DNA from: Prevotella sp.
GTDB lineage: Bacteria; Bacteroidota; Bacteroidia; Bacteroidales; Bacteroidaceae
DNA: 64,000 nucleotides
Assembly (NCBI GenBank): GCA_017449495.1
Contig: JAFTFO010000042.1
Span: forward strand, 31,857 to 95,856
Direction of reading: 5' to 3'
A program made the translations under genes and the position numbers. Shown piece by piece: positions 1 through 64,000 of this stretch (positions are counted from its first letter, which is position 1; every line of letters starts with the position of its first letter). Below the pieces are notes generated by a model that saw nothing but the letters and a program-made list of their open reading frames with translations, did no database searches and was not told the origin of the DNA.

Positions 1-316
1 GAGCCACGGCAAAGGCGTCGTTGTCGGCATTACCGGGCATACAGATCACGAGGTCGACGTCTGTGGTCTTCAGCACCTCATTGGCCTCCTCGGTGGTCGA
101 CACCTGTGTGAACGTCGGCGGGTAACGCATGCCCAGCTCCATATACTCGTCGAAGATCTTCTCGTCGATACGGCCGTCATCTTCGAGCATAAAGGCATCG
201 TAGGGATTGGCCACGATCAGCACATTGAAGATGCGCCGTGTCATCAGATTGACGAACGACACATCCTTCAGATAGAACTTATTCCATTCCTGTGGTATTT
301 TCTTCGCTTCTTCCAT
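1..316 (-). CDS. N-terminal fragment of a large protein with a receiver-like domain, probably a PEP/pyruvate-binding phosphotransferase
   Basis: Only the first 105 codons are in the window; the gene runs off the left edge. The reading frame opens with MEEAKKIPQEWNKFYLKDVSF and continues with YDAFMLEDDGRI and a VDLVICMPGNADNDAF segment, which looks like a response-regulator-type alpha/beta fold. From memory, Bacteroidales carry a protein of roughly 1,000 residues with this kind of N-terminus followed by a pyruvate phosphate dikinase ATP-binding domain, often annotated as PEP synthase, next to glutamine synthetase. The C-terminal domains cannot be seen here, so the function is inference. A TACCTTTG box lies about 10 bases upstream of the ATG, giving a very short leader. 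The gene is separated from glnA by a terminator. Confidence 0.55.
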   Translation of the reverse strand, partial: MEEAKKIPQEWNKFYLKDVSFVNLMTRRIFNVLIVANPYDAFMLEDDGRIDEKIFDEYMELGMRYPPTFTQVSTTEEANEVLKTTDVDLVICMPGNADNDAFAVA

Positions 317-325
317 AATTGGGTA

Positions 326-333
326 CAAAGGTA
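326..333 (-). promoter_or_regulatory. -7 box of the truncated left-edge gene
   Basis: Reads TACCTTTG on the minus strand, a match to the Bacteroidota consensus TAnnTTTG. It lies only 10 bases ahead of the ATG at 316, so the transcript would be almost leaderless. Confidence 0.55.
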
Positions 334-334
334 C

Positions 335-376
335 AAAAAATCCCTGAAACTCCATCAGTCGTTCAGGGATTTTTTT
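335..376 (-). terminator. Rho-independent terminator downstream of glutamine synthetase
   Basis: Inverted repeat AAAAAATCCCTGAA / TTCAGGGATTTTTT with a 13-base loop, flanked by A and T runs so that it could work in both directions. It begins just after the stop codon of glnA at 379 and lies ahead of the next gene's promoter. Confidence 0.85.
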
Positions 377-378
377 GC

Positions 379-1887
379 TTAGCCACAGTGGAAGTACTTC
401 GTGACGAGCTTCTGTATCTCATCAGGATAACCCTCCACGTCTCTCCGCAGCGTCTTGTCGTCGAAGGCCCGCAGCTGGGCGATGATGCCGTCGATCATCG
501 CCGGTGAGAACACGTTGTGCTCCTCAAACACCTTGCGCTGACGCTCCAAGCAGTCGGCAGAGGCCACGCAGGAGTCGGGCAGCTGTGCCAGCGTCGCCAG
601 GCGGTCGGCATGCTCGGCAGCATGGATATTCACATTGACATAGGTCTTCTCTGCCAGTTCGAGGGCCTGGTCCATCTCGAAGCCATGACGACAGGCGACG
701 CAGAGACCGGCCAGCAACTGGTAGAGGTCGGCACTGCCGTCGGGTGAGCGCATCTCCACGGTCTGCTTGATGCTTGTGTCGTACTTCGTCTCAACCTCCA
801 ACGGATTTGCCTTGTGACTCATATCCACATCGGCAGCCCAGCCTAAGGGCACACGTACCAAGACGGAACGGTTACGGTCGCCCCAGCACACGTTCGTAGG
901 TGCCTCCTGATGGGGCACGAGGCGGAAGTAGCTCATGGGATTCTTATTACCGAAGGCGGTGATCGACGGAGCGAGGTCCATCATGCCTGCGATCATCTTA
1001 CGGGCGCTCTCCGAGAGCACGCCGCCGGCCAGCATCTGGTTCTTGCCGTCCTTCACCATCCGCATGTGGATGTGCAGTCCGGAGCCAGCCTTGCCCGTGG
1101 TGATCTTCGGAGCGAAGGTCACATCGTAGCCCATCTCGTAGCCGAGGTTACGGATGATCCACTTGGCAAGCATCAACTGGTCGGCGGCCTGCTCAACAGG
1201 CACGGGCAGGAACTCGATCTCGTTCTGCTCGTAGTTCAGGTCGTTCAGCGAGAAGTTACCCACCTCGCTATGGCCGTACTTGATCTGTCCGCCGGCCTGT
1301 GCAATGTACTTCATGCACTGGGTACGGAACTCATTGGCCTTGGCGTAAGGAGCCGACTCGTGATAACCACGCTGATCCTGGGCAGGGAACACGCCCTCGT
1401 CGTCGCTGATCACATAATACTCCAACTCACCCATCGCCTGGAACTCCATGCCCGTCACCTCACGGAAAGCCTCTGCAGCCTTATGGAGGGTGTGCTCTGG
1501 CGACGACTCCAAGGGGTTGCCGTCCTTATCGAAATAGGAACAGAGCATCGACACGGTGGGGATCTCTGCGAAGGGGTCTACGAAAGCCGTACGGAAACGA
1601 GGCAGCACATAGAGGTCGCTCGACCCTGCCTGAATGAACGAGAAGAGGCTGCTACCGTCGACACGCTCACCACAGGTGAGGATGGTCTCCAGATAGTCGA
1701 GGTCGTTGATAACGAAGTTCAGCGTCTTCAGCTTGCCGTCGCCACCGGGATACATGAAGTTCACCATGCGGATCTCGTTGTCCACAATGTACTGGATGAT
1801 GTCAGCCTTGGTAAACTCAGCCGACGGTTTCTGCAATGCCACTACGATCGGATTGGCATTCAAGGTAAGGTGTTTGTTGTCCATCAT
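379..1887 (-). CDS. glnA: Glutamine synthetase, type I-like
   Basis: ATP-dependent amidation of glutamate to glutamine, the main ammonia-assimilating step, cytoplasmic. The 502-residue product has the beta-grasp N-terminal domain and the GS catalytic core: the metal and substrate segment GSGLHIHMRM, the ammonia/glutamate motif FGNKNPMSYFRLVPHQEAP and CWGDRNRSVLVRVP. The length fits the GSI-like enzyme of Bacteroidales and not the ~730-residue GSIII. The frame is open 22 codons further upstream, but that stretch contains the promoter -7 box, so I start at the MMDNKHL methionines (1887 or 1884). The gene is monocistronic: own promoter at 1925-1932 and a terminator at 335-376. Glutamate dehydrogenase, the alternative ammonia route, lies 7 kb away. 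Confidence 0.93.
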   Translation of the reverse strand: MMDNKHLTLNANPIVVALQKPSAEFTKADIIQYIVDNEIRMVNFMYPGGDGKLKTLNFVINDLDYLETILTCGERVDGSSLFSFIQAGSSDLYVLPRFRTAFVDPFAEIPTVSMLCSYFDKDGNPLESSPEHTLHKAAEAFREVTGMEFQAMGELEYYVISDDEGVFPAQDQRGYHESAPYAKANEFRTQCMKYIAQAGGQIKYGHSEVGNFSLNDLNYEQNEIEFLPVPVEQAADQLMLAKWIIRNLGYEMGYDVTFAPKITTGKAGSGLHIHMRMVKDGKNQMLAGGVLSESARKMIAGMMDLAPSITAFGNKNPMSYFRLVPHQEAPTNVCWGDRNRSVLVRVPLGWAADVDMSHKANPLEVETKYDTSIKQTVEMRSPDGSADLYQLLAGLCVACRHGFEMDQALELAEKTYVNVNIHAAEHADRLATLAQLPDSCVASADCLERQRKVFEEHNVFSPAMIDGIIAQLRAFDDKTLRRDVEGYPDEIQKLVTKYFHCG

Positions 1888-1924
1888 TTGTCTTGTTGTT
1901 TTGAAGTTTGCGTAATAATGAGTG

Positions 1925-1932
1925 CAAAGGTA
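1925..1932 (-). promoter_or_regulatory. -7 box of glnA
   Basis: TACCTTTG on the minus strand, matching TAnnTTTG; T-rich DNA with TTTTTG lies about 20 bases upstream as a possible -33 element. It is 38 bases before the chosen glnA start and excludes the longer upstream start. Confidence 0.7.
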
Positions 1933-2005
1933 CAACAAAAAACTCAAAAACAAGACAACTATATGATATTTTTCATCCGTTTTAAAGAATATCCACCCTA
2001 CCCCG

Positions 2006-3079
2006 TCATTTCAGCATCTTCTCTGCCCGCTCCATCATCTCCGTGAGCTGGGCAGTGGGTTTCTCCTCCTTTCGGGCGAGGACGAGGAACTGCTGGTAGT
2101 AAGCCTTTGCCTGTTCCTGGTCTTTCAGCAGGAAGGCGTAGGCATTGGCTATATTATAATAGGTGGCCACGGAGCCCGGGTTATAGGCGAGGTGTTCCTT
2201 CCAGGCCGCGACGGCTTCGGGGTAATGTTCCGTCAGGTAGTAGCCTTCGCCCTGCGAGAGGGTGATGGCCTTCATGACAGTGGTGTCGGGCAGCATCAGC
2301 TCCTTAGCCAGATCGAGATAGCCAAGCCCTTCGGGATAGCGTTTCGTGTCGATGCATACCACGCCGAGGCGGTAGGCACAGCCGTAGTGCTGCATGCCGC
2401 TGATGAGGAAAGCCTTTAGCAAGTATTGGTAGGCTCGCTCGAGGTTGCCCGTCTGCGAATGGCTCATGCCGGCAGAGTAAAGGGTATTGAAGGTAGAGTC
2501 GCCCTGTGCCAGCAACCGGTCGTACAGCATGGCCGCTGCCGTGAAGTCGCGGTTCAGGAACCAAGCATCAGCCAGCGCACGATGCACCAGGATATCCGTA
2601 GAGTCCCTAAGACTGTACTTCAATCCGCAGATGATACCTTTCTGTGGCTGATTCTGCTGCGCATAGCCCAGAATCAGCCCTGCCACTATCTCACCATCCA
2701 TGGGGTAGCGTTCCACCAGACGGTTCGCCCAATAGACATAGGAGTCGTTATCGCCCTGTTTCTTATAACTCAAGGCCAGCTCACGGAAGGCCTCATGAGA
2801 GAGCGAATCCTCGGGAATCAGTTTCAGCAGGTCGACAACCTCACGGTAGTTCGCCCGCTTATAATAGCAGTCGGCCAACTTGGTGCGCACCTCATAGGTA
2901 TCGGCCAGCGCAAAGGCCTGCCTATAATAGCCGAGTGCCTCGAAGGTGTTGTACTGCTGCATGCAACTGTCTCCCTGCTGGAGGTTTATCTGCAAAGAAT
3001 CGGCAGGCTGGGAATCCTCGCCCTTGGCGGTGGAGACCGTCAGGAGGGCGAGGACCAGCATACATAGTTGCTTCATCAT
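2006..3079 (-). CDS. Periplasmic tetratricopeptide-repeat protein
   Basis: 357 residues with a Sec signal peptide (MMKQLCMLVLALLTVSTAKG) followed by repeated TPR-like helix pairs from about residue 30 to the end (for example FEALGYYRQAFALADTYE and VATYYNIANAYAFLLKDQEQA). TPR arrays are protein-interaction scaffolds; no catalytic domain is visible. The start lies 12 bases after the stop of the BlaR1-like gene, so it is the third gene of a blaI-blaR1-TPR operon and may help assemble or sense the envelope target of that system. The specific partner is unknown. Confidence 0.8.
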   Translation of the reverse strand: MMKQLCMLVLALLTVSTAKGEDSQPADSLQINLQQGDSCMQQYNTFEALGYYRQAFALADTYEVRTKLADCYYKRANYREVVDLLKLIPEDSLSHEAFRELALSYKKQGDNDSYVYWANRLVERYPMDGEIVAGLILGYAQQNQPQKGIICGLKYSLRDSTDILVHRALADAWFLNRDFTAAAMLYDRLLAQGDSTFNTLYSAGMSHSQTGNLERAYQYLLKAFLISGMQHYGCAYRLGVVCIDTKRYPEGLGYLDLAKELMLPDTTVMKAITLSQGEGYYLTEHYPEAVAAWKEHLAYNPGSVATYYNIANAYAFLLKDQEQAKAYYQQFLVLARKEEKPTAQLTEMMERAEKMLK

Positions 3080-3091
3080 AAAGAGAGAGAG

Positions 3092-4891
3092 TTATTTCTT
3101 CTTGGTAGTGATGACGACGGCACCGTTCTTGGCCTTGTCGCCATAGAGTTCTACAGCCGACTTATCCTTCAGCACATCCATGTGGTCTATCGTTGAAGGA
3201 TCGACCCGCTTCAGTTGCTCAGCCGTGATGGGCTTACCGTCCAGAATGAAGAGCGTCTCGTCTGCCGCAAAGGTGTATCCTTCCACTTTACGTTCTGTCA
3301 CTTCCGCGTTATCCGCATTTTCAGTTTCCGGCTTTGACTGGAGGAAAGTCACGGGTACGGTGTACTTCACGGCGACGGCTTTACCATTCTGCTTGCCGGG
3401 AATCCAGTTTGGCATGCTATTCACCAGGCGGAGAGCCTCTTCGTCCAAGGACGGAGAAACACCCTTCACGACATGGGCGCCGCTGATGCTGCCATCCTTG
3501 CCGACAACGAACTGGATGATCACACGGCCCTGAACACCTGCATCGAAGGCATCCTTCGGGTAGCGGATGTTCTTCATCAGATACTCCATCATGGCCGAAG
3601 GGCCGCCAGGATACTGGGGCATCTCATCCACCACGTCGAAGACCTTATCAGGAGTAGACTCTACCGTGTACTCTACGATGTCTTCGTCCGATGCCAGTTC
3701 GACGGCAAAGTCGGTGGTCCGGTCATCGTTCACCTGAATATAGGCCGATCCCAAACCGATATACATCACCTCGACGACACTGCCTACAGGCACCGTCATG
3801 GCCACGATTCCTTCCTTGTCAGACACGGAGCCAAGTTTTGCTCCTGCCACCCTGGCAACAGCGCCGACGACGGGCTTGCCGTCGCTCTGGGCGGTCACCT
3901 TGATTCTGATCGCCACGTTCTCAGTTCCCGTGGCGGCTTGTTCCACCTTGATCTCCTGACCTCCCACCTTGATGGTACCGTCCTTTATGCCTTTCTTAGT
4001 CATTTGCTTCTGGGGCTGGGTATAGACCACGTCGACGACGGTTCTGGCATTCACGGCTAAAGCGACAGCCACGATGGGGATGAGGGCGAGCAGCTTCAGC
4101 AGATGGCTGCCCTGCGATTTCTTATGTAACATCATATTGATTCTGTTTTTGAGGGTACTGTAATTAATTCCGTTGGCAATGGAGTACCCGCCGATGCCCG
4201 CGGCTTTCGAGATTAACAGATATTGATATTGACGCGCATTAATCCCTTGAGAGAGTACCTCACCATCGGCCTCATACTCGTGGATGGCCCGCAAGTCGGT
4301 GCGCAGCATCCACATGGCGGGGTTGAACCACTGGAGGGCGGTGAGAAGGTCCACGAGGAGCAGGTCCCAGGAGTGCCTGAGACGGATGTGTCCCCGTTCA
4401 TGAGCGAGAATGGCGGCGTCATGCGCCTCGTAGTCCGAGCGGTTCATGACGATATAGCGCATCCAACTGAATGGCGACAGCTCGGCGTTACCGGTCACGC
4501 AGAGGACGGTGCCATCAGGTTGCGGATGCTTCTCACTCCGTTGTATCAGCAGCCAGACTTTCAGTACCGACAGGAGCGTATGGCCCAGCGACACTGCTAC
4601 ACCTATTATAAATATAAGGGGCAGCACGACTTGCCACACCTCGGGCTCAGCCTCAGCGACGGCCTCCATGCGGATGTCGCCTATACCAACCACGGGCACA
4701 GCCGCCATCGTCACCGTCTTGTGGAGGGTGATCACACACAGCGGCAGCACGAACGAGGCCACTGCCGTCAGCAACAGCACCACACGGTTCACCCTGTGGA
4801 AGGTCTCGCGGCTGAGCATCAGACGGTAGAACATGTAGAACACGATGATGAGCACAGCTACCTTGGCGTCGTATATCAGAAAGTCTGTCAT
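3092..4891 (-). CDS. BlaR1/M56-family membrane metallopeptidase fused to a TonB C-terminal domain and a plug-like tail
   Basis: 599 residues. Residues 1-115 hold several membrane helices. The M56 zinc motif HERGH is at 164-168, followed by another membrane helix near 265-282. A small beta-sandwich carboxypeptidase-regulatory-like segment lies near 330-400, then a TonB C-terminal domain near 420-515 (PQYPGGPSAMMEYLMKNIRYP ... GRVIIQFVVGKDG). The last ~55 residues (FILDGKPIT ... IDHMDVLKDKSAVELYG ... NGAVVITTKKK) resemble the plug region of SusC-type TonB receptors. In classical systems BlaR1 senses a signal outside and cleaves BlaI; here the extra domains suggest contact with outer-membrane transport. 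It lies directly downstream of blaI. Confidence 0.85.
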   Translation of the reverse strand: MTDFLIYDAKVAVLIIVFYMFYRLMLSRETFHRVNRVVLLLTAVASFVLPLCVITLHKTVTMAAVPVVGIGDIRMEAVAEAEPEVWQVVLPLIFIIGVAVSLGHTLLSVLKVWLLIQRSEKHPQPDGTVLCVTGNAELSPFSWMRYIVMNRSDYEAHDAAILAHERGHIRLRHSWDLLLVDLLTALQWFNPAMWMLRTDLRAIHEYEADGEVLSQGINARQYQYLLISKAAGIGGYSIANGINYSTLKNRINMMLHKKSQGSHLLKLLALIPIVAVALAVNARTVVDVVYTQPQKQMTKKGIKDGTIKVGGQEIKVEQAATGTENVAIRIKVTAQSDGKPVVGAVARVAGAKLGSVSDKEGIVAMTVPVGSVVEVMYIGLGSAYIQVNDDRTTDFAVELASDEDIVEYTVESTPDKVFDVVDEMPQYPGGPSAMMEYLMKNIRYPKDAFDAGVQGRVIIQFVVGKDGSISGAHVVKGVSPSLDEEALRLVNSMPNWIPGKQNGKAVAVKYTVPVTFLQSKPETENADNAEVTERKVEGYTFAADETLFILDGKPITAEQLKRVDPSTIDHMDVLKDKSAVELYGDKAKNGAVVITTKKK

Positions 4892-4896
4892 ATGGC

Positions 4897-4928
4897 TTAA
4901 CTACTTAACTTCTTAACTACTTAACTAC
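4897..4928 (-). repeat. Four 8-bp tandem repeats at the blaI-blaR1 junction
   Basis: On the minus strand the unit AGTAGTTA is repeated four times (one copy AGAAGTTA). The array contains the blaI stop codon and ends just before the blaR1 ATG. Similar 7-9-bp arrays sit at other gene junctions in this window. Confidence 0.85.
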
Positions 4929-5280
4929 TTTTCTCAATCTGTTCGATAAGTTCACGCAGTTCCTCTACGCTGATCTTCTCTTCCTTGACAAACGAGGAGA
5001 CGGCTGAGAGGTAGGAGTCGTCGAAGTAGTTCTTGATGATACCCGCAATCGACTTACGTCCGTACTCCGCCTCGGATATGAGGGGATAGTACTGGTAGGT
5101 ATTACCATACTGCTTGTGGTCGAGGAATCCCTCGCGCTCCAGGATGCGTACGATCGTGGAGAGGGTATTGAAGTGAGGGCGAGGCTCAGCATAATGCTCC
5201 TGCAACTCGCGGACGAACATCGGGCCGTACTGCCAGTACAACTCCATGATTTCCTTTTCCTTGTTGGTCAGTTTCTTCAT
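4921..5280 (-). CDS. blaI: BlaI/MecI/CopY-family transcriptional repressor
   Basis: 119 residues, the usual family length: an N-terminal winged helix (LTNKEKEIMELYWQYGPMFVRELQEHY, then TLSTIVRILEREGFLDHKQYGNTYQYYPL) and a C-terminal dimerisation helix (ISVEELRELIEQIEKSS). Members bind dyads as dimers and are inactivated by cleavage through a partnered M56 protease, which is the next gene. The promoter region upstream contains three dyads of identical architecture, one overlapping the -7 box, so autorepression of the blaI-blaR1-TPR operon is likely. The gene symbol denotes family only; no beta-lactamase is nearby, so the regulated function is not penicillin resistance on this evidence. Confidence 0.88.
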   Translation of the reverse strand: MKKLTNKEKEIMELYWQYGPMFVRELQEHYAEPRPHFNTLSTIVRILEREGFLDHKQYGNTYQYYPLISEAEYGRKSIAGIIKNYFDDSYLSAVSSFVKEEKISVEELRELIEQIEKSS

Positions 5281-5335
5281 CTTTTTCGGGTTTTAAGTTT
5301 ACCTTACACTTGCGTCAATATTCAATATCTGAGTG

Positions 5336-5402
5336 CAAAGTAACTAAAACTTTTCGTTATATACAACTAAAACCTTTAGTTTTTAAACTATTTTAATTAG
5401 TT
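5336..5402 (-). promoter_or_regulatory. Promoter with three BlaI-type operator dyads
   Basis: A degenerate -7 box (TTACTTTG on the minus strand, 5336-5343) is followed upstream by three dyads of the form AACTA-N7-TAGTT: 5342-5358 (right half TCGTT), 5365-5381 (extended AACTAAA-ACC-TTTAGTT) and 5386-5402. Their centres are 23 and 21 bp apart, about two helical turns, so three dimers could bind the same DNA face. The first dyad overlaps the -7 box. Known BlaI operators are also short dyads recognised by a winged-helix dimer; the assignment to this BlaI is inference from position. Confidence 0.7.
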
Positions 5403-5532
5403 TATTTAGTTGTTAACCATTCCGGAAAGTCCTCCCACCAGCAGCGGCAGCACCCTAAGAGCGACAGAAGAGGCAGGACTTTATAGGGTAACAGGCAGGA
5501 CTCAATGGGTCATCAGGCATACCTTTGAAAAC

Positions 5533-5642
5533 AAATTCAGTGTAATCAAAAAGCAAATTCACTGAAATTGCAATGCAAATTCAGTGAAATTAGTCACCAA
5601 ATTCAGTGAATTTGGTCAGTAAATTCAGTGAATTTGCTAAAT
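5533..5642. repeat. Array of five 22-bp units with palindromic core AAATTCAGTGAATTT
   Basis: Units begin at 5533, 5555, 5577, 5599 and 5621, exactly 22 bp apart. The first 15 bases are conserved (AAATTCAGTGAATTT, a 7-1-7 palindrome, with 1-2 changes in the left units) and the last 7 differ. The array lies in the 460-bp gap between blaI and the GH43 gene, and ends 60 bp before the GH43 -7 box. The rest of the gap, 5403-5532, shows no gene. Confidence 0.9.
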
Positions 5643-5701
5643 CGTTGATACTTAGCAACAAACAAAGGTGCCAAAAGATTGGTAGTTAGAAATAATTTGT
5701 G

Positions 5702-5709
5702 TATATTTG
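5702..5709 (+). promoter_or_regulatory. -7 box of the GH43-metY unit
   Basis: TATATTTG matches TAnnTTTG; ATTGG at 5678-5682 is 19 bases upstream as a possible -33 element. The start of the GH43 gene is 34 bases downstream. Confidence 0.65.
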
Positions 5710-5742
5710 CACCCAGTTATAAACCAAATATTAAGAACCGAC

Positions 5743-7386
5743 ATGACATCAAAAGCCCTTATCATGATCGCTGGTGCAGCCTGCTGCGCCGTGATGACCG
5801 CCTGCAGCCCGCAGGCCCAGGAGACCAAGCAAGTGAAGATGACCGTAGGCAACCCCTACCTGCCCATGTGGGAGCACATCCCCGACGGAGAGCCCTACGT
5901 GTTCGACGATCCCGACAACCCGGGCCAGCAGCGCGTATATATCTATGGTTCGCACGACGACATCAAGACAGATTACTGCGGTCGCGACCAGGTGGTGTGG
6001 TCGGCCCCGGTGGACGACCTGAGCCAGTGGCGCTACGACGGTGAGATACTCGTAGTGGACAAGAACGGCAAGGGCGAGCCCTTCGACTCGGCTGGCACGG
6101 CCGACGTGCTCTTTGCCCCAGACGTGACACTCCTAACCGACAGTACGGGCAAGAAGACCTATTACCTCTTCCCCAACGACCAGACAGGCTATCGCAACGG
6201 GCTGATCGCGAAGAGCGACAGGCCCAACGGGCCCTTCGAGGTGTGCAACTGGAACCAGGACGACCCGAACAAGGTGGACGGCATCTACGGTTTCGACCCC
6301 GCCGTGTTCGTGGACGACGACGGGCGGGTGTATGGTTACTGGGGCTTCGGCCACTCGATGGCTGCCGAGATCGACCCCACGACCATGTGTACCGTCAAGC
6401 CCGGCACAACGGTGGTCGACGGGATGGTGTCGGGCTATCAGGAGCCCGGACAGTTCCGCTTCTTCGAGGCATCGTCGATCCGGAAGATCAAAGACAAGTA
6501 TGTGTTTATCTATAGCCGCTTCACGGAAGACGGCGAGTTCGGGCTGCCCACGTCGAACTATACCCTCGCCTATGCCTACAGCGACCAGCCCTTAGGCCCC
6601 TGGACCTACGGAGGCACGATCATCGACGGTCGCGCCAGGGAGAAGGACGAGCAGGGCAACGTGATCGCATCGGCCACGCCCGACGGCAACACGCACGGCT
6701 CGATCTGCGAGATCAAAGGCCAGTGGTACGTGTTCTACCACCGTCAGACGGGTACCAACGAGTTCGCCCGTCAGGCCATGGTGGCACCCATCGAGGTGAA
6801 GGTCGAGGAAGGCCAGGGCGGCAAGGTGGAGATCAGCGAGGGCGAATACAACTCGGAGGGCTTTGCACTCGACGGCCTCAACCCCTTAGAGCGCCACTCG
6901 GCAGGCATCGCCTGCTGGCACACAGGCCCCAAGCCCGCCATACACGACTGGCCCAACAACACCTTCTTCGGCTCCTACATCGAGTCGAGCTACGGCACGG
7001 ACACGAACTTCGACGCCCCCTACGACCTGAAGAACAACTCGAACCGCATCGTGAACAATACGGCAGGATCGATCGTGGGCTACAAGTACTTCAACTTCAC
7101 CGAGACCAACGGCAAGGAGAACCTGCAACTGCTGCTGCGGCTCACGCCTGAGGGCGTCGACGGCACCATCGAGGTGATGGCCGACCGTCCGTGGCAGTCG
7201 CAGGGAGGCGTGCTCCTCGGCGCCATCGAACTGAAGGCCGACATGCCACAGACCTCTACGGAGCTGGCCGTCAGCCTGCCGGCACTCACCGAGATGACAG
7301 GCAAGCACGCCATCTACTTCATCTTCACCTCAGAGACGACGGACAAGTCGCTCTGCAAACTTGAGGACTTCGTATTCACCGAATAA
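5743..7386 (+). CDS. GH43-family glycoside hydrolase lipoprotein
   Basis: Predicted arabinofuranosidase or xylosidase acting on plant hemicellulose or pectin side chains. From the chosen start the product has 547 residues with a lipoprotein signal (MTSKALIMIAGAACCAVMTAC, Cys21), so it is probably anchored to an envelope membrane. The five-bladed propeller motifs are present: GEPYVFDDPD as the likely base, GFDPAVFVDDDG with the pKa-modulating Asp, and FFEASSIRKIKDKYVFIYS with the acid Glu. The last ~150 residues (from about CWHTGPKPAIHDWPNN) look like a CBM6-type beta-sandwich. An in-frame ATG further upstream sits on the -7 box and is rejected. metY follows after 28 bp. Substrate cannot be told from sequence. 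Confidence 0.85.
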   Translation: MTSKALIMIAGAACCAVMTACSPQAQETKQVKMTVGNPYLPMWEHIPDGEPYVFDDPDNPGQQRVYIYGSHDDIKTDYCGRDQVVWSAPVDDLSQWRYDGEILVVDKNGKGEPFDSAGTADVLFAPDVTLLTDSTGKKTYYLFPNDQTGYRNGLIAKSDRPNGPFEVCNWNQDDPNKVDGIYGFDPAVFVDDDGRVYGYWGFGHSMAAEIDPTTMCTVKPGTTVVDGMVSGYQEPGQFRFFEASSIRKIKDKYVFIYSRFTEDGEFGLPTSNYTLAYAYSDQPLGPWTYGGTIIDGRAREKDEQGNVIASATPDGNTHGSICEIKGQWYVFYHRQTGTNEFARQAMVAPIEVKVEEGQGGKVEISEGEYNSEGFALDGLNPLERHSAGIACWHTGPKPAIHDWPNNTFFGSYIESSYGTDTNFDAPYDLKNNSNRIVNNTAGSIVGYKYFNFTETNGKENLQLLLRLTPEGVDGTIEVMADRPWQSQGGVLLGAIELKADMPQTSTELAVSLPALTEMTGKHAIYFIFTSETTDKSLCKLEDFVFTE

Positions 7387-7414
7387 ATAAAAATAACGAC
7401 AGACAGAAAGACAT

Positions 7415-8698
7415 ATGGACAAGAAACTCAGGCAGGGCTCGCTCTGCGTACATGCCGGCTACAAGGCCAAGAACGGGGAACCGATCGAGTTGCCTATCAT
7501 CCAGTCGACGACCTTCAAGTACGACGACTCCGACGAGATGGCACAACTGTTTGACCTGAAGAAAGAGGGCTACTTCTACACCCGACTGCAGAACCCCACC
7601 AACGACGCGGTGGCAGCGAAGATAGCCGCCCTGGAAGGCGGTGTGGGCTGCGTGCTCACCTCGTCAGGACAGGCTGCCAACTTCTACGCTGTGTTCAACA
7701 TCTGCGAGGCCGGCGACCATATCATCACCTCGAACGAGATATACGGCGGCACGTACAACCTCTTCGGCGTGACCCTCAAGAAACTCGGCATCGACTGCAC
7801 GTTCATATCGCAGGAGGCCTCGGACGAGGAGATCCAGGCCGCCTTCCGACCGAACACGAAGGCCATGTTCGGCGAGACTATCTCGAACCCGGGCTGCGCC
7901 GTGTTCGACATCGAGCGCTTCGCTAAGATTGCCCACAGGAACGGCGTGCCCCTGATCGTGGACAACACGTTTGCCACACCCATCAACTGTCGCCCGTTCG
8001 AGTGGGGCGCCGACATCGTGACCCACTCCACCACGAAGTATATGGACGGCATGGCCGCCCAGGTGGGAGGCTGTGTCGTCGACAGCGGCAACTTCGACTG
8101 GCTCGCCCATGCCGACAAGTTCCCCGGTCTCTGCACACCCGACGAGTCGTATCACGGTCTGACCTACGTGAAGGCCTTCGGCAAGATGGGCTATACCACG
8201 AAGCTCGTGGCCCAGCTGATGCGCGACCTCGGCAGCATCCCAGCACCGCAGAACTCGTTCCTGCTACACCTCGGACTGCAGACACTCCACCTGCGAATGG
8301 CCCAGCACTGTAGGAACGCACAGCGTGTGGCCGAGTTCCTGCACGACGAGCCGAAGGTGGCTTGGGTACACTACTGCGGTCTGCCCGACGATCAGGCCTA
8401 CGCCCTCGGACAGAAATATCTGCCCAACGGCTCCTGCGGCGTCATCGCCTTCGGACTGAAGGGCGACCGTGAGACGGCCATCAAGTGGATGGACTCATTA
8501 GAGATGATCAACATCGTGACCCATGTGGCCGATGCCCGTACCTGCGTGCTCCACCCCGCCAGCCACACTCACCGCCAGCTCAGCGATGAACAGCTGCGCG
8601 AGGCAGGCGTGGCACCCGACCTGATCCGCCTCAGCGTCGGTATCGAGGACGTGGAAGACATCCTTGACGACATCCGCCAAGCCCTGACAAAGATCTAA
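7415..8698 (+). CDS. metY: O-acetylhomoserine sulfhydrylase (homocysteine synthase)
   Basis: PLP enzyme of the Cys/Met metabolism family making homocysteine from O-acetylhomoserine and sulfide. The 427-residue length fits MetY/Cys25-type enzymes and exceeds the ~390 of cystathionine gamma-synthase. Visible are the N-terminal QGSLCVHAGY and STTFKYDD, the phosphate-binding TSSGQAANFYAV, the PLP aspartate in VPLIVDNTFATP and the Schiff-base lysine in HSTTKYMDGMAAQ. It lies 28 bp behind the GH43 gene and may be co-transcribed although the two are not functionally related. Confidence 0.9.
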   Translation: MDKKLRQGSLCVHAGYKAKNGEPIELPIIQSTTFKYDDSDEMAQLFDLKKEGYFYTRLQNPTNDAVAAKIAALEGGVGCVLTSSGQAANFYAVFNICEAGDHIITSNEIYGGTYNLFGVTLKKLGIDCTFISQEASDEEIQAAFRPNTKAMFGETISNPGCAVFDIERFAKIAHRNGVPLIVDNTFATPINCRPFEWGADIVTHSTTKYMDGMAAQVGGCVVDSGNFDWLAHADKFPGLCTPDESYHGLTYVKAFGKMGYTTKLVAQLMRDLGSIPAPQNSFLLHLGLQTLHLRMAQHCRNAQRVAEFLHDEPKVAWVHYCGLPDDQAYALGQKYLPNGSCGVIAFGLKGDRETAIKWMDSLEMINIVTHVADARTCVLHPASHTHRQLSDEQLREAGVAPDLIRLSVGIEDVEDILDDIRQALTKI

Positions 8699-8715
8699 TT
8701 TAACAAAATGTAACC

Positions 8716-8774
8716 ATATAGGAAAAAATATTCGCTATTTCTCTTGGAGGGTAACGATTTTTTTCCTATATTTG
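8716..8774 (+). promoter_or_regulatory. gdhA promoter embedded in a 13-bp inverted repeat
   Basis: ATATAGGAAAAAA (8716-8728) is repeated in inverted form at 8759-8771 as TTTTTTCCTATAT, with a 30-base spacer. The right arm overlaps the -7 box TATATTTG at 8767-8774. It may act as an operator, or as an AT-rich terminator for metY on the same strand. Confidence 0.6.
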
Positions 8775-8823
8775 TACCATCATTCGTAACATAATGACAT
8801 TTTAAACTAAAAACCATGAAGCT

Positions 8824-10158
8824 ATGGAAGTAGAGAAAATCATGCAGTCGCTGGAGCAGAAGCATCCCGGCGAGTTAGAGTATTTGCAGGCAGTAAGAGA
8901 GGTGCTGGAGTCAGTAAAGGATGTCTATAACCAGCATCCCGAGTTTGAGAAGGCAAAGATCATTGAGCGCATCGTGGAGCCCGAGCGTATCATCACCTTC
9001 CGCGTGCCTTGGGTCGACGACAAGGGCGAAGTGCAGGTGAACCTGGGCTACCGTGTGCAGTTCAACAGCGCCATCGGCCCTTACAAGGGCGGACTGCGCT
9101 TCCACTCCTCGGTGAACCTAAGCATCCTGAAGTTCCTCGGCTTCGAGCAGACCTTCAAGAATGCACTCACTACCCTACCTATGGGCGGTGGCAAGGGCGG
9201 ATCAGACTTCTCTATCCGCGGCAAGAGTGACAATGAGGTGATGAAGTTCTGCCAGGCATTCATGACGGAGTTGTACCGCCATATCGGTCCCGATGAGGAT
9301 GTGCCCGCAGGCGACATCGGCGTCGGTGCCAGAGAGATCGGCTACCTGTTCGGACAATATAAGAAGTTGACGCACCAGTTCCAGGGTGTGCTCACCGGCA
9401 AGGGTCGCGAATGGGGCGGATCAATCCTCCGCCCTGAGGCCACAGGCTACGGGGCACTATACTTCGTCAACCAGATGTTGACGGAGCACGGTCTCGACAT
9501 CAAAGGCAAGACGGTGGCCCTGAGTGGTTTCGGCAACGTGGCCTGGGGAGCCGCGAAGAAAGCAACCGAGCTGGGGGCAAAGGTGATCACCATCAGCGGC
9601 CCCGACGGTTATGTGTATGATCCCGCCGGCCTCGACGTGGAGAAGATTGAGTACATGCTGGAACTGCGCGCCTCGGGCAACGATGTGTGCCAGCCGTATG
9701 TGGAGGAGTTCGACGGGGCTACCTTCTATCCCGGCAAGAAGCCCTGGGAGCAGAAGGCCGACATCTATCTGCCATGCGCTACCCAGAACGAGCTGAACGG
9801 CGAGGATGCCGACCGTATACTGGCCAACAAGCCACTCTGCGTGGCTGAGGTATCTAACATGGGTTGCACCGCCGAGGCAGCAGAGAAGTTCATCGCTGCC
9901 AGACAGCTCTTCGCCCCGGGCAAGGCAGTGAATGCCGGTGGCGTGGCTACGTCGGGACTGGAGATGACGCAGAACTCGGAGCGCATCTCATGGACAGGTG
10001 CTGAGGTGGACCGCATGCTACACCAGATTATGTCGGGCATCCATGAGCAGTGCGTCAAGTACGGCAAGGATGGTGACTACATCAACTATGTGAAGGGAGC
10101 CAATGTTGCCGGCTTCATGAAGGTCGCCAAGGCAATGCTGGCGCAGGGCATTGTATAG
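8824..10158 (+). CDS. gdhA: NADP-specific glutamate dehydrogenase
   Basis: Reversible reductive amination of 2-oxoglutarate with ammonia, cytoplasmic hexamer. 444 residues, the standard length for the bacterial small-subunit type. Motifs: GGLRFHSSVNLSILKFLGFEQTFKNAL, the lysine-containing PMGGGKGGSDF, PAGDIGVGAREIGYLFGQYK, and the Rossmann dinucleotide loop ALSGFGNVAWGAA near 235. An ATG nine bases upstream gives only five codons. The promoter is at 8767-8774. In Bacteroidales this enzyme works beside glutamine synthetase (379-1887) in ammonia assimilation. Confidence 0.95.
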   Translation: MEVEKIMQSLEQKHPGELEYLQAVREVLESVKDVYNQHPEFEKAKIIERIVEPERIITFRVPWVDDKGEVQVNLGYRVQFNSAIGPYKGGLRFHSSVNLSILKFLGFEQTFKNALTTLPMGGGKGGSDFSIRGKSDNEVMKFCQAFMTELYRHIGPDEDVPAGDIGVGAREIGYLFGQYKKLTHQFQGVLTGKGREWGGSILRPEATGYGALYFVNQMLTEHGLDIKGKTVALSGFGNVAWGAAKKATELGAKVITISGPDGYVYDPAGLDVEKIEYMLELRASGNDVCQPYVEEFDGATFYPGKKPWEQKADIYLPCATQNELNGEDADRILANKPLCVAEVSNMGCTAEAAEKFIAARQLFAPGKAVNAGGVATSGLEMTQNSERISWTGAEVDRMLHQIMSGIHEQCVKYGKDGDYINYVKGANVAGFMKVAKAMLAQGIV

Positions 10159-10214
10159 AGCTCGGCGAAAGCCAAGGTCTATATGATGCCATGTGAGTAC
10201 AGGGCATTGTATAG
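10144..10214 (+). repeat. 15-bp direct repeat of the gdhA 3' end
   Basis: CAGGGCATTGTATAG forms the last 15 bases of gdhA (10144-10158) and occurs again at 10200-10214. The 41 bases between the copies have no recognised content. This looks like the footprint of a small duplication or insertion. Confidence 0.85.
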
Positions 10215-10231
10215 TATTGAAGAGTGATAAA

Positions 10232-10789
10232 ATGAAGAATGAAGAATTTGTTTCCGCTGTCCGATGGCACCGCATGCTCGTTGCATGCGTACTACTATGG
10301 GGTGCGATAGCTAATTCTTCATTCTTCACTCTTCACCCATCATTTCTGCACGCCCAAGATATGCAGAGTGGCAAGGCCTCCTACTATGCTAAGAAGTTCT
10401 CTGGCCGAAGGACGGCCAGCGGGGAACGCCTGCACCACGACAGCCTGACCTGTGCCCACCGCACCTACCCCTTCGGTACCAAGCTGAAGGTGACCAATCC
10501 TGCTAACGGCAAGCAGGTCATCGTCAGGGTGACTGACCGGGGACCGTATGTCAAGGGAAGGATCATAGACCTCTCGGTACGGGCGGCCCGTGAACTCGGC
10601 ATCCTCAGTCAGGGTATCGCCCCTGTCACCGTTGAGCGTTATACCGAGACAGCCATCCCCTTTAAGCCTGAGGAGATCTTAGACCTGCCTGAGTTTGACA
10701 TTGGCACGAACGAAGGCTCTGACACCAAGCCAATCTGGATGGAGCTTAGGGATCAGTACAAGAAAAAGACACAGGAGGAAAAGGAATAG
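10232..10789 (+). CDS. rlpA: Septal ring lytic transglycosylase RlpA family protein
   Basis: Double-psi beta-barrel protein related to RlpA, which cleaves denuded peptidoglycan glycan strands at the septum. After the export signal the mature part starts near QDMQSGKASYYAKKFSGRRTASGE, with the family motifs AHRTYPFGTKLKVTN and VRVTDRGPYVKGRIIDLS (catalytic-type Asp present). No C-terminal SPOR domain is present; a lysine/glutamate-rich tail ends the protein. The start is uncertain: 10232 gives a long n-region, 10274 (MLVACVLLWGAIANS) gives a tighter signal peptide. Oddly, the signal region is encoded inside a 16-bp inverted repeat of the low-complexity GAAGAAT type found elsewhere between genes. 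Confidence 0.75.
   Translation: MKNEEFVSAVRWHRMLVACVLLWGAIANSSFFTLHPSFLHAQDMQSGKASYYAKKFSGRRTASGERLHHDSLTCAHRTYPFGTKLKVTNPANGKQVIVRVTDRGPYVKGRIIDLSVRAARELGILSQGIAPVTVERYTETAIPFKPEEILDLPEFDIGTNEGSDTKPIWMELRDQYKKKTQEEKE
10233..10328. repeat. 16-bp perfect inverted repeat inside the rlpA signal-peptide region
   Basis: TGAAGAATGAAGAATT (10233-10248) and its reverse complement (10313-10328) are separated by 64 bases. The right arm encodes the NSSFF part of the export signal. Confidence 0.85.
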
Positions 10790-10816
10790 GAGTTCATTGC
10801 TAACTCCTATTCCTTT
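10780..10816. terminator. Bidirectional terminator between two convergent genes
   Basis: AAAGGAATAGGAGTT / AACTCCTATTCCTTT with a 7-base loop. The left arm overlaps the rlpA stop codon and the right arm abuts the stop of the convergent lipoprotein gene; a T run follows on the plus strand. Confidence 0.9.
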
Positions 10817-11611
10817 TTATTTTGCAGTCTGTATGGGGAAGTCCTTGGTCTGCGAGGCGATTTCCCTGTTCTGGTGGAGCACACTGATACGGATGACAGC
10901 CTCGCCGTCTTTCAAGCGGTTGTCGGCCTTGATGACTGCTGTATAACGAATGCCCTTACCTGGCATGATACTCTCCACAAGCACGTTCTGAGAAACATAA
11001 ATATGCTTGTTGTTCGTCACCTCGGCCACCGTAGGCTGGATCTGGAAGATGGGCTTCGACGAGTTGTTAAACACCTCGAACACCATCCGCACCTCCTCGC
11101 CACGACTCAGGATGCCGTCGTGACTGGCATCGACGATATGGGCATTGCGAATCTCGATGGCAGGCAAAGAGAGGGAAGACACGCTCACACTGCTACTGTC
11201 AGCCTTGGGGCTGAAGTCCTCATCAAAGCCATAGAGACGGTCGTCACCACTGTTCGAGCTGTCGAAGCCGCTCTGCTCGTCATTCTCGTCATACTGGGGC
11301 ACGGTACGCTCACTGCGTGTTGAGCGATTACTCTCGTAACGACGCTGACGACGCTGCTCGGCATAATCCTCATAACGACGCTGCTCAGCTTTGTCGGCAG
11401 CAGAGCCTATCGCTGCGCCGACCGCCGCACCACCGGCCATGCCGATGAGCGATCCCACATCACTACCCCGCCAACCACCAGCGATACCGCCAATGGCAGA
11501 ACCGATGATCGAACCAAAACTACCACCCACATAGGCTCCCTGGCCCGTGTAAGTGCCGCAGCTGCTCAAGAGCAACAGGGCGCAGACTGATACTACCAAT
11601 GTCTTCTTCAT
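10817..11611 (-). CDS. Glycine-zipper lipoprotein
   Basis: 264 residues. The lipoprotein signal ends in LLLSSC (Cys18). Residues ~24-70 are a glycine zipper (GGSFGSIIGSAIGGIAGG ... GMAGGAAVGAAIGSAAD), a segment that typically packs against or into membranes. An Arg/Tyr/Glu-rich stretch follows, then an acidic Ser/Asp linker, then a C-terminal beta-rich domain of ~110 residues (EIRNAHIVDASHDGILSRGEEVRMVFEVFNNS) resembling domains on domain-of-conserved-repeat surface proteins. Function unknown; an envelope structural role is inference. Own promoter at 11638-11645 and a shared terminator with rlpA. Confidence 0.75.
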   Translation of the reverse strand: MKKTLVVSVCALLLLSSCGTYTGQGAYVGGSFGSIIGSAIGGIAGGWRGSDVGSLIGMAGGAAVGAAIGSAADKAEQRRYEDYAEQRRQRRYESNRSTRSERTVPQYDENDEQSGFDSSNSGDDRLYGFDEDFSPKADSSSVSVSSLSLPAIEIRNAHIVDASHDGILSRGEEVRMVFEVFNNSSKPIFQIQPTVAEVTNNKHIYVSQNVLVESIMPGKGIRYTAVIKADNRLKDGEAVIRISVLHQNREIASQTKDFPIQTAK

Positions 11612-11637
11612 AACCGTAAGTTTTATCTTCTACGGTG

Positions 11638-11645
11638 CAAAGGTA
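11638..11645 (-). promoter_or_regulatory. -7 box of the glycine-zipper lipoprotein gene
   Basis: TACCTTTG on the minus strand, 26 bases before the ATG. Confidence 0.65.
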
Positions 11646-11736
11646 ATCATTCTATCCCAAATAGCCAAAAGGAATTTCCCGAAATTGACATAGGGAAAAC
11701 CCTAATTCCTCAGTCCATGCACTGATCAACGCACGA

Positions 11737-12399
11737 TCAATGCATGATCCGCTTCTTGCCGTTCTGGATGACAACACCCTTATACGAGGCGTCCACCTTC
11801 TGACCTGAGAGGTTGTAGATGGCTACGTCGGGGGCTTTCGCGGACTTGACGCGCTGGATACCAGAGCCACTCACACGCTCTAAGACTTCAACCTCCTTAA
11901 TGATTGTAGTGCCTGGGACCCAACCACAACCTAACAAGACGAAAGCATTGCCTATGACATTGTTGCCGTATTCAGGATAGTCAACATCAATAATCTGGAA
12001 CTCATCTTTAGCCTTTGCTGGTACTACACAAAGAAAAGAGCCATCCCAGTTGCCCAGACATACCCAGTAGCTGCCGTCGGAGGGTACCTTCATAGTGATA
12101 CGAACAACATAGTTGTGGTGTTCCTGCAGTGTCAGTTCACCTGATAATAATGCCACCATCGGGGTATATATATTTTCTCGCATCCGATCATTATAGATAC
12201 CGAGGCCCTCATCAAGTATCTCCAGTCTTGCCTTATCACCTGGATTCGGAGAATCAGCAAAAAAAAGAAGCTCACCTAATTCACCTGAATATCCCTTCCA
12301 GTCTACCTTAGCCAGTGACACCAGAGTGTCATTAGCTTCTTGGGCATGGATAGTCAAACAACAGAAGATGATGGTCGCGGATAGCAGTATCTTTTTCAT
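11737..12399 (-). CDS. Small secreted protein: beta-sandwich module plus Prevotella-type C-terminal tail
   Basis: 220 residues: signal peptide ending in IHAQ, then a module shared with the two proteins at 33679-36200 (ANDTLVSLAKVDWKGY, DEGLGIYNDRMRE, MKVPSDGSYWVCLGNWDG, DEFQIIDVDYPEYGN, GWVPGTTIIKEVEVLE). This module looks like a carbohydrate-binding-type jelly roll. The tail (IYNLSGQKV ... YKGVVIQNGKK) resembles C-terminal sorting tails of secreted Bacteroidota proteins; use of the type IX route is inference. The ATG overlaps the stop of the upstream regulator as ATGA, so translation is coupled. Function unknown. Confidence 0.8.
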   Translation of the reverse strand: MKKILLSATIIFCCLTIHAQEANDTLVSLAKVDWKGYSGELGELLFFADSPNPGDKARLEILDEGLGIYNDRMRENIYTPMVALLSGELTLQEHHNYVVRITMKVPSDGSYWVCLGNWDGSFLCVVPAKAKDEFQIIDVDYPEYGNNVIGNAFVLLGCGWVPGTTIIKEVEVLERVSGSGIQRVKSAKAPDVAIYNLSGQKVDASYKGVVIQNGKKRIMH

Positions 12400-13865
12400 A
12401 TCTTAACGCTCTTTTTACCAATTTTATCGATTTCATCGTTGAATTGATCGGCTGTTCCCTCTATCTGGAAGACTTTCTTCAGAAGTTTACTACGAATATT
12501 TGAGACGTACGAAGGAACGCACTTCTTCAACTTCGCTATATCGCTGGGCGAGATGTGCACACGTGTCAACAAGCAGATGTCGTACTCGATTTCCGTCAAA
12601 GGCACCTCGTCTGCATCCATAATGTCACGGAATTCAGGTATCTCCTGCTCCACCAAGAGACGCAACTGTTTCCAGTCATCATTAGTCGGATATTGTGGCG
12701 GATTGCTCTTAGCCAATGACCTGAGCCGCCTCGTTATAGGGGCATTCTCCAGACGGTATTCAAACGCCGCATTCTTGAAAAGGCGATAACGCACAAAGAG
12801 TTGCCATATCAATATGCCCGAAATGAGAATAACGATGATGGCAGTGAGCCAGGCGATCTTTGCCTCCGACTCTTTCTGCTTAGCCAGGAAACGCTGATGA
12901 TTGTAATTGTAGGAAGCCTGGAACTTCTGGATATTCTCCATCTCGGAAAGGGAATAGGCAGAGTCATTCAACTCATAGGCCAATGTGGCATATTTAGCGA
13001 TGGAATCGGAGTTTTTCTTCTGTTCAAAGACCTCTTGAAGACCTTTGCTTCCTGCTATCTGATTACGGATATCCTGCCCGTCGTGCAGTTCCTTCCTGAA
13101 CCAATACTCTGCGGAGTCTGGTTGATGGATCGCTAAATAACACTCACCTTTTATATAATAATAGATCTCAAAACCCTTGGATATATTCTTGTTGCCATCA
13201 AACAATCCAGACTCTTCCTCATAGATACGGCTATAAGCTATCGCCTTGGAAACATCTCCTTTCTTTAATAAAGAGGTGATGAGACTGCCGCCGAGTGTAC
13301 GGGCAGCCCTATCGGTCTTTCCTATCTCACGGAACATACGCGCTGCCTGTTCCTTAACGTAGATAACGGAATCGGGCATCTTCAGGAAATCGTACGCCCC
13401 ACTCTGCTGGGAATAACGCTTGATAGCCTGCAAGGTGTCCTTATCCTTCCATGCGTAGAACTCCGCCAGTCTTAACTCACTCAGTTCGCTACGAGGCTGC
13501 ACCTGTGTATGATAAATCATGGCGCACTGCCCATGGATGAGACTCAGCAGCTTATAATCACAGTCGACCTGCGTAGTGTCGGCACAGTCGGCTGCCTCGT
13601 AATAGACCATCAGGGCCCGGGGCAGTTCGTTAAGATTGGAATAAGTACATCCAAGAATATACTTGGCACGCATTTGCTCAGTGGCATCACCATGTCTGTC
13701 GAAATACATCACTAACGATTCTGCCAGTGAGTCGTTGAGCAACTTCTCCCCACTACTGTTCTGCTGTTCTAACTCTTCCAGCTGCTGTCGCATCTGCACA
13801 CCATCGCCTGTGCAGCTCATCATGAACCACACAAGGCACAACCATAAAAAACTGTTTATCCTCAT
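12396..13865 (-). CDS. Membrane-spanning TPR regulator with C-terminal LuxR-like helix-turn-helix
   Basis: 489 residues. The N-terminal export signal ends in a lipobox-like MMSC (Cys18). Residues ~30-330 are TPR-type helices (RAKYILGCTYSNLNELPRALMVYYEAAD), expected in the periplasm. A single membrane helix is at about 339-358 (WLTAIIVILISGILIWQLFV). The cytoplasmic part ends in a helix-turn-helix at about 423-466 (LTEIEYDICLLTRVHISPSDIAKL, then PSYVSNIRSKLLKKVF) of the kind found in one-piece transmembrane regulators of Bacteroidota. It is coupled by a 4-bp overlap to a secreted protein gene, and its own promoter carries the palindrome shared with two paralogues of that protein. It is the best local candidate regulator for those sites; ligand unknown. 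Confidence 0.82.
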   Translation of the reverse strand: MRINSFLWLCLVWFMMSCTGDGVQMRQQLEELEQQNSSGEKLLNDSLAESLVMYFDRHGDATEQMRAKYILGCTYSNLNELPRALMVYYEAADCADTTQVDCDYKLLSLIHGQCAMIYHTQVQPRSELSELRLAEFYAWKDKDTLQAIKRYSQQSGAYDFLKMPDSVIYVKEQAARMFREIGKTDRAARTLGGSLITSLLKKGDVSKAIAYSRIYEEESGLFDGNKNISKGFEIYYYIKGECYLAIHQPDSAEYWFRKELHDGQDIRNQIAGSKGLQEVFEQKKNSDSIAKYATLAYELNDSAYSLSEMENIQKFQASYNYNHQRFLAKQKESEAKIAWLTAIIVILISGILIWQLFVRYRLFKNAAFEYRLENAPITRRLRSLAKSNPPQYPTNDDWKQLRLLVEQEIPEFRDIMDADEVPLTEIEYDICLLTRVHISPSDIAKLKKCVPSYVSNIRSKLLKKVFQIEGTADQFNDEIDKIGKKSVKI

Positions 13866-13896
13866 ACGATATCACTATGACCAATAAATCACGCCA

Positions 13897-13954
13897 CAAA
13901 GATAAGAAAAAAAAGAATATATGCCAAAAAAACGCTTGTGAAATCATTTCACAA
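13897..13954 (-). promoter_or_regulatory. Promoter with TTGTGAAATnATTTCACAA palindrome ahead of the TPR/HTH regulator
   Basis: -7 box TATCTTTG at 13897-13904 (minus strand), a TTTG 20 bases upstream as -33, and a perfect 9-1-9 palindrome TTGTGAAATCATTTCACAA at 13936-13954 whose centre is 41 bp upstream of the -7 box. The block GCATATATTC between them is also present at the 36.2-kb promoter. Confidence 0.8.
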
Positions 13955-13983
13955 TCTAACAAAACACCTGATTAAGGCACAAA

Positions 13984-14013
13984 AAGCCCGCATCTGTCAG
14001 AAGATGCGGGCTT
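13984..14013 (-). terminator. Terminator of the alpha ribosomal operon
   Basis: AAGCCCGCATCT / AGATGCGGGCTT with a 6-base loop, followed by T residues on the minus strand, 26 bases after the rplQ stop. Confidence 0.92.
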
Positions 14014-14038
14014 CACTATAGAAGATAAATGATAATGC

Positions 14039-14593
14039 TTACTCAGCCTTTGCCTCCTCAGCAGCAGGTGCAGCTTCCTCAGCAGGAGCCTCTGCCTGTG
14101 CCTCTTCAACGACGGGAGCCTCCTCCTTAGTCTCTTCCTTGGCAGCAGCCTCTGCAGGAGCAGCAGCCTCAGCCTTAGGAGCTGACTTACGAGAACGACG
14201 GGTAGACTTCTTCTTCGTATCCTTTGCCATTTCGGGATCAAAGTCTACGAGTTCGATGAAGCAGACCTGTGCGGCGTCACCCTGACGGGTACCGAGTTTG
14301 ATGATACGGGTGTAGCCACCGGGACGGTCGCCCACCTTCTCACTCACTGCAGAGAAGAGTTCCTTGATAGCCTCTTTGTTCTGCAGATAGCTGAATACCA
14401 CACGACGGGAGTTGGTAGAGTCTTCCTTTGCCTTTGTGATCAGCGGCTCTACATACTTCTTCAGGGCCTTGGCCTTTGCGACGGTCGTAGTGATTCTTTT
14501 GTGCATGATCAGCGAGATGGCCATGTTAGCAAGCATGGCATTACGGTGACTGGCAGTACGACCGAGATGATTGAATTTCTTATTATGTCTCAT
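14039..14593 (-). CDS. rplQ: 50S ribosomal protein L17 with Ala/Glu-rich C-terminal extension
   Basis: Large-subunit protein near the exit tunnel. The core is recognisable ([21 protein letters not shown], then [23 protein letters not shown] and [17 protein letters not shown]). The E. coli protein has 127 residues; here 184, because about 60 residues are added after the core: first Lys/Arg/Ser-rich ([14 protein letters not shown]), then Ala/Glu-rich low-complexity sequence. Such tails are common in Bacteroidetes L17. Last gene of the alpha operon, followed by a strong terminator. Confidence 0.95.
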
Positions 14594-14637
14594 TTTCTTT
14601 CTTGATTTTATTGGGCATTCGGCATGTCCTCACAGAC

Positions 14638-15630
14638 TTACTCCCTGTCCAGTTTATACTTGGAAATGTCGGTTCCAAACGACAGATTCAGACTCTCGAG
14701 CAAATCATCAAGCTCAGTGAGCGATTTCTTACCAAAGTTGCGGAACTTCAAGAGGTCTGTCTTGTTGTACTGTACCAGGTCGCCAAGTGTCTCCACATCG
14801 GCTGCCTTGAGGCAGTTGAGGGCACGAACAGAGAGGTTCATGTCGACGAGACGGGTCTTGAGCAATTGGCGCATGTGCAGGATCTCCTCATCAAACTCCT
14901 GATTGCCCTCGGTATCTGTGTTCTCGAGGGTGATCTTCTCATCGGAGAAGAGCATGAAGTGATAGATAAGGATCTTAGCAGCCTCCTTCAGGGCATCCTT
15001 CGGGTGAATGGAACCATCCGTCGTAACCTCAAGCACAAGCTTGTCGTAGTCGGTCTTCTGTTCGACACGATACGGCTCCACTGCATACTTCACGTTACGA
15101 ATCGGAGTGTAAATAGAATCGATGGCGATGACGTTCACGTCGGTGCAGAACTCACGGTTTTCGTCAGCGGGGACATAGCCGCGGCCCTTGTTGATAGTGA
15201 GGTCGATCTGCATCGATGCCTTGGAATCTAAATGACAAATCACCAAATCGGGATTCAGCACCTCAAATCCGGTCAGATACTTGCCTATGTCTGCGGCTTT
15301 GAATTCTGTAGAATTCTCGACCGTGATACTGACTTTCTCGTTCTCGAATTCTTCTACAACTTGCTTGAACCTCACTTGTTTCAGGTTCAAGATAATGTTG
15401 GTCACGTCTTCCTTTACACCAGGTACTGAGGAGAACTCATGCTCAACCCCTGCGATACGCACGGTATTGATGGCATAGCCCTCGAGCGATGAAAGAAGAA
15501 TGCGGCGCAGCGCGTTTCCGATGGTCACACCGAAACCGGGCTCCAAAGGACGAAATTCGAACTTGCCGAATTTGTCATTGGCTTCCAACATTACGACTTT
15601 ATCGGGTTTTTGAAATGCTAATATCGCCAT
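14638..15630 (-). CDS. rpoA: DNA-directed RNA polymerase alpha subunit
   Basis: 330 residues, full length. N-terminal assembly domain ([47 protein letters not shown]), linker, and C-terminal DNA/activator-binding domain ([21 protein letters not shown] ... [18 protein letters not shown]). It lies between rpsD and rplQ as in most bacteria and starts 14 bases after rpsD ends on the minus strand. Confidence 0.97.
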
Positions 15631-15644
15631 TAATTTAAATGATT

Positions 15645-16253
15645 TTAGTTCTTAGAGTACAACTCAACGATTGACTGTTCCTTAATGTTCTCAGGGATAT
15701 CGGCACGCTCCGGCATGTGCAGGAACTTACCACCCTTAGCGTTCTCATCCCACTCGATCCAGGGGTACTTGCTGTGGTTGAAACCAGCAAGGGCTGCCTC
15801 GATAACCTCGAGAGACTTTGACTTCTCACGGACGGCAACGATCATGCCGGGCTTTACCTGGAATGAAGGAATGTTGACTACCTTACCGTCAACAGTGATG
15901 TGCTTGTGACCCACGAGCTGACGAGCAGCTGCACGAGTAGGAGCAATACCAAGACGGAACACCACATTGTCGAGTCGGCTCTCCAACAGCTGGAGCAGCA
16001 CCTCACCGGTGATACCATCAGCCTTGGCGGCCTTCTCAAACAGGTTACGGAACTGACGCTCAAGCACTCCATAAGTATACTTGGCCTTCTGCTTCTCTGC
16101 CAGCATGACGGCATACTCCGACTGCTTACGACGACGGTTGTTGCCATGCTGTCCCGGGGGGAAGTTCCTACGGGACAAAACTTTGTCTGCGCCGAAGATG
16201 GGCTCACCAAAACGACGCGCAATTTTTGATTTCGGTCCTAAATATCTTGCCAT
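15645..16253 (-). CDS. rpsD: 30S ribosomal protein S4
   Basis: 16S rRNA-binding assembly protein and, in other bacteria, the autoregulator of the alpha operon. 202 residues from the [17 protein letters not shown] start; a longer frame with MLI before it is not needed. The S4 RNA-binding fold is seen at about 93-150 ([25 protein letters not shown]). The N-terminal zinc cysteines of some S4 proteins are absent, so this is the zinc-free form. Confidence 0.96.
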
Positions 16254-16274
16254 AATTAACAAAAAATAATTCTA

Positions 16275-16664
16275 TTATACTCTACGACGCTTCGGGGGAC
16301 GGCATCCGTTATGTGGCAGCGGCGTAACATCGATGATCTCCATGACCTCAATACCTGCGCCGTGGATAGCACGGATAGCAGACTCACGGCCATTGCCGGG
16401 ACCCTTCACATAAGCCTTCACCTTACGAAGACCGAGGTCGTATGCAACCTTGGCGCAATCCTCTGCTGCCATCTGAGCTGCGTACGGCGTGTTCTTCTTC
16501 GAACCACGGAAACCCATCTTACCAGCTGAAGACCAAGAGATCACCTGACCCTCGTCATTAGCCAGTGAAACGATAATATTATTGAAAGAACTGTGTACGT
16601 GCAACTGGCCGATGGCGTTCACACGAACATTCCTTTTCTTGGAAGTGACTGTTTTCTTTGCCAT
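16275..16664 (-). CDS. rpsK: 30S ribosomal protein S11
   Basis: Platform protein of the small subunit. 129 residues with the family core ([21 protein letters not shown], then [28 protein letters not shown]) and the conserved C-terminus [18 protein letters not shown]. Second gene of the alpha operon; the 38-bp gap to rpsM is filled by an AATTAAG-type short tandem repeat. Confidence 0.97.
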
Positions 16665-16702
16665 AATAATTAAACTCTTAATTCTTAACTTTTAATTCTT
16701 AA
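16665..16702 (-). repeat. AATTAAG-type short repeat between rpsM and rpsK
   Basis: The entire spacer consists of imperfect AATTAAG/AGTTAAG units on the coding strand, running from the rpsM stop to the rpsK start. Confidence 0.75.
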
Positions 16703-17083
16703 TTACTTGGTGGCCTTCTTCTTATTAGCAACAGTCTTCTTCTTTCCCTTACGGGTACGAGCATTATTCTTGGTGCTCTGACCGCGAACAGGAAGACCAT
16801 TACGATGACGGACTCCACGATAGCAACCAATATCCATCAGTCGCTTGATGTTCAACTGGATCTCACTGCGGAGATCACCTTCCACTTTGAATTCAGCGCC
16901 GATGATTTCACGGATCTTGGCTGCCTGGTCGTCAGTCCACTCGTTGACCTTCAGGTCACGGCTGACACCTGCCTTATCCAATATCTTTGCTGAACTACTT
17001 CGACCTATACCATAGATATAGGTCAATGCGATTTCGCCACGCTTATTCTGGGGCAAATCTACTCCAACAATTCTTATTGCCAT
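16703..17083 (-). CDS. rpsM: 30S ribosomal protein S13
   Basis: Head protein contacting the P-site tRNA and the large subunit. 126 residues: [27 protein letters not shown], the helix-hairpin-helix near [16 protein letters not shown], and the C-terminal [24 protein letters not shown]. First gene of the alpha operon (S13-S11-S4-alpha-L17); an own -7 box lies at 17140-17147. Confidence 0.97.
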
Positions 17084-17139
17084 TTGAAAATTAATAAAAA
17101 AATAAAACGTTAAATTTCGAAATTCTGCTAAAAAGCATG

Positions 17140-17147
17140 CAAAGGTA
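17140..17147 (-). promoter_or_regulatory. Internal promoter of the alpha operon
   Basis: TACCTTTG on the minus strand, 57 bases upstream of rpsM, in the only spacer of more than 100 bp in this part of the cluster. Confidence 0.6.
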
Positions 17148-17191
17148 CGAAGATTTTCTCAAACCTCCGCACATTTTATGCTTATTTAACA

Positions 17192-17308
17192 TTAACCCTG
17201 ACGCATTTTATACTTTGGGTTCTTCTTGTTGATAACGAACAGGCGTCCCTTGCGACGTACAATCTTGCAATCCGGGGTACGCTTCTTCAATGATGCTCTT
17301 GTCTTCAT
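17192..17308 (-). CDS. rpmJ: 50S ribosomal protein L36, zinc-less form
   Basis: 38 residues from ATG at 17308 to TAA at 17192-17194. It starts [19 protein letters not shown] and ends [12 protein letters not shown], which aligns without gaps to L36. The classical zinc ligands are Cys-Cys-Cys-His; here only the second Cys is kept and the others are replaced (Thr, Asn, Tyr), so no zinc site can form. It lies between infA and rpsM as usual. Confidence 0.95.
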
Positions 17309-17322
17309 AATCGTTCTTTTGT

Positions 17323-17541
17323 TTATTTGTATCTGAATACAATTCTACCTTTTGTCAGATCATAGGGACTCATCTCCACCTTCACCTTATCACCGGGGAG
17401 GATCTTGATGTAGTGCATTCTCATCTTGCCAGAGATATGCGCAATAATCTGTACTCCATTCTCAAGTTCTACTCGGAACATCGCATTCGACAGCGACTCA
17501 ACGATGGTTCCGTCCTGCTCTATAGCGGATTGTTTTGCCAT
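17323..17541 (-). CDS. infA: Translation initiation factor IF-1
   Basis: 72 residues, the exact standard length, single OB fold ([22 protein letters not shown], then [21 protein letters not shown] and [13 protein letters not shown]). Binds the A site during initiation. Five bases separate it from map, 14 from rpmJ. Confidence 0.97.
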
Positions 17542-17546
17542 ATATT

Positions 17547-18347
17547 TTAATATAAATGTCCTTCTATTTGCTCTACTTCCTCGAAAGAAGACAGAATCTC
17601 AGCCTTGCCTCGTCTGATCACAATCGTATGCTCGAAATGGGCAGCAGGTTTTCCGTCCCGCGTCCTGATGGTCCAACGATCTTGGTCCAGCCAGATAGAA
17701 CGGTCACCCATCGTGATCATCGGTTCGATGGCGATACACATGCCAGCTTTCAGCATCACGCCATTCCCCCGTCTGCCATAGTTCGGCACCTGCGGATCTT
17801 CGTGCATCTCACGACCGATACCATGTCCGGTCAACTCACGCACTATTCCATATCCCTGTGCCTCGCAGTGGTCTTGCACGGCACTGCTGATATCACCCAG
17901 ATGCTTTCCTGCTACCGCCTGCTCAATGCCAAGATAGAGTGACTCCTTGGTTGTCTTGAGCAACTGCTTGACTTCGTTGGAGACCTCACCCACACAGAAT
18001 GTATAGCAAGAGTCGCCGTTGAACTCATTCAAGAGTGTCCCACAGTCGACGGAGATGATGTCTCCTTCCTTCAGGACTGTACTCTCATTAGGCACACCAT
18101 GTACGACGACATCATTCACCGACGTACAGATGCTGGCAGGAAACGGCCCTCCATATGGATTAGGGAAACCCTTGAACGTCGGGACGGCACCATGGTCTCT
18201 GATGAACTCGTCCGCAATCTTGTCCAACTGGAGGGTCGTTACTCCAGGTTTGATATGCTTTGCTAATTCTCCAAGCGTGTGACCAACAAGTTGGTTCGCC
18301 TGGCGTATCAGCTCTATCTCATCTTCAGTCTTCAGATAGATCTTCAT
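17547..18347 (-). CDS. map: Methionine aminopeptidase, type I
   Basis: Removes the initiator methionine. 266 residues with M24 metal ligands in [20 protein letters not shown] (Asp, Asp), [19 protein letters not shown] (His), [10 protein letters not shown] (Glu) and [11 protein letters not shown] (Glu). No N-terminal extension. Placement between secY and infA is the common bacterial arrangement. Confidence 0.96.
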
Positions 18348-18353
18348 AGAAGA

Positions 18354-19694
18354 TTAATAAGCCGCCATGCCACGACCGTGGATACGGCCGGAACTGAGCA
18401 GACCGTCGTAGTGGCGCATCAGCAGATGACTCTCTATCTGTGCGAGTGTGTCAAGCACCACACCGACGAGAATCAGCAGCGAGGTACCACCGAAGAACTG
18501 AGAAAACGCATCCTGCACGTTCAGCAAGCTTGCCAGTGCAGGCATCACAGCGATGAAGGCGATGAACAACGAGCCGGGCAATGTGATACGCGACATCACG
18601 GTGTCGATATACTCTGCCGTTTCCTTGCCAGGCTTCACGCCGGGGATGAATCCGTTGTTACGCTTCATGTCCTCAGCCATCTGCGTCGGGTTGAGCGTGA
18701 TGGCCGTATAGAAGTATGTGAATGCGATGATCAGCAGTGCGAAGATGATGTTATAGGTCCAGCTGTGATGATCAAGCATCGTGCGGACAAACCAGCTGGC
18801 ATTCTCCGGAGCAGAATACTGCACGAGTGTCAGCGGGATGAACATCAGTGCCTGGGCAAAGATGATAGGCATCACGTTGGCTGCGAACAGCTTCAGCGGG
18901 ATATACTGGCGGGCACCGCCTACCTGCTGATTGCCTACGATACGCTTGGCATACTGAACAGGTACCTTGCGGACACCCTGTACCAGAACAATTGATGCAC
19001 AAACAACTGCGTAGAGAATGATGATCTCGACGAGGAACATCACCAGACCACCACCAGAGATAGCGGTGAATCGAGATGTCAGCTCCTGGATGAATGCCTG
19101 GGGCAGACGGGCGATGATACCAATCATAATGATCAGCGAGATACCATTTCCTATACCTTTATCGGTAATGCGCTCACCCAGCCAGAGGATAAACATACTT
19201 CCTGCGGACAGGATAATGACGGCCGGAACCATGAATGCAGACCAAGAGATACCCGGTGCGAGGGCAGCACCGGCCTGCATCTTCAGATTCATCAGGTAAC
19301 CCGGAGCCTGGAACAGCAGGATTGCCACTGTCAGCCAACGGGTATACATACTGATCTTCTTACGACCGCTCTCACCCTCACGCTGCATCTTCTGTACGTA
19401 AGGCACAGCGACGGCGAGGAGCTGCATAACGATTGAAGCAGAGATGTAAGGCATGATTCCAAGCGCAAAGATAGATGCGTTGGAGAATGCACCACCAGAG
19501 AACATATCAAGCAGCGACATCAGACCGCCGGCAGTCTGCGACTGCAGCTGGCTCAACATGCCCGGGTTAATACCGGGAAGTACCACGAACGAGCCAAAAC
19601 GATAAATCGCCACGAACAGGAGTGTGATGAGGAGGCGCTGGCGCAGATCCTCAATCTTCCAGATGTTCTTCAGTGTCTCTATTAACTTCTTCAT
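18354..19694 (-). CDS. secY: Protein translocase subunit SecY
   Basis: Channel-forming subunit of the Sec translocon in the inner membrane. 446 residues with ten membrane helices; the plug and first periplasmic region (LPGINPGMLSQLQSQTAGGLM), the cytoplasmic GERITDKGIGNGISL and the conserved RIVGNQQVGGARQYIPLK are present. Its partner SecE is encoded at 47476-47667. Gap to map is 6 bp. Confidence 0.97.
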   Translation of the reverse strand: MKKLIETLKNIWKIEDLRQRLLITLLFVAIYRFGSFVVLPGINPGMLSQLQSQTAGGLMSLLDMFSGGAFSNASIFALGIMPYISASIVMQLLAVAVPYVQKMQREGESGRKKISMYTRWLTVAILLFQAPGYLMNLKMQAGAALAPGISWSAFMVPAVIILSAGSMFILWLGERITDKGIGNGISLIIMIGIIARLPQAFIQELTSRFTAISGGGLVMFLVEIIILYAVVCASIVLVQGVRKVPVQYAKRIVGNQQVGGARQYIPLKLFAANVMPIIFAQALMFIPLTLVQYSAPENASWFVRTMLDHHSWTYNIIFALLIIAFTYFYTAITLNPTQMAEDMKRNNGFIPGVKPGKETAEYIDTVMSRITLPGSLFIAFIAVMPALASLLNVQDAFSQFFGGTSLLILVGVVLDTLAQIESHLLMRHYDGLLSSGRIHGRGMAAY

Positions 19695-19700
19695 TACTGT

Positions 19701-20147
19701 TTAGATTTTTGTTGCGTTACCACCTACTGCCTTGATTGCTTCCTCGGCAGTCTTTGAGAATGCGTTGGCCTCGACGTCAACCTTAGCCTTCAATTCACCT
19801 TTGCCAAGTATCTTCACCAGCTCCTTGCCGTTGGTCAGGCCAGCAGCCACAAGCTCTGCGATACCGATCTTGGTGAGATTCTTCTCTTCTGCGAGCTTCT
19901 GCAGGGTAGAGAGATTCACAGCGAAGTACTCCTTGTGGTTAATGTTCTTGAAACCACCCTTCGGGACACGACGCTGGAGAGGCATCTGACCGCCTTCGAA
20001 ACCAACCTTCTTCTTATAACCAGAACGAGCCTTGGCACCCTTATGACCACGGGTAGAAGTACCGCCCAGTCCTGAACCAGGACCGCGACCGATACGACGA
20101 CGAGAGTGGGTAGAACCTTCAGCCGGCTTTAAATTATTCAGTTTCAT
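19701..20147 (-). CDS. rplO: 50S ribosomal protein L15
   Basis: 148 residues. The N-terminal Gly/Arg-rich extension that threads into 23S rRNA is clear (RRIGRGPGSGLGGTSTRGHKG), followed by the globular domain. Immediately upstream of secY, separated by 6 bp, as in the spc operon of other bacteria. Confidence 0.96.
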   Translation of the reverse strand: MKLNNLKPAEGSTHSRRRIGRGPGSGLGGTSTRGHKGAKARSGYKKKVGFEGGQMPLQRRVPKGGFKNINHKEYFAVNLSTLQKLAEEKNLTKIGIAELVAAGLTNGKELVKILGKGELKAKVDVEANAFSKTAEEAIKAVGGNATKI

Positions 20148-20175
20148 AATCGAATCTACTTTTTAATTGTTGCTA

Positions 20176-20352
20176 TTAGTCAATAACGGTCACGAGATGG
20201 TGAACCTTGCGGATCATACCACGGATTGAAGGAGTATCCTCAACTTCAACAACCTGAGAGATCTTACGCAGGCCGAGAGCCTGGAGCGTACGCTTCTGGT
20301 CTACCGGATAACCGATCTTACTCTTAATCTGCTTTACCTTAATTGTTGCCAT
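20176..20352 (-). CDS. rpmD: 50S ribosomal protein L30
   Basis: 58 residues from ATG at 20352 to TAA at 20176-20178. It begins [19 protein letters not shown] and continues [14 protein letters not shown], both diagnostic for L30, ending HHLVTVID. It fills the space between rpsE and rplO, the standard position. Confidence 0.95.
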
Positions 20353-20366
20353 AGTCTTTATCTCCT

Positions 20367-20879
20367 TTAACCTTTGAATACTTTTTCCATACTGATACCA
20401 CGAGTACCTGCCACTGTGTAGGGGTCACGCATCAGGCTCAGAGCCGTGATGGTAGCCTTCACCAGATTGTGGGGGTTCGAGGAACCCTTTGACTTGGCAA
20501 GCACATCCTTGATACCAGCACTCTCCAAAACGGCACGCATAGCACCACCGGCCACCAGACCGGTACCGGCAGCTGCCGGCTTCAGGAACACCTGTGCACC
20601 ACCGAAGTGTGCCTCCATCTCATGGGGGATGGTACCCTTGAGCACGGGAACTTTCACAAGATTCTTCTTGGCTGCCTCTACACCCTTGGCAATGGCGGCG
20701 GTCACTTCGCCAGCCTTACCCAGACCCCAGCCGATGATGCCGTTGCCGTCACCGACAACAACGATGGCTGCGAATGTAAAGGTGCGACCTCCCTTGGTAA
20801 CCTTCGTTACACGGTTGATGGCAACCAGTCTGTCTTTCAACTCTACGTCACTATTTACTTTAACATTTTTCATTGCCAT
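20367..20879 (-). CDS. rpsE: 30S ribosomal protein S5
   Basis: Decoding-fidelity protein. 170 residues with the dsRNA-binding-like N-terminal half ([32 protein letters not shown]) and the S5 C-terminal domain ([21 protein letters not shown]). The start may be the first or third codon (MAM). Located between rplR and rpmD. Confidence 0.96.
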
Positions 20880-20885
20880 AATCGT

Positions 20886-21230
20886 TTAGAAATTAAGTCC
20901 ACCTTTACGAGCTGCGTCTGCCAGAGACTTGATACGGCCGTGATACAGATAGCCATTACGGTCGAAGACAACGGCGCTAACGCCAGCCTCCAGAGCCTTC
21001 TTGGCCAAGAGCTCACCTACCTTCTCAGCCTGCTGGATCTTCGGCATGGCCTCCAGACCCAGAGAAGATGCAGATGCGAGTGTTTTACCTTCCAAATCAT
21101 TAATCACCTGAGCATAGATCTGCTTGTTGGAGCGGAACACGCTCAGACGGGGACGCTCAGCTGTGCCGAACACGTTCTTGCGAATTCTATATTTGATCTT
21201 AATTCGTCTTTCTACTTTCTTTGTAGTCAT
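20886..21230 (-). CDS. rplR: 50S ribosomal protein L18
   Basis: 5S rRNA-binding protein of the central protuberance. 114 residues with [25 protein letters not shown] and the C-terminal [24 protein letters not shown]. The 36-bp gap to rplF consists of CTTAATT-type tandem repeats. Confidence 0.96.
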
Positions 21231-21234
21231 AATC

Positions 21235-21264
21235 TCTTAATTCTTAATTCTTAATTCTTAATTA
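21235..21264 (-). repeat. Four 7-bp tandem repeats between rplF and rplR
   Basis: CTTAATT on the plus strand (AATTAAG on the coding strand) repeated four times, filling the spacer between the rplF stop and the rplR start. Confidence 0.9.
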
Positions 21265-21266
21265 GA

Positions 21267-21836
21267 TTACTTTGCGGATGCCGACTTACCCGACTTACGA
21301 CGGATAACCTCACCCTTGAACAAGATACCCTTTCCCTTGTAAGGCTCAGGCATGCGGAAAGAACGAATTTTTGCGCAGATCAGACCGAGCAGTGCCTTGT
21401 CGCAAGACTCGAGGATAATCTGGGGGTTCTGATTACGCTCCATCTTGGTCTCAACCTTCACTTCCTTCGGAAGCTGAATGAAGATGGGGTGCGTATAGCC
21501 GAGTGCGAACTCAATGATGTTACCCTGGTTAGACACACGGTAACCGACACCGACAAGCTCCAGCTCCTTCTTGTAACCCTCACTCACACCAACAACCATG
21601 TTGTTGACGAGTGCACGGTACAGACCGTGGAAAGCCTGCTTCTGCTTGATGTTGACAGGACTCTTCTTGTCAACCTCGAATGTGATGTGGCCATCCTCAA
21701 TCTTCACCTTGATAGAGGCGTCTACCTTCTGTGAAAGTTCTCCCTTGGGACCCTTCACGGTCACGATACCGTCCTTGTCCTGAGCAACTGTAACGCCTGC
21801 GGGAATACTAATTGGCAATTTACCTATTCTTGACAT
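21267..21836 (-). CDS. rplF: 50S ribosomal protein L6
   Basis: 189 residues with two related alpha/beta halves; starts MSRIGKLPISIPAGV and carries the 23S-binding signature RMPEPYKGKGI near the C-terminus. Positioned between rpsH and rplR as in the canonical spc operon. Confidence 0.97.
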   Translation of the reverse strand: MSRIGKLPISIPAGVTVAQDKDGIVTVKGPKGELSQKVDASIKVKIEDGHITFEVDKKSPVNIKQKQAFHGLYRALVNNMVVGVSEGYKKELELVGVGYRVSNQGNIIEFALGYTHPIFIQLPKEVKVETKMERNQNPQIILESCDKALLGLICAKIRSFRMPEPYKGKGILFKGEVIRRKSGKSASAK

Positions 21837-21850
21837 ATGCTATCCTCCAA

Positions 21851-22246
21851 TTAATATACGTAGCAAAGAACCTCGCCGCCAATTTTCAGGGCAGCAGCCT
21901 CTTTGTCAGTCATAACACCTTTGGACGTGGAAATGATGGCGATACCAAGTCCGTTAATTACTCTCGGCATGTCTTTGTAGCCAGTGTAGCGGCGGAGACC
22001 CGGGGTGGATACTCTCTTAAGACACTTGATGGCGTTCTCACGCGTAGCGGGGTCATACTTCAGAGCGACCTTGATAGTGCCCTGAGGACCATCCTCGATG
22101 AACTTGTAGTTCAGGATGTAACCCTTCTCGAAGAGGATCTTCGTAATCTCCTTCTTCAAGTTAGACGCAGGAACCTCCACAACACGGTGATGAGCCATGA
22201 TGGCGTTTCTGAGTCTGGTCAGATAATCTGCTATTGGATCTGTCAT
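21851..22246 (-). CDS. rpsH: 30S ribosomal protein S8
   Basis: Central-domain assembly protein and, in E. coli, the repressor of the spc operon. 131 residues: MTDPIADYLTRLRNA at the start and GLGIAIISTSKGVMTDKEA with the family signature near the end. Confidence 0.97.
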   Translation of the reverse strand: MTDPIADYLTRLRNAIMAHHRVVEVPASNLKKEITKILFEKGYILNYKFIEDGPQGTIKVALKYDPATRENAIKCLKRVSTPGLRRYTGYKDMPRVINGLGIAIISTSKGVMTDKEAAALKIGGEVLCYVY

Positions 22247-22318
22247 AAAATAAATGTTTTAATTGATCGGGACTACCCCGACAATATTAATAATAAAATA
22301 CTTCTGTTTCGCTCTGGT

Positions 22319-22636
22319 TTACCAGCTTGCCTTCTTCACACCGGGTATCAGGCCGCTTGATGCCATCTCACGGAACTGGATACGGGAGAGGCCGAACTGA
22401 CGCATATAACCCTTCGGACGACCCGTGATCTTGCAACGGTTGTGCAGACGGATGGGGTTGGCGTTCTTGGGGATGCTCTGCAGCTTGCGGGCTGCCTCAT
22501 AAGCAGCCATAGCGCCCTCCTCGGTATTCACATCGGCAGTAGCGATGATCTTCTTCAAGGCTGCACGCTTCTCAGCATAGCGGGCAACGAGCTTAGCGCG
22601 CTTCACCTCGCGGGCTTTCATTGATTCCTTTGCCAT
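22319..22636 (-). CDS. rpsN: 30S ribosomal protein S14, zinc-less form
   Basis: 105 residues. C-terminal signature [28 protein letters not shown] and [11 protein letters not shown]. There is no CxxC pair, so it is the zinc-independent form, and an insert of roughly 10 residues ([14 protein letters not shown] region) makes it longer than the 89-residue standard. A 72-bp spacer with no clear signal separates it from rpsH. Confidence 0.95.
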
Positions 22637-22641
22637 ATCTC

Positions 22642-23199
22642 TTAATCGTTTTTAGCGTTCTTGAATGGGAGACCGAAGGCCTTCAGCAGGGCGTAGCCTT
22701 CCTCATCGGTCGGAGCCGTGGTCACGAAGGTGATGTTCATACCCTGGATGCGGTCTACTGAATCGATATTGATCTCCGGGAAGATGATCTGCTCCTGGAT
22801 ACCCAGCGTGTAATTACCACGACCGTCGAACTTGCTCTCGATACCCTTGAAGTCACGGATACGAGGCAGTGCGATACGGACGAGCTTCTCCAGGAACTCA
22901 TACATGCGCTCACGACGCAGGGTCACCATCACGCCGATAGGCATCTTCTTACGAAGCTTGAAGTTGGCGATATCCTTCTTGGAGTAGGTTGCCACAGCCT
23001 TCTGGCCACAGATGGCGGAGATCTCATTGATAGCTACATCGATGATCTTCTTGTCCTGAGTGGCGTCACCCAGACCCTGGTTGACGACGATCTTCTTCAG
23101 AACGGGAATCTGCATATCCGATGTGTAGTTGAACTGCTTCTTCAGAGCGGGAGCGATCTTCTCCTTATACTCTGTCTTTAACTGTGCTGTATTTGCCAT
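22642..23199 (-). CDS. rplE: 50S ribosomal protein L5
   Basis: 5S rRNA- and P-site tRNA-contacting protein. 185 residues with [17 protein letters not shown], the [24 protein letters not shown] segment and the C-terminal [20 protein letters not shown]. Its ATG overlaps the rplX stop as TAATG, so the two are translationally coupled. Confidence 0.97.
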
Positions 23200-23516
23200 T
23201 ACTTAATCTCCTCCCCTGACTTTTTAGCGATACGGGTGACCTTCTTGCCCTCGCGCTTGATGGCGACACGGGTAGCCTTGCCACTCTTCGGATCAATCAA
23301 ACTAATATTTGAGATGTGAATAGGAGCCTCCATCTTCACGAAGCCTCCCTGAGGGTTCTTGGCACTTGGCTTGGCACTCTTGTTGACCATGTTCACACCT
23401 TCAACAAGTGCGCGCTGCTTGTCGGTCAGGACCTTCAGCACCTTACCCGTCTTGCCCTTGTCCTCACCGGCCAGGACGATGACGGTATCATTCTTCTTAA
23501 TTTTGAACTTTGCCAT
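23199..23516 (-). CDS. rplX: 50S ribosomal protein L24
   Basis: Assembly initiator of the large subunit. 105 residues with the KOW motif ([22 protein letters not shown]) and [21 protein letters not shown]. Overlaps rplE by one base. Confidence 0.97.
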
Positions 23517-23537
23517 TTCTTACTTACATTTTAAATA

Positions 23538-23903
23538 TTAAAGTACCTCAGGTGCCAAAGAAACGACCTTCATGTTCACGGCGCGAAGCTCACGGGCCAC
23601 AGGGCCGAAGATACGGCTGCCGCGGAGCTCACCTGCATTGTTCAGCAGCACACAGGCATTGTCGTCGAAGCGGATGTACGAGCCATCTGCACGGCGGATC
23701 TCCTTCTTCGTGCGAACAACCAAAGCCTTTGATACTGCACCCTTCTTCACGTCACTTGTAGGGATCGCGTTCTTGATAGAGACGACGATGATGTCACCTA
23801 CGCTGGCATAACGGCGCTTTGTGCCGCCCAGCACACGGATGCAGAGAGCCTCACGTGCACCGCTGTTGTCAGCAACAGTCAATCTGGTTTCTGTCTGTAT
23901 CAT
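23538..23903 (-). CDS. rplN: 50S ribosomal protein L14
   Basis: 121 residues, nearly invariant length. Starts [20 protein letters not shown]; signature [19 protein letters not shown]; ends [11 protein letters not shown]. Forms part of the inter-subunit surface. Confidence 0.97.
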
Positions 23904-23905
23904 AA

Positions 23906-24163
23906 TTACTTAGCTTTTTCTACGATTTGAACTAATCTCCATCTCTTTGTCTTCGACAGAGGACGGGTTTCCATAATGAGCACGGTATCACCAATGTTGC
24001 ACTCGTTCTTCTCGTCGTGTGCGTGATACTTCTTTGTCTTCTGGACAAACTTACCATAAATAGGGTGCTTCTCCTTGAACTTAGCGGCAATAACAATGGT
24101 TTTATCCATCTTGTTGCTGATAACGACACCCTGTCTTGTCTTTCTTAAATTTCTTGTTTCCAT
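23906..24163 (-). CDS. rpsQ: 30S ribosomal protein S17
   Basis: 85 residues from [14 protein letters not shown] (24163); an in-frame MVH at 24172 would add three residues but lies two bases from the rpmC stop. OB-fold signature [20 protein letters not shown] and [20 protein letters not shown] are present. Confidence 0.95.
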
Positions 24164-24174
24164 ATGGACCATTG

Positions 24175-24369
24175 TTATTTTTTGAGTTCTCTCTGATGAA
24201 GTTCTGATTTCATACGTGCGATATCACGACGGGCAGCTTTAATCTGAGACGGATTCTCAAGCGGGGTGATGGCGTGGTTCAACTTCATCTGGTTGTACTT
24301 CGCAACCTCAGCCTCAATACGCTCTGCCAAGTCCTTGGTCTCGAGCTCTCTTACTTCTTTAATCTTCAT
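24175..24369 (-). CDS. rpmC: 50S ribosomal protein L29
   Basis: 64 residues, two-helix protein at the exit tunnel (trigger factor dock). [21 protein letters not shown] at the start and [19 protein letters not shown] near the end. Confidence 0.96.
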
Positions 24370-24376
24370 ATCTCAA

Positions 24377-24805
24377 TTAAGCGTTTTTATCGTAATCACG
24401 TCTAACAACAAACTTTGTCTTAACAGGCAGTTTCTGTGCGCCGAGGCGGAGAGCCTCCTTGGCGATGTCGAAAGGAACGCCTTCCACTTCAAAGAGGATA
24501 CGGCCGGGAGTGACTGGAGCCACCCATCCTGCGGGATCACCCTTACCCTTACCCATTCGCACGTCAGCAGGCTTGCGGGTGATGGGCTTGTCGGGGAAGA
24601 TGCGGATCCACACTTGGCCTTCACGGTTCATATAACGGTTGATGGCAACACGTGCTGCCTCAATCTGGCGGCTGTCGATCCACTTGGCATCCATTGTCTT
24701 GATGCCGAAGCTGCCGAAAGCCAGCGTTGTACCTCTGTGGGCGTTGCCTTTGTTGCCGCGTCCGTCCTGAGGTCTTCTATATCTTACTCTTTTGGGCTGT
24801 AACAT
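24377..24805 (-). CDS. rplP: 50S ribosomal protein L16
   Basis: 142 residues, near the peptidyl transferase centre. [36 protein letters not shown] and the catalytic-centre loop [13 protein letters not shown] are present. Confidence 0.97.
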
Positions 24806-24830
24806 AATAATTCTCTACTTTAAACGATTA

Positions 24831-25553
24831 CTACTTCTTCTTATTACGGAACTTTCTGTCACGGCCACCACCGGCATTGGCACGGCTACTACTCTTCTCC
24901 TGTGTGAAATTCGGGGTCAGGTCTACGTCACCATAGATCTCACCACGGCATATCCACACCTTGATACCCAGCAGACCGACTTTCGTCAGGGCCTCTGTGT
25001 GGCAGTAGTCGATGTCAGCACGATAGGTGTGCAGCGGGGTACGACCCTCCTTGAGCATCTCACTGCGTGCGATTTCAGCACCGTTCAAACGACCGGAGAT
25101 CAGCACCTTGATACCCTCGGCACCGGCACGCATCGTGTTCTGGATGGCCATCTTGATGGCGCGGCGGTAAGCGATCTTGCCCTCTACCTGGCGAGCGATG
25201 TTGTTGGCAACAATCGTGGCATCGAGCTCAGGGCGCTTCACCTCGAAGATATTAATCTGTATCTCTTTGTCGTAGAGCTTCTTCAGCTCCTCCTTCAGTT
25301 TGTCAACATCCTGTCCGCCCTTACCAATGACGATACCCGGACGAGCCGTGCAGATCGTGATGGTGACCAGCTTCAGTGTGCGCTCGATGACAATCTTCGA
25401 CACGCTGGCCTTGGCCAGACGCTCGTTCAGATACTTGCGGATTTTCTGATCCTCTACCAGGTTATCTCCGAAGTCTTTGCCTCCGAACCAATTCGAATCC
25501 CAACCTCTAACGATTCCAAGACGGTTGCTAATTGGATTTACTTTCTGTCCCAT
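24831..25553 (-). CDS. rpsC: 30S ribosomal protein S3
   Basis: 240 residues, part of the mRNA entry helicase. N-terminal [16 protein letters not shown] domain [21 protein letters not shown], and C-terminal half with [12 protein letters not shown] and GVKVWI-like [15 protein letters not shown] basic tail ([17 protein letters not shown]) ends the protein. Confidence 0.97.
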
Positions 25554-25555
25554 AC

Positions 25556-25963
25556 TTATTCTTTTACGTCATTAGTTTTAGCGTCAACGAACAGAGTCAC
25601 GTGGTTGCTACGCTTACGGATGCGGTAGCCACGACCCTGAGGTGCCGGTCTCATTCTCTTCATCGTCACACCCTCGTCAACGAACACGCGGGTGATGAAC
25701 AGCTCACCGTCCTCTGCCTTACGGTCATTCTTGGCTTCCCAGTTAGCAATGGCCGAGCGGAGGAGTTTCTCTACATCAGCTGCAGCTGCCTTCTTCGAGA
25801 AACGAAGCACACCCAGTGCGCGATTCACTTCCATGCCGCGGATCATGTCGACGACATAGCGCATCTTGCGGGGTGAGGAGGGGCAGCCCTTCAGCTTGGC
25901 AAAATACTGTGTCTTAAGTGCTGCTTTTCTTTCTTCAGCCTTAATATGTTTTCTTGCTCCCAT
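25556..25963 (-). CDS. rplV: 50S ribosomal protein L22
   Basis: 135 residues. The tunnel-lining hairpin region [27 protein letters not shown] is intact with no macrolide-resistance-type deletion visible. Two bases separate it from rpsC. Confidence 0.96.
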
Positions 25964-25990
25964 TTTAATTCTTAATTCTTAATTCTTAAA
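25964..25990 (-). repeat. AATTAAG tandem repeats between rpsS and rplV
   Basis: TTAATTC repeated on the plus strand across most of the 38-bp spacer between the rpsS stop and rplV start. Confidence 0.8.
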
Positions 25991-26001
25991 TTCCCCTGGG
26001 A

Positions 26002-26268
26002 TTACTTCTTGTTACCGGCATGACCACCGAAGCGACGGGTGGGTGCGAACTCACCGAGCTTGTGACCTACCATGTTCTCAGTAACGTAGACAGGGATAAA
26101 CTTATTACCGTTATGAACTGCAACAGTGTGTCCCACGAAGTCCGGGGAGATCATTGATGCTCTGGCCCATGTCTTGACGACATTCTTCTTACCGCTCTCA
26201 TTCATAGCGAGAATCTTCTTCTCGAGAGAGACGTTGATGTACGGACCTTTCTTTAATGAACGACTCAT
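26002..26268 (-). CDS. rpsS: 30S ribosomal protein S19
   Basis: 88 residues. Starts [19 protein letters not shown]; signature [33 protein letters not shown] region is clear; ends GHAGNKK. Head protein. Confidence 0.97.
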
Positions 26269-26293
26269 AATTTACTCTTGTTTAACTTCGTGA

Positions 26294-27121
26294 TTACTTC
26301 TTGTTAGCTCTTTCAATGATGTACTTGTTTGAAAGCTTCTTGGGTGCGCGTGTCTTCAGACCCTTAGCGTACAGACCCTTACGTGAGCGCGGATGTCCAC
26401 CAGACTGACGGCCTTCACCACCACCCATCGGGTGATCATGCGGGTTCATCACGACACCACGGTTGTGAGGACGCTGACCCAACCAGCGGCTGCGACCAGC
26501 CTTACCACTCTGCTCAAGAGCGTGGTCTGAGTTGCCTACACTACCGACAGTAGCCTTACAAGCGGAGAGAATCTGACGAGTCTCGCCTGAAGGGAGCTTG
26601 ATAACACAATAGCTGCCCTCACGAGAAGTCAACTGAGCAAAGTTACCAGCCGAACGGACGAGCTTGGCACCCTGGCCGGGACGCATCTCAATGTTGTGGA
26701 TGACGGTACCGACGGGGATGTTGGCCAGCGGAAGCGCATTACCCACCTCGGGCACTGCCTCTGCACCAGACATCAGGGTTGCACCTACCTGCAGTCCATT
26801 AGGAGCAATAATGTAACGTTTTTCACCATCAGCGTAGAAGAGCAGAGCGATACGAGCCGAACGGTTCGGATCATACTCAATGGTCTTAACTACAGCTGGA
26901 ACACCATCTTTCTCTCGCTTGAAGTCGATCAGACGATACTTCCTCTTGTGACCGCCGCCCATGTAGCGGACAGTCATCTTACCGGTGTTGTTTCGACCAC
27001 CGGTAGAACGCTTACCGTAAACGAGAGACTTCTCTGGCACGGATGCAGTAATATCCTCGAACGTGCCAATAATCTTGTGTCTTTGACCCGGAGTTACGGG
27101 TTTTAATTTACGTACTGCCAT
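26294..27121 (-). CDS. rplB: 50S ribosomal protein L2
   Basis: 275 residues, 23S-binding protein required for peptidyl transferase activity. The catalytic loop histidine motif [13 protein letters not shown] and [14 protein letters not shown] are present. Begins [15 protein letters not shown]. Confidence 0.97.
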
Positions 27122-27124
27122 TTC

Positions 27125-27472
27125 TTATTGAATATTGCTATAAAAATCAATTGTATCGCCCTCCTTCAGAGTAACGATTGCTTTCTTGAACGCGTTCTTC
27201 TGGCCCTTGATCAGTCCAGCCTTCGTATAACGAGAGCTGCGCTTACCGGCATAGCGACACGTGTTCACGCTGAGAACAGTCACATTGTACATGCTCTCAA
27301 TCTCTTTCTTAATCTCAAGCTTATTGGCTTCGGGCTTCACGATGAAACCATACTTGGTCTCGGCCTTCTTTGTGCGCTCCTCACCCTTCACCTTATAAGT
27401 TTTCTCTACAGAAGACTTGTCTGTAATCTTGGTCATCTTCTCAGTGACCAGGGGTTTGATGATAAATGCCAT
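27125..27472 (-). CDS. rplW: 50S ribosomal protein L23
   Basis: 115 residues, exit-tunnel rim protein. MAFIIKPLVTEKMTK, VKPEANKLEIKKEIESMYNVTVLSVNT and the C-terminal IVTLKEGDTIDFYSN match the family. A lysine-rich insert (SSVEKTYKVKGEERTKKAETK) near residue 20 lengthens the N-terminal part. Confidence 0.95.
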   Translation of the reverse strand: MAFIIKPLVTEKMTKITDKSSVEKTYKVKGEERTKKAETKYGFIVKPEANKLEIKKEIESMYNVTVLSVNTCRYAGKRSSRYTKAGLIKGQKNAFKKAIVTLKEGDTIDFYSNIQ

Positions 27473-27487
27473 ATCTCTTGTCTCCTT

Positions 27488-28117
27488 TTACTTGTTTAAG
27501 ATACCGTCGATCACCTCCAGAGACTTCTCCGAGATCACCAGCACGTCAGCGTTCAACACCTTATAAGTATTGACCTTCTGAGCCTCCATGACCTCTGTGC
27601 CCTGCAGATTACGAGCCGACAGATATACGTTGTTATTACCACCTGCCAGAACGAAGAGCGACTTCTTGCCGTCCACTTTCAGATTCTTGGCAATTGTTAC
27701 GAATTCCTTTGTCTTCGGAGCATCGAGCGTGAAGTCCTCCACGACGACGATGGCATTCTCCTGAGCCTTGTATGACAGAGCCGACTTACGAGCCAGCTGC
27801 TTCACCTTCTTGTTCAGCTTGAAGCTGTAGTCACGGGGCTTGGGACCAAACACGCGGGCACCACCACGCAGCAGCGGAGAGTTGATGTCACCATGACGTG
27901 CGCCGCCGCCACCCTTCTGACGACCGAGCTTACGTGTAGAACCGGAGATTTCACTTCTCTCCTTCGACTTAGCATTACCCTGACGCTGGTTGGCCAGATA
28001 CTGCTTCACATCCAGATAAATCACATGGTCATTAGGTTCAATGCCGTAGATAGCATCGTTCAGAGTTACCTTGCGTCCGGTCTCCTGACCTTTGATATTC
28101 AATACGCTAACTTCCAT
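27488..28117 (-). CDS. rplD: 50S ribosomal protein L4
   Basis: 209 residues. The tunnel loop ([23 protein letters not shown]) and globular fold ([15 protein letters not shown]) are clear. In E. coli L4 represses this operon through the S10 leader; here the nearest structured leader is upstream of rplC. Confidence 0.97.
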
Positions 28118-28118
28118 C

Positions 28119-28733
28119 TTACTTGTTGATTATGACTGTTGAACCATTATAACCAGCGCAGCTTCCCTTCACGAGAATCAGATTGTGCTCTGGAATTACC
28201 TTTAACACTCTGAGGTTCTGGGTTGTCACACGGTCGCCACCCATCTGGCCACCCATGCGCATGCCCTTGAACACCTTGGCGGGATAAGAACAGGCACCGA
28301 TAGAACCCGGCTTACGCAGACGGTCGTCCTGACCGTGCGTCGACTGGCCTACGCCGCCGAAACCGTGACGCTTCACAACGCCCTGGAATCCCTTACCTTT
28401 AGACGTGCCGACAACGTCGACGAACTCTGAGCCCTCGAAGATGTCGACAGTAACGGTGTCGCCGAGGTTGAGCTCCTCGTCAAACTTGAACTCGGCCAAG
28501 TGGGCCTTGGGTGTCGTGTTGGCTTTCTTGAAGATACCCATCATTGCCTTGGTGGTGTTCTTCTCCTTCTTCTCACCGAAAGCGAGCTGAACGGCCTGAT
28601 AGCCATCCTTCTCGACTGACTTCACCTGAGTGACAACACAAGGACCAGCTTCGATAACAGTGCACGGTACATTCTTACCGTCGGCACTGAAAACGGATGT
28701 CATTCCGATTTTTCTTCCAATTAATCCTGGCAT
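28119..28733 (-). CDS. rplC: 50S ribosomal protein L3
   Basis: 204 residues. [15 protein letters not shown], the peptidyl-transferase-proximal loop [23 protein letters not shown] and [16 protein letters not shown] match L3. It is the first gene of this transcription unit: rpsJ, normally directly upstream, is separated by 256 bp holding a hairpin and a promoter. Confidence 0.97.
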
Positions 28734-28771
28734 TTCAGTTTAAAATTAATAATGTTATAAATATAATAAAT

Positions 28772-28923
28772 CCTTTTTAAGTGTCATCTTTGCCATCCGA
28801 GGCGCACAAACCCACTTAAAAAGGAACCTCAACCGCTTCATTCTTGAAGGCTAAGTTGCTCTTTATCAGGGTATTGATAGCTCTCGGGCCAGCGCAATAC
28901 GCACTTTTGCGGGTGCAAAGGTA
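28772..28923 (-). promoter_or_regulatory. Promoter and structured leader of the rplC operon
   Basis: -7 box TACCTTTG at 28916-28923 (minus strand) and a leader of about 180 bases. Near the gene a perfect 12-bp stem CCTTTTTAAGTG (28772-28783) / CACTTAAAAAGG (28813-28824) encloses 29 bases. A leader of this size ahead of ribosomal genes suggests autogenous control; the binding protein is unknown. Confidence 0.65.
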
Positions 28924-28933
28924 CATATAAATA

Positions 28934-28964
28934 ATGAGACGCACAACAGAATTGTACGTCTCAT
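28934..28964 (-). terminator. Hairpin terminator after rpsJ
   Basis: ATGAGACG / CGTCTCAT with a 15-base interior that can add ACAA/TTGT pairs, followed on the minus strand by TTATTTATATG. It sits 26 bases after the rpsJ stop and just before the rplC promoter; U-tract is weak. Confidence 0.6.
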
Positions 28965-28989
28965 AACGTTTTTTAAAGTTTTTTATACT

Positions 28990-29295
28990 TTATACCTTGA
29001 TTTCCACCTCTACACCGCTGGGAAGCTCGAGCTTCATCAGGGCGTCAACCGTCTTGGCGGTAGAGCTGTAGATGTCGATCAGACGCTTGTAGTCTGACAA
29101 CTGGAACTGCTCACGAGCCTTCTTGTTGACGAAGGTAGAACGGTTCACGGTGAAGATACGCTTGTGTGTGGGAAGGGGGATAGGACCGCTGATAATAGCA
29201 CCTGTAGCCTTCACAGCCTTCACGATTTTCTCTGCTGACTTGTCAACCAACTTGTGGTCGTAGCTTTTCAGCTTGATACGAATTTTCTGACTCAT
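28990..29295 (-). CDS. rpsJ: 30S ribosomal protein S10
   Basis: 101 residues; [18 protein letters not shown] at the start and [17 protein letters not shown] in the middle are diagnostic. Also NusE in antitermination. It is placed behind fusA, at the end of the str unit. Confidence 0.97.
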
Positions 29296-29326
29296 TGTCT
29301 TTTATTGTTTTATTTGTTAATATTGT

Positions 29327-29407
29327 GCTCCGCTAAAGAGTCATTTGCTCAACGGAGCGTTTTATACGTGAAGTGAAGAGCGGAAGCAGATTCTTCACTC
29401 TTCACTT
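29327..29407 (-). repeat. Hairpin and AGTGAAGA repeats between fusA and rpsJ
   Basis: A low-complexity AGTGAAGAGTGAA tract starts at the fusA stop; AAGTGAAGAG (29371-29380) pairs with CTCTTCACTT (29398-29407). Closer to rpsJ, GCTCCG (29327-29332) pairs with CGGAGC (29353-29358). Could modulate rpsJ expression. Confidence 0.6.
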
Positions 29408-29419
29408 TTCACTCTTCAC

Positions 29420-31549
29420 TTATACGAGGTCTGCGCGTCCCTTCACCTCCTCAAGCACGGCCTTGGCCAGAGCGCTGGAGAGCGGTGCATGGTGATCGTA
29501 CTCCATCGAGCTGGTGGCACGACCGGAAGTGATCGTACGCAGGGCAGTCACATAGCCGAACATCTCCGACAGGGGCACCTGGGCCTTGATGACGCGGGCA
29601 CCGCTGCGGGCCTCGTCCATACCCTCTACCTGACCGCGACGCTTGTTCAGGTCGCCGATCACGTCACCCATGTTCTCCTCGGGTGTCACCACCTCAAGTT
29701 TCATGATGGGCTCCATCAGTACGGGCTTAGCCTGAGCACAGATTGCCTTATAGGCCATCTGGGCAGCGACCTCGAACGACAGCTGGTCAGAGTCAACGGG
29801 GTGGAACGAACCATCGACGACAACCACCTTCAGCGAGTCCATGGGATAGCCACCGAGGATACCGTTCTTGAGTGATGCCTCGAAGCCCTTCTGGATAGCG
29901 GGGATGTACTCCTTGGGGATGTTACCACCCTTCACCTCGTTCACGAACTGCAGAGCTCCGTTCTCCTTGATATCGTAATCCTCGTCCACAGGGCCTACGT
30001 TCACGATGATGTCAGCGAACTTACCGCGACCACCCGACTGCTTCTTATAGACCTCACGGTAACCCATGACGGTCTTGGTGATGGCCTCCTTGTAGTTCAC
30101 CTGGGGCTTACCCTGGTTACACTCCACCTTGAACTCACGCTTCAGACGGTCGATGATGATGTCGAGGTGAAGCTCACCCATACCCGAGATGATGGTCTGG
30201 CCACTCTGCTCGTCGGTACGTACGGTGAAGGTCGGGTCTTCCTCAGCCAGCTTGGCGAGACCGTTGTCGAGCTTGGCCACGTCGGCCTGGCTCTTCGGCT
30301 CAACGGCAATAGAGATCACCGTGTCGGGGAAGGTCATCGACTCCAGCACGATGGGCTTGTCCTCATCACAAAGGGTGTCACCCGTACGGATATCCTTGAA
30401 GCCTACGCCTGCGCCGATATCACCGGCATCGATCGACTCCATGGGAATCTCCTTATTTGAGTTCATCTGGAACAGACGGCTGATACGCTCCTTCTTGCCC
30501 GAGCGGGGGTTGAAGACGTAGCTTCCTGCGGTGATCTTACCCGAGTAGACGCGGAAGAACACCAGACGTCCCATATACGGATCGGTAGCAATCTTGAAGG
30601 CGAGGGCAGATGTCGGAGCATCCTCTGAGGGCTCACGGTCCTCTTCCTCGTCGGTGTTGGGGTTGGTACCCTTGATCACCTCCACGTCAACAGGTGCGGG
30701 CAGGAAAGCACACACGTAGTCGAGCAGCGGCTGGACACCCTTGTTCTTATACGACGAACCGAGCAACATCGGGGTACACTGCATCGAGATGGTACCCTTG
30801 CGGATGGCAGCGATAATCTCGTCCTCTGTGATAGAGTTGGGATCGTCGAAATACTTCTCCATCAGCGCCTCGTCATACTCAGCGGCAGCCTCGAGCAGCT
30901 TGTTACGCCACTCGTCGCACTCAGCCTGCAGGTCGGAGGGGATCTCCTCAATGTCGTACTCAGCGCCCATGGTCTCGTCGTGCCACAGGATAGCCTTCAT
31001 CTTGATCAGGTCAACAAGACCCTTAAAGTTCTCCTCAGCGCCGATAGGCACCTGGATGACGACGGGGTTGGCGCCCAGGATGTCCTTCATCTGCTGCACG
31101 GTCTCAAAGAAGTCGGCACCAGAGCGGTCCATCTTGTTCACATAACCAATACGGGGCACATTGTACTTGTCGGCCTGGCGCCATACAGTCTCAGACTGGG
31201 GCTGCACGCCGTCGGCAGCAGAGTAAGTAGCCACAGCTCCGTCGAGCACACGAAGCGAACGCTCCACCTCGGCGGTGAAGTCCACGTGTCCCGGAGTATC
31301 AATCAGGTTAATCTTGAAAGTCTTGTTGTTCCATGTCCAGTTACAGGTTGTGGCAGCACTGGTGATAGTGATACCGCGCTCCTGCTCCTGCGCCATCCAG
31401 TCCATCGTGGCAGCACCGTCGTGCACCTCGCCGATCTTGTGCGTCTTACCTGTATAGAACAGGATACGTTCAGAGGTCGTCGTCTTGCCCGCATCAATAT
31501 GCGCCATGATGCCGATGTTTCTTGTCAAATGTAGATCGCGATTTGCCAT
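29420..31549 (-). CDS. fusA: Elongation factor G
   Basis: Ribosomal translocase GTPase, 709 residues. G1 [16 protein letters not shown]2/G3 [12 protein letters not shown] and DTPGHVDF, G4 NKMDR; domains III-V through to [20 protein letters not shown]. Third gene of the str unit (rpsL-rpsG-fusA-rpsJ). Confidence 0.97.
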
Positions 31550-31557
31550 TTTACGTT

Positions 31558-31598
31558 TATCCTTTTTACTTTTTTACCTTTTTACCTTTACCTATACC
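31558..31598 (-). repeat. AAAAAGGTAAAAAGT repeats between rpsG and fusA
   Basis: The 53-bp spacer is made of imperfect 8-10-bp units (TTTTTAC / CTTTTTAC on the plus strand). Similar units occur again at 32203-32240 between rpsL and rpsG. Confidence 0.75.
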
Positions 31599-31602
31599 TA
31601 TC

Positions 31603-32079
31603 TTAGAATCTGAAGTGTGCAAATGCGCGGTTAGCCTCAGCCATGCGGTGCATATCCTCCTTACGCTTGAAGGCACCACCCTGGTTGTTATAGGCATCCA
31701 TGATCTCTGCGGCCAGCTTGTCGGCCATCGACTTGCCACTGCGCTTGCGGGCAAACGAGATCATATTCTTCATGGAGACGCTCTCCTTACGGTCGGGGCG
31801 GATCTCCGTAGGCACCTGGAAAGTAGCACCACCGATACGGCGGCTCTTCACCTCCACCTGCGGGGTGATGTTGTCGAGGGCCTGCTTCCAGATCTCCAGG
31901 GCAGACTTCTCCTCGTTCTGCATCTTTGCCTTCACTGTCTCCAGTGCATTGTAGAAAATCTCATACGACTTCGACTTCTTACCGTCGTACATCAGGTGGT
32001 TCACGAACTTAGACACCTTCTGGTCGTTGAACACGGGATCCGGCAGGATCACGCGCTTCTTGGGTTTTGCTTTTCTCAT
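31603..32079 (-). CDS. rpsG: 30S ribosomal protein S7
   Basis: 158 residues from MRKAKPKKR, the standard length; upstream in-frame codons are dismissed. [22 protein letters not shown] and [16 protein letters not shown] are diagnostic. Nucleates head assembly; in E. coli it represses the str operon from the S12-S7 spacer. Confidence 0.96.
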
Positions 32080-32266
32080 TTTGTTTTGAATGTTTAAATT
32101 CTGCTTGGGGGCTGTTCTTACTTGTTCTTCAACGCTCTCACGCGAGCATTTACTCAACCTTTATAACATTATCTCCAGCAAAACGGATTATTTTTTCTTT
32201 TTCTACCCTTTTACTTTTTACCTTTTTACTTTTTCAAAGGGCGGCCAGATGACCTTCTCCGGTCAT
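32080..32266 (-). promoter_or_regulatory. Long S12-S7 spacer with hairpins, possible S7 control region
   Basis: 187 bp without a gene, unusually long for this cluster. ATGACC (32249-32254) / GGTCAT (32261-32266) forms a hairpin right after the rpsL stop, a GCTC/GAGC hairpin lies near 32140-32155, and a TTTTTAC repeat tract lies between. S7 binds this spacer in E. coli; conservation here is inference. Confidence 0.4.
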
Positions 32267-32647
32267 TTACTTCTTGGCCTTGGGACGCTTGGCACCGTAC
32301 TTAGAGCGGCGCTGCAGGCGGTTGGCGACACCGGCGGTATCGAGTGTACCGCGGACGATGTGATAACGTACACCGGGGAGGTCCTTCACACGACCACCGC
32401 GAACCAGCACGATGGAGTGCTCCTGCAGGTTGTGACCCTCACCGGGGATGTAACTGTTGACCTCCTTCTGGTTGGTCAAACGAACACGGGCTACCTTACG
32501 CATAGCCGAATTAGGCTTCTTAGGTGTCGTTGTGTAGACACGTACGCAGACGCCACGACGCTGAGGACAGTTGTCCAGTGCAGGCGACTTTGACTTGTCA
32601 ACGATTACCCTTCTGCCTTTTCTTACCAATTGTGAAATTGTAGGCAT
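32267..32647 (-). CDS. rpsL: 30S ribosomal protein S12
   Basis: Decoding-centre protein, 126 residues. [20 protein letters not shown] and [19 protein letters not shown] hold the two lysines (E. coli K43 and K88 equivalents) in the streptomycin-sensitive state. First gene of the str unit, with promoter at 32741-32748. Confidence 0.97.
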
Positions 32648-32704
32648 AATACTTTTAATTTAATTATTTATATATGTATATTTTGTTTATATTCAGCACT
32701 TTAC

Positions 32705-32748
32705 AACGCCCCATCTCGCTCAAAAGGGCGTTTCGGGCTGCAAAGGTA
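32705..32748 (-). promoter_or_regulatory. str promoter and leader hairpin
   Basis: -7 box TACCTTTG at 32741-32748 (minus strand). The start of the ~90-base leader can fold as AACGCCC (32705-32711) / GGGCGTT (32726-32732). Confidence 0.65.
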
Positions 32749-32854
32749 CAACTATTTCCCGAATCCACCTAATATATAAATGAGAAAAAGTGTCACATCT
32801 CGTTTGATTTAACAAGATATAACACTTTTTACGTTTTTTAATCGCCGTTTGCTC

Positions 32855-33172
32855 TCAGGCCTCACCTTTTGTCAAGTCAAAAGGAGCAATTGTGCGCGGT
32901 TCCTGACTCGGAATCCTGATCGGGCCGTACTCCTTTTCGTAGCGCATGATGTTCTCCTGCAGCGCTGCCAGCAGCCGCTTGGCGTGCTCGGGAGCCAGCA
33001 GCACACGGCTCTTCACCTGAGCCTTAGGCACGCCGGGCAGCACCCGGGCGAAGTCCACCACGAAGTCACTCGACGAATGGGTGATGATGGCGAAATTCGC
33101 ATACTCCCCCTGTGCCACGTCCTGGGGCAACTCCAGTTGCAGTCCCTGCTTGTTCTGTTCCTTCTCGTTCAT
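32855..33172 (-). CDS. DUF3467 domain protein
   Basis: 105 residues from MNEKEQNKQGLQLELP (33172). The segment GEYANFAIITHSSSDFVVDFARVLPG and SRVLLAPEHAKRLLAALQENIMRYE is the DUF3467 fold, found as a small conserved protein across Bacteroidetes, usually between rpoC and rpsL as here. Function unknown. Own -7 box at 33202-33209; a longer reading frame crosses that box and is rejected. Confidence 0.88.
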   Translation of the reverse strand: MNEKEQNKQGLQLELPQDVAQGEYANFAIITHSSSDFVVDFARVLPGVPKAQVKSRVLLAPEHAKRLLAALQENIMRYEKEYGPIRIPSQEPRTIAPFDLTKGEA

Positions 33173-33201
33173 TGTACTCCTTAAATTACATATTGTGGGT
33201 G

Positions 33202-33209
33202 CAAAGGTA
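33202..33209 (-). promoter_or_regulatory. -7 box of the DUF3467 gene
   Basis: TACCTTTG on the minus strand, 30 bases before the ATG. Confidence 0.65.
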
Positions 33210-33303
33210 CGAATAAGTGAGCAAAACACCAAATTTTGGAGCATCGAAAACAGAGAAAAGCCCGCATTTCATTGCCTGCAAAACATCCTCTCAGGGTCAG
33301 TGG

Positions 33304-33421
33304 TGCCGGAATTGCCGGATTATTTTATAAACTTTTCATGCGTACCGCGCATACATGCGTATATATAAAATAACCTGCGGTACGCGTGAAAAGTTTATAA
33401 AATAATCCGGCAATTCCGGCA
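33304..33421. repeat. 118-bp near-perfect palindrome (45-bp arms)
   Basis: Arms 33304-33348 and 33377-33421 are reverse complements with a single A/G difference (a G-U pair in RNA) around a 28-base centre. Outer parts contain TGCCGGAATTGCCGG; the middle is AT-rich (TTATTTTATAAAC). No target-site duplication is visible at the ends. There is no reading frame inside. The flanking 33210-33303 holds nothing I recognise. Confidence 0.95.
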
Positions 33422-33494
33422 TCCATCATCTTACAAAGCAGAAAAAAACTACCTCAGAGGACAGGAAATCATCCATCGAAAATTTTAACGTTAG

Positions 33495-33590
33495 CGTTTG
33501 CCTATAGGCGAACGGTCGTTTGAGTATAGGCAAACGGTCATTCGAGTATAGGCAAACGGTAGTAAGGATAGGGGAAAACCCCTGTGATGA
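33495..33590. repeat. 22-bp-period array with palindromic units CGTTTG-N8-CAAACG
   Basis: TATAGG recurs at 33503, 33525 and 33547, exactly 22 bp apart, with the core TATAGGCAAACGGT; a degenerate fourth unit (TAGGGGAAAACCCC) starts at 33569. Each unit can be read as an inverted repeat: 33495-33514, 33517-33536 and 33539-33558. Unit sequence is unrelated to the arrays at 5533 and 63051. Confidence 0.85.
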
Positions 33591-33627
33591 TGCCTCTGTT
33601 ACAAAGTTTGAAGGCATCAATAACAGC

Positions 33628-33661
33628 GTAATGGGCCGGAGAAGACTCTCTGGCCCATTAC
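33628..33661 (-). terminator. Terminator of the 409-residue secreted protein gene
   Basis: GTAATGGGCC / GGCCCATTAC with a 14-base loop, 18 bases after the stop codon. The T run is on the stop-proximal plus-strand side, so termination on the minus strand is probable but not textbook. Confidence 0.65.
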
Positions 33662-33678
33662 AAGGAATCGTTTTTTAA

Positions 33679-34908
33679 TCAGCGTACTATCCGTTTTTTA
33701 CCATTTTGGATGACGATTCCCTTATACGAGGCGCCCACTTTCTGGCCGGCGAGGTTGTAGACAGGCCCGTCGGCATCGGCAGCTTTCACGGAATCTATCG
33801 CAGTTGTGTTTTTTCGGGAGCCGGAGTTGGCGACCTCATAGACCTCCACTTTCTTGACGACGGTCGATCCTACGACCCAGCCGCTATTAAGGAAGAGATT
33901 GGCATTACTCCCTGAATTATTCTCACCTCCATTCGTGTTCCAGGGACCAGGGAATTCGACATCAATCACTTGGAAATCGTCGCTGGCTTGGACAGGCACC
34001 TCATAGACTTTGGAATTGCCTGCATCAGTATTGAACAACGTCACCACATACGTACCATCGGAAGGAACCTTCATGGTCAGGCGGACCATGTAATCTTTGT
34101 CCTCATCAATAAGGAGATCACCCGTACTGATGATAGTCCAAACCGATCCGGCATACTCCTGCATCTTCGGATTGACAATGGCAAGGCCCTCGTCGGTCGT
34201 CTTCCAAGGGTCGTCTGGAGACATATCAGTCATAGGATAGTCAAGACCTTCCCAATTCATGGAATATATGAGTTTTTCTTCCTCATTTGCACTCTTCAGC
34301 AAGTTGATCAGATAAGGGTGGTAATTTTTATTGATCCAATCAAGTCTGGGATTGAAAGAACGAGGCAAACCTGCGAATCCATAGTCTCTGATCCGCGAAC
34401 AAAGTTCCAGCACTTCCTCCGATGTCTTAAGGTTGCATATCAACCTAAAATAAGTAATTATATAATCTCCAGATTCTTCCTCTTTTATCCAATCAACCGT
34501 TACCTGATCACCAAGATAATCCAAAAGGTCTTCAATCCGTCCACGATGATTCACAAAGGATTCGAATTTAGGAAGGATGAAGTATACTTCATAGTCTTTT
34601 AAACTACTATTATAAAAGGCCGATTCGTAGAAATTACCCTCAGGCAGAGGATAGTCTTTTCTCACAAACCATCCCTCTGCAGGGATATCGTCATTCCTGA
34701 AAATAGATTTATCTCCTGTCTCCTTCATGTCGGCATACAAGCCACTGATTGTCTCCTGACTTTCGGCATCCATCGCCTGAACATACTTGTAAATGAATGA
34801 TTCGTCCGGGGTCAGTTCAACAAACCCATCTATAATCCAATACCCCAGTTGTGCATTTGCGCCCAGACAACTGAGAGCGAACAATAATGTAAACAAAACC
34901 TTTTTCAT
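33679..34908 (-). CDS. Secreted two-module protein (prodomain-like then jelly-roll) with C-terminal tail
   Basis: 409 residues, signal peptide ending in LGANAQ. Module A, about 22-190, begins LGYWIIDGFVELTPDES and includes YPLPEGNFYESAFYN, YFILPKFESFVNHRGRIEDLLDYLGDQV and KTSEEVLELCSRI. This pattern resembles the N-terminal prodomains of Bacteroidota subtilisin-like proteases, but no protease domain follows. Module B, about 235-365, is the jelly-roll-like unit (DEGLAIVNPKMQEYAG, LTMKVPSDGTYVV, DDFQVIDVEFPG, GWVVGSTVVKKVEVYEV). The tail VYNLAGQKV ... YKGIVIQNGKK ends it. It has the same modules as its neighbour but in the opposite order. Function unknown. Confidence 0.8.
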   Translation of the reverse strand: MKKVLFTLLFALSCLGANAQLGYWIIDGFVELTPDESFIYKYVQAMDAESQETISGLYADMKETGDKSIFRNDDIPAEGWFVRKDYPLPEGNFYESAFYNSSLKDYEVYFILPKFESFVNHRGRIEDLLDYLGDQVTVDWIKEEESGDYIITYFRLICNLKTSEEVLELCSRIRDYGFAGLPRSFNPRLDWINKNYHPYLINLLKSANEEEKLIYSMNWEGLDYPMTDMSPDDPWKTTDEGLAIVNPKMQEYAGSVWTIISTGDLLIDEDKDYMVRLTMKVPSDGTYVVTLFNTDAGNSKVYEVPVQASDDFQVIDVEFPGPWNTNGGENNSGSNANLFLNSGWVVGSTVVKKVEVYEVANSGSRKNTTAIDSVKAADADGPVYNLAGQKVGASYKGIVIQNGKKRIVR

Positions 34909-34941
34909 AATCTTACAGTTTAAAATGAATTAATGACGCTG

Positions 34942-35043
34942 CAAAGATAGGGAGAAAATCAATACCCTGGTGCAAAAATGCTTGTGAAATGTATTCACAA
35001 AATGTTGTGAAATGATTTCACTGGCTGTGAAATCATTTCACAC
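34942..35043 (-). promoter_or_regulatory. Promoter with three GTGAAAT palindromes
   Basis: -7 box TATCTTTG at 34942-34949 (minus strand). Palindromes at 34982-35000 (one mismatch), 35005-35023 and 35025-35043 (both with end mismatches). The first is centred 42 bp upstream of the -7 box; the next follow at 23 and 20 bp. Confidence 0.8.
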
Positions 35044-35048
35044 TCCCC

Positions 35049-36200
35049 TCATTTCATCACCATCTTCCTCCCATTTTGGATGACAATGCCCTTATAAGGA
35101 GTGTTCACCTTCTGCCCTGCGAGGTTATAGACCGTATCGTCTGGCTTTTCTGCGTTTATGGTCTTTATCGCTGTTAGAGGGGAAGCCGCGAAGCCATTGT
35201 ATGGAGAGTAGTAGGATATACCGTATTTTTTACTTCGATAGAGGCTATTAAGTATCTGCACAACCTTCAGCACTTCCTCCGAAGTCTTCACCTGACAAGA
35301 CAAATGGTGCCAGTTGAGTGTCTTTTCGCTGGAATAAAGTATCACGTTATTACCCAGGTGTTCCAATATGTCATCTACCTGATAGCCTTCATTTAATTGC
35401 ACCAAGATTCTTGGCAATACATAGATTGTCTGCATCTTCTGCTTAGGACTCCGCATCTGATAAAAGTCCGACGTGAAATAATTGCCTTCTGGCAGAGGAT
35501 GGTCTTTAAGCACATAAAAGTGGCCGCCGATGTCTTTGACGAGGCCTTTATCCTCCGTCATCTGCCTACCTGCTAAGAGATCTTTAAGGGTTACCTCGCT
35601 TTCATAGTCCATCGGCAGGACAAACTTATAAGTACTTGATGCATCAGGGGTCATTTCCTTAAATATATCTTCCCACCAATACCCCAGTTTCTCTAAGACC
35701 TCTACCTCCTTGATGATCGTGGTGCCTTTAATCCAGCCCAGCTCGAGCGATACATGACCACCCTTCACACTGCCCTGATATTCGGGATATTCAACATCGA
35801 TGATTTGGAAGTCGTCGCTTGCTTTGACAGGAGCATGATAGGCATAATTAGTACCCTGACCATCTATATTCACCACTAATTCCCCATCAGAGGGAACCTT
35901 TAAAATTAAACGAATAATATAGAAGTTCCCTGCATCCAGGTCGAAGCTGCTATCTGCAGTAATCATCACCTGAGGTTGCCAACTGTACTTCTGCACGTGA
36001 GGATTGGTAATAGCCAGGCCCTCATCGACCATCCTTACTGAGACATCGGGGTAAGTATCAAGAAAAGAAGCCCACTGAGGAAGCTCTGTCAGCTTCTCAA
36101 AGCTCACCTTAGCCAGGGGCACCAACGTTTCATTGGCTTGTTGGGCACGGGCACCCAAACAAGTGAGGAGGAAAAACACAAATAGCAATTTCTGTTTCAT
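35049..36200 (-). CDS. Secreted two-module protein (jelly-roll then prodomain-like) with C-terminal tail
   Basis: 383 residues, signal peptide ending in LGARAQ. Module B comes first, about 20-170 (ANETLVPLAKVSFEKL, DEGLAITNPHVQKY, LILKVPSDGELVV, DDFQIIDVEYPEYQG, GWIKGTTIIKEVEVLEK), directly followed by module A, about 171-345 (LGYWWEDIFKEMTPDAS, HPLPEGNYFTSDFYQ, YVLPRILVQLNEGYQVDDILEHLGNNV, KTSEEVLKVVQIL). The tail VYNLAGQKV ... YKGIVIQNGRK ends it. Relative to the 409-residue neighbour the modules are permuted; the 220-residue protein at 11737-12399 has module B alone. Binding or inhibitor role possible; function unknown. Confidence 0.8.
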   Translation of the reverse strand: MKQKLLFVFFLLTCLGARAQQANETLVPLAKVSFEKLTELPQWASFLDTYPDVSVRMVDEGLAITNPHVQKYSWQPQVMITADSSFDLDAGNFYIIRLILKVPSDGELVVNIDGQGTNYAYHAPVKASDDFQIIDVEYPEYQGSVKGGHVSLELGWIKGTTIIKEVEVLEKLGYWWEDIFKEMTPDASSTYKFVLPMDYESEVTLKDLLAGRQMTEDKGLVKDIGGHFYVLKDHPLPEGNYFTSDFYQMRSPKQKMQTIYVLPRILVQLNEGYQVDDILEHLGNNVILYSSEKTLNWHHLSCQVKTSEEVLKVVQILNSLYRSKKYGISYYSPYNGFAASPLTAIKTINAEKPDDTVYNLAGQKVNTPYKGIVIQNGRKMVMK

Positions 36201-36231
36201 AACATTAAACCTTTATTATCATTTACGGCCA

Positions 36232-36322
36232 CAAAGATACAGAAAAAAGACGAATATATGCCCAAAAAGGGTTGTGAAATGATTTCACAAACTAACGCAA
36301 GACTTGTGAAATGATTTCACAA
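36232..36322 (-). promoter_or_regulatory. Promoter with two perfect TTGTGAAATGATTTCACAA palindromes
   Basis: -7 box TATCTTTG at 36232-36239 (minus strand), TTTG about 21 bases upstream, and perfect 9-1-9 palindromes at 36272-36290 and 36304-36322. The nearer is centred 42 bp upstream of the -7 box; the second is 32 bp further. GCATATATTC is shared with the promoter at 13.9 kb. Confidence 0.82.
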
Positions 36323-36344
36323 GCATGAAAAAGGCATAAAAAGG

Positions 36345-36397
36345 CCCCCGACACTTAACGTTGTTAAGATGTCTCGAACAGCGTTAAGTGCCGGGGG
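36345..36397 (-). terminator. Terminator of the rpoBC operon
   Basis: 16-bp stem CCCCCGACACTTAACG / CGTTAAGTGCCGGGGG with one G-U-type mismatch and a 21-base loop, followed by CCTTTTTATG on the minus strand; 19 bases after the rpoC stop. Confidence 0.9.
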
Positions 36398-36416
36398 TGA
36401 TTATGTAACGAGATGA

Positions 36417-39400
36417 TTATTCGTCGAGAACTGTTTCCTCTTCGAAGTCGAGCACGTTCTTGCGGTTAGCCTGGATGCGCTCGTACTCCTCCTTGGAGCC
36501 GACGATAATCTTGTCGAACTCACGCAGACCGGTACCGGCAGGAATGAGGTGACCGCAGATCACGTTCTCCTTCATGCCCTCCAGATGGTCAACCTTACCG
36601 CGGATAGCGGCCTCGTTGAGCACCTTCGTTGTCTCCTGGAAGGAGGCAGCAGACATGAACGACTTGGTCTGAAGGGCGGCACGGGTGATACCCTGCAGGA
36701 TCTGTGTCGACGTAGCGGGTACGGCATCACGCACCTGAACGAGCTTCAAGTCACGGCGCTTCAGCATCGAGTTCTCATCGCGCAGACGGCGGGCGGTGAC
36801 GATCTGACCCTTCTGCAGGTTCTCGGAGTCACCGGCATCGGTAACCACCTTCTTACCCCAGATACGGTCGTTCTCCTCGGCGAAGTCGAGCTTGTCGACA
36901 ATCTCCTGCTCGAGGAAGGCGGTGTCGCCCGGCTCGTTGATCTGTACCTTGCGCATCATCTGGCGGACGATGATCTCGAAGTGCTTATCGTTGATCTTCA
37001 CACCCTGCAGACGGTACACATCCTGCACCTCGTTCACGATATACTCCTGAACGGCGGTGGGGCCCTTGATGGCCAGGATGTCGGCAGGCGTGATGACACC
37101 GTCGCTGAGCGGGGTACCGGCACGCACGGCATCGTGCTCCTGAACCAGGATCTGCTTCGAGAGTGATACGAGGTAGCGGCGCTGCTCACCTGTCTTCGAG
37201 GTGACGACGATCTCACGGTTACCACGCTTCACCTTACCCATGGTGACCTCACCGTCGATCTCACTGACGACGGCGGGGTTCGACGGGTTACGAGCCTCGA
37301 AGAGCTCTGTGACTCGGGGCAGACCACCGGTGATATCACCACCCTTGGCAGCTGCACGCGGAATCTTCACCAGCGTCTCACCGGTCTTGACGGTCTGACC
37401 GTCCTCGACGACCACGTGGCCGCCTACCGGGAAGTTATAGGTTCCAATGATCTCACCATCCACACCAATCACGTCACAGGTAGGCACCTTAGAACGGTCT
37501 TTCGACTCGGTGACGATCTTTTCTGTCAGACCTGTGGTCTCATCAGTCTCGGCACGGAAAGTAACACCCTCGATGACATCGTTGAACTTCAGGCGACCGG
37601 CATACTCGGTGACGATAACGGCATTGAACGGATCCCACTGGGCGATCTTGTCGCCACGCTTCACCTCAGAACCGTTGCTGAAGTAGAGAGACGATCCATA
37701 AGGCACGTTCACCGTGGAGAGCACAATCTTCGTGTTCGGGTCGACGAAACGGAGTTCACCCAGACGGCTGACCACCATCTCGCACTCGCGGCCATCATCG
37801 TCGAAGGGCACGGTACGCACCTCCTCGAGTTCAATCAGGGCATGGTCGTACTTCGAGACGATGCTGGCGTTAGCGGCGGCATTACCAGCCACACCACCGG
37901 CGTGGAACGTACGGAGCGTCAGCTGCGTACCCGGCTCACCGATAGCCTGAGCGGCGATCACACCGACGGCCTCACCCTTCTGAACCATACGACGGGTAGC
38001 GAGGTTACGGCCATAGCACTTCATGCATACACCCTTCTTCGACTCACAGGTGAGCACCGAGCGAATCTCGACAGTCTCGATGTCGGCCTTCTCGATGGCC
38101 TCGGCGATCGGCTCTGTGATCTCCTCACCAGCCTCGACGATGACCTCACCGGTCTTGGGGTTGATGACATCATGGACAGACACACGACCGAGGATACGCT
38201 CTGACAGGCTGGAGATGATCTCGTCGCCACTCTTCAGGGCTGAGCACTGCAGACCACGCAGCGTACCGCAGTCCTCCTCGGTGATGATCACGTCGTGGGA
38301 AACGTCGACCAGACGACGGGTCAGATAACCGGCGTCGGCCGTCTTCATGGCGGTATCGGCCAGACCCTTACGGGCACCGTGGGTAGAGATGAAGTACTCC
38401 AGCACTGACATACCCTCCTTGAAGTTCGACAGGATCGGGTTCTCAATGGTACCACGACCTTCGGCACCGGCCTTCTGCGGCTTGGCCATCAGACCACGGA
38501 TACCGGAGAGCTGCTTGATCTGGTCCTTAGAACCACGGGCACCGGAGTCGAGCATCATGAACACGGCGTTGAAGCCCTGGTCGGCCTTCGTCATCTGATC
38601 CAGCAGGACAGCACCGATATCGTTGTTAACGTGCGTCCAGGTATCGATGACCTGATTATAGCGCTCGTTGTCGGTGATGAAGCCCATGTTATAGTTGTCG
38701 GTAATCTGCTTCACCTCCTCGTTACCTTTGGCAATGAGTTCGGCCTTCTCCTTCGGGATGATGATATCGTCGAGGTTGAACGACAGACCGGCGAGGTATG
38801 CCATGCGGTAACCGAGGTTCTTGATACCATCGAGGAACTCGCAGGCCTCAGCGAAGCCGACATTCTTGATGACATCGGCGATGATGTCACGCAGACTCTT
38901 CTTGGAAATAACGGTATTGACATAACCAACCTCCTTCGGGATGATGCCATTGACGATGACACGACCGACAGAGGTCTCTACCATGTGACGCTCGGGCTTG
39001 CCGTCGACGATGTCGTCGACAATCACCTTCACCTGGGCATGGAGGTCGCACTTACCTTCATTATGGGCGATGATAGCCTCCTCGGGACCGTAGAAGGTCA
39101 AGCCTTCACCCTTGGCACCCGGGCGGATCTTGGTGATATAATAGAGACCCAGCACCATATCCTGTGACGGCACGGTGATAGGAGCACCGTTGGCAGGGTT
39201 GAGGATGTTGTGGCTCTGGAGCATCAGCAACTGAGCCTCGAGGATTGCCTCATTGCTCAGGGGGAGGTGCACGGCCATCTGGTCACCGTCGAAGTCGGCG
39301 TTGAAGGCAGTACATGCCAGCGGATGGAGCTGGATGGCCTTACCCTCGATGAGCTTCGGCTGGAAGGCCTGGATACCCAGACGGTGCAGTGTCGGAGCAC

Positions 39401-40745
39401 GGTTCAGGAGTACGGGATGACCCTTCATGACGTTCTCAAGGATATCCCAGATGACGGGCTCACGACGATCGACGATCTTCTTGGCCGACTTCACCGTCTT
39501 CACGATGCCGCGCTCGATGAGCTTACGGATGATGAACGGCTTGTAGAGCTCGGCTGCCATCAGCTTCGGCAGACCGCACTCACCCATCTTCAGCTCAGGA
39601 CCGACGACGATCACCGAACGGGCTGAGTAGTCAACACGCTTACCGAGCAGGTTCTGACGGAAGCGGCCCTGCTTACCCTTCAGTGAGTCGGAGAGAGACT
39701 TCAACGGACGGTTAGAGTCGCTCTTCACGGCCGAAGACTTACGGCTATTATCGAACAGGGAGTCGACGGCTTCCTGCAGCATACGCTTCTCATTACGGAG
39801 GATCACCTCAGGTGCCTTAATCTCCATCAACCTCTTCAGACGGTTGTTACGGATGATGACACGACGGTAGAGGTCGTTCAGGTCGGAAGTAGCGAAACGA
39901 CCACCATCCAGGGGCACGAGGGGACGGAGCTCCGGCGGTGTGACGGGAATGATCTTCATGATCATCCACTCCGGGCGGTTGATGCCCTTCTCCACACTCT
40001 GACGGAATGCCTCCACCACCTGCAGACGCTTCAGAGCCTCGTTCTTACGCTGCATCGAAGAGTCGCTGTTGGCACGGTCGCGCAACTCGTATGACAGGGA
40101 GTCGAGGTCGAGACGCACGAGCAACTCGTAGATGGCCTCTGCACCCATCTTGGCGATGAACTTGTTGGGGTCGCTATCGTCGAGATAGTCATTCTCCGGC
40201 GATACATGGTTGTCCATGATCTCATTGTACTCCTCCTCGGAGAGCAGGTCATAGACGTTGGACCCGACGGCGTCGTTACCGTCGCCATCCTTCTTGCCAG
40301 CCATAGGACCGGGCTGGATGACCACATAACGCTCATAATAGATAATCGCATCGAGTTTCTTGGTGGGCAGACCCAGCAGATAACCAATCTTATTAGGAAG
40401 GCTGCGGAAATACCAGATGTGTGCCACAGGCACCACCAGCTCGATGTGTCCGGCACGCTCACGGCGCACCTTCTTCTCCGTCACCTCCACGCCACAACGG
40501 TCGCAGACGATACCCTTATAGCGGATGCGCTTGTATTTGCCGCAGGCGCACTCATAGTCCTTCGTCGGACCGAAGATGCGCTCACAGAACAGACCGTCAC
40601 GCTCGGGCTTGTAGGTGCGGTAGTTGATGGTTTCCGGCTTGGTCACCTCACCGAAGCTGCTCTCGAGGATCTCTTCAGGCGAAGCAAGACCTATCGTAAT
40701 TTTAGTGAAATTACTCTTTACTTTTGAATCTTTCTTGAAAGCCAT
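36417..40745 (-). CDS. rpoC: DNA-directed RNA polymerase beta' subunit
   Basis: 1,442 residues. N-terminal zinc finger ([20 protein letters not shown]), active-site magnesium motif [14 protein letters not shown], bridge and trigger region ([31 protein letters not shown]-type sequence, here starting [12 protein letters not shown]), second zinc site CGTLRGLQC ... [13 protein letters not shown], and the C-terminal omega-contacting region. Start [22 protein letters not shown]. Separated from rpoB by a 41-bp spacer of 8-bp repeats; terminator directly downstream. Confidence 0.98.
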
Positions 40746-40786
40746 ATTTCTTAACTTCTTAACTTCTTAACTACTTAACTACTCTC
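40746..40786 (-). repeat. AAGTTAAG tandem repeats between rpoB and rpoC
   Basis: The spacer from the rpoB stop to the rpoC start is about five 8-bp units of AAGTTAAG/AGTAGTTA type on the coding strand, almost the same as the repeat at the blaI-blaR1 junction. Confidence 0.88.
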
Positions 40787-43700
40787 TTAATCGAGCGTGA
40801 TGCTCAGACCCAGACCGCGCAGCTCATGCAGCAGCACATTAAGAGACTCGGGGATACCCGGCGTCGGCATGGGATCACCCTTCACGATAGCCTCGTATGC
40901 CTTAGAACGGCCTACGGTGTCATCAGACTTGATGGTCAGGATCTCCTGAAGTACATGGCTGGCGCCAAAGGCCTCAAGAGCCCAAACCTCCATCTCACCA
41001 AAACGCTGTCCACCAAACTGAGCCTTACCACCGAGAGGTTGCTGGGTAATGAGGCTGTACGGGCCGATGGAGCGGGAGTGCATCTTATCCTCAACCATGT
41101 GACCGAGTTTCAGGAAGTAGGTGATACCTACCGTTGCCGGCTGGTCGAAGCGCTCACCTGTCTCACCGTCATAGAGGTGAGTCGAGCAGAGGCGCGGCAG
41201 ACCGGCCTTGTCGGTCCATTCTGCCAGGTCCTCAAGTTTCGCACCGTCGAAGATAGGCGTAGCGAACTTCACGCCGAGGCGCTTACCGGCAGCACCGAGG
41301 ATAGCCTCGAAGATCTGACCGAGGTTCATACGTGAAGGCACACCCAGCGGGTTCAGCACGAGGTCGACGGGACGTCCGTCCTCGAGGAACGGCATATCCT
41401 CCTGACGCACCACCTTCGACACGATACCCTTGTTACCGTGACGTCCGGCGAGTTTGTCACCCACGCCGATCTTACGCTTCTTGGCCACATAGACCTTAGC
41501 CATCTGCAGAATGCCGTTGGGCAGCTCGTCACCAATGGTGATGGCAAACTTCCTACGCTTCTGTTCTGCATCAAGCAACTTGAACTTCCTCATGAAGTTG
41601 ATGATCAACTGGGCAATCAGCTCGTTCTTATGCTCGTCGTTGGTCCAGTTGCTGATCTGGATATCACCATACTCAAGGTTCTTCAGGGCAGTGACAGTGA
41701 ACTTGCTACCCTTGGTGATAATCTCTGCACCGGTGTAGTCCTTGACGCCCTGTGACACCTTACCCTTGGTCAGCTCGACCAGTTTGTCGATCAGGATGTC
41801 CTTCAGGTCACCTACCTTTGCCTCGTACTCCTCGTCAATCTTAGCCAGCGTGATCTTATCCTGCTGCTTTGACTTACGGTCCTTGATGGCGCGGGCGAAC
41901 ATCTTCTTGTCGATGATGACACCCGTCAGCGACGGGTTAGCCTTGAGTGAAGAGTCCTTCACATCACCGGCCTTGTCTCCGAAGATGGCACGGAGCAGCT
42001 TCTCCTCAGGCGAGGGATCGCTTTCACCCTTCGGCGAGATCTTACCAATCAGGATATCACCGGGCTCGACACGGGCACCCACACGGATGACACCATTCTC
42101 GTCGAGGTCCTTGGTAGCCTCCTCACTGACATTGGGGATGTCGGCTGTGAACTCCTCGACACCACGCTTGGTCTCACGGACATCGAGAGAGTACTCATCG
42201 ACATGGACAGAGGTGAGGATATCCTCACGGACGATACGCTCATTGAGCACGATAGCGTCCTCATAGTTGTAACCCTTCCACGGCATGTAAGCCACAAGCA
42301 GGTTACGACCCAGTGCCAGCTCACCGTTCTCGGTGGCATAACCCTCGGTCAGGATATCACCTTTCTTCACGCGCTGACCTTTCTCGCAGATCGGGCGCAG
42401 GTCGATAGTCATGTTCTGGTTCGTGCGGCGGAACTTCGGAATGCGATATTCCTTCAGGGCCGGCTCGAAGCTGACGAACTCCTCGTCCTCGGTGCGATCG
42501 TAGAGAATACGAATGGTCGTAGCGTCAACATACTCCACGACACCGTCACCCTCGGCAGTCACCATTGTACGAGAGTCTTCGCACACCTGCTTCTCAATAC
42601 CAGTGCCCACAATAGGAGCCTCGTTGTGGAGCAGGGGAACAGCCTGGCGCATCATGTTCGATCCCATCAGTGCACGGTGAGCATCATCATGCTCAAGGAA
42701 CGGGATCAGCGATGCGGCGATAGAGGCGATCTGCTGCGGAGAGACGTCCATCAGGTCGACATTAGCAGGCGGCACCACAGGGAAGTCGGCATCCTGACGA
42801 CACTTCACCACGTCGCGGATGAAAGTACCGTCGTCGTTCAGCGGGGCGTTACCCTGACCGATGACATGCTCTGCCTCCTCCTCGGCAGTCAGATAGACAA
42901 TCTCATTATTATCAAGGTTGGCAACACCGTTCTCCACCTTACGGTAAGGAGTCTGGATGAAACCAAGTTCATTGATCTTGGCATATACACAGAGCGAGGA
43001 GATCAGACCGATGTTCGGTCCCTCAGGGCTCTCAATAGGACAAAGGCGTCCGTAGTGTGTATAGTGTACGTCACGCACCTCGAAGCCGGCACGCTCACGC
43101 GACAGGCCGCCAGGGCCGAGTGCGGAGAGACGACGCTTGTGGGTCACCTCTGCCAGCGGGTTCGTCTGGTCCATGAACTGTGACAGGGGGTTGGTACCGA
43201 AGAACGAGTTGATAACGCTCGAGATGGTCTTCGCATTGATCAGGTCTGTGGGTGAGAACACCTCGTTGTCGCGGACGTTCATACGCTCACGGATGGTACG
43301 GCTCATACGGGCCAGACCGATGGAGAACTGGTTCGACAGCTGCTCACCCACCGTACGCACACGACGGTTGGAAAGGTGGTCGATATCGTCGACGGCAGCC
43401 TTGGAGTTCACCAGCTGGATCAGATACTTGATAATCTCGATGATGTCCTCCTTCGTCAAGACGCGGACATCCATATCTGTGTTCAGATTCAGTTTCTTGT
43501 TGATACGATAGCGGCCTACATCACCCAGGTCGTAGCGCTTGTCGGAGAAGAAGAGGTTCTGAATGACCTCACGGGCACTGGCATCATCGGCAGGATCAGC
43601 ATTACGCAACTGACGATAGATGTAGAGCACGGCCTCTTTCTCTGAGTTCGACGGGTCTTTGGCCAGCGTGTTGAAGATGATGGAGAAGTCCTGTGCCACA

Positions 43701-44599
43701 GCCTCGTCCTTATGGACCAGAATGGTCTGGGCACCACTCTCAAGGATGTCCATCATGTTCTCCTCGGTGATCTCCGTCTCGCGCTCCATGATCACCTCGT
43801 TACGCTCGATAGATACCACCTCACCGGTATCCTCATCGACGAAGTCCTCATTCCAGCTCTTCAGCACACGAGCTGCGAGCTTGGAGCCCATCACCTTCTT
43901 CAGCGATGCCTTGTTCACCTTCACCTCTTCGGCCAGGTCGAAGATCTCCAGGATCTCCTTATCCGTTTCGAAGCCGATAGCACGGAGCAGGGTGGTTACG
44001 GGCAACTTCTTCTTACGATCGATATATGCATACATGACATTGTTGATGTCAGTGGCAAACTCGATCCAGGAACCCTTAAACGGGATGATACGCGCCGAAT
44101 AAAGCAGTGTGCCATTAGCATGTACGCTCTGTCCGAAGAATACGCCAGGAGAACGGTGCAACTGAGACACGACGACGCGCTCGGCTCCATTGATAACGAA
44201 AGTACCATTGTCGGTCATATAGGGGATCGGACCCAGGAACACATCCTGGACAACCGTCGGGAAGTCCACATGGTCCGGATCTGTGCATTCCAGTTTCAGC
44301 TTAGCCTTCAAAGGTACGCTATAGGTCAGTCCACGCTCCAGACATTCATCGATGCTGTAGCGTGGTGGATCAATATAGTAATCCAGGAACTGAAGGACGT
44401 AGCTGTTGCGCGTATCGGTGATAGGGAAGTTCTCGGAGAACACCTTATACAAACCGTCGTTCTTCCGTTCCTCAGGCGGAGTGTCCAACTGCAGGAAGTC
44501 TTTAAACGACTTTAATTGCACATCAAGGAAATCCGGAAACGGCATCGGATTCTTGACGCTGCCAAAGTTTACTCTGTTATCTATTATTTTTGAAGCCAT
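40787..44599 (-). CDS. rpoB: DNA-directed RNA polymerase beta subunit
   Basis: 1,270 residues. The rifampicin pocket reads [19 protein letters not shown] and [20 protein letters not shown], i.e. the sensitive residues Asp516, His526 and Ser531 (E. coli numbering) are present. DNA/RNA-binding motifs [13 protein letters not shown] and [11 protein letters not shown] are intact. Lies 79 bp behind rplL, with an attenuator-like hairpin in between. Confidence 0.98.
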
Positions 44600-44619
44600 A
44601 TTCTTGAATTAAAAATAAA

Positions 44620-44656
44620 GTGGTCGGGAACCCTCGACTGGAGAGTCCCCAACCAC
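44620..44656 (-). terminator. rplL-rpoB attenuator hairpin
   Basis: Near-continuous 16-bp stem (44620-44635 / 44641-44656, with G-U pairs) and 5-base loop, followed on the minus strand by TTTATTTTTAATTC. A partial terminator in this spacer is known in E. coli, where it lowers rpoBC relative to L7/L12 transcription. Confidence 0.8.
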
Positions 44657-44678
44657 ATTTGGTATTGTTGCGTCCTGA

Positions 44679-45059
44679 TTACTTCAGCTCTACCTCAGCA
44701 CCAGCGGCCTCGATAGTCTTCTTCAGGTTCTCAGCCTCGTCCTTAGACAGACCTTCCTTGATGGTAGCGGGAGCACCGTCAACCAGATCCTTTGCCTCCT
44801 TCAGGCCAAGACCACAAGCCTCCTTAACGGCCTTCACGACCTGGAGCTTAGCGGCACCTGCCGACTTCAGCACTACATCGAATGAAGTCTTCTCCTCAGC
44901 AGCGGCGGCCTCACCACCAGCTGCGGGACCAGCAGCTACTGCAACGGCTGCAGCAGCAGGCTCAATTCCATACTCGTCCTTCAGGACTGTTGCTAACTCG
45001 TTAACTTCTTTTACAGTAAGGTTTACCAACTCTTCTGCAATAGCTTTAATATCTGCCAT
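44679..45059 (-). CDS. rplL: 50S ribosomal protein L7/L12
   Basis: Stalk protein recruiting GTPase factors. 126 residues: N-terminal dimerisation helices, Ala/Gly-rich hinge ([22 protein letters not shown]) and the C-terminal domain [38 protein letters not shown] region. Confidence 0.97.
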
Positions 45060-45103
45060 TTTATTCTAAATTTTAATTGTTTTTAATGTTTATAACCCTT
45101 CGC

Positions 45104-45619
45104 TTATTTGTTACGCTCAGCGATTGCGTCAAGCAGGCCGTGGATCTTTCCACCAGCATTCAAGCCAGAGACAACGTTCTTGATCGGCGACTGCAGCAGA
45201 GCCACAACATCGGCAATCAGCTCGTTCTTGCTCTTGATAGCTACCAACTCCTCGAGTTTGTCTGCACCTACGAAGAAGCTCTCCTCAGCATAGGCTCCTT
45301 TCAGAGCAGGGATACCCTCTTTCTTGTACTCCTTGATCAACTTAGCGGGAACATTAGCGGTCTGTGTGAACATGATAGCCGTGTTACCCTTCAAGCAGTC
45401 ATAGAGCGGTGAGAAGTCAATCTCAGAAGCCTCAAACGCCTTGTGGAGAAGCGTGTTCTTCACAACCAGCAGTTTGATATCATTCTTAAAGCACTTACGG
45501 CGGAGCTCAGAGGTCTTAGCGGCATTCAGTCCGGTCAACTCGACCAGATAGAAATGCGGGAATTCCTTCAGTTTCTCTCCGAGTTCTACGATGATAGTAT
45601 CTTTTACTTCCTTTTTCAT
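45104..45619 (-). CDS. rplJ: 50S ribosomal protein L10
   Basis: Stalk base protein holding L7/L12 dimers. 171 residues; FPHFYLVELTGLNAAKTSELRRK and LKGNTAIMFTQTANVPAKLIKEYKK fit the family. Only 20 bp separate it from rplA, so the L10 leader found in many bacteria is absent at this place. Confidence 0.96.
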   Translation of the reverse strand: MKKEVKDTIIVELGEKLKEFPHFYLVELTGLNAAKTSELRRKCFKNDIKLLVVKNTLLHKAFEASEIDFSPLYDCLKGNTAIMFTQTANVPAKLIKEYKKEGIPALKGAYAEESFFVGADKLEELVAIKSKNELIADVVALLQSPIKNVVSGLNAGGKIHGLLDAIAERNK

Positions 45620-45639
45620 TTGTCTAATCTTTTAACGAG

Positions 45640-46332
45640 TTATTCAACTGATTTAGGATCGACCTTGATACCCATACTCATAGTGCTTGAGAGGAAGATA
45701 CTCTTGATATAAGTACCCTTAGCAGCCGCAGGCTTCAGTTTGATAATGGTGGAGATAAACTCCTTCGCATTCTCGAAGATCTGATCAGCAGTAAAGGTCA
45801 CCTTACCGATTGACGTATGCACGATACCGGCCTTGTCAACCTTAAAGTCAATCTTACCCTGCTTCACTTCCTTCACTGCCTTAGCGACATCCATAGTAAC
45901 AGTACCGCTCTTGGGGTTAGGCATCAGACCACGGGGACCGAGTACACGGCCGAGGGGACCAAGCTTACCCATACACGACGGCATGGTGATGATGACATCC
46001 ACATCCGTCCAACCACCTTTGATCTTCTCGATATATTCGTCAAGACCAACATAGTCGGCACCAGCTTCCTTAGCAGCAGCCTCCTGGTCAGGAGTACAGA
46101 GAGCGAGCACGCGAGTAACCTTACCAGTACCGTTCGGCAGCGACACAACACCACGAACCATCTGGTTGGCCTTACGCGGGTCAACGCCCAAGCGTACATC
46201 GATATCGACTGAAGCCTCAAACTTGGTGGTGGTAATCTCCTTCACCAATGCAGCGGCTTCTTTCAAAGAGTATGCTTTCCCTGCTTCAACCTTATCAGCT
46301 ACCAACTTTTGATTTTTTGTCAGTTTACTCAT
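45640..46332 (-). CDS. rplA: 50S ribosomal protein L1
   Basis: 230 residues, L1 stalk protein and (in E. coli) repressor of the L11-L1 operon. [50 protein letters not shown] (signature) and [22 protein letters not shown] are present. Confidence 0.97.
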
Positions 46333-46353
46333 TGTCTTAATTGAAGTTATAAA

Positions 46354-46794
46354 TTATTTACCAGGGAACTCCCCTTCTACAGTGATACCCATACTACGAG
46401 CTGTACCTGCCACGAGCTTCATTGCTGACTCTACTGTGAAGCAGTTCAAATCCTTCATCTTATCCTCTGCAATCGCACGAACCTGATCCCAGGTCACCTT
46501 GGCGACCTTCTTACGGTTGGGCTCTGCAGAACCGCTCTTAACCTTTGCAGCCTCCTTCAGCTGAACTGCTGCGGGAGGAGTCTTGAGCTCAAAAGAGAAT
46601 GACTTGTCAGTGTAGTAAGTGATAACGACAGGAATAATCTTACCTGCCTTATCCTGGGTTCTGGCGTTGAACTCTTTGCAGAATCCCATGATGTTAATAC
46701 CCTTAGAACCCAGTGCAGGTCCTACGGGAGGAGAGGGATTCGCAGCGCCACCTTTAATCTGTAATTTGATTAATCCAGCAACTTCTTTAGCCAT
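46354..46794 (-). CDS. rplK: 50S ribosomal protein L11
   Basis: 146 residues. [32 protein letters not shown] and the C-terminal [17 protein letters not shown] are diagnostic. GTPase-centre protein. Preceded by a 120-bp structured spacer after nusG. Confidence 0.97.
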
Positions 46795-46830
46795 TTCTGT
46801 TTGTTATTAATTGAATTTATATATGTCCCC

Positions 46831-46917
46831 GGGAGTGGAAGCCTCCCACAAACCGTATCAGGTCGCAAAAGCAACCCTCTACATATAGAAACCGGGCATA
46901 CCGTAACTTACGCCCTA
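46831..46917 (-). promoter_or_regulatory. Structured leader between nusG and rplK
   Basis: Three hairpins in 90 bases: GGGC...GCCC with nested CGTAAGTTACG (46891-46917), GGTTGC-TTTT-GCGACC (46861-46876) and GGGAG/CTCCC with GCTTCCA loop (46831-46847). No -7 box is present, so it is read through from nusG. L1 controls this operon from the rplK leader in E. coli; an L1 site here is a plausible inference. Confidence 0.55.
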
Positions 46918-47460
46918 TTCCTTTTCCACTTGATTGTACGACAGTTCCAACGGGGTCTTACGACCAAAGATCTTCACCATCACCTTCAGCTTACGCTTCT
47001 CGGCATTCACCTCCTCGATGATACCACTGAATCCGCTGAATGGTCCGTCGGTCACCTTCACAGCCTCGTCGATGCTGAACGGGATAGCCACCTCTTCAGA
47101 CTTGATGGTAATATCCTCTGCCGTACCGAGTATGCGATTAATATCGGCCTGACGGACGGGCGTCGGGTTATCGAGACCGCCCAGGAAGCCGAGCACGTTT
47201 GGCATGAAGCGTAATGTATGAGCCACCTCGCCCTGGAGATTTGCCTCTACGAGGACATAGCCAGGGAGAAAGAGCTTCTCCTTGACCACACGCTTTCCAT
47301 TGCGGAGCTGTGCGTACTTCTCCGTCGGCAGCAATATCTCTCCTACATTGGCAGCAAGCAACTCGTCGCGTTTCATGAGAGCCTCAAGATACTCCTTGAC
47401 CTTACCCTCCTTACCGCTGACTGCACGCAGCACATACCACTTCTTACCTGTCTGAGCCAT
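46915..47460 (-). CDS. nusG: Transcription termination/antitermination protein NusG
   Basis: 181 residues: N-terminal NGN domain (KKWYVLRAVSGKEGKVKEYLEAL, LFLPGYVLVEANL) and C-terminal KOW domain (VKVTDGPFSGFSGIIEEVNAEKRKLKVMVKIFGR). Couples RNA polymerase with the ribosome or Rho. Follows secE by 15 bp. Confidence 0.96.
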   Translation of the reverse strand: MAQTGKKWYVLRAVSGKEGKVKEYLEALMKRDELLAANVGEILLPTEKYAQLRNGKRVVKEKLFLPGYVLVEANLQGEVAHTLRFMPNVLGFLGGLDNPTPVRQADINRILGTAEDITIKSEEVAIPFSIDEAVKVTDGPFSGFSGIIEEVNAEKRKLKVMVKIFGRKTPLELSYNQVEKE

Positions 47461-47475
47461 GATACCTGTCGTTGA

Positions 47476-47667
47476 TTATGCCGGATAAACCAGACTCATG
47501 AATGACTTGAACACAAAGTCCATAGCCCACACCACCAGTGCAATAATCAGTGATGCTGAAAGCACCACGACTGCACTATGCGTCAGTTCTTTGCGAGTAG
47601 GCCATGTCGTCTTATGAGCGAGCTCATCGTAACAAGCCTTGCAATAATTGATAAACTTCTTCAACAT
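47476..47667 (-). CDS. secE: Protein translocase subunit SecE
   Basis: 63 residues from MLKKFINYCKACYDEL (47667); six codons upstream would enter the tRNA-Trp trailer. The amphipathic motif HKTTWPTRKELTHSA is diagnostic, followed by one membrane helix. Clamps SecY in the inner membrane. Confidence 0.94.
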   Translation of the reverse strand: MLKKFINYCKACYDELAHKTTWPTRKELTHSAVVVLSASLIIALVVWAMDFVFKSFMSLVYPA

Positions 47668-47682
47668 ACCTTTATTATTTTG

Positions 47683-47755
47683 CACGGGAAGGAGGACTCG
47701 AACCCACGACCCTCGGTTTTGGAGACCGATGCTCTACCAACTGAGCTATTCCCGT
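47683..47755 (-). tRNA. tRNA-Trp (CCA)
   Basis: 73 nt; acceptor ACGGGAA / TTCCCGT, D-arm TAGCTCAGTTGGTAGAGC, anticodon loop CTCCAAA giving CCA, T-loop GGTTCGAGTCC. No 3' CCA is encoded. Lies between tuf and secE. Confidence 0.96.
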
Positions 47756-47759
47756 AAGT

Positions 47760-47785
47760 AAGCCCCCACCCGTAAGCGGGGGCTT
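47760..47785 (-). terminator. GC-rich hairpin between tuf and tRNA-Trp
   Basis: AAGCCCCC / GGGGGCTT around a 10-base loop. On the minus strand no U-tract follows; it could be a processing site or partial terminator between the tuf mRNA and the tRNA. Confidence 0.6.
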
Positions 47786-47832
47786 GATTTTTATAAGAGC
47801 TAATCTGACTAGTTAAACTAGTACTACTAGTA

Positions 47833-49026
47833 TTAATCCTCGTAGACCTCGGTGATCTGACCAGAACCAACGGTGCGACCACCCTCACGGATAGCGAAGC
47901 GCAGACCGGGGTTCAGAGCCACAGCGTAGATCAGCTCAACAGTGATCTCCACGTTATCACCAGGCATTACCATCTCAACACCTGCAGGCAGAGTGATCTC
48001 ACCTGTGCAGTCCATAGTGCGGAGATAGAACTGGGGACGATACTTGTTGCCGAACGGAGTGTGACGACCACCCTCTTCCTTCTTCAGGACATAGATAGAA
48101 GCCTTGAACTTCTTGAAGGGCTTGATCTGACCCGGATGGCAGAGCACCATACCACGCTTGATCTCGTTCTTGTCGATACCACGGAGCAGCAGACCAACGT
48201 TATCACCAGCCTGACCCTCATCCAGGATCTTACGGAACATCTCAACACCGGTAACAACCGACTTCTTGTCCTCACCGAGACCGAGCAGCTCGACCTCATC
48301 ACCCACGTGGATCACACCAGTCTCGATACGACCAGTAGCAACAGTACCACGACCTGTGATAGAGAACACATCCTCAACAGGCATCAGGAAGGGCTTGTCG
48401 GTAGCACGAGGAGGCTCCTGAATCCACTCGTCGCAGGTATTCATCAGCTCCATCACCTTGTCTTCCCACTTCTCAACACCGTTCAGTGCGCCGAGGGCAG
48501 AACCGCGGATGATAGGAGTATCATCCTCGAACTCATACTGAGCCAGGATCTCCTGAACCTCCATCTCAACGAGCTCCAGCATCTCCTCATCGTCGACCAT
48601 ATCGCACTTGTTCAGGAACACCACCAGACGGGGAACGTTCACCTGACGGGCGAGCAGCACGTGCTCACGGGTCTGAGGCATAGGACCGTCAGTAGCAGCT
48701 ACAACAAGGATAGCACCGTCCATCTGAGCAGCACCAGTTACCATGTTCTTCACATAGTCAGCGTGTCCCGGGCAGTCAACGTGAGCATAGTGACGCTTCT
48801 CTGTCTCGTACTCAACGTGAGCGGTGTTAATAGTAATACCACGCTCCTTCTCCTCGGGAGCATTGTCAATCTGGTCGAAAGACTTAATCTTACCCTCATT
48901 ACCAGCAACGCGCTTTGAAAGCACGAGCGTAATAGCGGCTGTCAAAGTTGTCTTACCGTGGTCAACGTGACCGATAGTACCAATGTTTACGTGCGGTTTG
49001 GTGCGCACAAAATTCTCTTTTGCCAT
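47833..49026 (-). CDS. tuf: Elongation factor Tu
   Basis: 397 residues. GTPase motifs [26 protein letters not shown] and [10 protein letters not shown]; domains II-III through to [16 protein letters not shown]. Delivers aminoacyl-tRNA. It follows four tRNA genes in the same order as around E. coli tufB. Confidence 0.98.
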
Positions 49027-49085
49027 TTTTGTTGTTATTAAACGTTTATAAATTCTGAATTTTCAGTCTCCTCCTCGTACAAGAG

Positions 49086-49157
<72 letters not shown>

Positions 49158-49164
49158 GAGTATG

Positions 49165-49237
49165 AGCGGAAAACGGGGCTCAAACCCGCGACCCCCAGCT
49201 TGGAAGGCTAGTGCTCTATCGACTGAGCTATTTCCGC
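49165..49237 (-). tRNA. tRNA-Gly (TCC)
   Basis: 73 nt; acceptor GCGGAAA / TTTCCGC (as GTTTTCCGC), anticodon loop CTTCCAA, T-arm GCGGGTTTGAGCCCCG. No encoded CCA. Confidence 0.95.
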
Positions 49238-49253
49238 AGCATGTCTCTTGAAG

Positions 49254-49336
49254 TGGGTGCTGATGGATTCGAACCACCGAAGTCGAAAGACAGCAGATTT
49301 ACAGTCTGCCCCATTTGGCCACTCTGGAAAACACCC
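49254..49336 (-). tRNA. tRNA-Tyr (GTA)
   Basis: 83 nt class II tRNA with long variable arm; acceptor GGGTGTT / AGCACCC, anticodon stem-loop CAGACTGTAAATCTG, T-arm GGTGGTTCGAATCC. Confidence 0.96.
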
Positions 49337-49407
49337 AAGCCTTTTTCATTTCCTTCTTTTGAGCCTTAAGGATAATTGACTTTCGTCTATCCTTCGAGTC
49401 TCCTTTG

Positions 49408-49481
49408 AGCCTCTTGTCGGATTCGAACCAACGACCCCGAGATTACAAATCACGTGCTCTGGCCAACTGAGCTAAAGAGGC
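49408..49481 (-). tRNA. tRNA-Thr (TGT)
   Basis: 74 nt; acceptor GCCTCTT / AAGAGGC, anticodon loop TTTGTAA (one T-T mismatch in the stem), T-arm GTTGGTTCGAATCCGAC. First tRNA after the promoter. Confidence 0.94.
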
Positions 49482-49535
49482 GTTTCAATGCAGCCGCTCT
49501 CTGTTTCAGATTTACGACCTGTCGGAAAACGGCTG

Positions 49536-49543
49536 CAAAGTTA
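49536..49543 (-). promoter_or_regulatory. -7 box of the tRNA-tuf operon
   Basis: TAACTTTG on the minus strand, 54 bases before tRNA-Thr(TGT). The next box-like sequence downstream is not before nusG, so tRNAs, tuf, tRNA-Trp, secE and nusG may form one unit. Confidence 0.65.
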
Positions 49544-49583
49544 CTACTTATTTTTGAATTACCAAAACTTTTCGGTGTTTTTT

Positions 49584-49883
49584 TTATCTATTCCTCAATT
49601 TTTCCTTGAATTTCTGCAGTTGTGTGCGCATTGAGTCAACGCAAAGATCAATACTTTCCTCGAAAGTGTCGCTGGTCTTTTCCACAAACAGGGTGTTTCC
49701 CGGCACTGCCACGGAGAGGCTGGCCTCCTTGTTCTGGGCAGTGGCTGGCTTCACTACTTTCAGCTGCACCTCCACCTTCTGTATATCCTCAAATGACTTT
49801 TCCAACTTGGCGACCTTCTTTTCGATGAACGCCTCTAACTTCTCAGTAGCGTCGAAGTGAATCGACTGGATCTTAATTTCCAT
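49584..49883 (-). CDS. hpf: Ribosome hibernation-promoting factor (short HPF/RaiA type)
   Basis: 99 residues: MEIKIQSIHFDATEKLEAFIEKKVAKLEK and VEQL-type beta strands, then SDTFEESIDLCVDSMRTQLQKFKEK. Short form without the C-terminal dimerisation domain. Binds the small subunit and inactivates ribosomes in stationary phase. Third gene of rpsU-xerC-hpf. Confidence 0.92.
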   Translation of the reverse strand: MEIKIQSIHFDATEKLEAFIEKKVAKLEKSFEDIQKVEVQLKVVKPATAQNKEASLSVAVPGNTLFVEKTSDTFEESIDLCVDSMRTQLQKFKEKLRNR

Positions 49884-49918
49884 AGATACCTCCTATTTTA
49901 AATAGTTATTAATAAGGT

Positions 49919-50797
49919 TCAGGCTCTGGGATGAGCCTCTTCATATACTCGTTTCAGCTGTTCGAACGTCGTGTGGGCATAAATCTCCGTTGTCGAGACA
50001 CTCTCATGACCCAGCAAGTTCTTGATGCTTTCCAGTCCAGCCCCGTTATTGAGCATGGCCGTAGCAAAGGTATGACGCAACACATGGGGGGAGCGTTTCT
50101 TCAATGAGGTCGCACCCGTCAGATGCCGATGTACAATCTGATAGACCTGCTGACCTGTCATCCGACGACCTTTATCATTGAGGAACAAGGCGTCGCAGTC
50201 CACCTTCATCTGTTCATTACGGGCGGCAATATACCGCTTAAGAGCCTCTGCCAATTCCGTGCCGAAGGGCACTATCCGCTGTTTGTTACGCTTACCCGTC
50301 ACTTTCAGTTGACCAACCTCAAAGTCCACATCAGCATCATTCAGCCCTATCAGTTCTCCGCGACGGATACCTGTCTCATATAATAATATTAATAAGGTAC
50401 GCGCGCGAATCTCCTTAAAGTCATCCTCCCACCCGCGGTCGTCAAGCAGGCGGTCCATCTCTCCTTCCCTCATGAACTGGGGCAGCGGCTTCGACTTCTT
50501 GGGTCCCGTGATACAGTGGGCCGGATCGCGAGTCACCAGCTTTCGTTTCAGGGCAAACCTAAAAAAGGAACGCAATGCACTCAACTTCTTATTGATCGTT
50601 GACGCATTGTTTCCTCTGTCCATCAGGCTCTCCATCCACTCCCGGATCAGGTCGGCATCCGCCTCTCCTATCGAGAGCCCGCTTTCCCTATATGTCAGAT
50701 ACGCTTCAAACTCACGAAGGCAGTCCTCGTATGTACTGACGGTCTGTTGTGAGGCATTTCGCTCGAAGCGCAGGTAGTTCAGAAACTGGTCTATCAT
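49919..50797 (-). CDS. xerC: Tyrosine recombinase XerC-type
   Basis: 292 residues. SAM-like N-terminal domain (MIDQFLNYLRFERNASQQTVSTYEDCLREF) and catalytic domain with Arg in ETGIRRGELIGL, Lys in VTGKRNKQRIVPFG, HxxR in HVLRHTFATAML, His in LGHESVSTTEIY and the nucleophile Tyr in TEIYAHT. Resolves chromosome dimers at dif. The chromosomal position behind rpsU is the one usual in Bacteroidales, not an integrated element. Confidence 0.9.
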   Translation of the reverse strand: MIDQFLNYLRFERNASQQTVSTYEDCLREFEAYLTYRESGLSIGEADADLIREWMESLMDRGNNASTINKKLSALRSFFRFALKRKLVTRDPAHCITGPKKSKPLPQFMREGEMDRLLDDRGWEDDFKEIRARTLLILLYETGIRRGELIGLNDADVDFEVGQLKVTGKRNKQRIVPFGTELAEALKRYIAARNEQMKVDCDALFLNDKGRRMTGQQVYQIVHRHLTGATSLKKRSPHVLRHTFATAMLNNGAGLESIKNLLGHESVSTTEIYAHTTFEQLKRVYEEAHPRA

Positions 50798-50867
50798 CGC
50801 CGATATGTATTTTCGGCTACGAATTTACGAAGAAAATCCGAAACTACCAAATTTTCGGGGAACTTTT

Positions 50868-51059
50868 TTATTCCTCGTTAGTACGAAGCTGCTGTACGTA
50901 AATGGCGTGCTCCATCTTAAGACGCTTAAGTACAGAAGGTTTGTCGAACTGCTGACGACGGCGAAGTTCTTTCACCACACCTGTCTTTTCAAACTTTCTC
51001 TTAAACTTCTTGAGGGCCTTCTCAATGTTCTCGCCTTCTTTTACTGGTACAATAATCAT
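50868..51059 (-). CDS. rpsU: 30S ribosomal protein S21
   Basis: 63 residues: MIIVPVKEGENIEKALKKFKRKFEKTGVVKELRRRQQFDKPS is the family pattern. In Bacteroidota S21 sits near the anti-Shine-Dalgarno end and has been linked to the lack of SD use. First gene of the unit with xerC and hpf. Confidence 0.95.
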   Translation of the reverse strand: MIIVPVKEGENIEKALKKFKRKFEKTGVVKELRRRQQFDKPSVLKRLKMEHAIYVQQLRTNEE

Positions 51060-51093
51060 TTGTCTTTTGCTTTAAAATTTTATGTTAAACTTC

Positions 51094-51136
51094 ATGCCAT
51101 CGGGCATAGGTGCCACGAAAAGCGGGTGCAAAGTTA
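51094..51136 (-). promoter_or_regulatory. rpsU promoter and leader hairpin
   Basis: -7 box TAACTTTG at 51129-51136 (minus strand); small hairpin ATGCC-CGAT-GGCAT at 51094-51107 in the leader. Confidence 0.6.
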
Positions 51137-51211
51137 CAGCTTTTTTACAAATCTACCAAATCTTTATCCTTTTTTTATTAAATAATCTTCATTTTTTCTC
51201 GAACACGGGGC

Positions 51212-53020
51212 TTATAATGCCTTGCAAGCCTCTTGTAGCCAGGCTGTTTCGTCGACAGAGAGGTGGGGCGAGAGGGTATCGAAGACGCGCTGGTGGTACG
51301 CGTTGAGCCAGTCGATCTCCTCCTGCGTCATCATCTCCCTGACGATGGGCGCCTTGTCGATGGGGCAAAGGGTGAGCGACTCAAACTGGAGGAACTGGCC
51401 GAATTCCGTTTCCTTATAGGGCACGATGAGCAGCGTGTTCTCCGTACGGGCACCACAACGGCCTGCGAGATAGATGCCTGGCTCGTCGGTGATAGTCATG
51501 CCTGCCACCAATGGGGCGGGCTTCCACTCCATGCGGAACTGATGGGGTCCCTCGTGGACGTTAAGATAGGTGCCTACACCATGACCTGTGCCGTGCAAGT
51601 AGTTCAGTCCTTCGCGCCACATGTCCTTGCGGGCCAGGATGTCGATCTGCGTACCACTGGCTCCGCTGGGGAACTTACAGAGTTCTATCTGTATATGGCC
51701 CTTGAGTACCAGCGTATATATTTTCCGCTCTTCCTCCGTAAGGGGGCCGAGGGCGATGGTACGGGTGATATCCGTCGTGCCGTCGAGATATTGGGCACCA
51801 CTATCGAGCAACAGCAAGCCCTTGGGCTGCAATGGGATATCTGTCTCGGGTGTCGCCTCATAGTGCACGATGGCAGCATGCTCGCCATAGCCAGCGATGG
51901 TGTCGAAGGAGATATCGCGGAACAGAGGCTGCTCAGCACGAAGGGCCGTCAACTTCTGGTCAATGCTTATCTCTGTCTGTCCACCCGCCTCCACAGCGGG
52001 TTTCAGCCAACGCAGGAACTTCACCATGGCGATGCCGTCTTTCAGCATCGCCGACCTAAAACCCGCGATCTCAGTCTCGTTCTTAACGGTCTTCATCCGC
52101 TTCACGGGCGATTCCGCCTCTACAATCTCCGTACGCGGCTTCTCCTTCTTCCTCACCACATCGTAGAGGCAATAATTCACCTCGTCGGGGTCAAGCAGGA
52201 TATTGTACTCAAAATAGTCTTTCAATCCGTTCTGTACCTCACCGTAGTCGGCTACCTCGACACCCTCGGCCTTCAGATAGCCGGAAACCTCCGGCGTGAG
52301 CTTCACCTTATTTATATATAAGGTAACCTTTTTAGACGAAATGAGCAGATAACTGACAAAGACGGGGTTGCAGTGCACGTCCGTGCCTCGTAGATTCAGT
52401 GTCCATGCGATATCGTCGAGAGCCGACATCAGCATACCGTCGGCATGCTGCTTACGCAGGGCCTGACGGATACGGGCGATCTTGCTGGCAGTCGTCTCGC
52501 CAGCATATATCAACGGATAGAGTTCCACAGGGTTCTCAGGGATAGGAGGACGCCCAGACCATATCTGTCGCAGGGGGTCGAGATTGGTGCGCAGCGTGAA
52601 GCCTCCCTCCTTACGAAGGTCGCTGATCAACTCCTTCACGCTGTTAGCCGAACTGCACCAGCCATCGATGCCAACCTCTGTGGATCCTTGACCATCGTCC
52701 ATTACCATCTGAGAATGAATCCACTCCGGAATGGTGGGTGTACCTTCTATCTTCAGTTTCAAAAGTTGGAACCCCGTACCCCTTAGCTGTTCTTCTGCGG
52801 CAAGGAAGTAACGAGAGTCGGTCCAAAGGGCGGCCGAGTGCATGGTCACCACCGCCGTGCCTGCCGAGCCATTAAAGCCGGAGATATATTCGCGTCCCTT
52901 CCAATGGTCGGGCACATACTCACCCTGATGGGGATCGGTACTGGGGAAGATGAAGGCTGCCAAGTGCTCACGCCGCATCACTTCCCGAAGGTCTTCTAAT
53001 CGCTGATTGATAGGATTCAT
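51212..53020 (-). CDS. pepP: Xaa-Pro aminopeptidase (M24B, three-domain APP type)
   Basis: 602 residues, the length of the three-domain APP1-like enzymes that remove an N-terminal residue ahead of proline. Two creatinase-like N-terminal domains (MNPINQRLEDLREVMRREHLAAFIFPSTDPH) and a catalytic domain whose metal ligands are visible: LLLDSGAQYLDGTTDITR (two Asp), HGTGHGVGTYLNVHEGP (His), MTITDEPGIYL (Glu) and ARTENTLLIV (Glu). Likely cytoplasmic, no signal peptide. It starts 34 bp after the glycyl-radical activase gene in the same direction, which suggests a joint role in proline/hydroxyproline peptide use. Confidence 0.92.
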   Translation of the reverse strand: MNPINQRLEDLREVMRREHLAAFIFPSTDPHQGEYVPDHWKGREYISGFNGSAGTAVVTMHSAALWTDSRYFLAAEEQLRGTGFQLLKLKIEGTPTIPEWIHSQMVMDDGQGSTEVGIDGWCSSANSVKELISDLRKEGGFTLRTNLDPLRQIWSGRPPIPENPVELYPLIYAGETTASKIARIRQALRKQHADGMLMSALDDIAWTLNLRGTDVHCNPVFVSYLLISSKKVTLYINKVKLTPEVSGYLKAEGVEVADYGEVQNGLKDYFEYNILLDPDEVNYCLYDVVRKKEKPRTEIVEAESPVKRMKTVKNETEIAGFRSAMLKDGIAMVKFLRWLKPAVEAGGQTEISIDQKLTALRAEQPLFRDISFDTIAGYGEHAAIVHYEATPETDIPLQPKGLLLLDSGAQYLDGTTDITRTIALGPLTEEERKIYTLVLKGHIQIELCKFPSGASGTQIDILARKDMWREGLNYLHGTGHGVGTYLNVHEGPHQFRMEWKPAPLVAGMTITDEPGIYLAGRCGARTENTLLIVPYKETEFGQFLQFESLTLCPIDKAPIVREMMTQEEIDWLNAYHQRVFDTLSPHLSVDETAWLQEACKAL

Positions 53021-53054
53021 ATTTTGTTTAGAGTTTATTGTTTATAGATTGCCT

Positions 53055-53963
53055 TTAGCCGCCGATAACGACGTGAAGGCCGTGGGATTCGAGTTGTGAC
53101 TGACAGCGCTGCTGCGTCTCTTCGGAGGGAGCCGACATCGGGAAGTTCTGTGGATTATAGGTGCTCCACATGCGACGGTGTTTGTCCTTTCCTACGTCGT
53201 GATATGGCAGAAGATTGACGGTGCGTCTCTTCCAAGGAAGGGTGTCGAGGAAGCGGGCAGTCGCCTCGATATTCTCATCATCGGCATTGACACCTTCAAT
53301 CAACGGTATGCGTACAAAGAAGTCTTTGTCAAGTGTTGCCAGCAAACGGATATTGTCAAGGATCAACTCATTGGGCACACCTGTAAAGCGACGATGCTTC
53401 TCAGAGTCCATCAGTTTCAAGTCTACGAGCAGCAACTCACAGTTGTCTGCCACCTGGTGCACCACTTCCTCCGCAGCATAGAGCGTGGTATCTACTGTAC
53501 GATGGAATCCCCGTCTGCCCAGTTCCTCCAATAGTGCAAGCGTAGCTTCGGGATGCATCAGGGGTTCTCCGCCACAAAGTGTCACCCCTCCTCCACTGTC
53601 CGTCATGATGTCACGCTCCTTCTCCACCTCCGCCATCAGATCCTCCATGGTCCACTCACGGCCACAGAGTTCGAGAGCGGTCGTAGGACATTCTTCTGTA
53701 CAAAGGGTACAGAGGGTGCAACCCGAACCCATCACAATACCATTGGGCGTCAGCCGCAACACTTGCTGTGGACAGACCTCCACACAGGACTGGCAACCAA
53801 TGCACTTCGACTTTTTGTATAAGACCTGCTGGCGAGGGCTCCAACTCTCGGGGTTGTGGCACCAGACGCAGTGCAATGGACAGCCCTTCATAAAAAGGGT
53901 CGTCCGTATGCCTGGCCCGTCGTTGATGGCATACCGTTTGATATCAAAAATCAGTGCCATCAA
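53055..53963 (-). CDS. Glycyl-radical enzyme activase (radical SAM with two extra [4Fe-4S] sites)
   Basis: 302 residues. Radical SAM motif CPLHCVWC near residue 29-36, a ferredoxin-type insert CIGCQSCVEVCP and CTLCTLCTEECP near 54-90, then GGGVTLCGGEPLMHPE and LLLVDLKLMDSEKH. The insert marks activases of GREs other than pyruvate formate-lyase. It installs a glycyl radical using SAM; the substrate protein is the adjacent dehydratase-like GRE, only 4 bp upstream. Two adjacent ATGs open the frame. Confidence 0.92.
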   Translation of the reverse strand: MMALIFDIKRYAINDGPGIRTTLFMKGCPLHCVWCHNPESWSPRQQVLYKKSKCIGCQSCVEVCPQQVLRLTPNGIVMGSGCTLCTLCTEECPTTALELCGREWTMEDLMAEVEKERDIMTDSGGGVTLCGGEPLMHPEATLALLEELGRRGFHRTVDTTLYAAEEVVHQVADNCELLLVDLKLMDSEKHRRFTGVPNELILDNIRLLATLDKDFFVRIPLIEGVNADDENIEATARFLDTLPWKRRTVNLLPYHDVGKDKHRRMWSTYNPQNFPMSAPSEETQQRCQSQLESHGLHVVIGG

Positions 53964-53967
53964 TCTC

Positions 53968-56367
53968 CTAATACTCCTCGTTTTCCGTTCGGGCGATAAT
54001 CTCGTTCTGCAGTTGCTCCGTCATATCGTTGAAGTAATCGGAGTAGCCTGCCACACGCACCAACAGGTCGCGGTACTCGTCGGGATGCTGCTGGGCATCG
54101 TAGAGCGTCGCCGTATCAACGATATTGAACTGGATGTGATGGCCACCGAACTTGAAATAAGTACGGATGAGCGAGGCCAGTTTCTTCTGATCCTCCTCGC
54201 GCTTCAGCAAAGCAGGCACGAAACGTACATTCAGCAGTGTGCCGCCACTCTTCGTCTGATCCAGTTTGCCCAGCGACTTGACTACTGCCGTAGGACCATG
54301 GGAGTCGGAGCCGTGAGCAGGAGAGGTTCCGTCGCTGATGGCAAAGTGGGCAAAACGTCCGTTGGGTGTCGCCCCGCAGACCGAGCCGAAGTAGTTATGA
54401 CAGGTCGTTGAGAGCATATTCAGCTGTGTCTTGCCGCCACGGGTGTTCGGACGCCCCTCGATGGCCTTCACCAGATCGTCGTAGACACGGACGGCAATGG
54501 TATCAGCATATTCATCGTCGTTGCCGAAGAACGGGGTATGGTTCCTGATATACTGACGCTTCTTCTCGCCGCCCTCCCAGTTCTTTGCACAAGCCTGAAG
54601 TATTTCATCCATCGTGTAGCGGTGATCCTCGAATACGTGTTTCTTCAGAGTGGTGAAGCAGTCGGTGATAGTGCCCAGGCCCGTACACTGGATATAGGTG
54701 GTATTATAGCGGGCGCCGCCACTATAGTAGTCCTTGCCCTTCTCGATACAATCATCGATATAGAGGCTGAGGAAGGTGGCGGGGGCATAGAGCGAGAACA
54801 TACGCTCGATATAGTTGTTAACCGAGAGTTTCAAGTTCACGAAATAGACCATCTGCTGGTGCCAGGCCTCGTAGAGTTCCCCGAAGGTCTTGAACGCTCG
54901 CGGATCGCCCGTCTCCAGTCCGAGTTTCTTACCCGTCTCAGGGTCAACACCGTTATTCAGGGTAATCTCTAAAATCTTTGGTGTGTTCAGGTAGCCCGTC
55001 AGCAGATAGGCCTCCTTACCAAAGGCACCCACCTCGATACAACCAGAACAGCCACCTTCACGGGCATCCTCCAGTGTCTTACCCTCACGCACCAGTTCTT
55101 TGATATAGGTATCGGGATTGAAGATCGAGGGATAGCCATGTCCCTGGCGAATCACCTTGATACCCGCCAGCAGGAACTCGTCAGGCGTATTCTCTGCAAT
55201 GTGGATACTGAGGCCGGGCTGCAGTTCGTGCAGTTCCTCCTGTATCTCTAAGATCATGTAGGATATCTCGTTGGCAGCACTCTTGCCCTCACGGTCCACG
55301 CCACCTATATTAATATTAGTAAAGTCATTATAGGTACCCGACTCCAAGGCCGTCACACCCACCTTCGGCGGGGCGGGTTGGTTATTGAACTTGATCCACA
55401 GACATGAGATCAGTTCCTTGGCCTTGTCGCGTGTCAACGTGCCGTCGGCGATGCCTTTCTGGTAGAAGGGCCAGAGGTGCTGGTCGATGTGGCCGGGGTT
55501 CATCGAGTCCCAGCCGTTGAGTTCTGTCACCGTACCGAGGTGTACAAACCAGTACATCTGAATGGCCTCCCAGAGGTCACGAGGTGCATGGGCTGGCACC
55601 CATCGGCACACGTCGGCAATCTTCCGCAGTTCCGCCTTGCGCTGGGGGGTCTGTTCCTTGGCGGCCATCTGCTCAGCCAACTCAGCATGGCGCTCAGCGA
55701 AGAGGATGGCGGCATCGCACGAGATGGCCATCGCTTCCAGTTCCTGTTGCTTATCGGTCGCCTCAGGGTCGTAGATATAGTCGAGGCTGGCTATTTTCTT
55801 TTCGATGCGAGCCTTCACGTCGAGCAATCCCTCACGATACATCTTGCCATCCATCGCCGTATGGCCTGCTGCTCGTTGTTCCATAAACTCCGTAAACACA
55901 CCAGCGTGGTAAGCCTCTTCCCACTCCTTCGACACGTGGTTGAAGATACGTTCGCGCTGGGTCTTGCCTTTCCAGTAGGGAATCACCTCCCGCTCATAGG
56001 TGTCGATATCTTCCTGCGAGATGTGATAACTCTGCAGTTCCCTGGTGTCGAGGGTATGCAGATCCTCCACCGAGTGGCAGGTCAGTTCCGGGAACGTCGG
56101 CACGGCCTTGGGCAGCGGTCCGCGCTCACCCACGATCAGTTCGTCCTCACCGATATAGATCGTCTTCTTTTTGCATATCTCATAGAAGTTACGGGCCCGC
56201 AGCACGGCGATGGGCATCGTACCATAGTGGGTCTTATAAAAGGCGGTCTCTATCAGGGCCCGCTCTATGCTCAGGGTGGTGGGGGTGTCGAAGTTCTGCT
56301 GACGCAACCGTCTGATGCGGTCATTCATTCCACCCAGATTCTCAGGGTATTTAATTGAAAAGTTCAT
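53968..56367 (-). CDS. hypD: Glycyl radical enzyme, probably trans-4-hydroxy-L-proline dehydratase
   Basis: 799 residues. The thiyl Cys and adjacent Glu are in GGCSGCIEVGAFGKE (about Cys443, Glu445), and the glycyl radical Gly is about 774 in RVAGYSDYF. The Cys-x-Glu arrangement, the sequence LTGYLNTPKILEITLNNGVDP and the length are, as I recall, those of hydroxyproline dehydratase, which yields pyrroline-5-carboxylate for reduction to proline. Other dehydratase GREs (glycerol, propanediol) have CVEP-type sequences, so HypD is preferred. The symbol is not the hydrogenase maturase of the same name. No proC gene is in the window. First gene of an operon with its activase and pepP; a dyad overlaps its promoter. 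Confidence 0.78.
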   Translation of the reverse strand: MNFSIKYPENLGGMNDRIRRLRQQNFDTPTTLSIERALIETAFYKTHYGTMPIAVLRARNFYEICKKKTIYIGEDELIVGERGPLPKAVPTFPELTCHSVEDLHTLDTRELQSYHISQEDIDTYEREVIPYWKGKTQRERIFNHVSKEWEEAYHAGVFTEFMEQRAAGHTAMDGKMYREGLLDVKARIEKKIASLDYIYDPEATDKQQELEAMAISCDAAILFAERHAELAEQMAAKEQTPQRKAELRKIADVCRWVPAHAPRDLWEAIQMYWFVHLGTVTELNGWDSMNPGHIDQHLWPFYQKGIADGTLTRDKAKELISCLWIKFNNQPAPPKVGVTALESGTYNDFTNINIGGVDREGKSAANEISYMILEIQEELHELQPGLSIHIAENTPDEFLLAGIKVIRQGHGYPSIFNPDTYIKELVREGKTLEDAREGGCSGCIEVGAFGKEAYLLTGYLNTPKILEITLNNGVDPETGKKLGLETGDPRAFKTFGELYEAWHQQMVYFVNLKLSVNNYIERMFSLYAPATFLSLYIDDCIEKGKDYYSGGARYNTTYIQCTGLGTITDCFTTLKKHVFEDHRYTMDEILQACAKNWEGGEKKRQYIRNHTPFFGNDDEYADTIAVRVYDDLVKAIEGRPNTRGGKTQLNMLSTTCHNYFGSVCGATPNGRFAHFAISDGTSPAHGSDSHGPTAVVKSLGKLDQTKSGGTLLNVRFVPALLKREEDQKKLASLIRTYFKFGGHHIQFNIVDTATLYDAQQHPDEYRDLLVRVAGYSDYFNDMTEQLQNEIIARTENEEY

Positions 56368-56417
56368 CTTTCCTTTAATTCGTTGTTCCTGTTTCTGTCA
56401 TATCAACTGCTGTCAGT

Positions 56418-56443
56418 TTTGCCATTTCCAGTTGGCAAAGATA
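56418..56443 (-). promoter_or_regulatory. hypD promoter with overlapping dyad
   Basis: -7 box TATCTTTG at 56436-56443 (minus strand). TTTGCCA (56418-56424) and TGGCAAA (56433-56439), 8 bases apart, form a dyad covering the box edge and the expected start of transcription, the position of a repressor site. Confidence 0.6.
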
Positions 56444-56517
56444 CTTATTTTTTCGTAATGTTTTCATGGATTAACACAGATTAATAATAAAAAAGAGGGC
56501 ATGTGTGAGATTTTTCG

Positions 56518-56525
56518 TATCTTTG
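56518..56525 (+). promoter_or_regulatory. -7 box of mdh
   Basis: TATCTTTG, 41 bases before the mdh ATG, divergent from the hypD promoter. Confidence 0.7.
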
Positions 56526-56565
56526 CAGCACTTTTGATACAACTTATAATTATAATTATACATTT

Positions 56566-57558
56566 ATGGCATTTCTAACAAACGAAAAATTGACCATCGT
56601 CGGCGCTGCCGGTATGATTGGTTCAAACATGGCTCAGTCTGCCCTGATGATGGGTCTGACAAGTGAAATCTGTCTTTACGACGTATTCTCTCCAGAGGGT
56701 GTTGCCGAGGAGATGCGTCAGAGTGGCTTCGACGATGTGAATATCGTAGCTACTACCGATGCCGAGGAGGCATTCAAGGGCGCAAAGTACATCATCTCTT
56801 CTGGTGGTGCTCCCCGTAAGGCTGGTATGACCCGTGAGGATCTGCTTGCAGGCAACTGTAAGATCGCTGAGGAACTCGGCCAGAATATCAAGAAGTTCTG
56901 CCCTGACGTGAAGCACGTGGTGATCATCTTCAACCCCGCTGACCTCACTGGTCTGGTAACCCTGCTGTACTCTGGTCTGAAACCCGGACAGGTGACAACT
57001 CTTGCAGGTCTCGACACCACTCGTCTGCAGTCGGCTCTGGCCAAGAAGTTCGGCGTGATGCAGAACCAGATCACTGGTTGCGCTACCTATGGTGGCCACG
57101 GTGAGCAGATGGCCGTATTCGGCAGCCACGTGGAGATCGCAGGCCGCAAGCTGACCGACATCATCGGCACAGCCGAGTTCCCCGCAGAGGAATGGGAGCA
57201 GATGAAGATCGACGTCACCAAGGGTGGTGCAAAGATCATCGAGCTCCGCGGACGCAGTTCTTTCCAGAGCCCCAGCTACCTCTCTGTTGAGATGATCCGT
57301 GCAGCCATGGGTGGTGAGCCCTTCCGCTTCCCCGTTGGAACATACGTGAAGACCGACAAGTACGACCACATCATGATGGCCATGAAGACCACCATGACTG
57401 CCGATGGGGCAAAGTTCGAGGTTCCTCAGGGTACTGCCGAGGAGAACGCCAAGCTGGATCAGAGCTACGAGCACCTCTGCAAGATGCGCGACGAGCTGGT
57501 GACCCTGAACATCGTGCCTCCCATCGCTGAGTGGAACAAGATTAATCCGAATCTCTAA
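56566..57558 (+). CDS. mdh: Malate dehydrogenase
   Basis: NAD-dependent oxidoreductase of the LDH/MDH superfamily. 330 residues. Dinucleotide loop TIVGAAGMIGSNMA, substrate-loop RKAGMTREDLL, the catalytic Asp/His pair as GLDTTRLQ and YGGHGEQM. In Bacteroidota it works reductively from oxaloacetate towards succinate during fermentation. An AATTGAC-repeat spacer of 37 bp leads to the next gene. Confidence 0.94.
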   Translation: MAFLTNEKLTIVGAAGMIGSNMAQSALMMGLTSEICLYDVFSPEGVAEEMRQSGFDDVNIVATTDAEEAFKGAKYIISSGGAPRKAGMTREDLLAGNCKIAEELGQNIKKFCPDVKHVVIIFNPADLTGLVTLLYSGLKPGQVTTLAGLDTTRLQSALAKKFGVMQNQITGCATYGGHGEQMAVFGSHVEIAGRKLTDIIGTAEFPAEEWEQMKIDVTKGGAKIIELRGRSSFQSPSYLSVEMIRAAMGGEPFRFPVGTYVKTDKYDHIMMAMKTTMTADGAKFEVPQGTAEENAKLDQSYEHLCKMRDELVTLNIVPPIAEWNKINPNL

Positions 57559-57595
57559 TTATTGGCAATTGATAATTGACAATTGACAATTAATT
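57559..57595 (+). repeat. AATTGAC repeats between mdh and the carbonic anhydrase gene
   Basis: Imperfect 7-8-bp units (GCAATTGATAATTGACAATTG) fill the spacer. Same kind of junction repeat as in the ribosomal and rpoBC clusters. Confidence 0.8.
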
Positions 57596-58108
57596 ATGGC
57601 TTTGATTAAAAGTTATAGAGGTCTCGCTCCCAAATGGGGGCGAGACTGTTATTTCAGCGAGAACGCCACGATCGTTGGCGATGTGACCATGGGTGACGAA
57701 TGCTCAGTGTGGTTCAATGCGGTGGTGCGCGGCGACGTGGCTCCCATCACCATCGGCAACTGCACGAATATCCAGGATGGCAGTTGTGTACATGTAACCT
57801 TCGATACAGGCCCCACCCATATTGGTAACTACGTGACCATCGGCCACAATGTAACAGTACATGCCTGCACCATCCACGACCACGCGCTCATCGGCATGGG
57901 CTCTACCCTACTCGACGGTTGTGAGGTGGGCGAAGGGGCTATCGTGGCAGCCGGGGCCTTGGTGTTGCAGAACACAAAGATTCCCGCCGGAGAGATCTGG
58001 GGCGGTGTGCCTGCCAAATACATCAAGCCCGTGCGCCCTGGACAGACTGACAATGCCGAGCACTACGTGGCCTACTCGAAGTTCTACCTCGAAGAGGACA
58101 GAAAATAA
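57596..58108 (+). CDS. Gamma-carbonic anhydrase-family protein
   Basis: 170 residues with a left-handed beta-helix of hexapeptide repeats ([26 protein letters not shown]) and the metal histidines in [16 protein letters not shown]. The C-terminus has the usual helix ([15 protein letters not shown]). Carbonic anhydrase or acyltransferase-like; activity unproven in many members. Follows mdh, consistent with CO2-fixing carboxylation steps, but the link is inference. Confidence 0.85.
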
Positions 58109-58126
58109 CCACAGTCATATCGTTTA

Positions 58127-58624
58127 CTATATTTCATTATCCGGTTTCCAGAGGATGGTCTTACCAGCGTAGAGGGAAGCCTGCACGTCGATAAGTCGTT
58201 GGTTACTGCTGCCCCTGAACAGCAGGTCAGGATCATGGAGAGCCTGGATAAACGGCCCGTCGACCAACACGTCGAGCTGTTCTAAGAGTGCGCGCTGGTC
58301 TTCATGGATCAGGCTTTCAAACGTAAAGCCCGTAAAGCACCAGATATCTTTGTTCGACTGCTCGTGGATGGCTCTTGCCAGTTCGGCAAAGCCCGCGGCC
58401 TGATACATCGGGTCACCACCAGAGAAGGTGACGTTGGCGAAGGGGTCGGCCATGATGATGCGCATGAGTTCAGCCGTCGACATCTCCCTGCCACCCTTGA
58501 AGTCCCACGACTGGGGATTATGGCAACCCGGGCACCGATGACCGCACCCTGCACAATAGATGGAGGTCCGGAATCCCGGACCATCCACCATCGTATCCTC
58601 TATGATATCGAGTACCCGAATCAC
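58127..58624 (-). CDS. nrdG: Anaerobic ribonucleotide reductase activating protein
   Basis: 165 residues, radical SAM motif CAGCGHRCPGCHNPQSW near residue 24-36 and TFSGGDPMYQA. Generates the glycyl radical on NrdD. It begins with GTG at 58624, overlapping the nrdD stop as GTGA, so the two are coupled. Its stop is 18 bases from the convergent carbonic anhydrase gene. Confidence 0.95.
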   Translation of the reverse strand: MIRVLDIIEDTMVDGPGFRTSIYCAGCGHRCPGCHNPQSWDFKGGREMSTAELMRIIMADPFANVTFSGGDPMYQAAGFAELARAIHEQSNKDIWCFTGFTFESLIHEDQRALLEQLDVLVDGPFIQALHDPDLLFRGSSNQRLIDVQASLYAGKTILWKPDNEI

Positions 58625-60864
58625 TTCTCACTTCCAAAAAGGTCCTGAGAGCCGTGGTCGATATGCGTCACACGGTCGTTAAGCTCGGCCAACTTACCGC
58701 TGTTCCAACGGTCGGTCGTTCCCACGAGGTAACCCGTAATACGCTGCAACTTGTCGATATTGGTGCTACCGCACTTCGGGCATTTCTCCAGATGGTCATC
58801 GGCATTCTCATAGCCACAGTCCATACAACGGTTGCGGTTGTGATTCACGGAGCCATAGCCCATGTTCAGCTGGTCCATCATATCCACCACACTCATGATC
58901 ACCTGCGGATTGTGGGTAGCGTCACCATCGATCTCCACGTAGAAGATATGTCCGCCACGAGTCATCTCATGGTATGGAGCCTCCACTTCGGCCTTATGAC
59001 GGGCAGAGCACTTGTAATAGACGGGCACGTGGTTCGAGTTGGTATAGTAGTCGCGATCCGTCACGCCAGGGATGATGCCAAACTCCTTACGATCCTTCTT
59101 CGTGAACTTGCCGCTCAGACCTTCGGCGGGTGTAGCCAGCACGGAATAGTTGTGATGATACTGCTCGCAGAAGTCATTAATGCGCTGACGCATGTAGCTG
59201 ATGATCTTCAGTCCCAACTCCTGACTCTCCTGACTCTCACCGTGATGCTTACCTGTCAAGGCGACAAGGCACTCAGCCAGTCCGATGAAGCCGATGCCGA
59301 GGGTACCCTGATTGATGACACTTTCAACGGTATCATAAGGGCCTAACTTCTCGGCTCCGATCCAGAGGCTCTTCATCAACAGCGGGAACTGCTTGGCAAA
59401 AGCGGTCTTCTGGAACTGGAAGCGGTCGTCGAGCTGCTTCGCTGCCACCTCAAGCATATGGTCGAGTTTGGCGAAGAACATATCGATGCGCTTCTGCTGA
59501 TCCTGCTCACCCATGCACTCGATGGCGAGTTTCACGATGTTGATAGTCGTAAACGAGAGATTACCACGTCCGATGCTGGTCTTGGGTCCGAAGCGGTTCT
59601 CGAACACACGGGTACGACAGCCCATCGTGGCCACCTCATGCACATAGCGCTTCGGATCGTCAGCCCGCCAGTCGGAATCCTGGTTATAGGTAGCGTCGAG
59701 GTTCAGGAAGTTGGGGAAGAACCTACGGGCTGTCACCTTACAAGCCAGCTGGTAGAGGTCGAAGTTACGATCTTCAGGCAGATAGTTCACGCCACGCTTC
59801 TTCTTCCAGATCTGGATGGGGAAGATAGCCGTCTCACCATTACCCACACCCTCGTAGGTAGAGAGCAGGATCTCTCGCATGATGCAACGACCCTCTGCGC
59901 TCGTGTCCGTACCATAATTAATAGAAGAGAATACCACCTGGTTACCACCACGCGAGTGGATGGTGTTCATGTTGTGGATGAAGGCCTCCATCGCCTGATG
60001 CACACGCCCAACAGTCTTGTTGATGGCATGCTGCTGGGCACGCTCCCTACCCGTCAGTCCGTCGAGCGGCTTCTTGATGTAGTCCATCAACGGCTCGTCG
60101 TAGAGGTCCTTGTAGCTCTCGCCGTTCAAGTCCTCAAGGGCTTTCAGTTCCTCCACATAACTCATGCGGACGTATGGAGCCAGATAGAAGTCGAAGGCGG
60201 GGATGGCCTGACCGCCGTGCATCTCATTCTGGGCGCACTCCATTGAGATACATGCCAGCACGCTGGCCGTCTCGATGCGCTTAGCGGGACGCGAGGCACC
60301 ATGTCCGGCAATGAAGCCGCAGTCAAGGATATGATCCAGCGGGTGCTGCACACAGGTGAGCGACTTTGTGGGGTAGTAGTCCTTATCGTGGATGTGCAAA
60401 TAATTATGCTCCACGGCATCGCGACTCTCCTCCGACAGCAGGTAGTCGTCGACGAAGGGCTTGGTGGTCTCCGAGGCGAACTTCATCATCATGCCGGCAG
60501 GGGTGTCGGCATTCATGTTGGCATTCTCACGGGTCACATCGTTGTTCTTGATGTTCACGATATCGAGGAACACGTCGCGGGTCTTTGCCTTACGGGCCAC
60601 GCTGCGCTGATGACGATAGGCGATATACTTCTGAGCCACATCCTTACGGCTCGATTTCATCAGCTCTACCTCCACGGCATCCTGAATCTGCTCCACAGTC
60701 ATCTGACTCTCTCCACGCTGGGCGATATGGTCAGTGATCTGGTACAACAACCGCTCGTCCTCACCCTTATCGGTGTGGATCATCGCCTTACGAATGGCAG
60801 CCATAATCTTCTGCTCATTAAAGCCAACAATGCGCCCGTCGCGCTTTACTACTGTCTGAATCAT
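58621..60864 (-). CDS. nrdD: Anaerobic ribonucleoside-triphosphate reductase
   Basis: 747 residues. ATP-cone at the N-terminus (VVKRDGRIVGFNEQKIMAAIRKAM), class III core, C-terminal zinc site CMDC ... CPKC and the glycyl-radical region RITGYLVGTTDRWNSG (Gly in the GYLVG part). Makes dNTPs without oxygen. Own promoter at 60902-60909. Confidence 0.96.
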   Translation of the reverse strand: MIQTVVKRDGRIVGFNEQKIMAAIRKAMIHTDKGEDERLLYQITDHIAQRGESQMTVEQIQDAVEVELMKSSRKDVAQKYIAYRHQRSVARKAKTRDVFLDIVNIKNNDVTRENANMNADTPAGMMMKFASETTKPFVDDYLLSEESRDAVEHNYLHIHDKDYYPTKSLTCVQHPLDHILDCGFIAGHGASRPAKRIETASVLACISMECAQNEMHGGQAIPAFDFYLAPYVRMSYVEELKALEDLNGESYKDLYDEPLMDYIKKPLDGLTGRERAQQHAINKTVGRVHQAMEAFIHNMNTIHSRGGNQVVFSSINYGTDTSAEGRCIMREILLSTYEGVGNGETAIFPIQIWKKKRGVNYLPEDRNFDLYQLACKVTARRFFPNFLNLDATYNQDSDWRADDPKRYVHEVATMGCRTRVFENRFGPKTSIGRGNLSFTTINIVKLAIECMGEQDQQKRIDMFFAKLDHMLEVAAKQLDDRFQFQKTAFAKQFPLLMKSLWIGAEKLGPYDTVESVINQGTLGIGFIGLAECLVALTGKHHGESQESQELGLKIISYMRQRINDFCEQYHHNYSVLATPAEGLSGKFTKKDRKEFGIIPGVTDRDYYTNSNHVPVYYKCSARHKAEVEAPYHEMTRGGHIFYVEIDGDATHNPQVIMSVVDMMDQLNMGYGSVNHNRNRCMDCGYENADDHLEKCPKCGSTNIDKLQRITGYLVGTTDRWNSGKLAELNDRVTHIDHGSQDLFGSEK

Positions 60865-60901
60865 AAAATCTTTATGTTTTTAGTTTTCCGAATTTCGTTT
60901 G

Positions 60902-60909
60902 CAAAGTTA
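60902..60909 (-). promoter_or_regulatory. -7 box of nrdDG
   Basis: TAACTTTG on the minus strand, 38 bases before the nrdD ATG. Confidence 0.65.
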
Positions 60910-60997
60910 CAACAAATAATCGAAAGTTATCCCTTTTGGAAAACTTTTCTCGCGTTAATAAATATTAAACGCTTAATTATCAGGTATTTGCACATGC

Positions 60998-61046
60998 AAA
61001 ACGGGAAACTTCAGCGAACAGAGCGTTCACCAAAGTTTCCCGTTTT
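60998..61046 (-). terminator. Terminator of sufE
   Basis: 14-bp stem AAAACGGGAAACTT / AAGTTTCCCGTTTT with a 21-base loop containing a GAAC/GTTC inner stem; 12 bases after the sufE stop. Confidence 0.9.
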
Positions 61047-61058
61047 GATTAAGCCAAT

Positions 61059-61478
61059 CTATTGTTTCTTACTGAAAATCAGCGCATAAACACGCATCTG
61101 CTTGACCATCGCCACCAGTCCGTTACTACGAGTAGGCGACAGGTGTTCCTTCAAACCAATCTCCTCGATGAAGTACAGGTCGGCATCCAGAATCTCCTGA
61201 GGCGTATGGTCGGAAAGCACTCTGATAAGCAGGGCAACAATACCCTTCACGATCAGCGCATCACTCTCAGCACGGAAATGAATCAGCCCGTCTTCATAGT
61301 CTGCCACCAGCCACACCCGGCTCTGGCAACCGTCTATCAGGTTCTGCTCCGTCTTATACTTGTCCTCCAGCGGTTCCTGCTCGTTGCCAAGGTCTATCAG
61401 CAACTGGTACTTGTCCATCCAGTCGTCGAAGCCGGAGAACTCCTCAATGATCTCGTCTTGAATCTCGTTAATCGTCAT
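61059..61478 (-). CDS. sufE: SufE-family sulfur acceptor protein
   Basis: 139 residues. The acceptor cysteine is in NLIDGCQSRVWL at about residue 51; other family segments: FDDWMDKYQLLIDLG at the start, GIVALLIRVLSDHTPQEIL, and GLKEHLSPTRSNGL. Takes persulfide sulfur from the SufS desulfurase for iron-sulfur cluster assembly. The suf operon itself is not in the window. Confidence 0.93.
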   Translation of the reverse strand: MTINEIQDEIIEEFSGFDDWMDKYQLLIDLGNEQEPLEDKYKTEQNLIDGCQSRVWLVADYEDGLIHFRAESDALIVKGIVALLIRVLSDHTPQEILDADLYFIEEIGLKEHLSPTRSNGLVAMVKQMRVYALIFSKKQ

Positions 61479-61498
61479 TTGCGTCTTCTTTGGGACTG

Positions 61499-61577
61499 CA
61501 AAGATACAACAAATAATTGAAAATATCTTATTTCATTCTTTCATTTTATTATTATTTCATTTTTTATTGTATCTTTG
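61499..61577. promoter_or_regulatory. Divergent promoters of sufE and the metallophosphoesterase
   Basis: TATCTTTG on the minus strand at 61499-61506 for sufE and TATCTTTG on the plus strand at 61570-61577 for the downstream gene. AT-rich DNA lies between. Confidence 0.7.
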
Positions 61578-61603
61578 CAGCCAGATCATCAAAACAACAA
61601 CGC

Positions 61604-62878
61604 ATGGAAATGTTCTTTCTCATGATGGCAGCCCTTCTGCTGATGCCCCAGAGCACGGCAGCACAGACGCGAATCGCCGTCGCAACAGACATACACGTAA
61701 TGGCGCCCAGTCTGCTTCCTGACGAAGCCAAGAGCCAGAGTGCCTGGACCAACTATTATGCTGGCCAGCGCAAGATGCTGGAACAAAGTGCAGACCTCTT
61801 CAATCAGTTGAAGGAGACACTACTCAACGACAAGCCTGACCTGTTCCTCTTGACTGGCGACCTGACGAAGGATGGCGAGCGGGCCAGCCACGACTATGTG
61901 AAGACTGGGCTGGAGACGCTGAGGGCCGCAGGCATCAAGGTGCTGGTCATTCCTGGCAATCATGACTTTGGCGCAGAAGGAAACCACACACAGTTCCTTG
62001 CTGACGGCACGACAGTCGATGCCCCCATCCTCGCAGCGGAGGACTTCGCCAAATACTATGCCGACTTCGGCTATACGGGCAGCACTGTCGACCCTAATGG
62101 TTCGCTCAGCTATGTGGCAGAGCCTACGAAGGGATTGGTGGTGCTGGCCATCGACTCGCACACAGCAGCCGTTGGCGAGAATACGCTCGCCTGGCTCTGC
62201 GACCAGGCCAACGAGGCCCACGCCGCTGGCAAACAGGTGATCGCGATGATGCACCACCCGCTCTTTCCACACATTCAGGGTCTAAACCAGTTCATCTCCA
62301 CCTATTCTATAAATAACTACAAGACCGTGCGCAACAGCCTCATCGAGGCAGGCGTAAACGTCATTCTGACAGGCCACTTCCACACCTCGGACATCGCCAA
62401 GGACTGGAACGACGACCCTGCGAAGAGCATTTACGACATCAACACTGGCTCGCTCATCTCCTACCCCTGCGACTATCGCATGCTGACACTCTCCAAAGAC
62501 CATCGCCAACTCAGCGTCTCCACAGCCTCGCTCACCCCCACAGGCATGACGGCCTCCGACTGCAAGGTGTGGCTGAAAGGCAGACTGAAGACATTGATGA
62601 AAGCCAAGATCAGTAGTCATCAGTATAGTCGTTTTCTGACAGACAGCAACAAAGAACTGCTGGCTGAGATGGGAGCCAATGCCTTCATCATCCATGCTGA
62701 AGGCAATGAGCACAAGAACGACAATTCTGCATCGATGCTTAAACAGATGGACGACGAAGATGTATGGGGACCGTTGGTAGGCAAGACGATTCACAGCATA
62801 CTCGAGGACAAGAGCAACTACGGCGACGCCACCCACGAAAACCAGACCGACGACCGCACCCTCATCCTCACACAGTAG
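61604..62878 (+). CDS. Secreted metallophosphoesterase
   Basis: 424 residues from MEMFFLMMAALLLMPQSTAAQ, a Sec signal; an in-frame start 29 codons upstream would precede the -7 box at 61570 and is rejected. Calcineurin-like metal motifs: VATDIHVMAP (Asp, His), LTGDLTKDG, PGNHDFG, AMMHHPLFPH and LTGHFHTSD. Substrates of such periplasmic or surface phosphodiesterases vary; none can be named here. No C-terminal sorting tail. Confidence 0.88.
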   Translation: MEMFFLMMAALLLMPQSTAAQTRIAVATDIHVMAPSLLPDEAKSQSAWTNYYAGQRKMLEQSADLFNQLKETLLNDKPDLFLLTGDLTKDGERASHDYVKTGLETLRAAGIKVLVIPGNHDFGAEGNHTQFLADGTTVDAPILAAEDFAKYYADFGYTGSTVDPNGSLSYVAEPTKGLVVLAIDSHTAAVGENTLAWLCDQANEAHAAGKQVIAMMHHPLFPHIQGLNQFISTYSINNYKTVRNSLIEAGVNVILTGHFHTSDIAKDWNDDPAKSIYDINTGSLISYPCDYRMLTLSKDHRQLSVSTASLTPTGMTASDCKVWLKGRLKTLMKAKISSHQYSRFLTDSNKELLAEMGANAFIIHAEGNEHKNDNSASMLKQMDDEDVWGPLVGKTIHSILEDKSNYGDATHENQTDDRTLILTQ

Positions 62879-62906
62879 TTTCACTCTCACAGAATTCTGG
62901 CAAAAC

Positions 62907-62956
62907 GGTCACGGTCACAGCTGTGACCATATGACCTTTTGATTGGCAATTGCCAA
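62907..62956. repeat. Nested palindromes GGTCACAGCTGTGACC and TTGGCAATTGCCAA
   Basis: A perfect 16-bp palindrome at 62913-62928 is flanked by GGTCA (62907-62911) and TGACC (62932-62936); a perfect 14-bp palindrome follows at 62943-62956. They start 28 bp after the stop of the metallophosphoesterase gene. Not a U-tract terminator. Confidence 0.85.
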
Positions 62957-63036
62957 ATATTGTCATAAAAATTCAAACAACAACGTTTCGCTCACTCCCT
63001 TTTTACAAATATTTGATTATCAAGGCTTTATGTTTG

Positions 63037-63152
63037 CGCAATTTTAAGGCTAAGGAAACTCGGACTCTGGTATAAGGAAACTCCCACTTTCCTGCCACCT
63101 TTCTCCCAGAAACCAGCCACCTTTCTCCGAGAAATCCATAAGGCTAATTGCG
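63037..63152. repeat. 22-bp-period array (two pairs of units) in flanking inverted repeats
   Basis: TAAGGAAACTC at 63051 and 63073, then GCCACCTTTCTCC at 63094 and 63116: each pair exactly 22 bp apart and in register with one another (units 63051-63138). Unit cores are inverted repeats (GGAAACTCCCACTTTCC; TTTCTCCGAGAAA). CGCAATT (63037-63043) and AATTGCG (63146-63152) flank the array. Confidence 0.8.
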
Positions 63153-63577
63153 TTGTAAAATTATTTCACTTTTCTTGAACTCTATTGGTATGTTTATATG
63201 GATGCCCTCCAAGGGTCATTGTTAACAAGACCATTATCTTTATGATGGCGAACAGACCTGTTTTGGGGTTCAACCCTCCCATTTCTTCGGGAACGCCTTT
63301 GCACAAAGGGTAAACAGACAAGGAGGGATGTTCCCAATCTCTCCCTTTTCTCTCCCTCATCCCTCAGCCGCAGCTTCCCATGGGCCTCTGACGACACGAA
63401 AAAGAATCTTTGTTGTATAGGGAGAGATGAGGGAGACTTAAAGGAGAGATGAAGGGGGTGATTAAAAAACGCAAAAGTCCTTTAAATAAAGGCACTTCAA
63501 AAGAGTCATGGGAGAGATGGCGCATTATTTCAAATTTGTCTTACCTTTCGCGTTATGACCTTTCGCTAGAATAGGAA
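63153..63577. other. Non-coding stretch with an 11-bp inverted repeat
   Basis: No convincing gene. TCTCCCTCATC (63351-63361) and GATGAGGGAGA (63426-63436) form an inverted repeat, and GGGAGAGATG recurs near 63420, 63451 and 63509. The region may be a decayed element; nothing recognisable remains. Confidence 0.5.
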
Positions 63578-63606
63578 TTGAGGCAGAGATTCTATCCCTG
63601 CCTCAA
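63578..63606 (-). terminator. Hairpin downstream of the Abi-like stump
   Basis: TTGAGGCAG / CTGCCTCAA with an 11-base loop, about 29 bases after the stop codon of the stump. U-tract weak in both directions. Confidence 0.55.
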
Positions 63607-63634
63607 ATAACAAAAGAACCGCTGTTACAAGCTG

Positions 63635-63739
63635 TTACAAAAGAGCCTGTTCTGCCTTATTGGTGTCAGCAATAATCAGACCTCTGCTTTGCAGTGTCTG
63701 AATCTGCTGTGCCAGCGTCATCGCTCGTTTATATCTCAT
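63635..63739 (-). pseudogene. 5' stump of an Abi-family (Abi_2) gene
   Basis: 34 codons: MRYKRAMTLAQQIQTLQSRGLIIADTNKAEQALL, then a stop. The pattern QQIxxLxxRGLIIxDxxKAxxxL is how Abi_2 proteins of Bacteroidota open before their YYRLSGY segment. The remaining ~270 codons are missing, so this is a truncated remnant unless it acts as a peptide. A good -7 box and an attenuator-like hairpin precede it. Confidence 0.55.
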
Positions 63740-63749
63740 GTCTATATAC

Positions 63750-63814
63750 AAAAAATGTCCCGCTGGGTACGCTGTTCTTATGGGAAGCGGGCGGGATTTG
63801 TCGGTGCAAATATA
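63750..63814 (-). promoter_or_regulatory. Promoter and attenuator-like hairpin before the Abi stump
   Basis: -7 box TATATTTG at 63807-63814 (minus strand). In the leader, TCCCGC (63758-63763) pairs with GCGGGA (63791-63796), or CCCGCT with AGCGGG, followed on the minus strand by a six-T run at 63750-63755: terminator-shaped, upstream of the reading frame. Confidence 0.55.
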
Positions 63815-63929
63815 CAAACTTTCCGCAAATTCTGCAAACATTTCGCTTTATTTTTATGATTTTGAGAGAAAATTCGGCCCCAATTGCTTAATTTTTGTGT
63901 AAATAGAAAGCAATATAAGATAATTTTTG

Positions 63930-63937
63930 TAATTTTG
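63930..63937 (+). promoter_or_regulatory. -7 box reading off the right edge
   Basis: TAATTTTG matches TAnnTTTG; at least 60 bases of leader follow before the window ends, with no start codon that I can assign. The surrounding 63842-64000 is AT-rich and otherwise empty. Confidence 0.45.
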
Positions 63938-64000
63938 TACCCGAATCGGGGAGAAATCCGGTTTCAATGATGCATTAGCTTATTAATCGCACTTACCGAA

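Follow-up and report, generated by a model that had tools for sequence, protein, structure and literature searches.

Regulators of the ToxR/CadC type are membrane-spanning one-component regulators, whose common plan is an extracytoplasmic sensor, one transmembrane (TM) helix and a cytoplasmic DNA-binding domain. The protein that we describe here appears, judging from its sequence, to share this plan, but in the reversed order, with an N-terminal TPR sensor that carries a lipoprotein-type signal and a C-terminal HTH of another kind. A second comparison is provided by the operators of the CRP/FNR family, which are spaced as TGTGA-N6-TCACA. The sites of the present locus are similar to them in their TGTGA...TCACA halves and in their activator-type position, a site upstream of the -33 element being an activator-like position in promoter architecture; their spacer is however 7 instead of 6, so that the N6 spacing is not found.

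Two further comparisons come from the Bacteroidetes. The consensus of the primary sigma factor sigma-ABfr is TAnnTTTG at -7 and TTTG near -33 (PMC7366714). Our loci match both elements, and they add an upstream palindrome at a fixed phase, of which there is no mention in the part of that paper used here. In Bacteroides, BT3442_fam (NCBIfam NF053779) resembles our locus in the secreted proteins encoded after a TPR protein: the TPR protein BT_3442 belongs to the putative operon BT_3442-BT_3433, in which BT_3441 has an immunoglobulin-like fold (PMC2954219). The portion of this paper that concerns us does not, however, describe BT_3442 as a DNA-binding regulator, and it mentions no operator.

Our locus lies in a window of 64,000 nt, by which we mean the whole stretch of DNA analysed, on contig JAFTFO010000042.1 of Prevotella sp. 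GCA_017449495.1, a MAG of 2.24 Mb in 47 contigs that is 68% complete. The genes, -7 boxes and candidate operators of the module that are located in the window lie on the reverse strand. We consider it likely that the palindrome TTGTGAAATnATTTCACAA serves as the operator in a small autoregulated regulon, run by a 489-aa protein that acts as an activator. It would probably be the switch site for the regulator's own gene and for a small set of genes encoding secreted proteins.

The regulator (12396..13865), which we propose as the binder of the palindrome, combines a signal sequence, a TPR-like domain, a TM helix and an HTH. Its N-terminus is hydrophobic and forms a lipoprotein-type signal with an invariant Cys18, which is lipobox-like in several orthologues (for example LAGC, ITGC). 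The TPR-like region precedes a single TM helix at about residues 335-355 (hydropathy windows starting at 333-345, peak at 333-363), after which come about 130 residues that end in the C-terminal HTH. The TM helix and the positive residues that follow it would place this HTH in the cytoplasm, and it should lie close to the membrane, since about 60 juxtamembrane residues, which in three related proteins separate the TM helix from the HTH as a coiled-coil-like stretch, are missing from the clade of the 489-aa protein. The same stretch, carried by related family members, distinguishes our clade from BT3442_fam. Six orthologues share the HTH segment KLK-C-VPSYVSNIR without variation, and the last 105 residues of the regulator align with 27 relatives of the family at 22-72% identity.

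The HTH of the window protein matched no Pfam family and no sigma-70 family model; among 28 homologous HTH segments, three match Sigma70_r4 (best E 2e-5) and up to four match sigma-70 models (best E 7.1e-6). DUF6377 (PF19904), whose gathering threshold is 36.7 bits, gave no match to the window protein, and it scored 14.6 bits with the orthologue L098 and 19.1 bits with the relative L165. The C-terminal part of NF053779 matches the regulator weakly (E 0.0029, residues 358-465), and the score of 16.4 bits against a cut-off of 940 bits leaves the regulator outside this family; 15 of the 28 HTH segments of the wider family match NF053779 at E up to 0.1, while the window's own segment does not. Sequence searches of solved structures were of no help, the best E being 0.33 for the regulator and 0.11 for its HTH profile.

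The first member of the secreted family is a 220-aa protein (11737..12399), whose start overlaps the stop of the regulator gene (ATGA), so that the two genes are taken to form one operon. Two paralogues, of 409 aa (33679..34908) and 383 aa (35049..36200), are also encoded in the window. The family has signal peptides throughout and a conserved C-terminal tail, YNLxGQKVxxxYKGIVI, and its members combine a repeated module, about 150 residues long, with a second module (GYW...ELTPDES). The 409-aa protein carries the latter at its N-terminus and the 383-aa protein at its C-terminus, an opposite order that can be read as a sign of domain shuffling. None of the three secreted proteins of the window matches Pfam at E 0.1, and among solved structures the only useful match for the 383-aa protein is that of its C-terminal tail to 7jvi_A (E 0.016). 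They are predicted to be surface or periplasmic proteins.

The window contains seven matches to the 19-bp pattern at up to three mismatches, against a mean of 0.01 and a maximum of 1 in 100 shuffles. The candidate operator of the regulator operon (13936..13954) is an exact 9-1-9 palindrome, and so are the proximal (36272..36290) and distal (36304..36322) candidates before the 383-aa gene. The three candidates before the 409-aa gene, namely the proximal (34982..35000), the second (35005..35023) and the third (35025..35043), have two mismatches each, those of the proximal copy being central and leaving the outer TTGTGAA/TTCACAA intact. The preliminary description had counted these six as copies of one 19-bp palindrome; all six were recovered, but only three of them are exact. 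It had seen the palindrome nowhere else in the window, which has to be amended for a match at 63153 with three mismatches, although this one has no link to the module: in the fetched stretch, neither a module gene nor an ORF of at least 80 aa lies over it or after it. Outside the window, a pair of copies on contig C9 (4568/4590) marks a fourth promoter, before a 388-aa secreted paralogue. All eight copies that the MAG holds at up to two mismatches stand at these four promoters, three of them in the window and one on C9, and of its two matches with three mismatches, neither C3:96089, which falls inside an ORF, nor 63153 is in the module. In 18 tabulated sites, the half-sites do not vary at positions -7 to -3 (G,T,G,A,A) and 1 to 4 (A,T,T,T).

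The position of these sites relative to the promoters is equally regular. From the centre of the proximal palindrome to the first base of the -7 box TATCTTTG, we measured 41 bp for the regulator operon (box at 13897..13904), 42 bp for the 409-aa gene (34942..34949), 42 bp for the 383-aa gene (36232..36239) and 41 bp for the promoter on C9. The additional copies are centred 65 and 85 bp upstream of the box for the 409-aa gene and 74 bp for the 383-aa gene, and in the MAG as a whole at 63, 65, 74 and 85 bp. The -33 element of the regulator promoter is regular, with TTTG (13925-13928), 20 bp and TATCTTTG, while the promoters of the 409-aa and 383-aa genes have a looser TTTTTG about 23 bp from the box (all by manual count). 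With the -7 and -33 consensus so placed, the palindrome falls just above the -33 region. The 41, 42 and 42 bp initially reported for three loci were thus found again on re-measurement, and the proximal centres, upstream of -33, fit the activator-type position that had been proposed for them. The claim that the palindrome stands just above a -33 element is sound for the regulator promoter with its regular TTTG, but it refers to a looser element at the other two.

We then turn to the relatives, whose regulator orthologues were found by a scan of named genomes and which comprise Prevotella MAGs from water buffalo and yak and an uncultured Prevotellaceae. Their five regulators are 78-82% identical in the best segment, and 77-81% identical to the window protein over the full-length alignment. 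The palindrome, with zero to two mismatches, precedes the regulator in five of five. In four of them it is centred at 51, 52, 52 and 52 bp, about one helical turn beyond that of the window, before a regular TTTG-20-TAnnTTTG promoter (TTTG or CTTG; manual count). In the fifth (G425), the distance is 42 bp to a weak TAAATTTG but 97 bp to a TATCTTTG that aligns with the promoters of the others, so that either the promoter used or the distance differs from the other relatives. Seven later promoters belong to these clusters, six of them before visible secreted genes and one where the contig ends, and in seven of seven the proximal site is centred at 41-42 bp, with 2 mismatches (one promoter), 3 (two, which are near-identical copies), 4 (one) or 5 (three). 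In the sites eroded to 4-5 mismatches, it is the promoter-near half that has decayed, and the promoter-far TTGTGAA or TAGTGAA is kept. The proximal centres of the 16 promoters of the six gut Prevotella genomes (four own, five of the relatives' regulators and seven later ones) therefore lie at 41-42 or 51-52 bp, with 42/97 bp for the regulator of G425. This is the layout of an autoregulated regulon, in which an operator-like site stands at a fixed phase before the regulator's own promoter and those of its targets. Four paralogues, namely the first gene of our own C9, those on our C43 and C28 and that on C3 of G426, have no site at up to six mismatches 41-52 bp before TAnnTTTG.

This geometry bears on the sense of the regulation. 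The TPR protein might bind the palindrome as a repressor of itself and of the secreted genes, to be released by a signal; autorepression is common, and up to three sites could serve cooperative repression or looping. However, no proximal site overlaps the stretch from -33 to +1, the centres being placed 41-42 or 51-52 bp ahead of the -7 box, and a shift of about one turn is what an activator touching the polymerase tolerates, so we regard repression as unlikely. The reading of the 489-aa protein as an activator draws on the conservation of the site, its co-occurrence with the regulator, its position above -33 and this phase shift of about one turn.

The distribution of the palindrome across genomes informs the identity of its binder. 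The five relatives contain seven matches at up to two mismatches, every one of them at a promoter of the regulator or the secreted cluster. Over the six genomes, 15 of 15 such sites (eight own and seven in the relatives) are hence in the module, at distances that are kept or about one turn off. Hits scattered at random distances or inside genes, which would have refuted the preliminary description, are not what we obtained, and its suggestion of a dedicated small regulon fits these results. Among the relatives' further matches at three mismatches, two of 12 are at module clusters, both in G426. We also scanned 398 genomes of the genus for exact matches to the composite TTGTGA-N7-TCACAA-N29-44-TANNTTTG. 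It was found four times in our own genome (G000) and once each in G223, G245, G340 and G312, against one match of the backward control. Four of these genomes (own, G223, G245 and G340) bear the regulator, those of G223 and G245 being 80-81% identical, and the single match elsewhere, in G312, falls inside a 602-aa coding frame. G340 is taken to be the same as G424 (orthologue L100), as they share the contig number and the coordinates of both sites. Outside the genus, among 393 genomes of the order, three further ones have one match each (backward control 1), two of them intergenic and one in a coding frame, beside unrelated genes. At two mismatches, 71 of the 398 genomes of the genus have some match to the palindrome, many of them A+T-rich and dissimilar to the present palindrome. 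Relaxing the pattern to 7-5-7 with two mismatches gave too much noise to be of use, with 7-46 matches per genome against 7-19 in the backward control. As a separate observation, G335 has 13 matches at up to two mismatches, mostly A+T-rich variants such as TTGTAAAATAATTTCACAA, which are possibly the site of another factor.

Another soluble DNA-binding protein, for example of the Crp/Fnr family, might own the palindrome, the TPR protein being merely one of its targets. The half-site TTGTGA/TCACAA does resemble Crp-type sites, and a Crp-type HTH is encoded at C9:30449 of our MAG and in each of the 12 genomes searched. Against this, the spacer between TGTGA and TCACA is 7 and not 6, a departure from CRP that had been pointed out from the start and that holds in all 18 tabulated sites. 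Furthermore, six of the 12 genomes with a Crp-type HTH have no palindrome at up to two mismatches, the composite architecture tracks the TPR regulator instead, and the genes behind the palindrome are not metabolic ones but those of the regulator and of the paralogous secreted proteins next to it. A Crp/Fnr binder is therefore disfavoured, and we give it a small chance.

The sites could also be shared for no functional reason, through the recent copying of promoter segments along with paralogous genes, which are in tandem in some relatives and of which two in G426 have promoters near-identical over their length. Between species, however, the flanks fall to 27% identity while the palindrome is still at 94%, and the regulator, which is no paralogue of the secreted genes, carries the same site; such copying is very improbable as the explanation. 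The figures are mean pairwise identities over the six regulator promoters, which amount to 94% in the palindrome, 27% in the preceding 80 bp and 45% in the following 30 bp. The gene neighbourhoods differ as well, the regulator locus of the window following rplQ (identified from its translation) and those of the relatives lying in five other gene settings, so that the palindrome belongs to the regulator module and not to the place. Finally, that the palindrome would act as RNA or as the terminator hairpin of the upstream genes is hardly credible, for although 19 bp of palindrome could fold into a hairpin and all three window loci lie between the end of an upstream gene and a promoter, separate G+C-rich hairpins with a T run are present before the palindromes at two of the three, after rpoC (36345-36397) and after rplQ (about 13983-14012, by eye), the palindrome is outside the transcript of the promoter that it precedes, and its conserved distance is to the -7 box and not to the upstream gene.

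If the palindrome is indeed the operator of an activator, the 489-aa protein would be anchored in the inner membrane, with its TPR domain sensing something in the periplasm and its cytoplasmic C-terminal HTH binding the palindrome as a dimer. Bound just above -33, always on one face of the helix, the protein would activate RNA polymerase at its own operon (the regulator and the 220-aa gene), at the 409-aa and 383-aa genes and at the 388-aa gene on C9, and the distal copies in tandem, by raising occupancy, would make the response stronger or graded. The promoter of G425, the eroded later sites, the paralogues that have no site, the absence of such palindromes from related regulators in general and an HTH that matches no Pfam domain count against this reading. 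The regulon may be larger, since the MAG is 68% complete. The cytoplasmic domain of the 12396-13865 protein as the binder is supported by conservation and co-occurrence; activation rather than repression, dimer binding and the periplasmic signal are what we infer beyond this.

We considered whether the palindrome could be a general feature of the related regulators, and this was rejected: among 44 upstream regions, clear short palindromes are found only in the clade of the 489-aa protein. These regions include some genes fetched twice, and the scan covered spacers of up to 8, so that the longer inverted repeat of L171 was missed. The palindrome p-values of the other regulators look like chance (lowest 0.073), and the own site of L098 itself has p = 0.80, with two arm mismatches.

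Out of 43 regulators examined, 22 have boxed promoters on both sides, and in two of these, L171 and L168, the regulator's upstream region and the next gene's promoter have a segment in common, with scores of 34 and 32 against a cross-locus maximum of 17; this is not so for the other 20. Such shared segments may be recent copies. L171 (G426:C3), the TPR part of which is 29% identical, shares a 77-bp promoter segment, 83% identical, with the next secreted gene, and the segment contains a different inverted repeat, GAAAGGTGTTTTC...GAAAACC(or ACACC)TTTC. L161 (G423:C12) has an HTH nearly identical to that of G426:C3, from which it differs, by eye, at 5 of the last 62 residues, a TPR part 63% identical to that of the window protein, and a repeat of the same kind before a downstream small secreted gene. 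The inverted repeat GAAAGGTGTTT...AAACACCTTTC is thus present at three promoters of two regulators with different sensor parts, its centre about 33 bp before the -7 box TATCTTTG (manual count), which suggests that HTH type and operator go together, although sharing with the next promoter is confined to 2 of the 22 regulators. The copies of the repeat downstream of L171 and L161 could be terminators.

Other upstream regions of the family hold repeats of their own. The segment shared by the regulator and next-gene promoters of L168 (G424:C61; score 32 versus 17) has TTGACGAA repeats. L162 (G426:C70), where the regulator has 54% identity, shows a perfect palindrome GTAAAATATCGTATTTTAC at about 164-185, some 21 bp ahead of the -7 box, and part of another copy 32 bp upstream; this palindrome is a possible operator of the L162 protein. 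Upstream of L050, L051 and L101, a repeated TTTTGTATT...CTCACTTAAT.GTACTTTGGCTTCGCCGAA, promoter-like and then hairpin, occurs in several copies and genomes.

Judged by eye, most of the 22 downstream proteins have an N-terminus of the secreted type, and BT_3442 of Bacteroides stands at the head of a cluster in which secreted proteins abound (PMC2954219), so that TPR proteins are paired with secreted proteins more widely than in the clade of the 489-aa protein. Tentatively, Prevotella may possess many membrane-spanning TPR-HTH regulators, at least one match at E 1e-10 or better being present in 151 of 299 genomes in the genus. Each would have its secreted partners and a private operator, set before the regulator gene as well as before the secreted genes, such as the present palindrome, the inverted repeat of G426:C3 and G423:C12 and the TTGACGAA repeat of L168, with the secreted proteins being the ligand or antagonist of the sensor in insulated cell-surface circuits.

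A keyword search of the open-access literature found no operator or target genes for such a TPR-HTH regulator. One or the other half of the palindrome occurs as a letter string in 523 papers, a count that speaks neither for nor against an earlier description. A palindromic operator with autoregulation is of a known kind; the type of regulator and its operator are, as far as we have seen, new. Many TPR proteins of the Bacteroidales carry a C-terminal HTH across the inner membrane, and one clade of them now has a predicted operator, a promoter geometry and a list of targets drawn from comparative genomics, predictions that are precise enough for binding, reporter and deletion tests to be designed directly. 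The secreted proteins under the palindrome gain in this way a first functional context, and, if the parallel cases hold, the code that links the HTH of this family to its operators would be readable from genomes.
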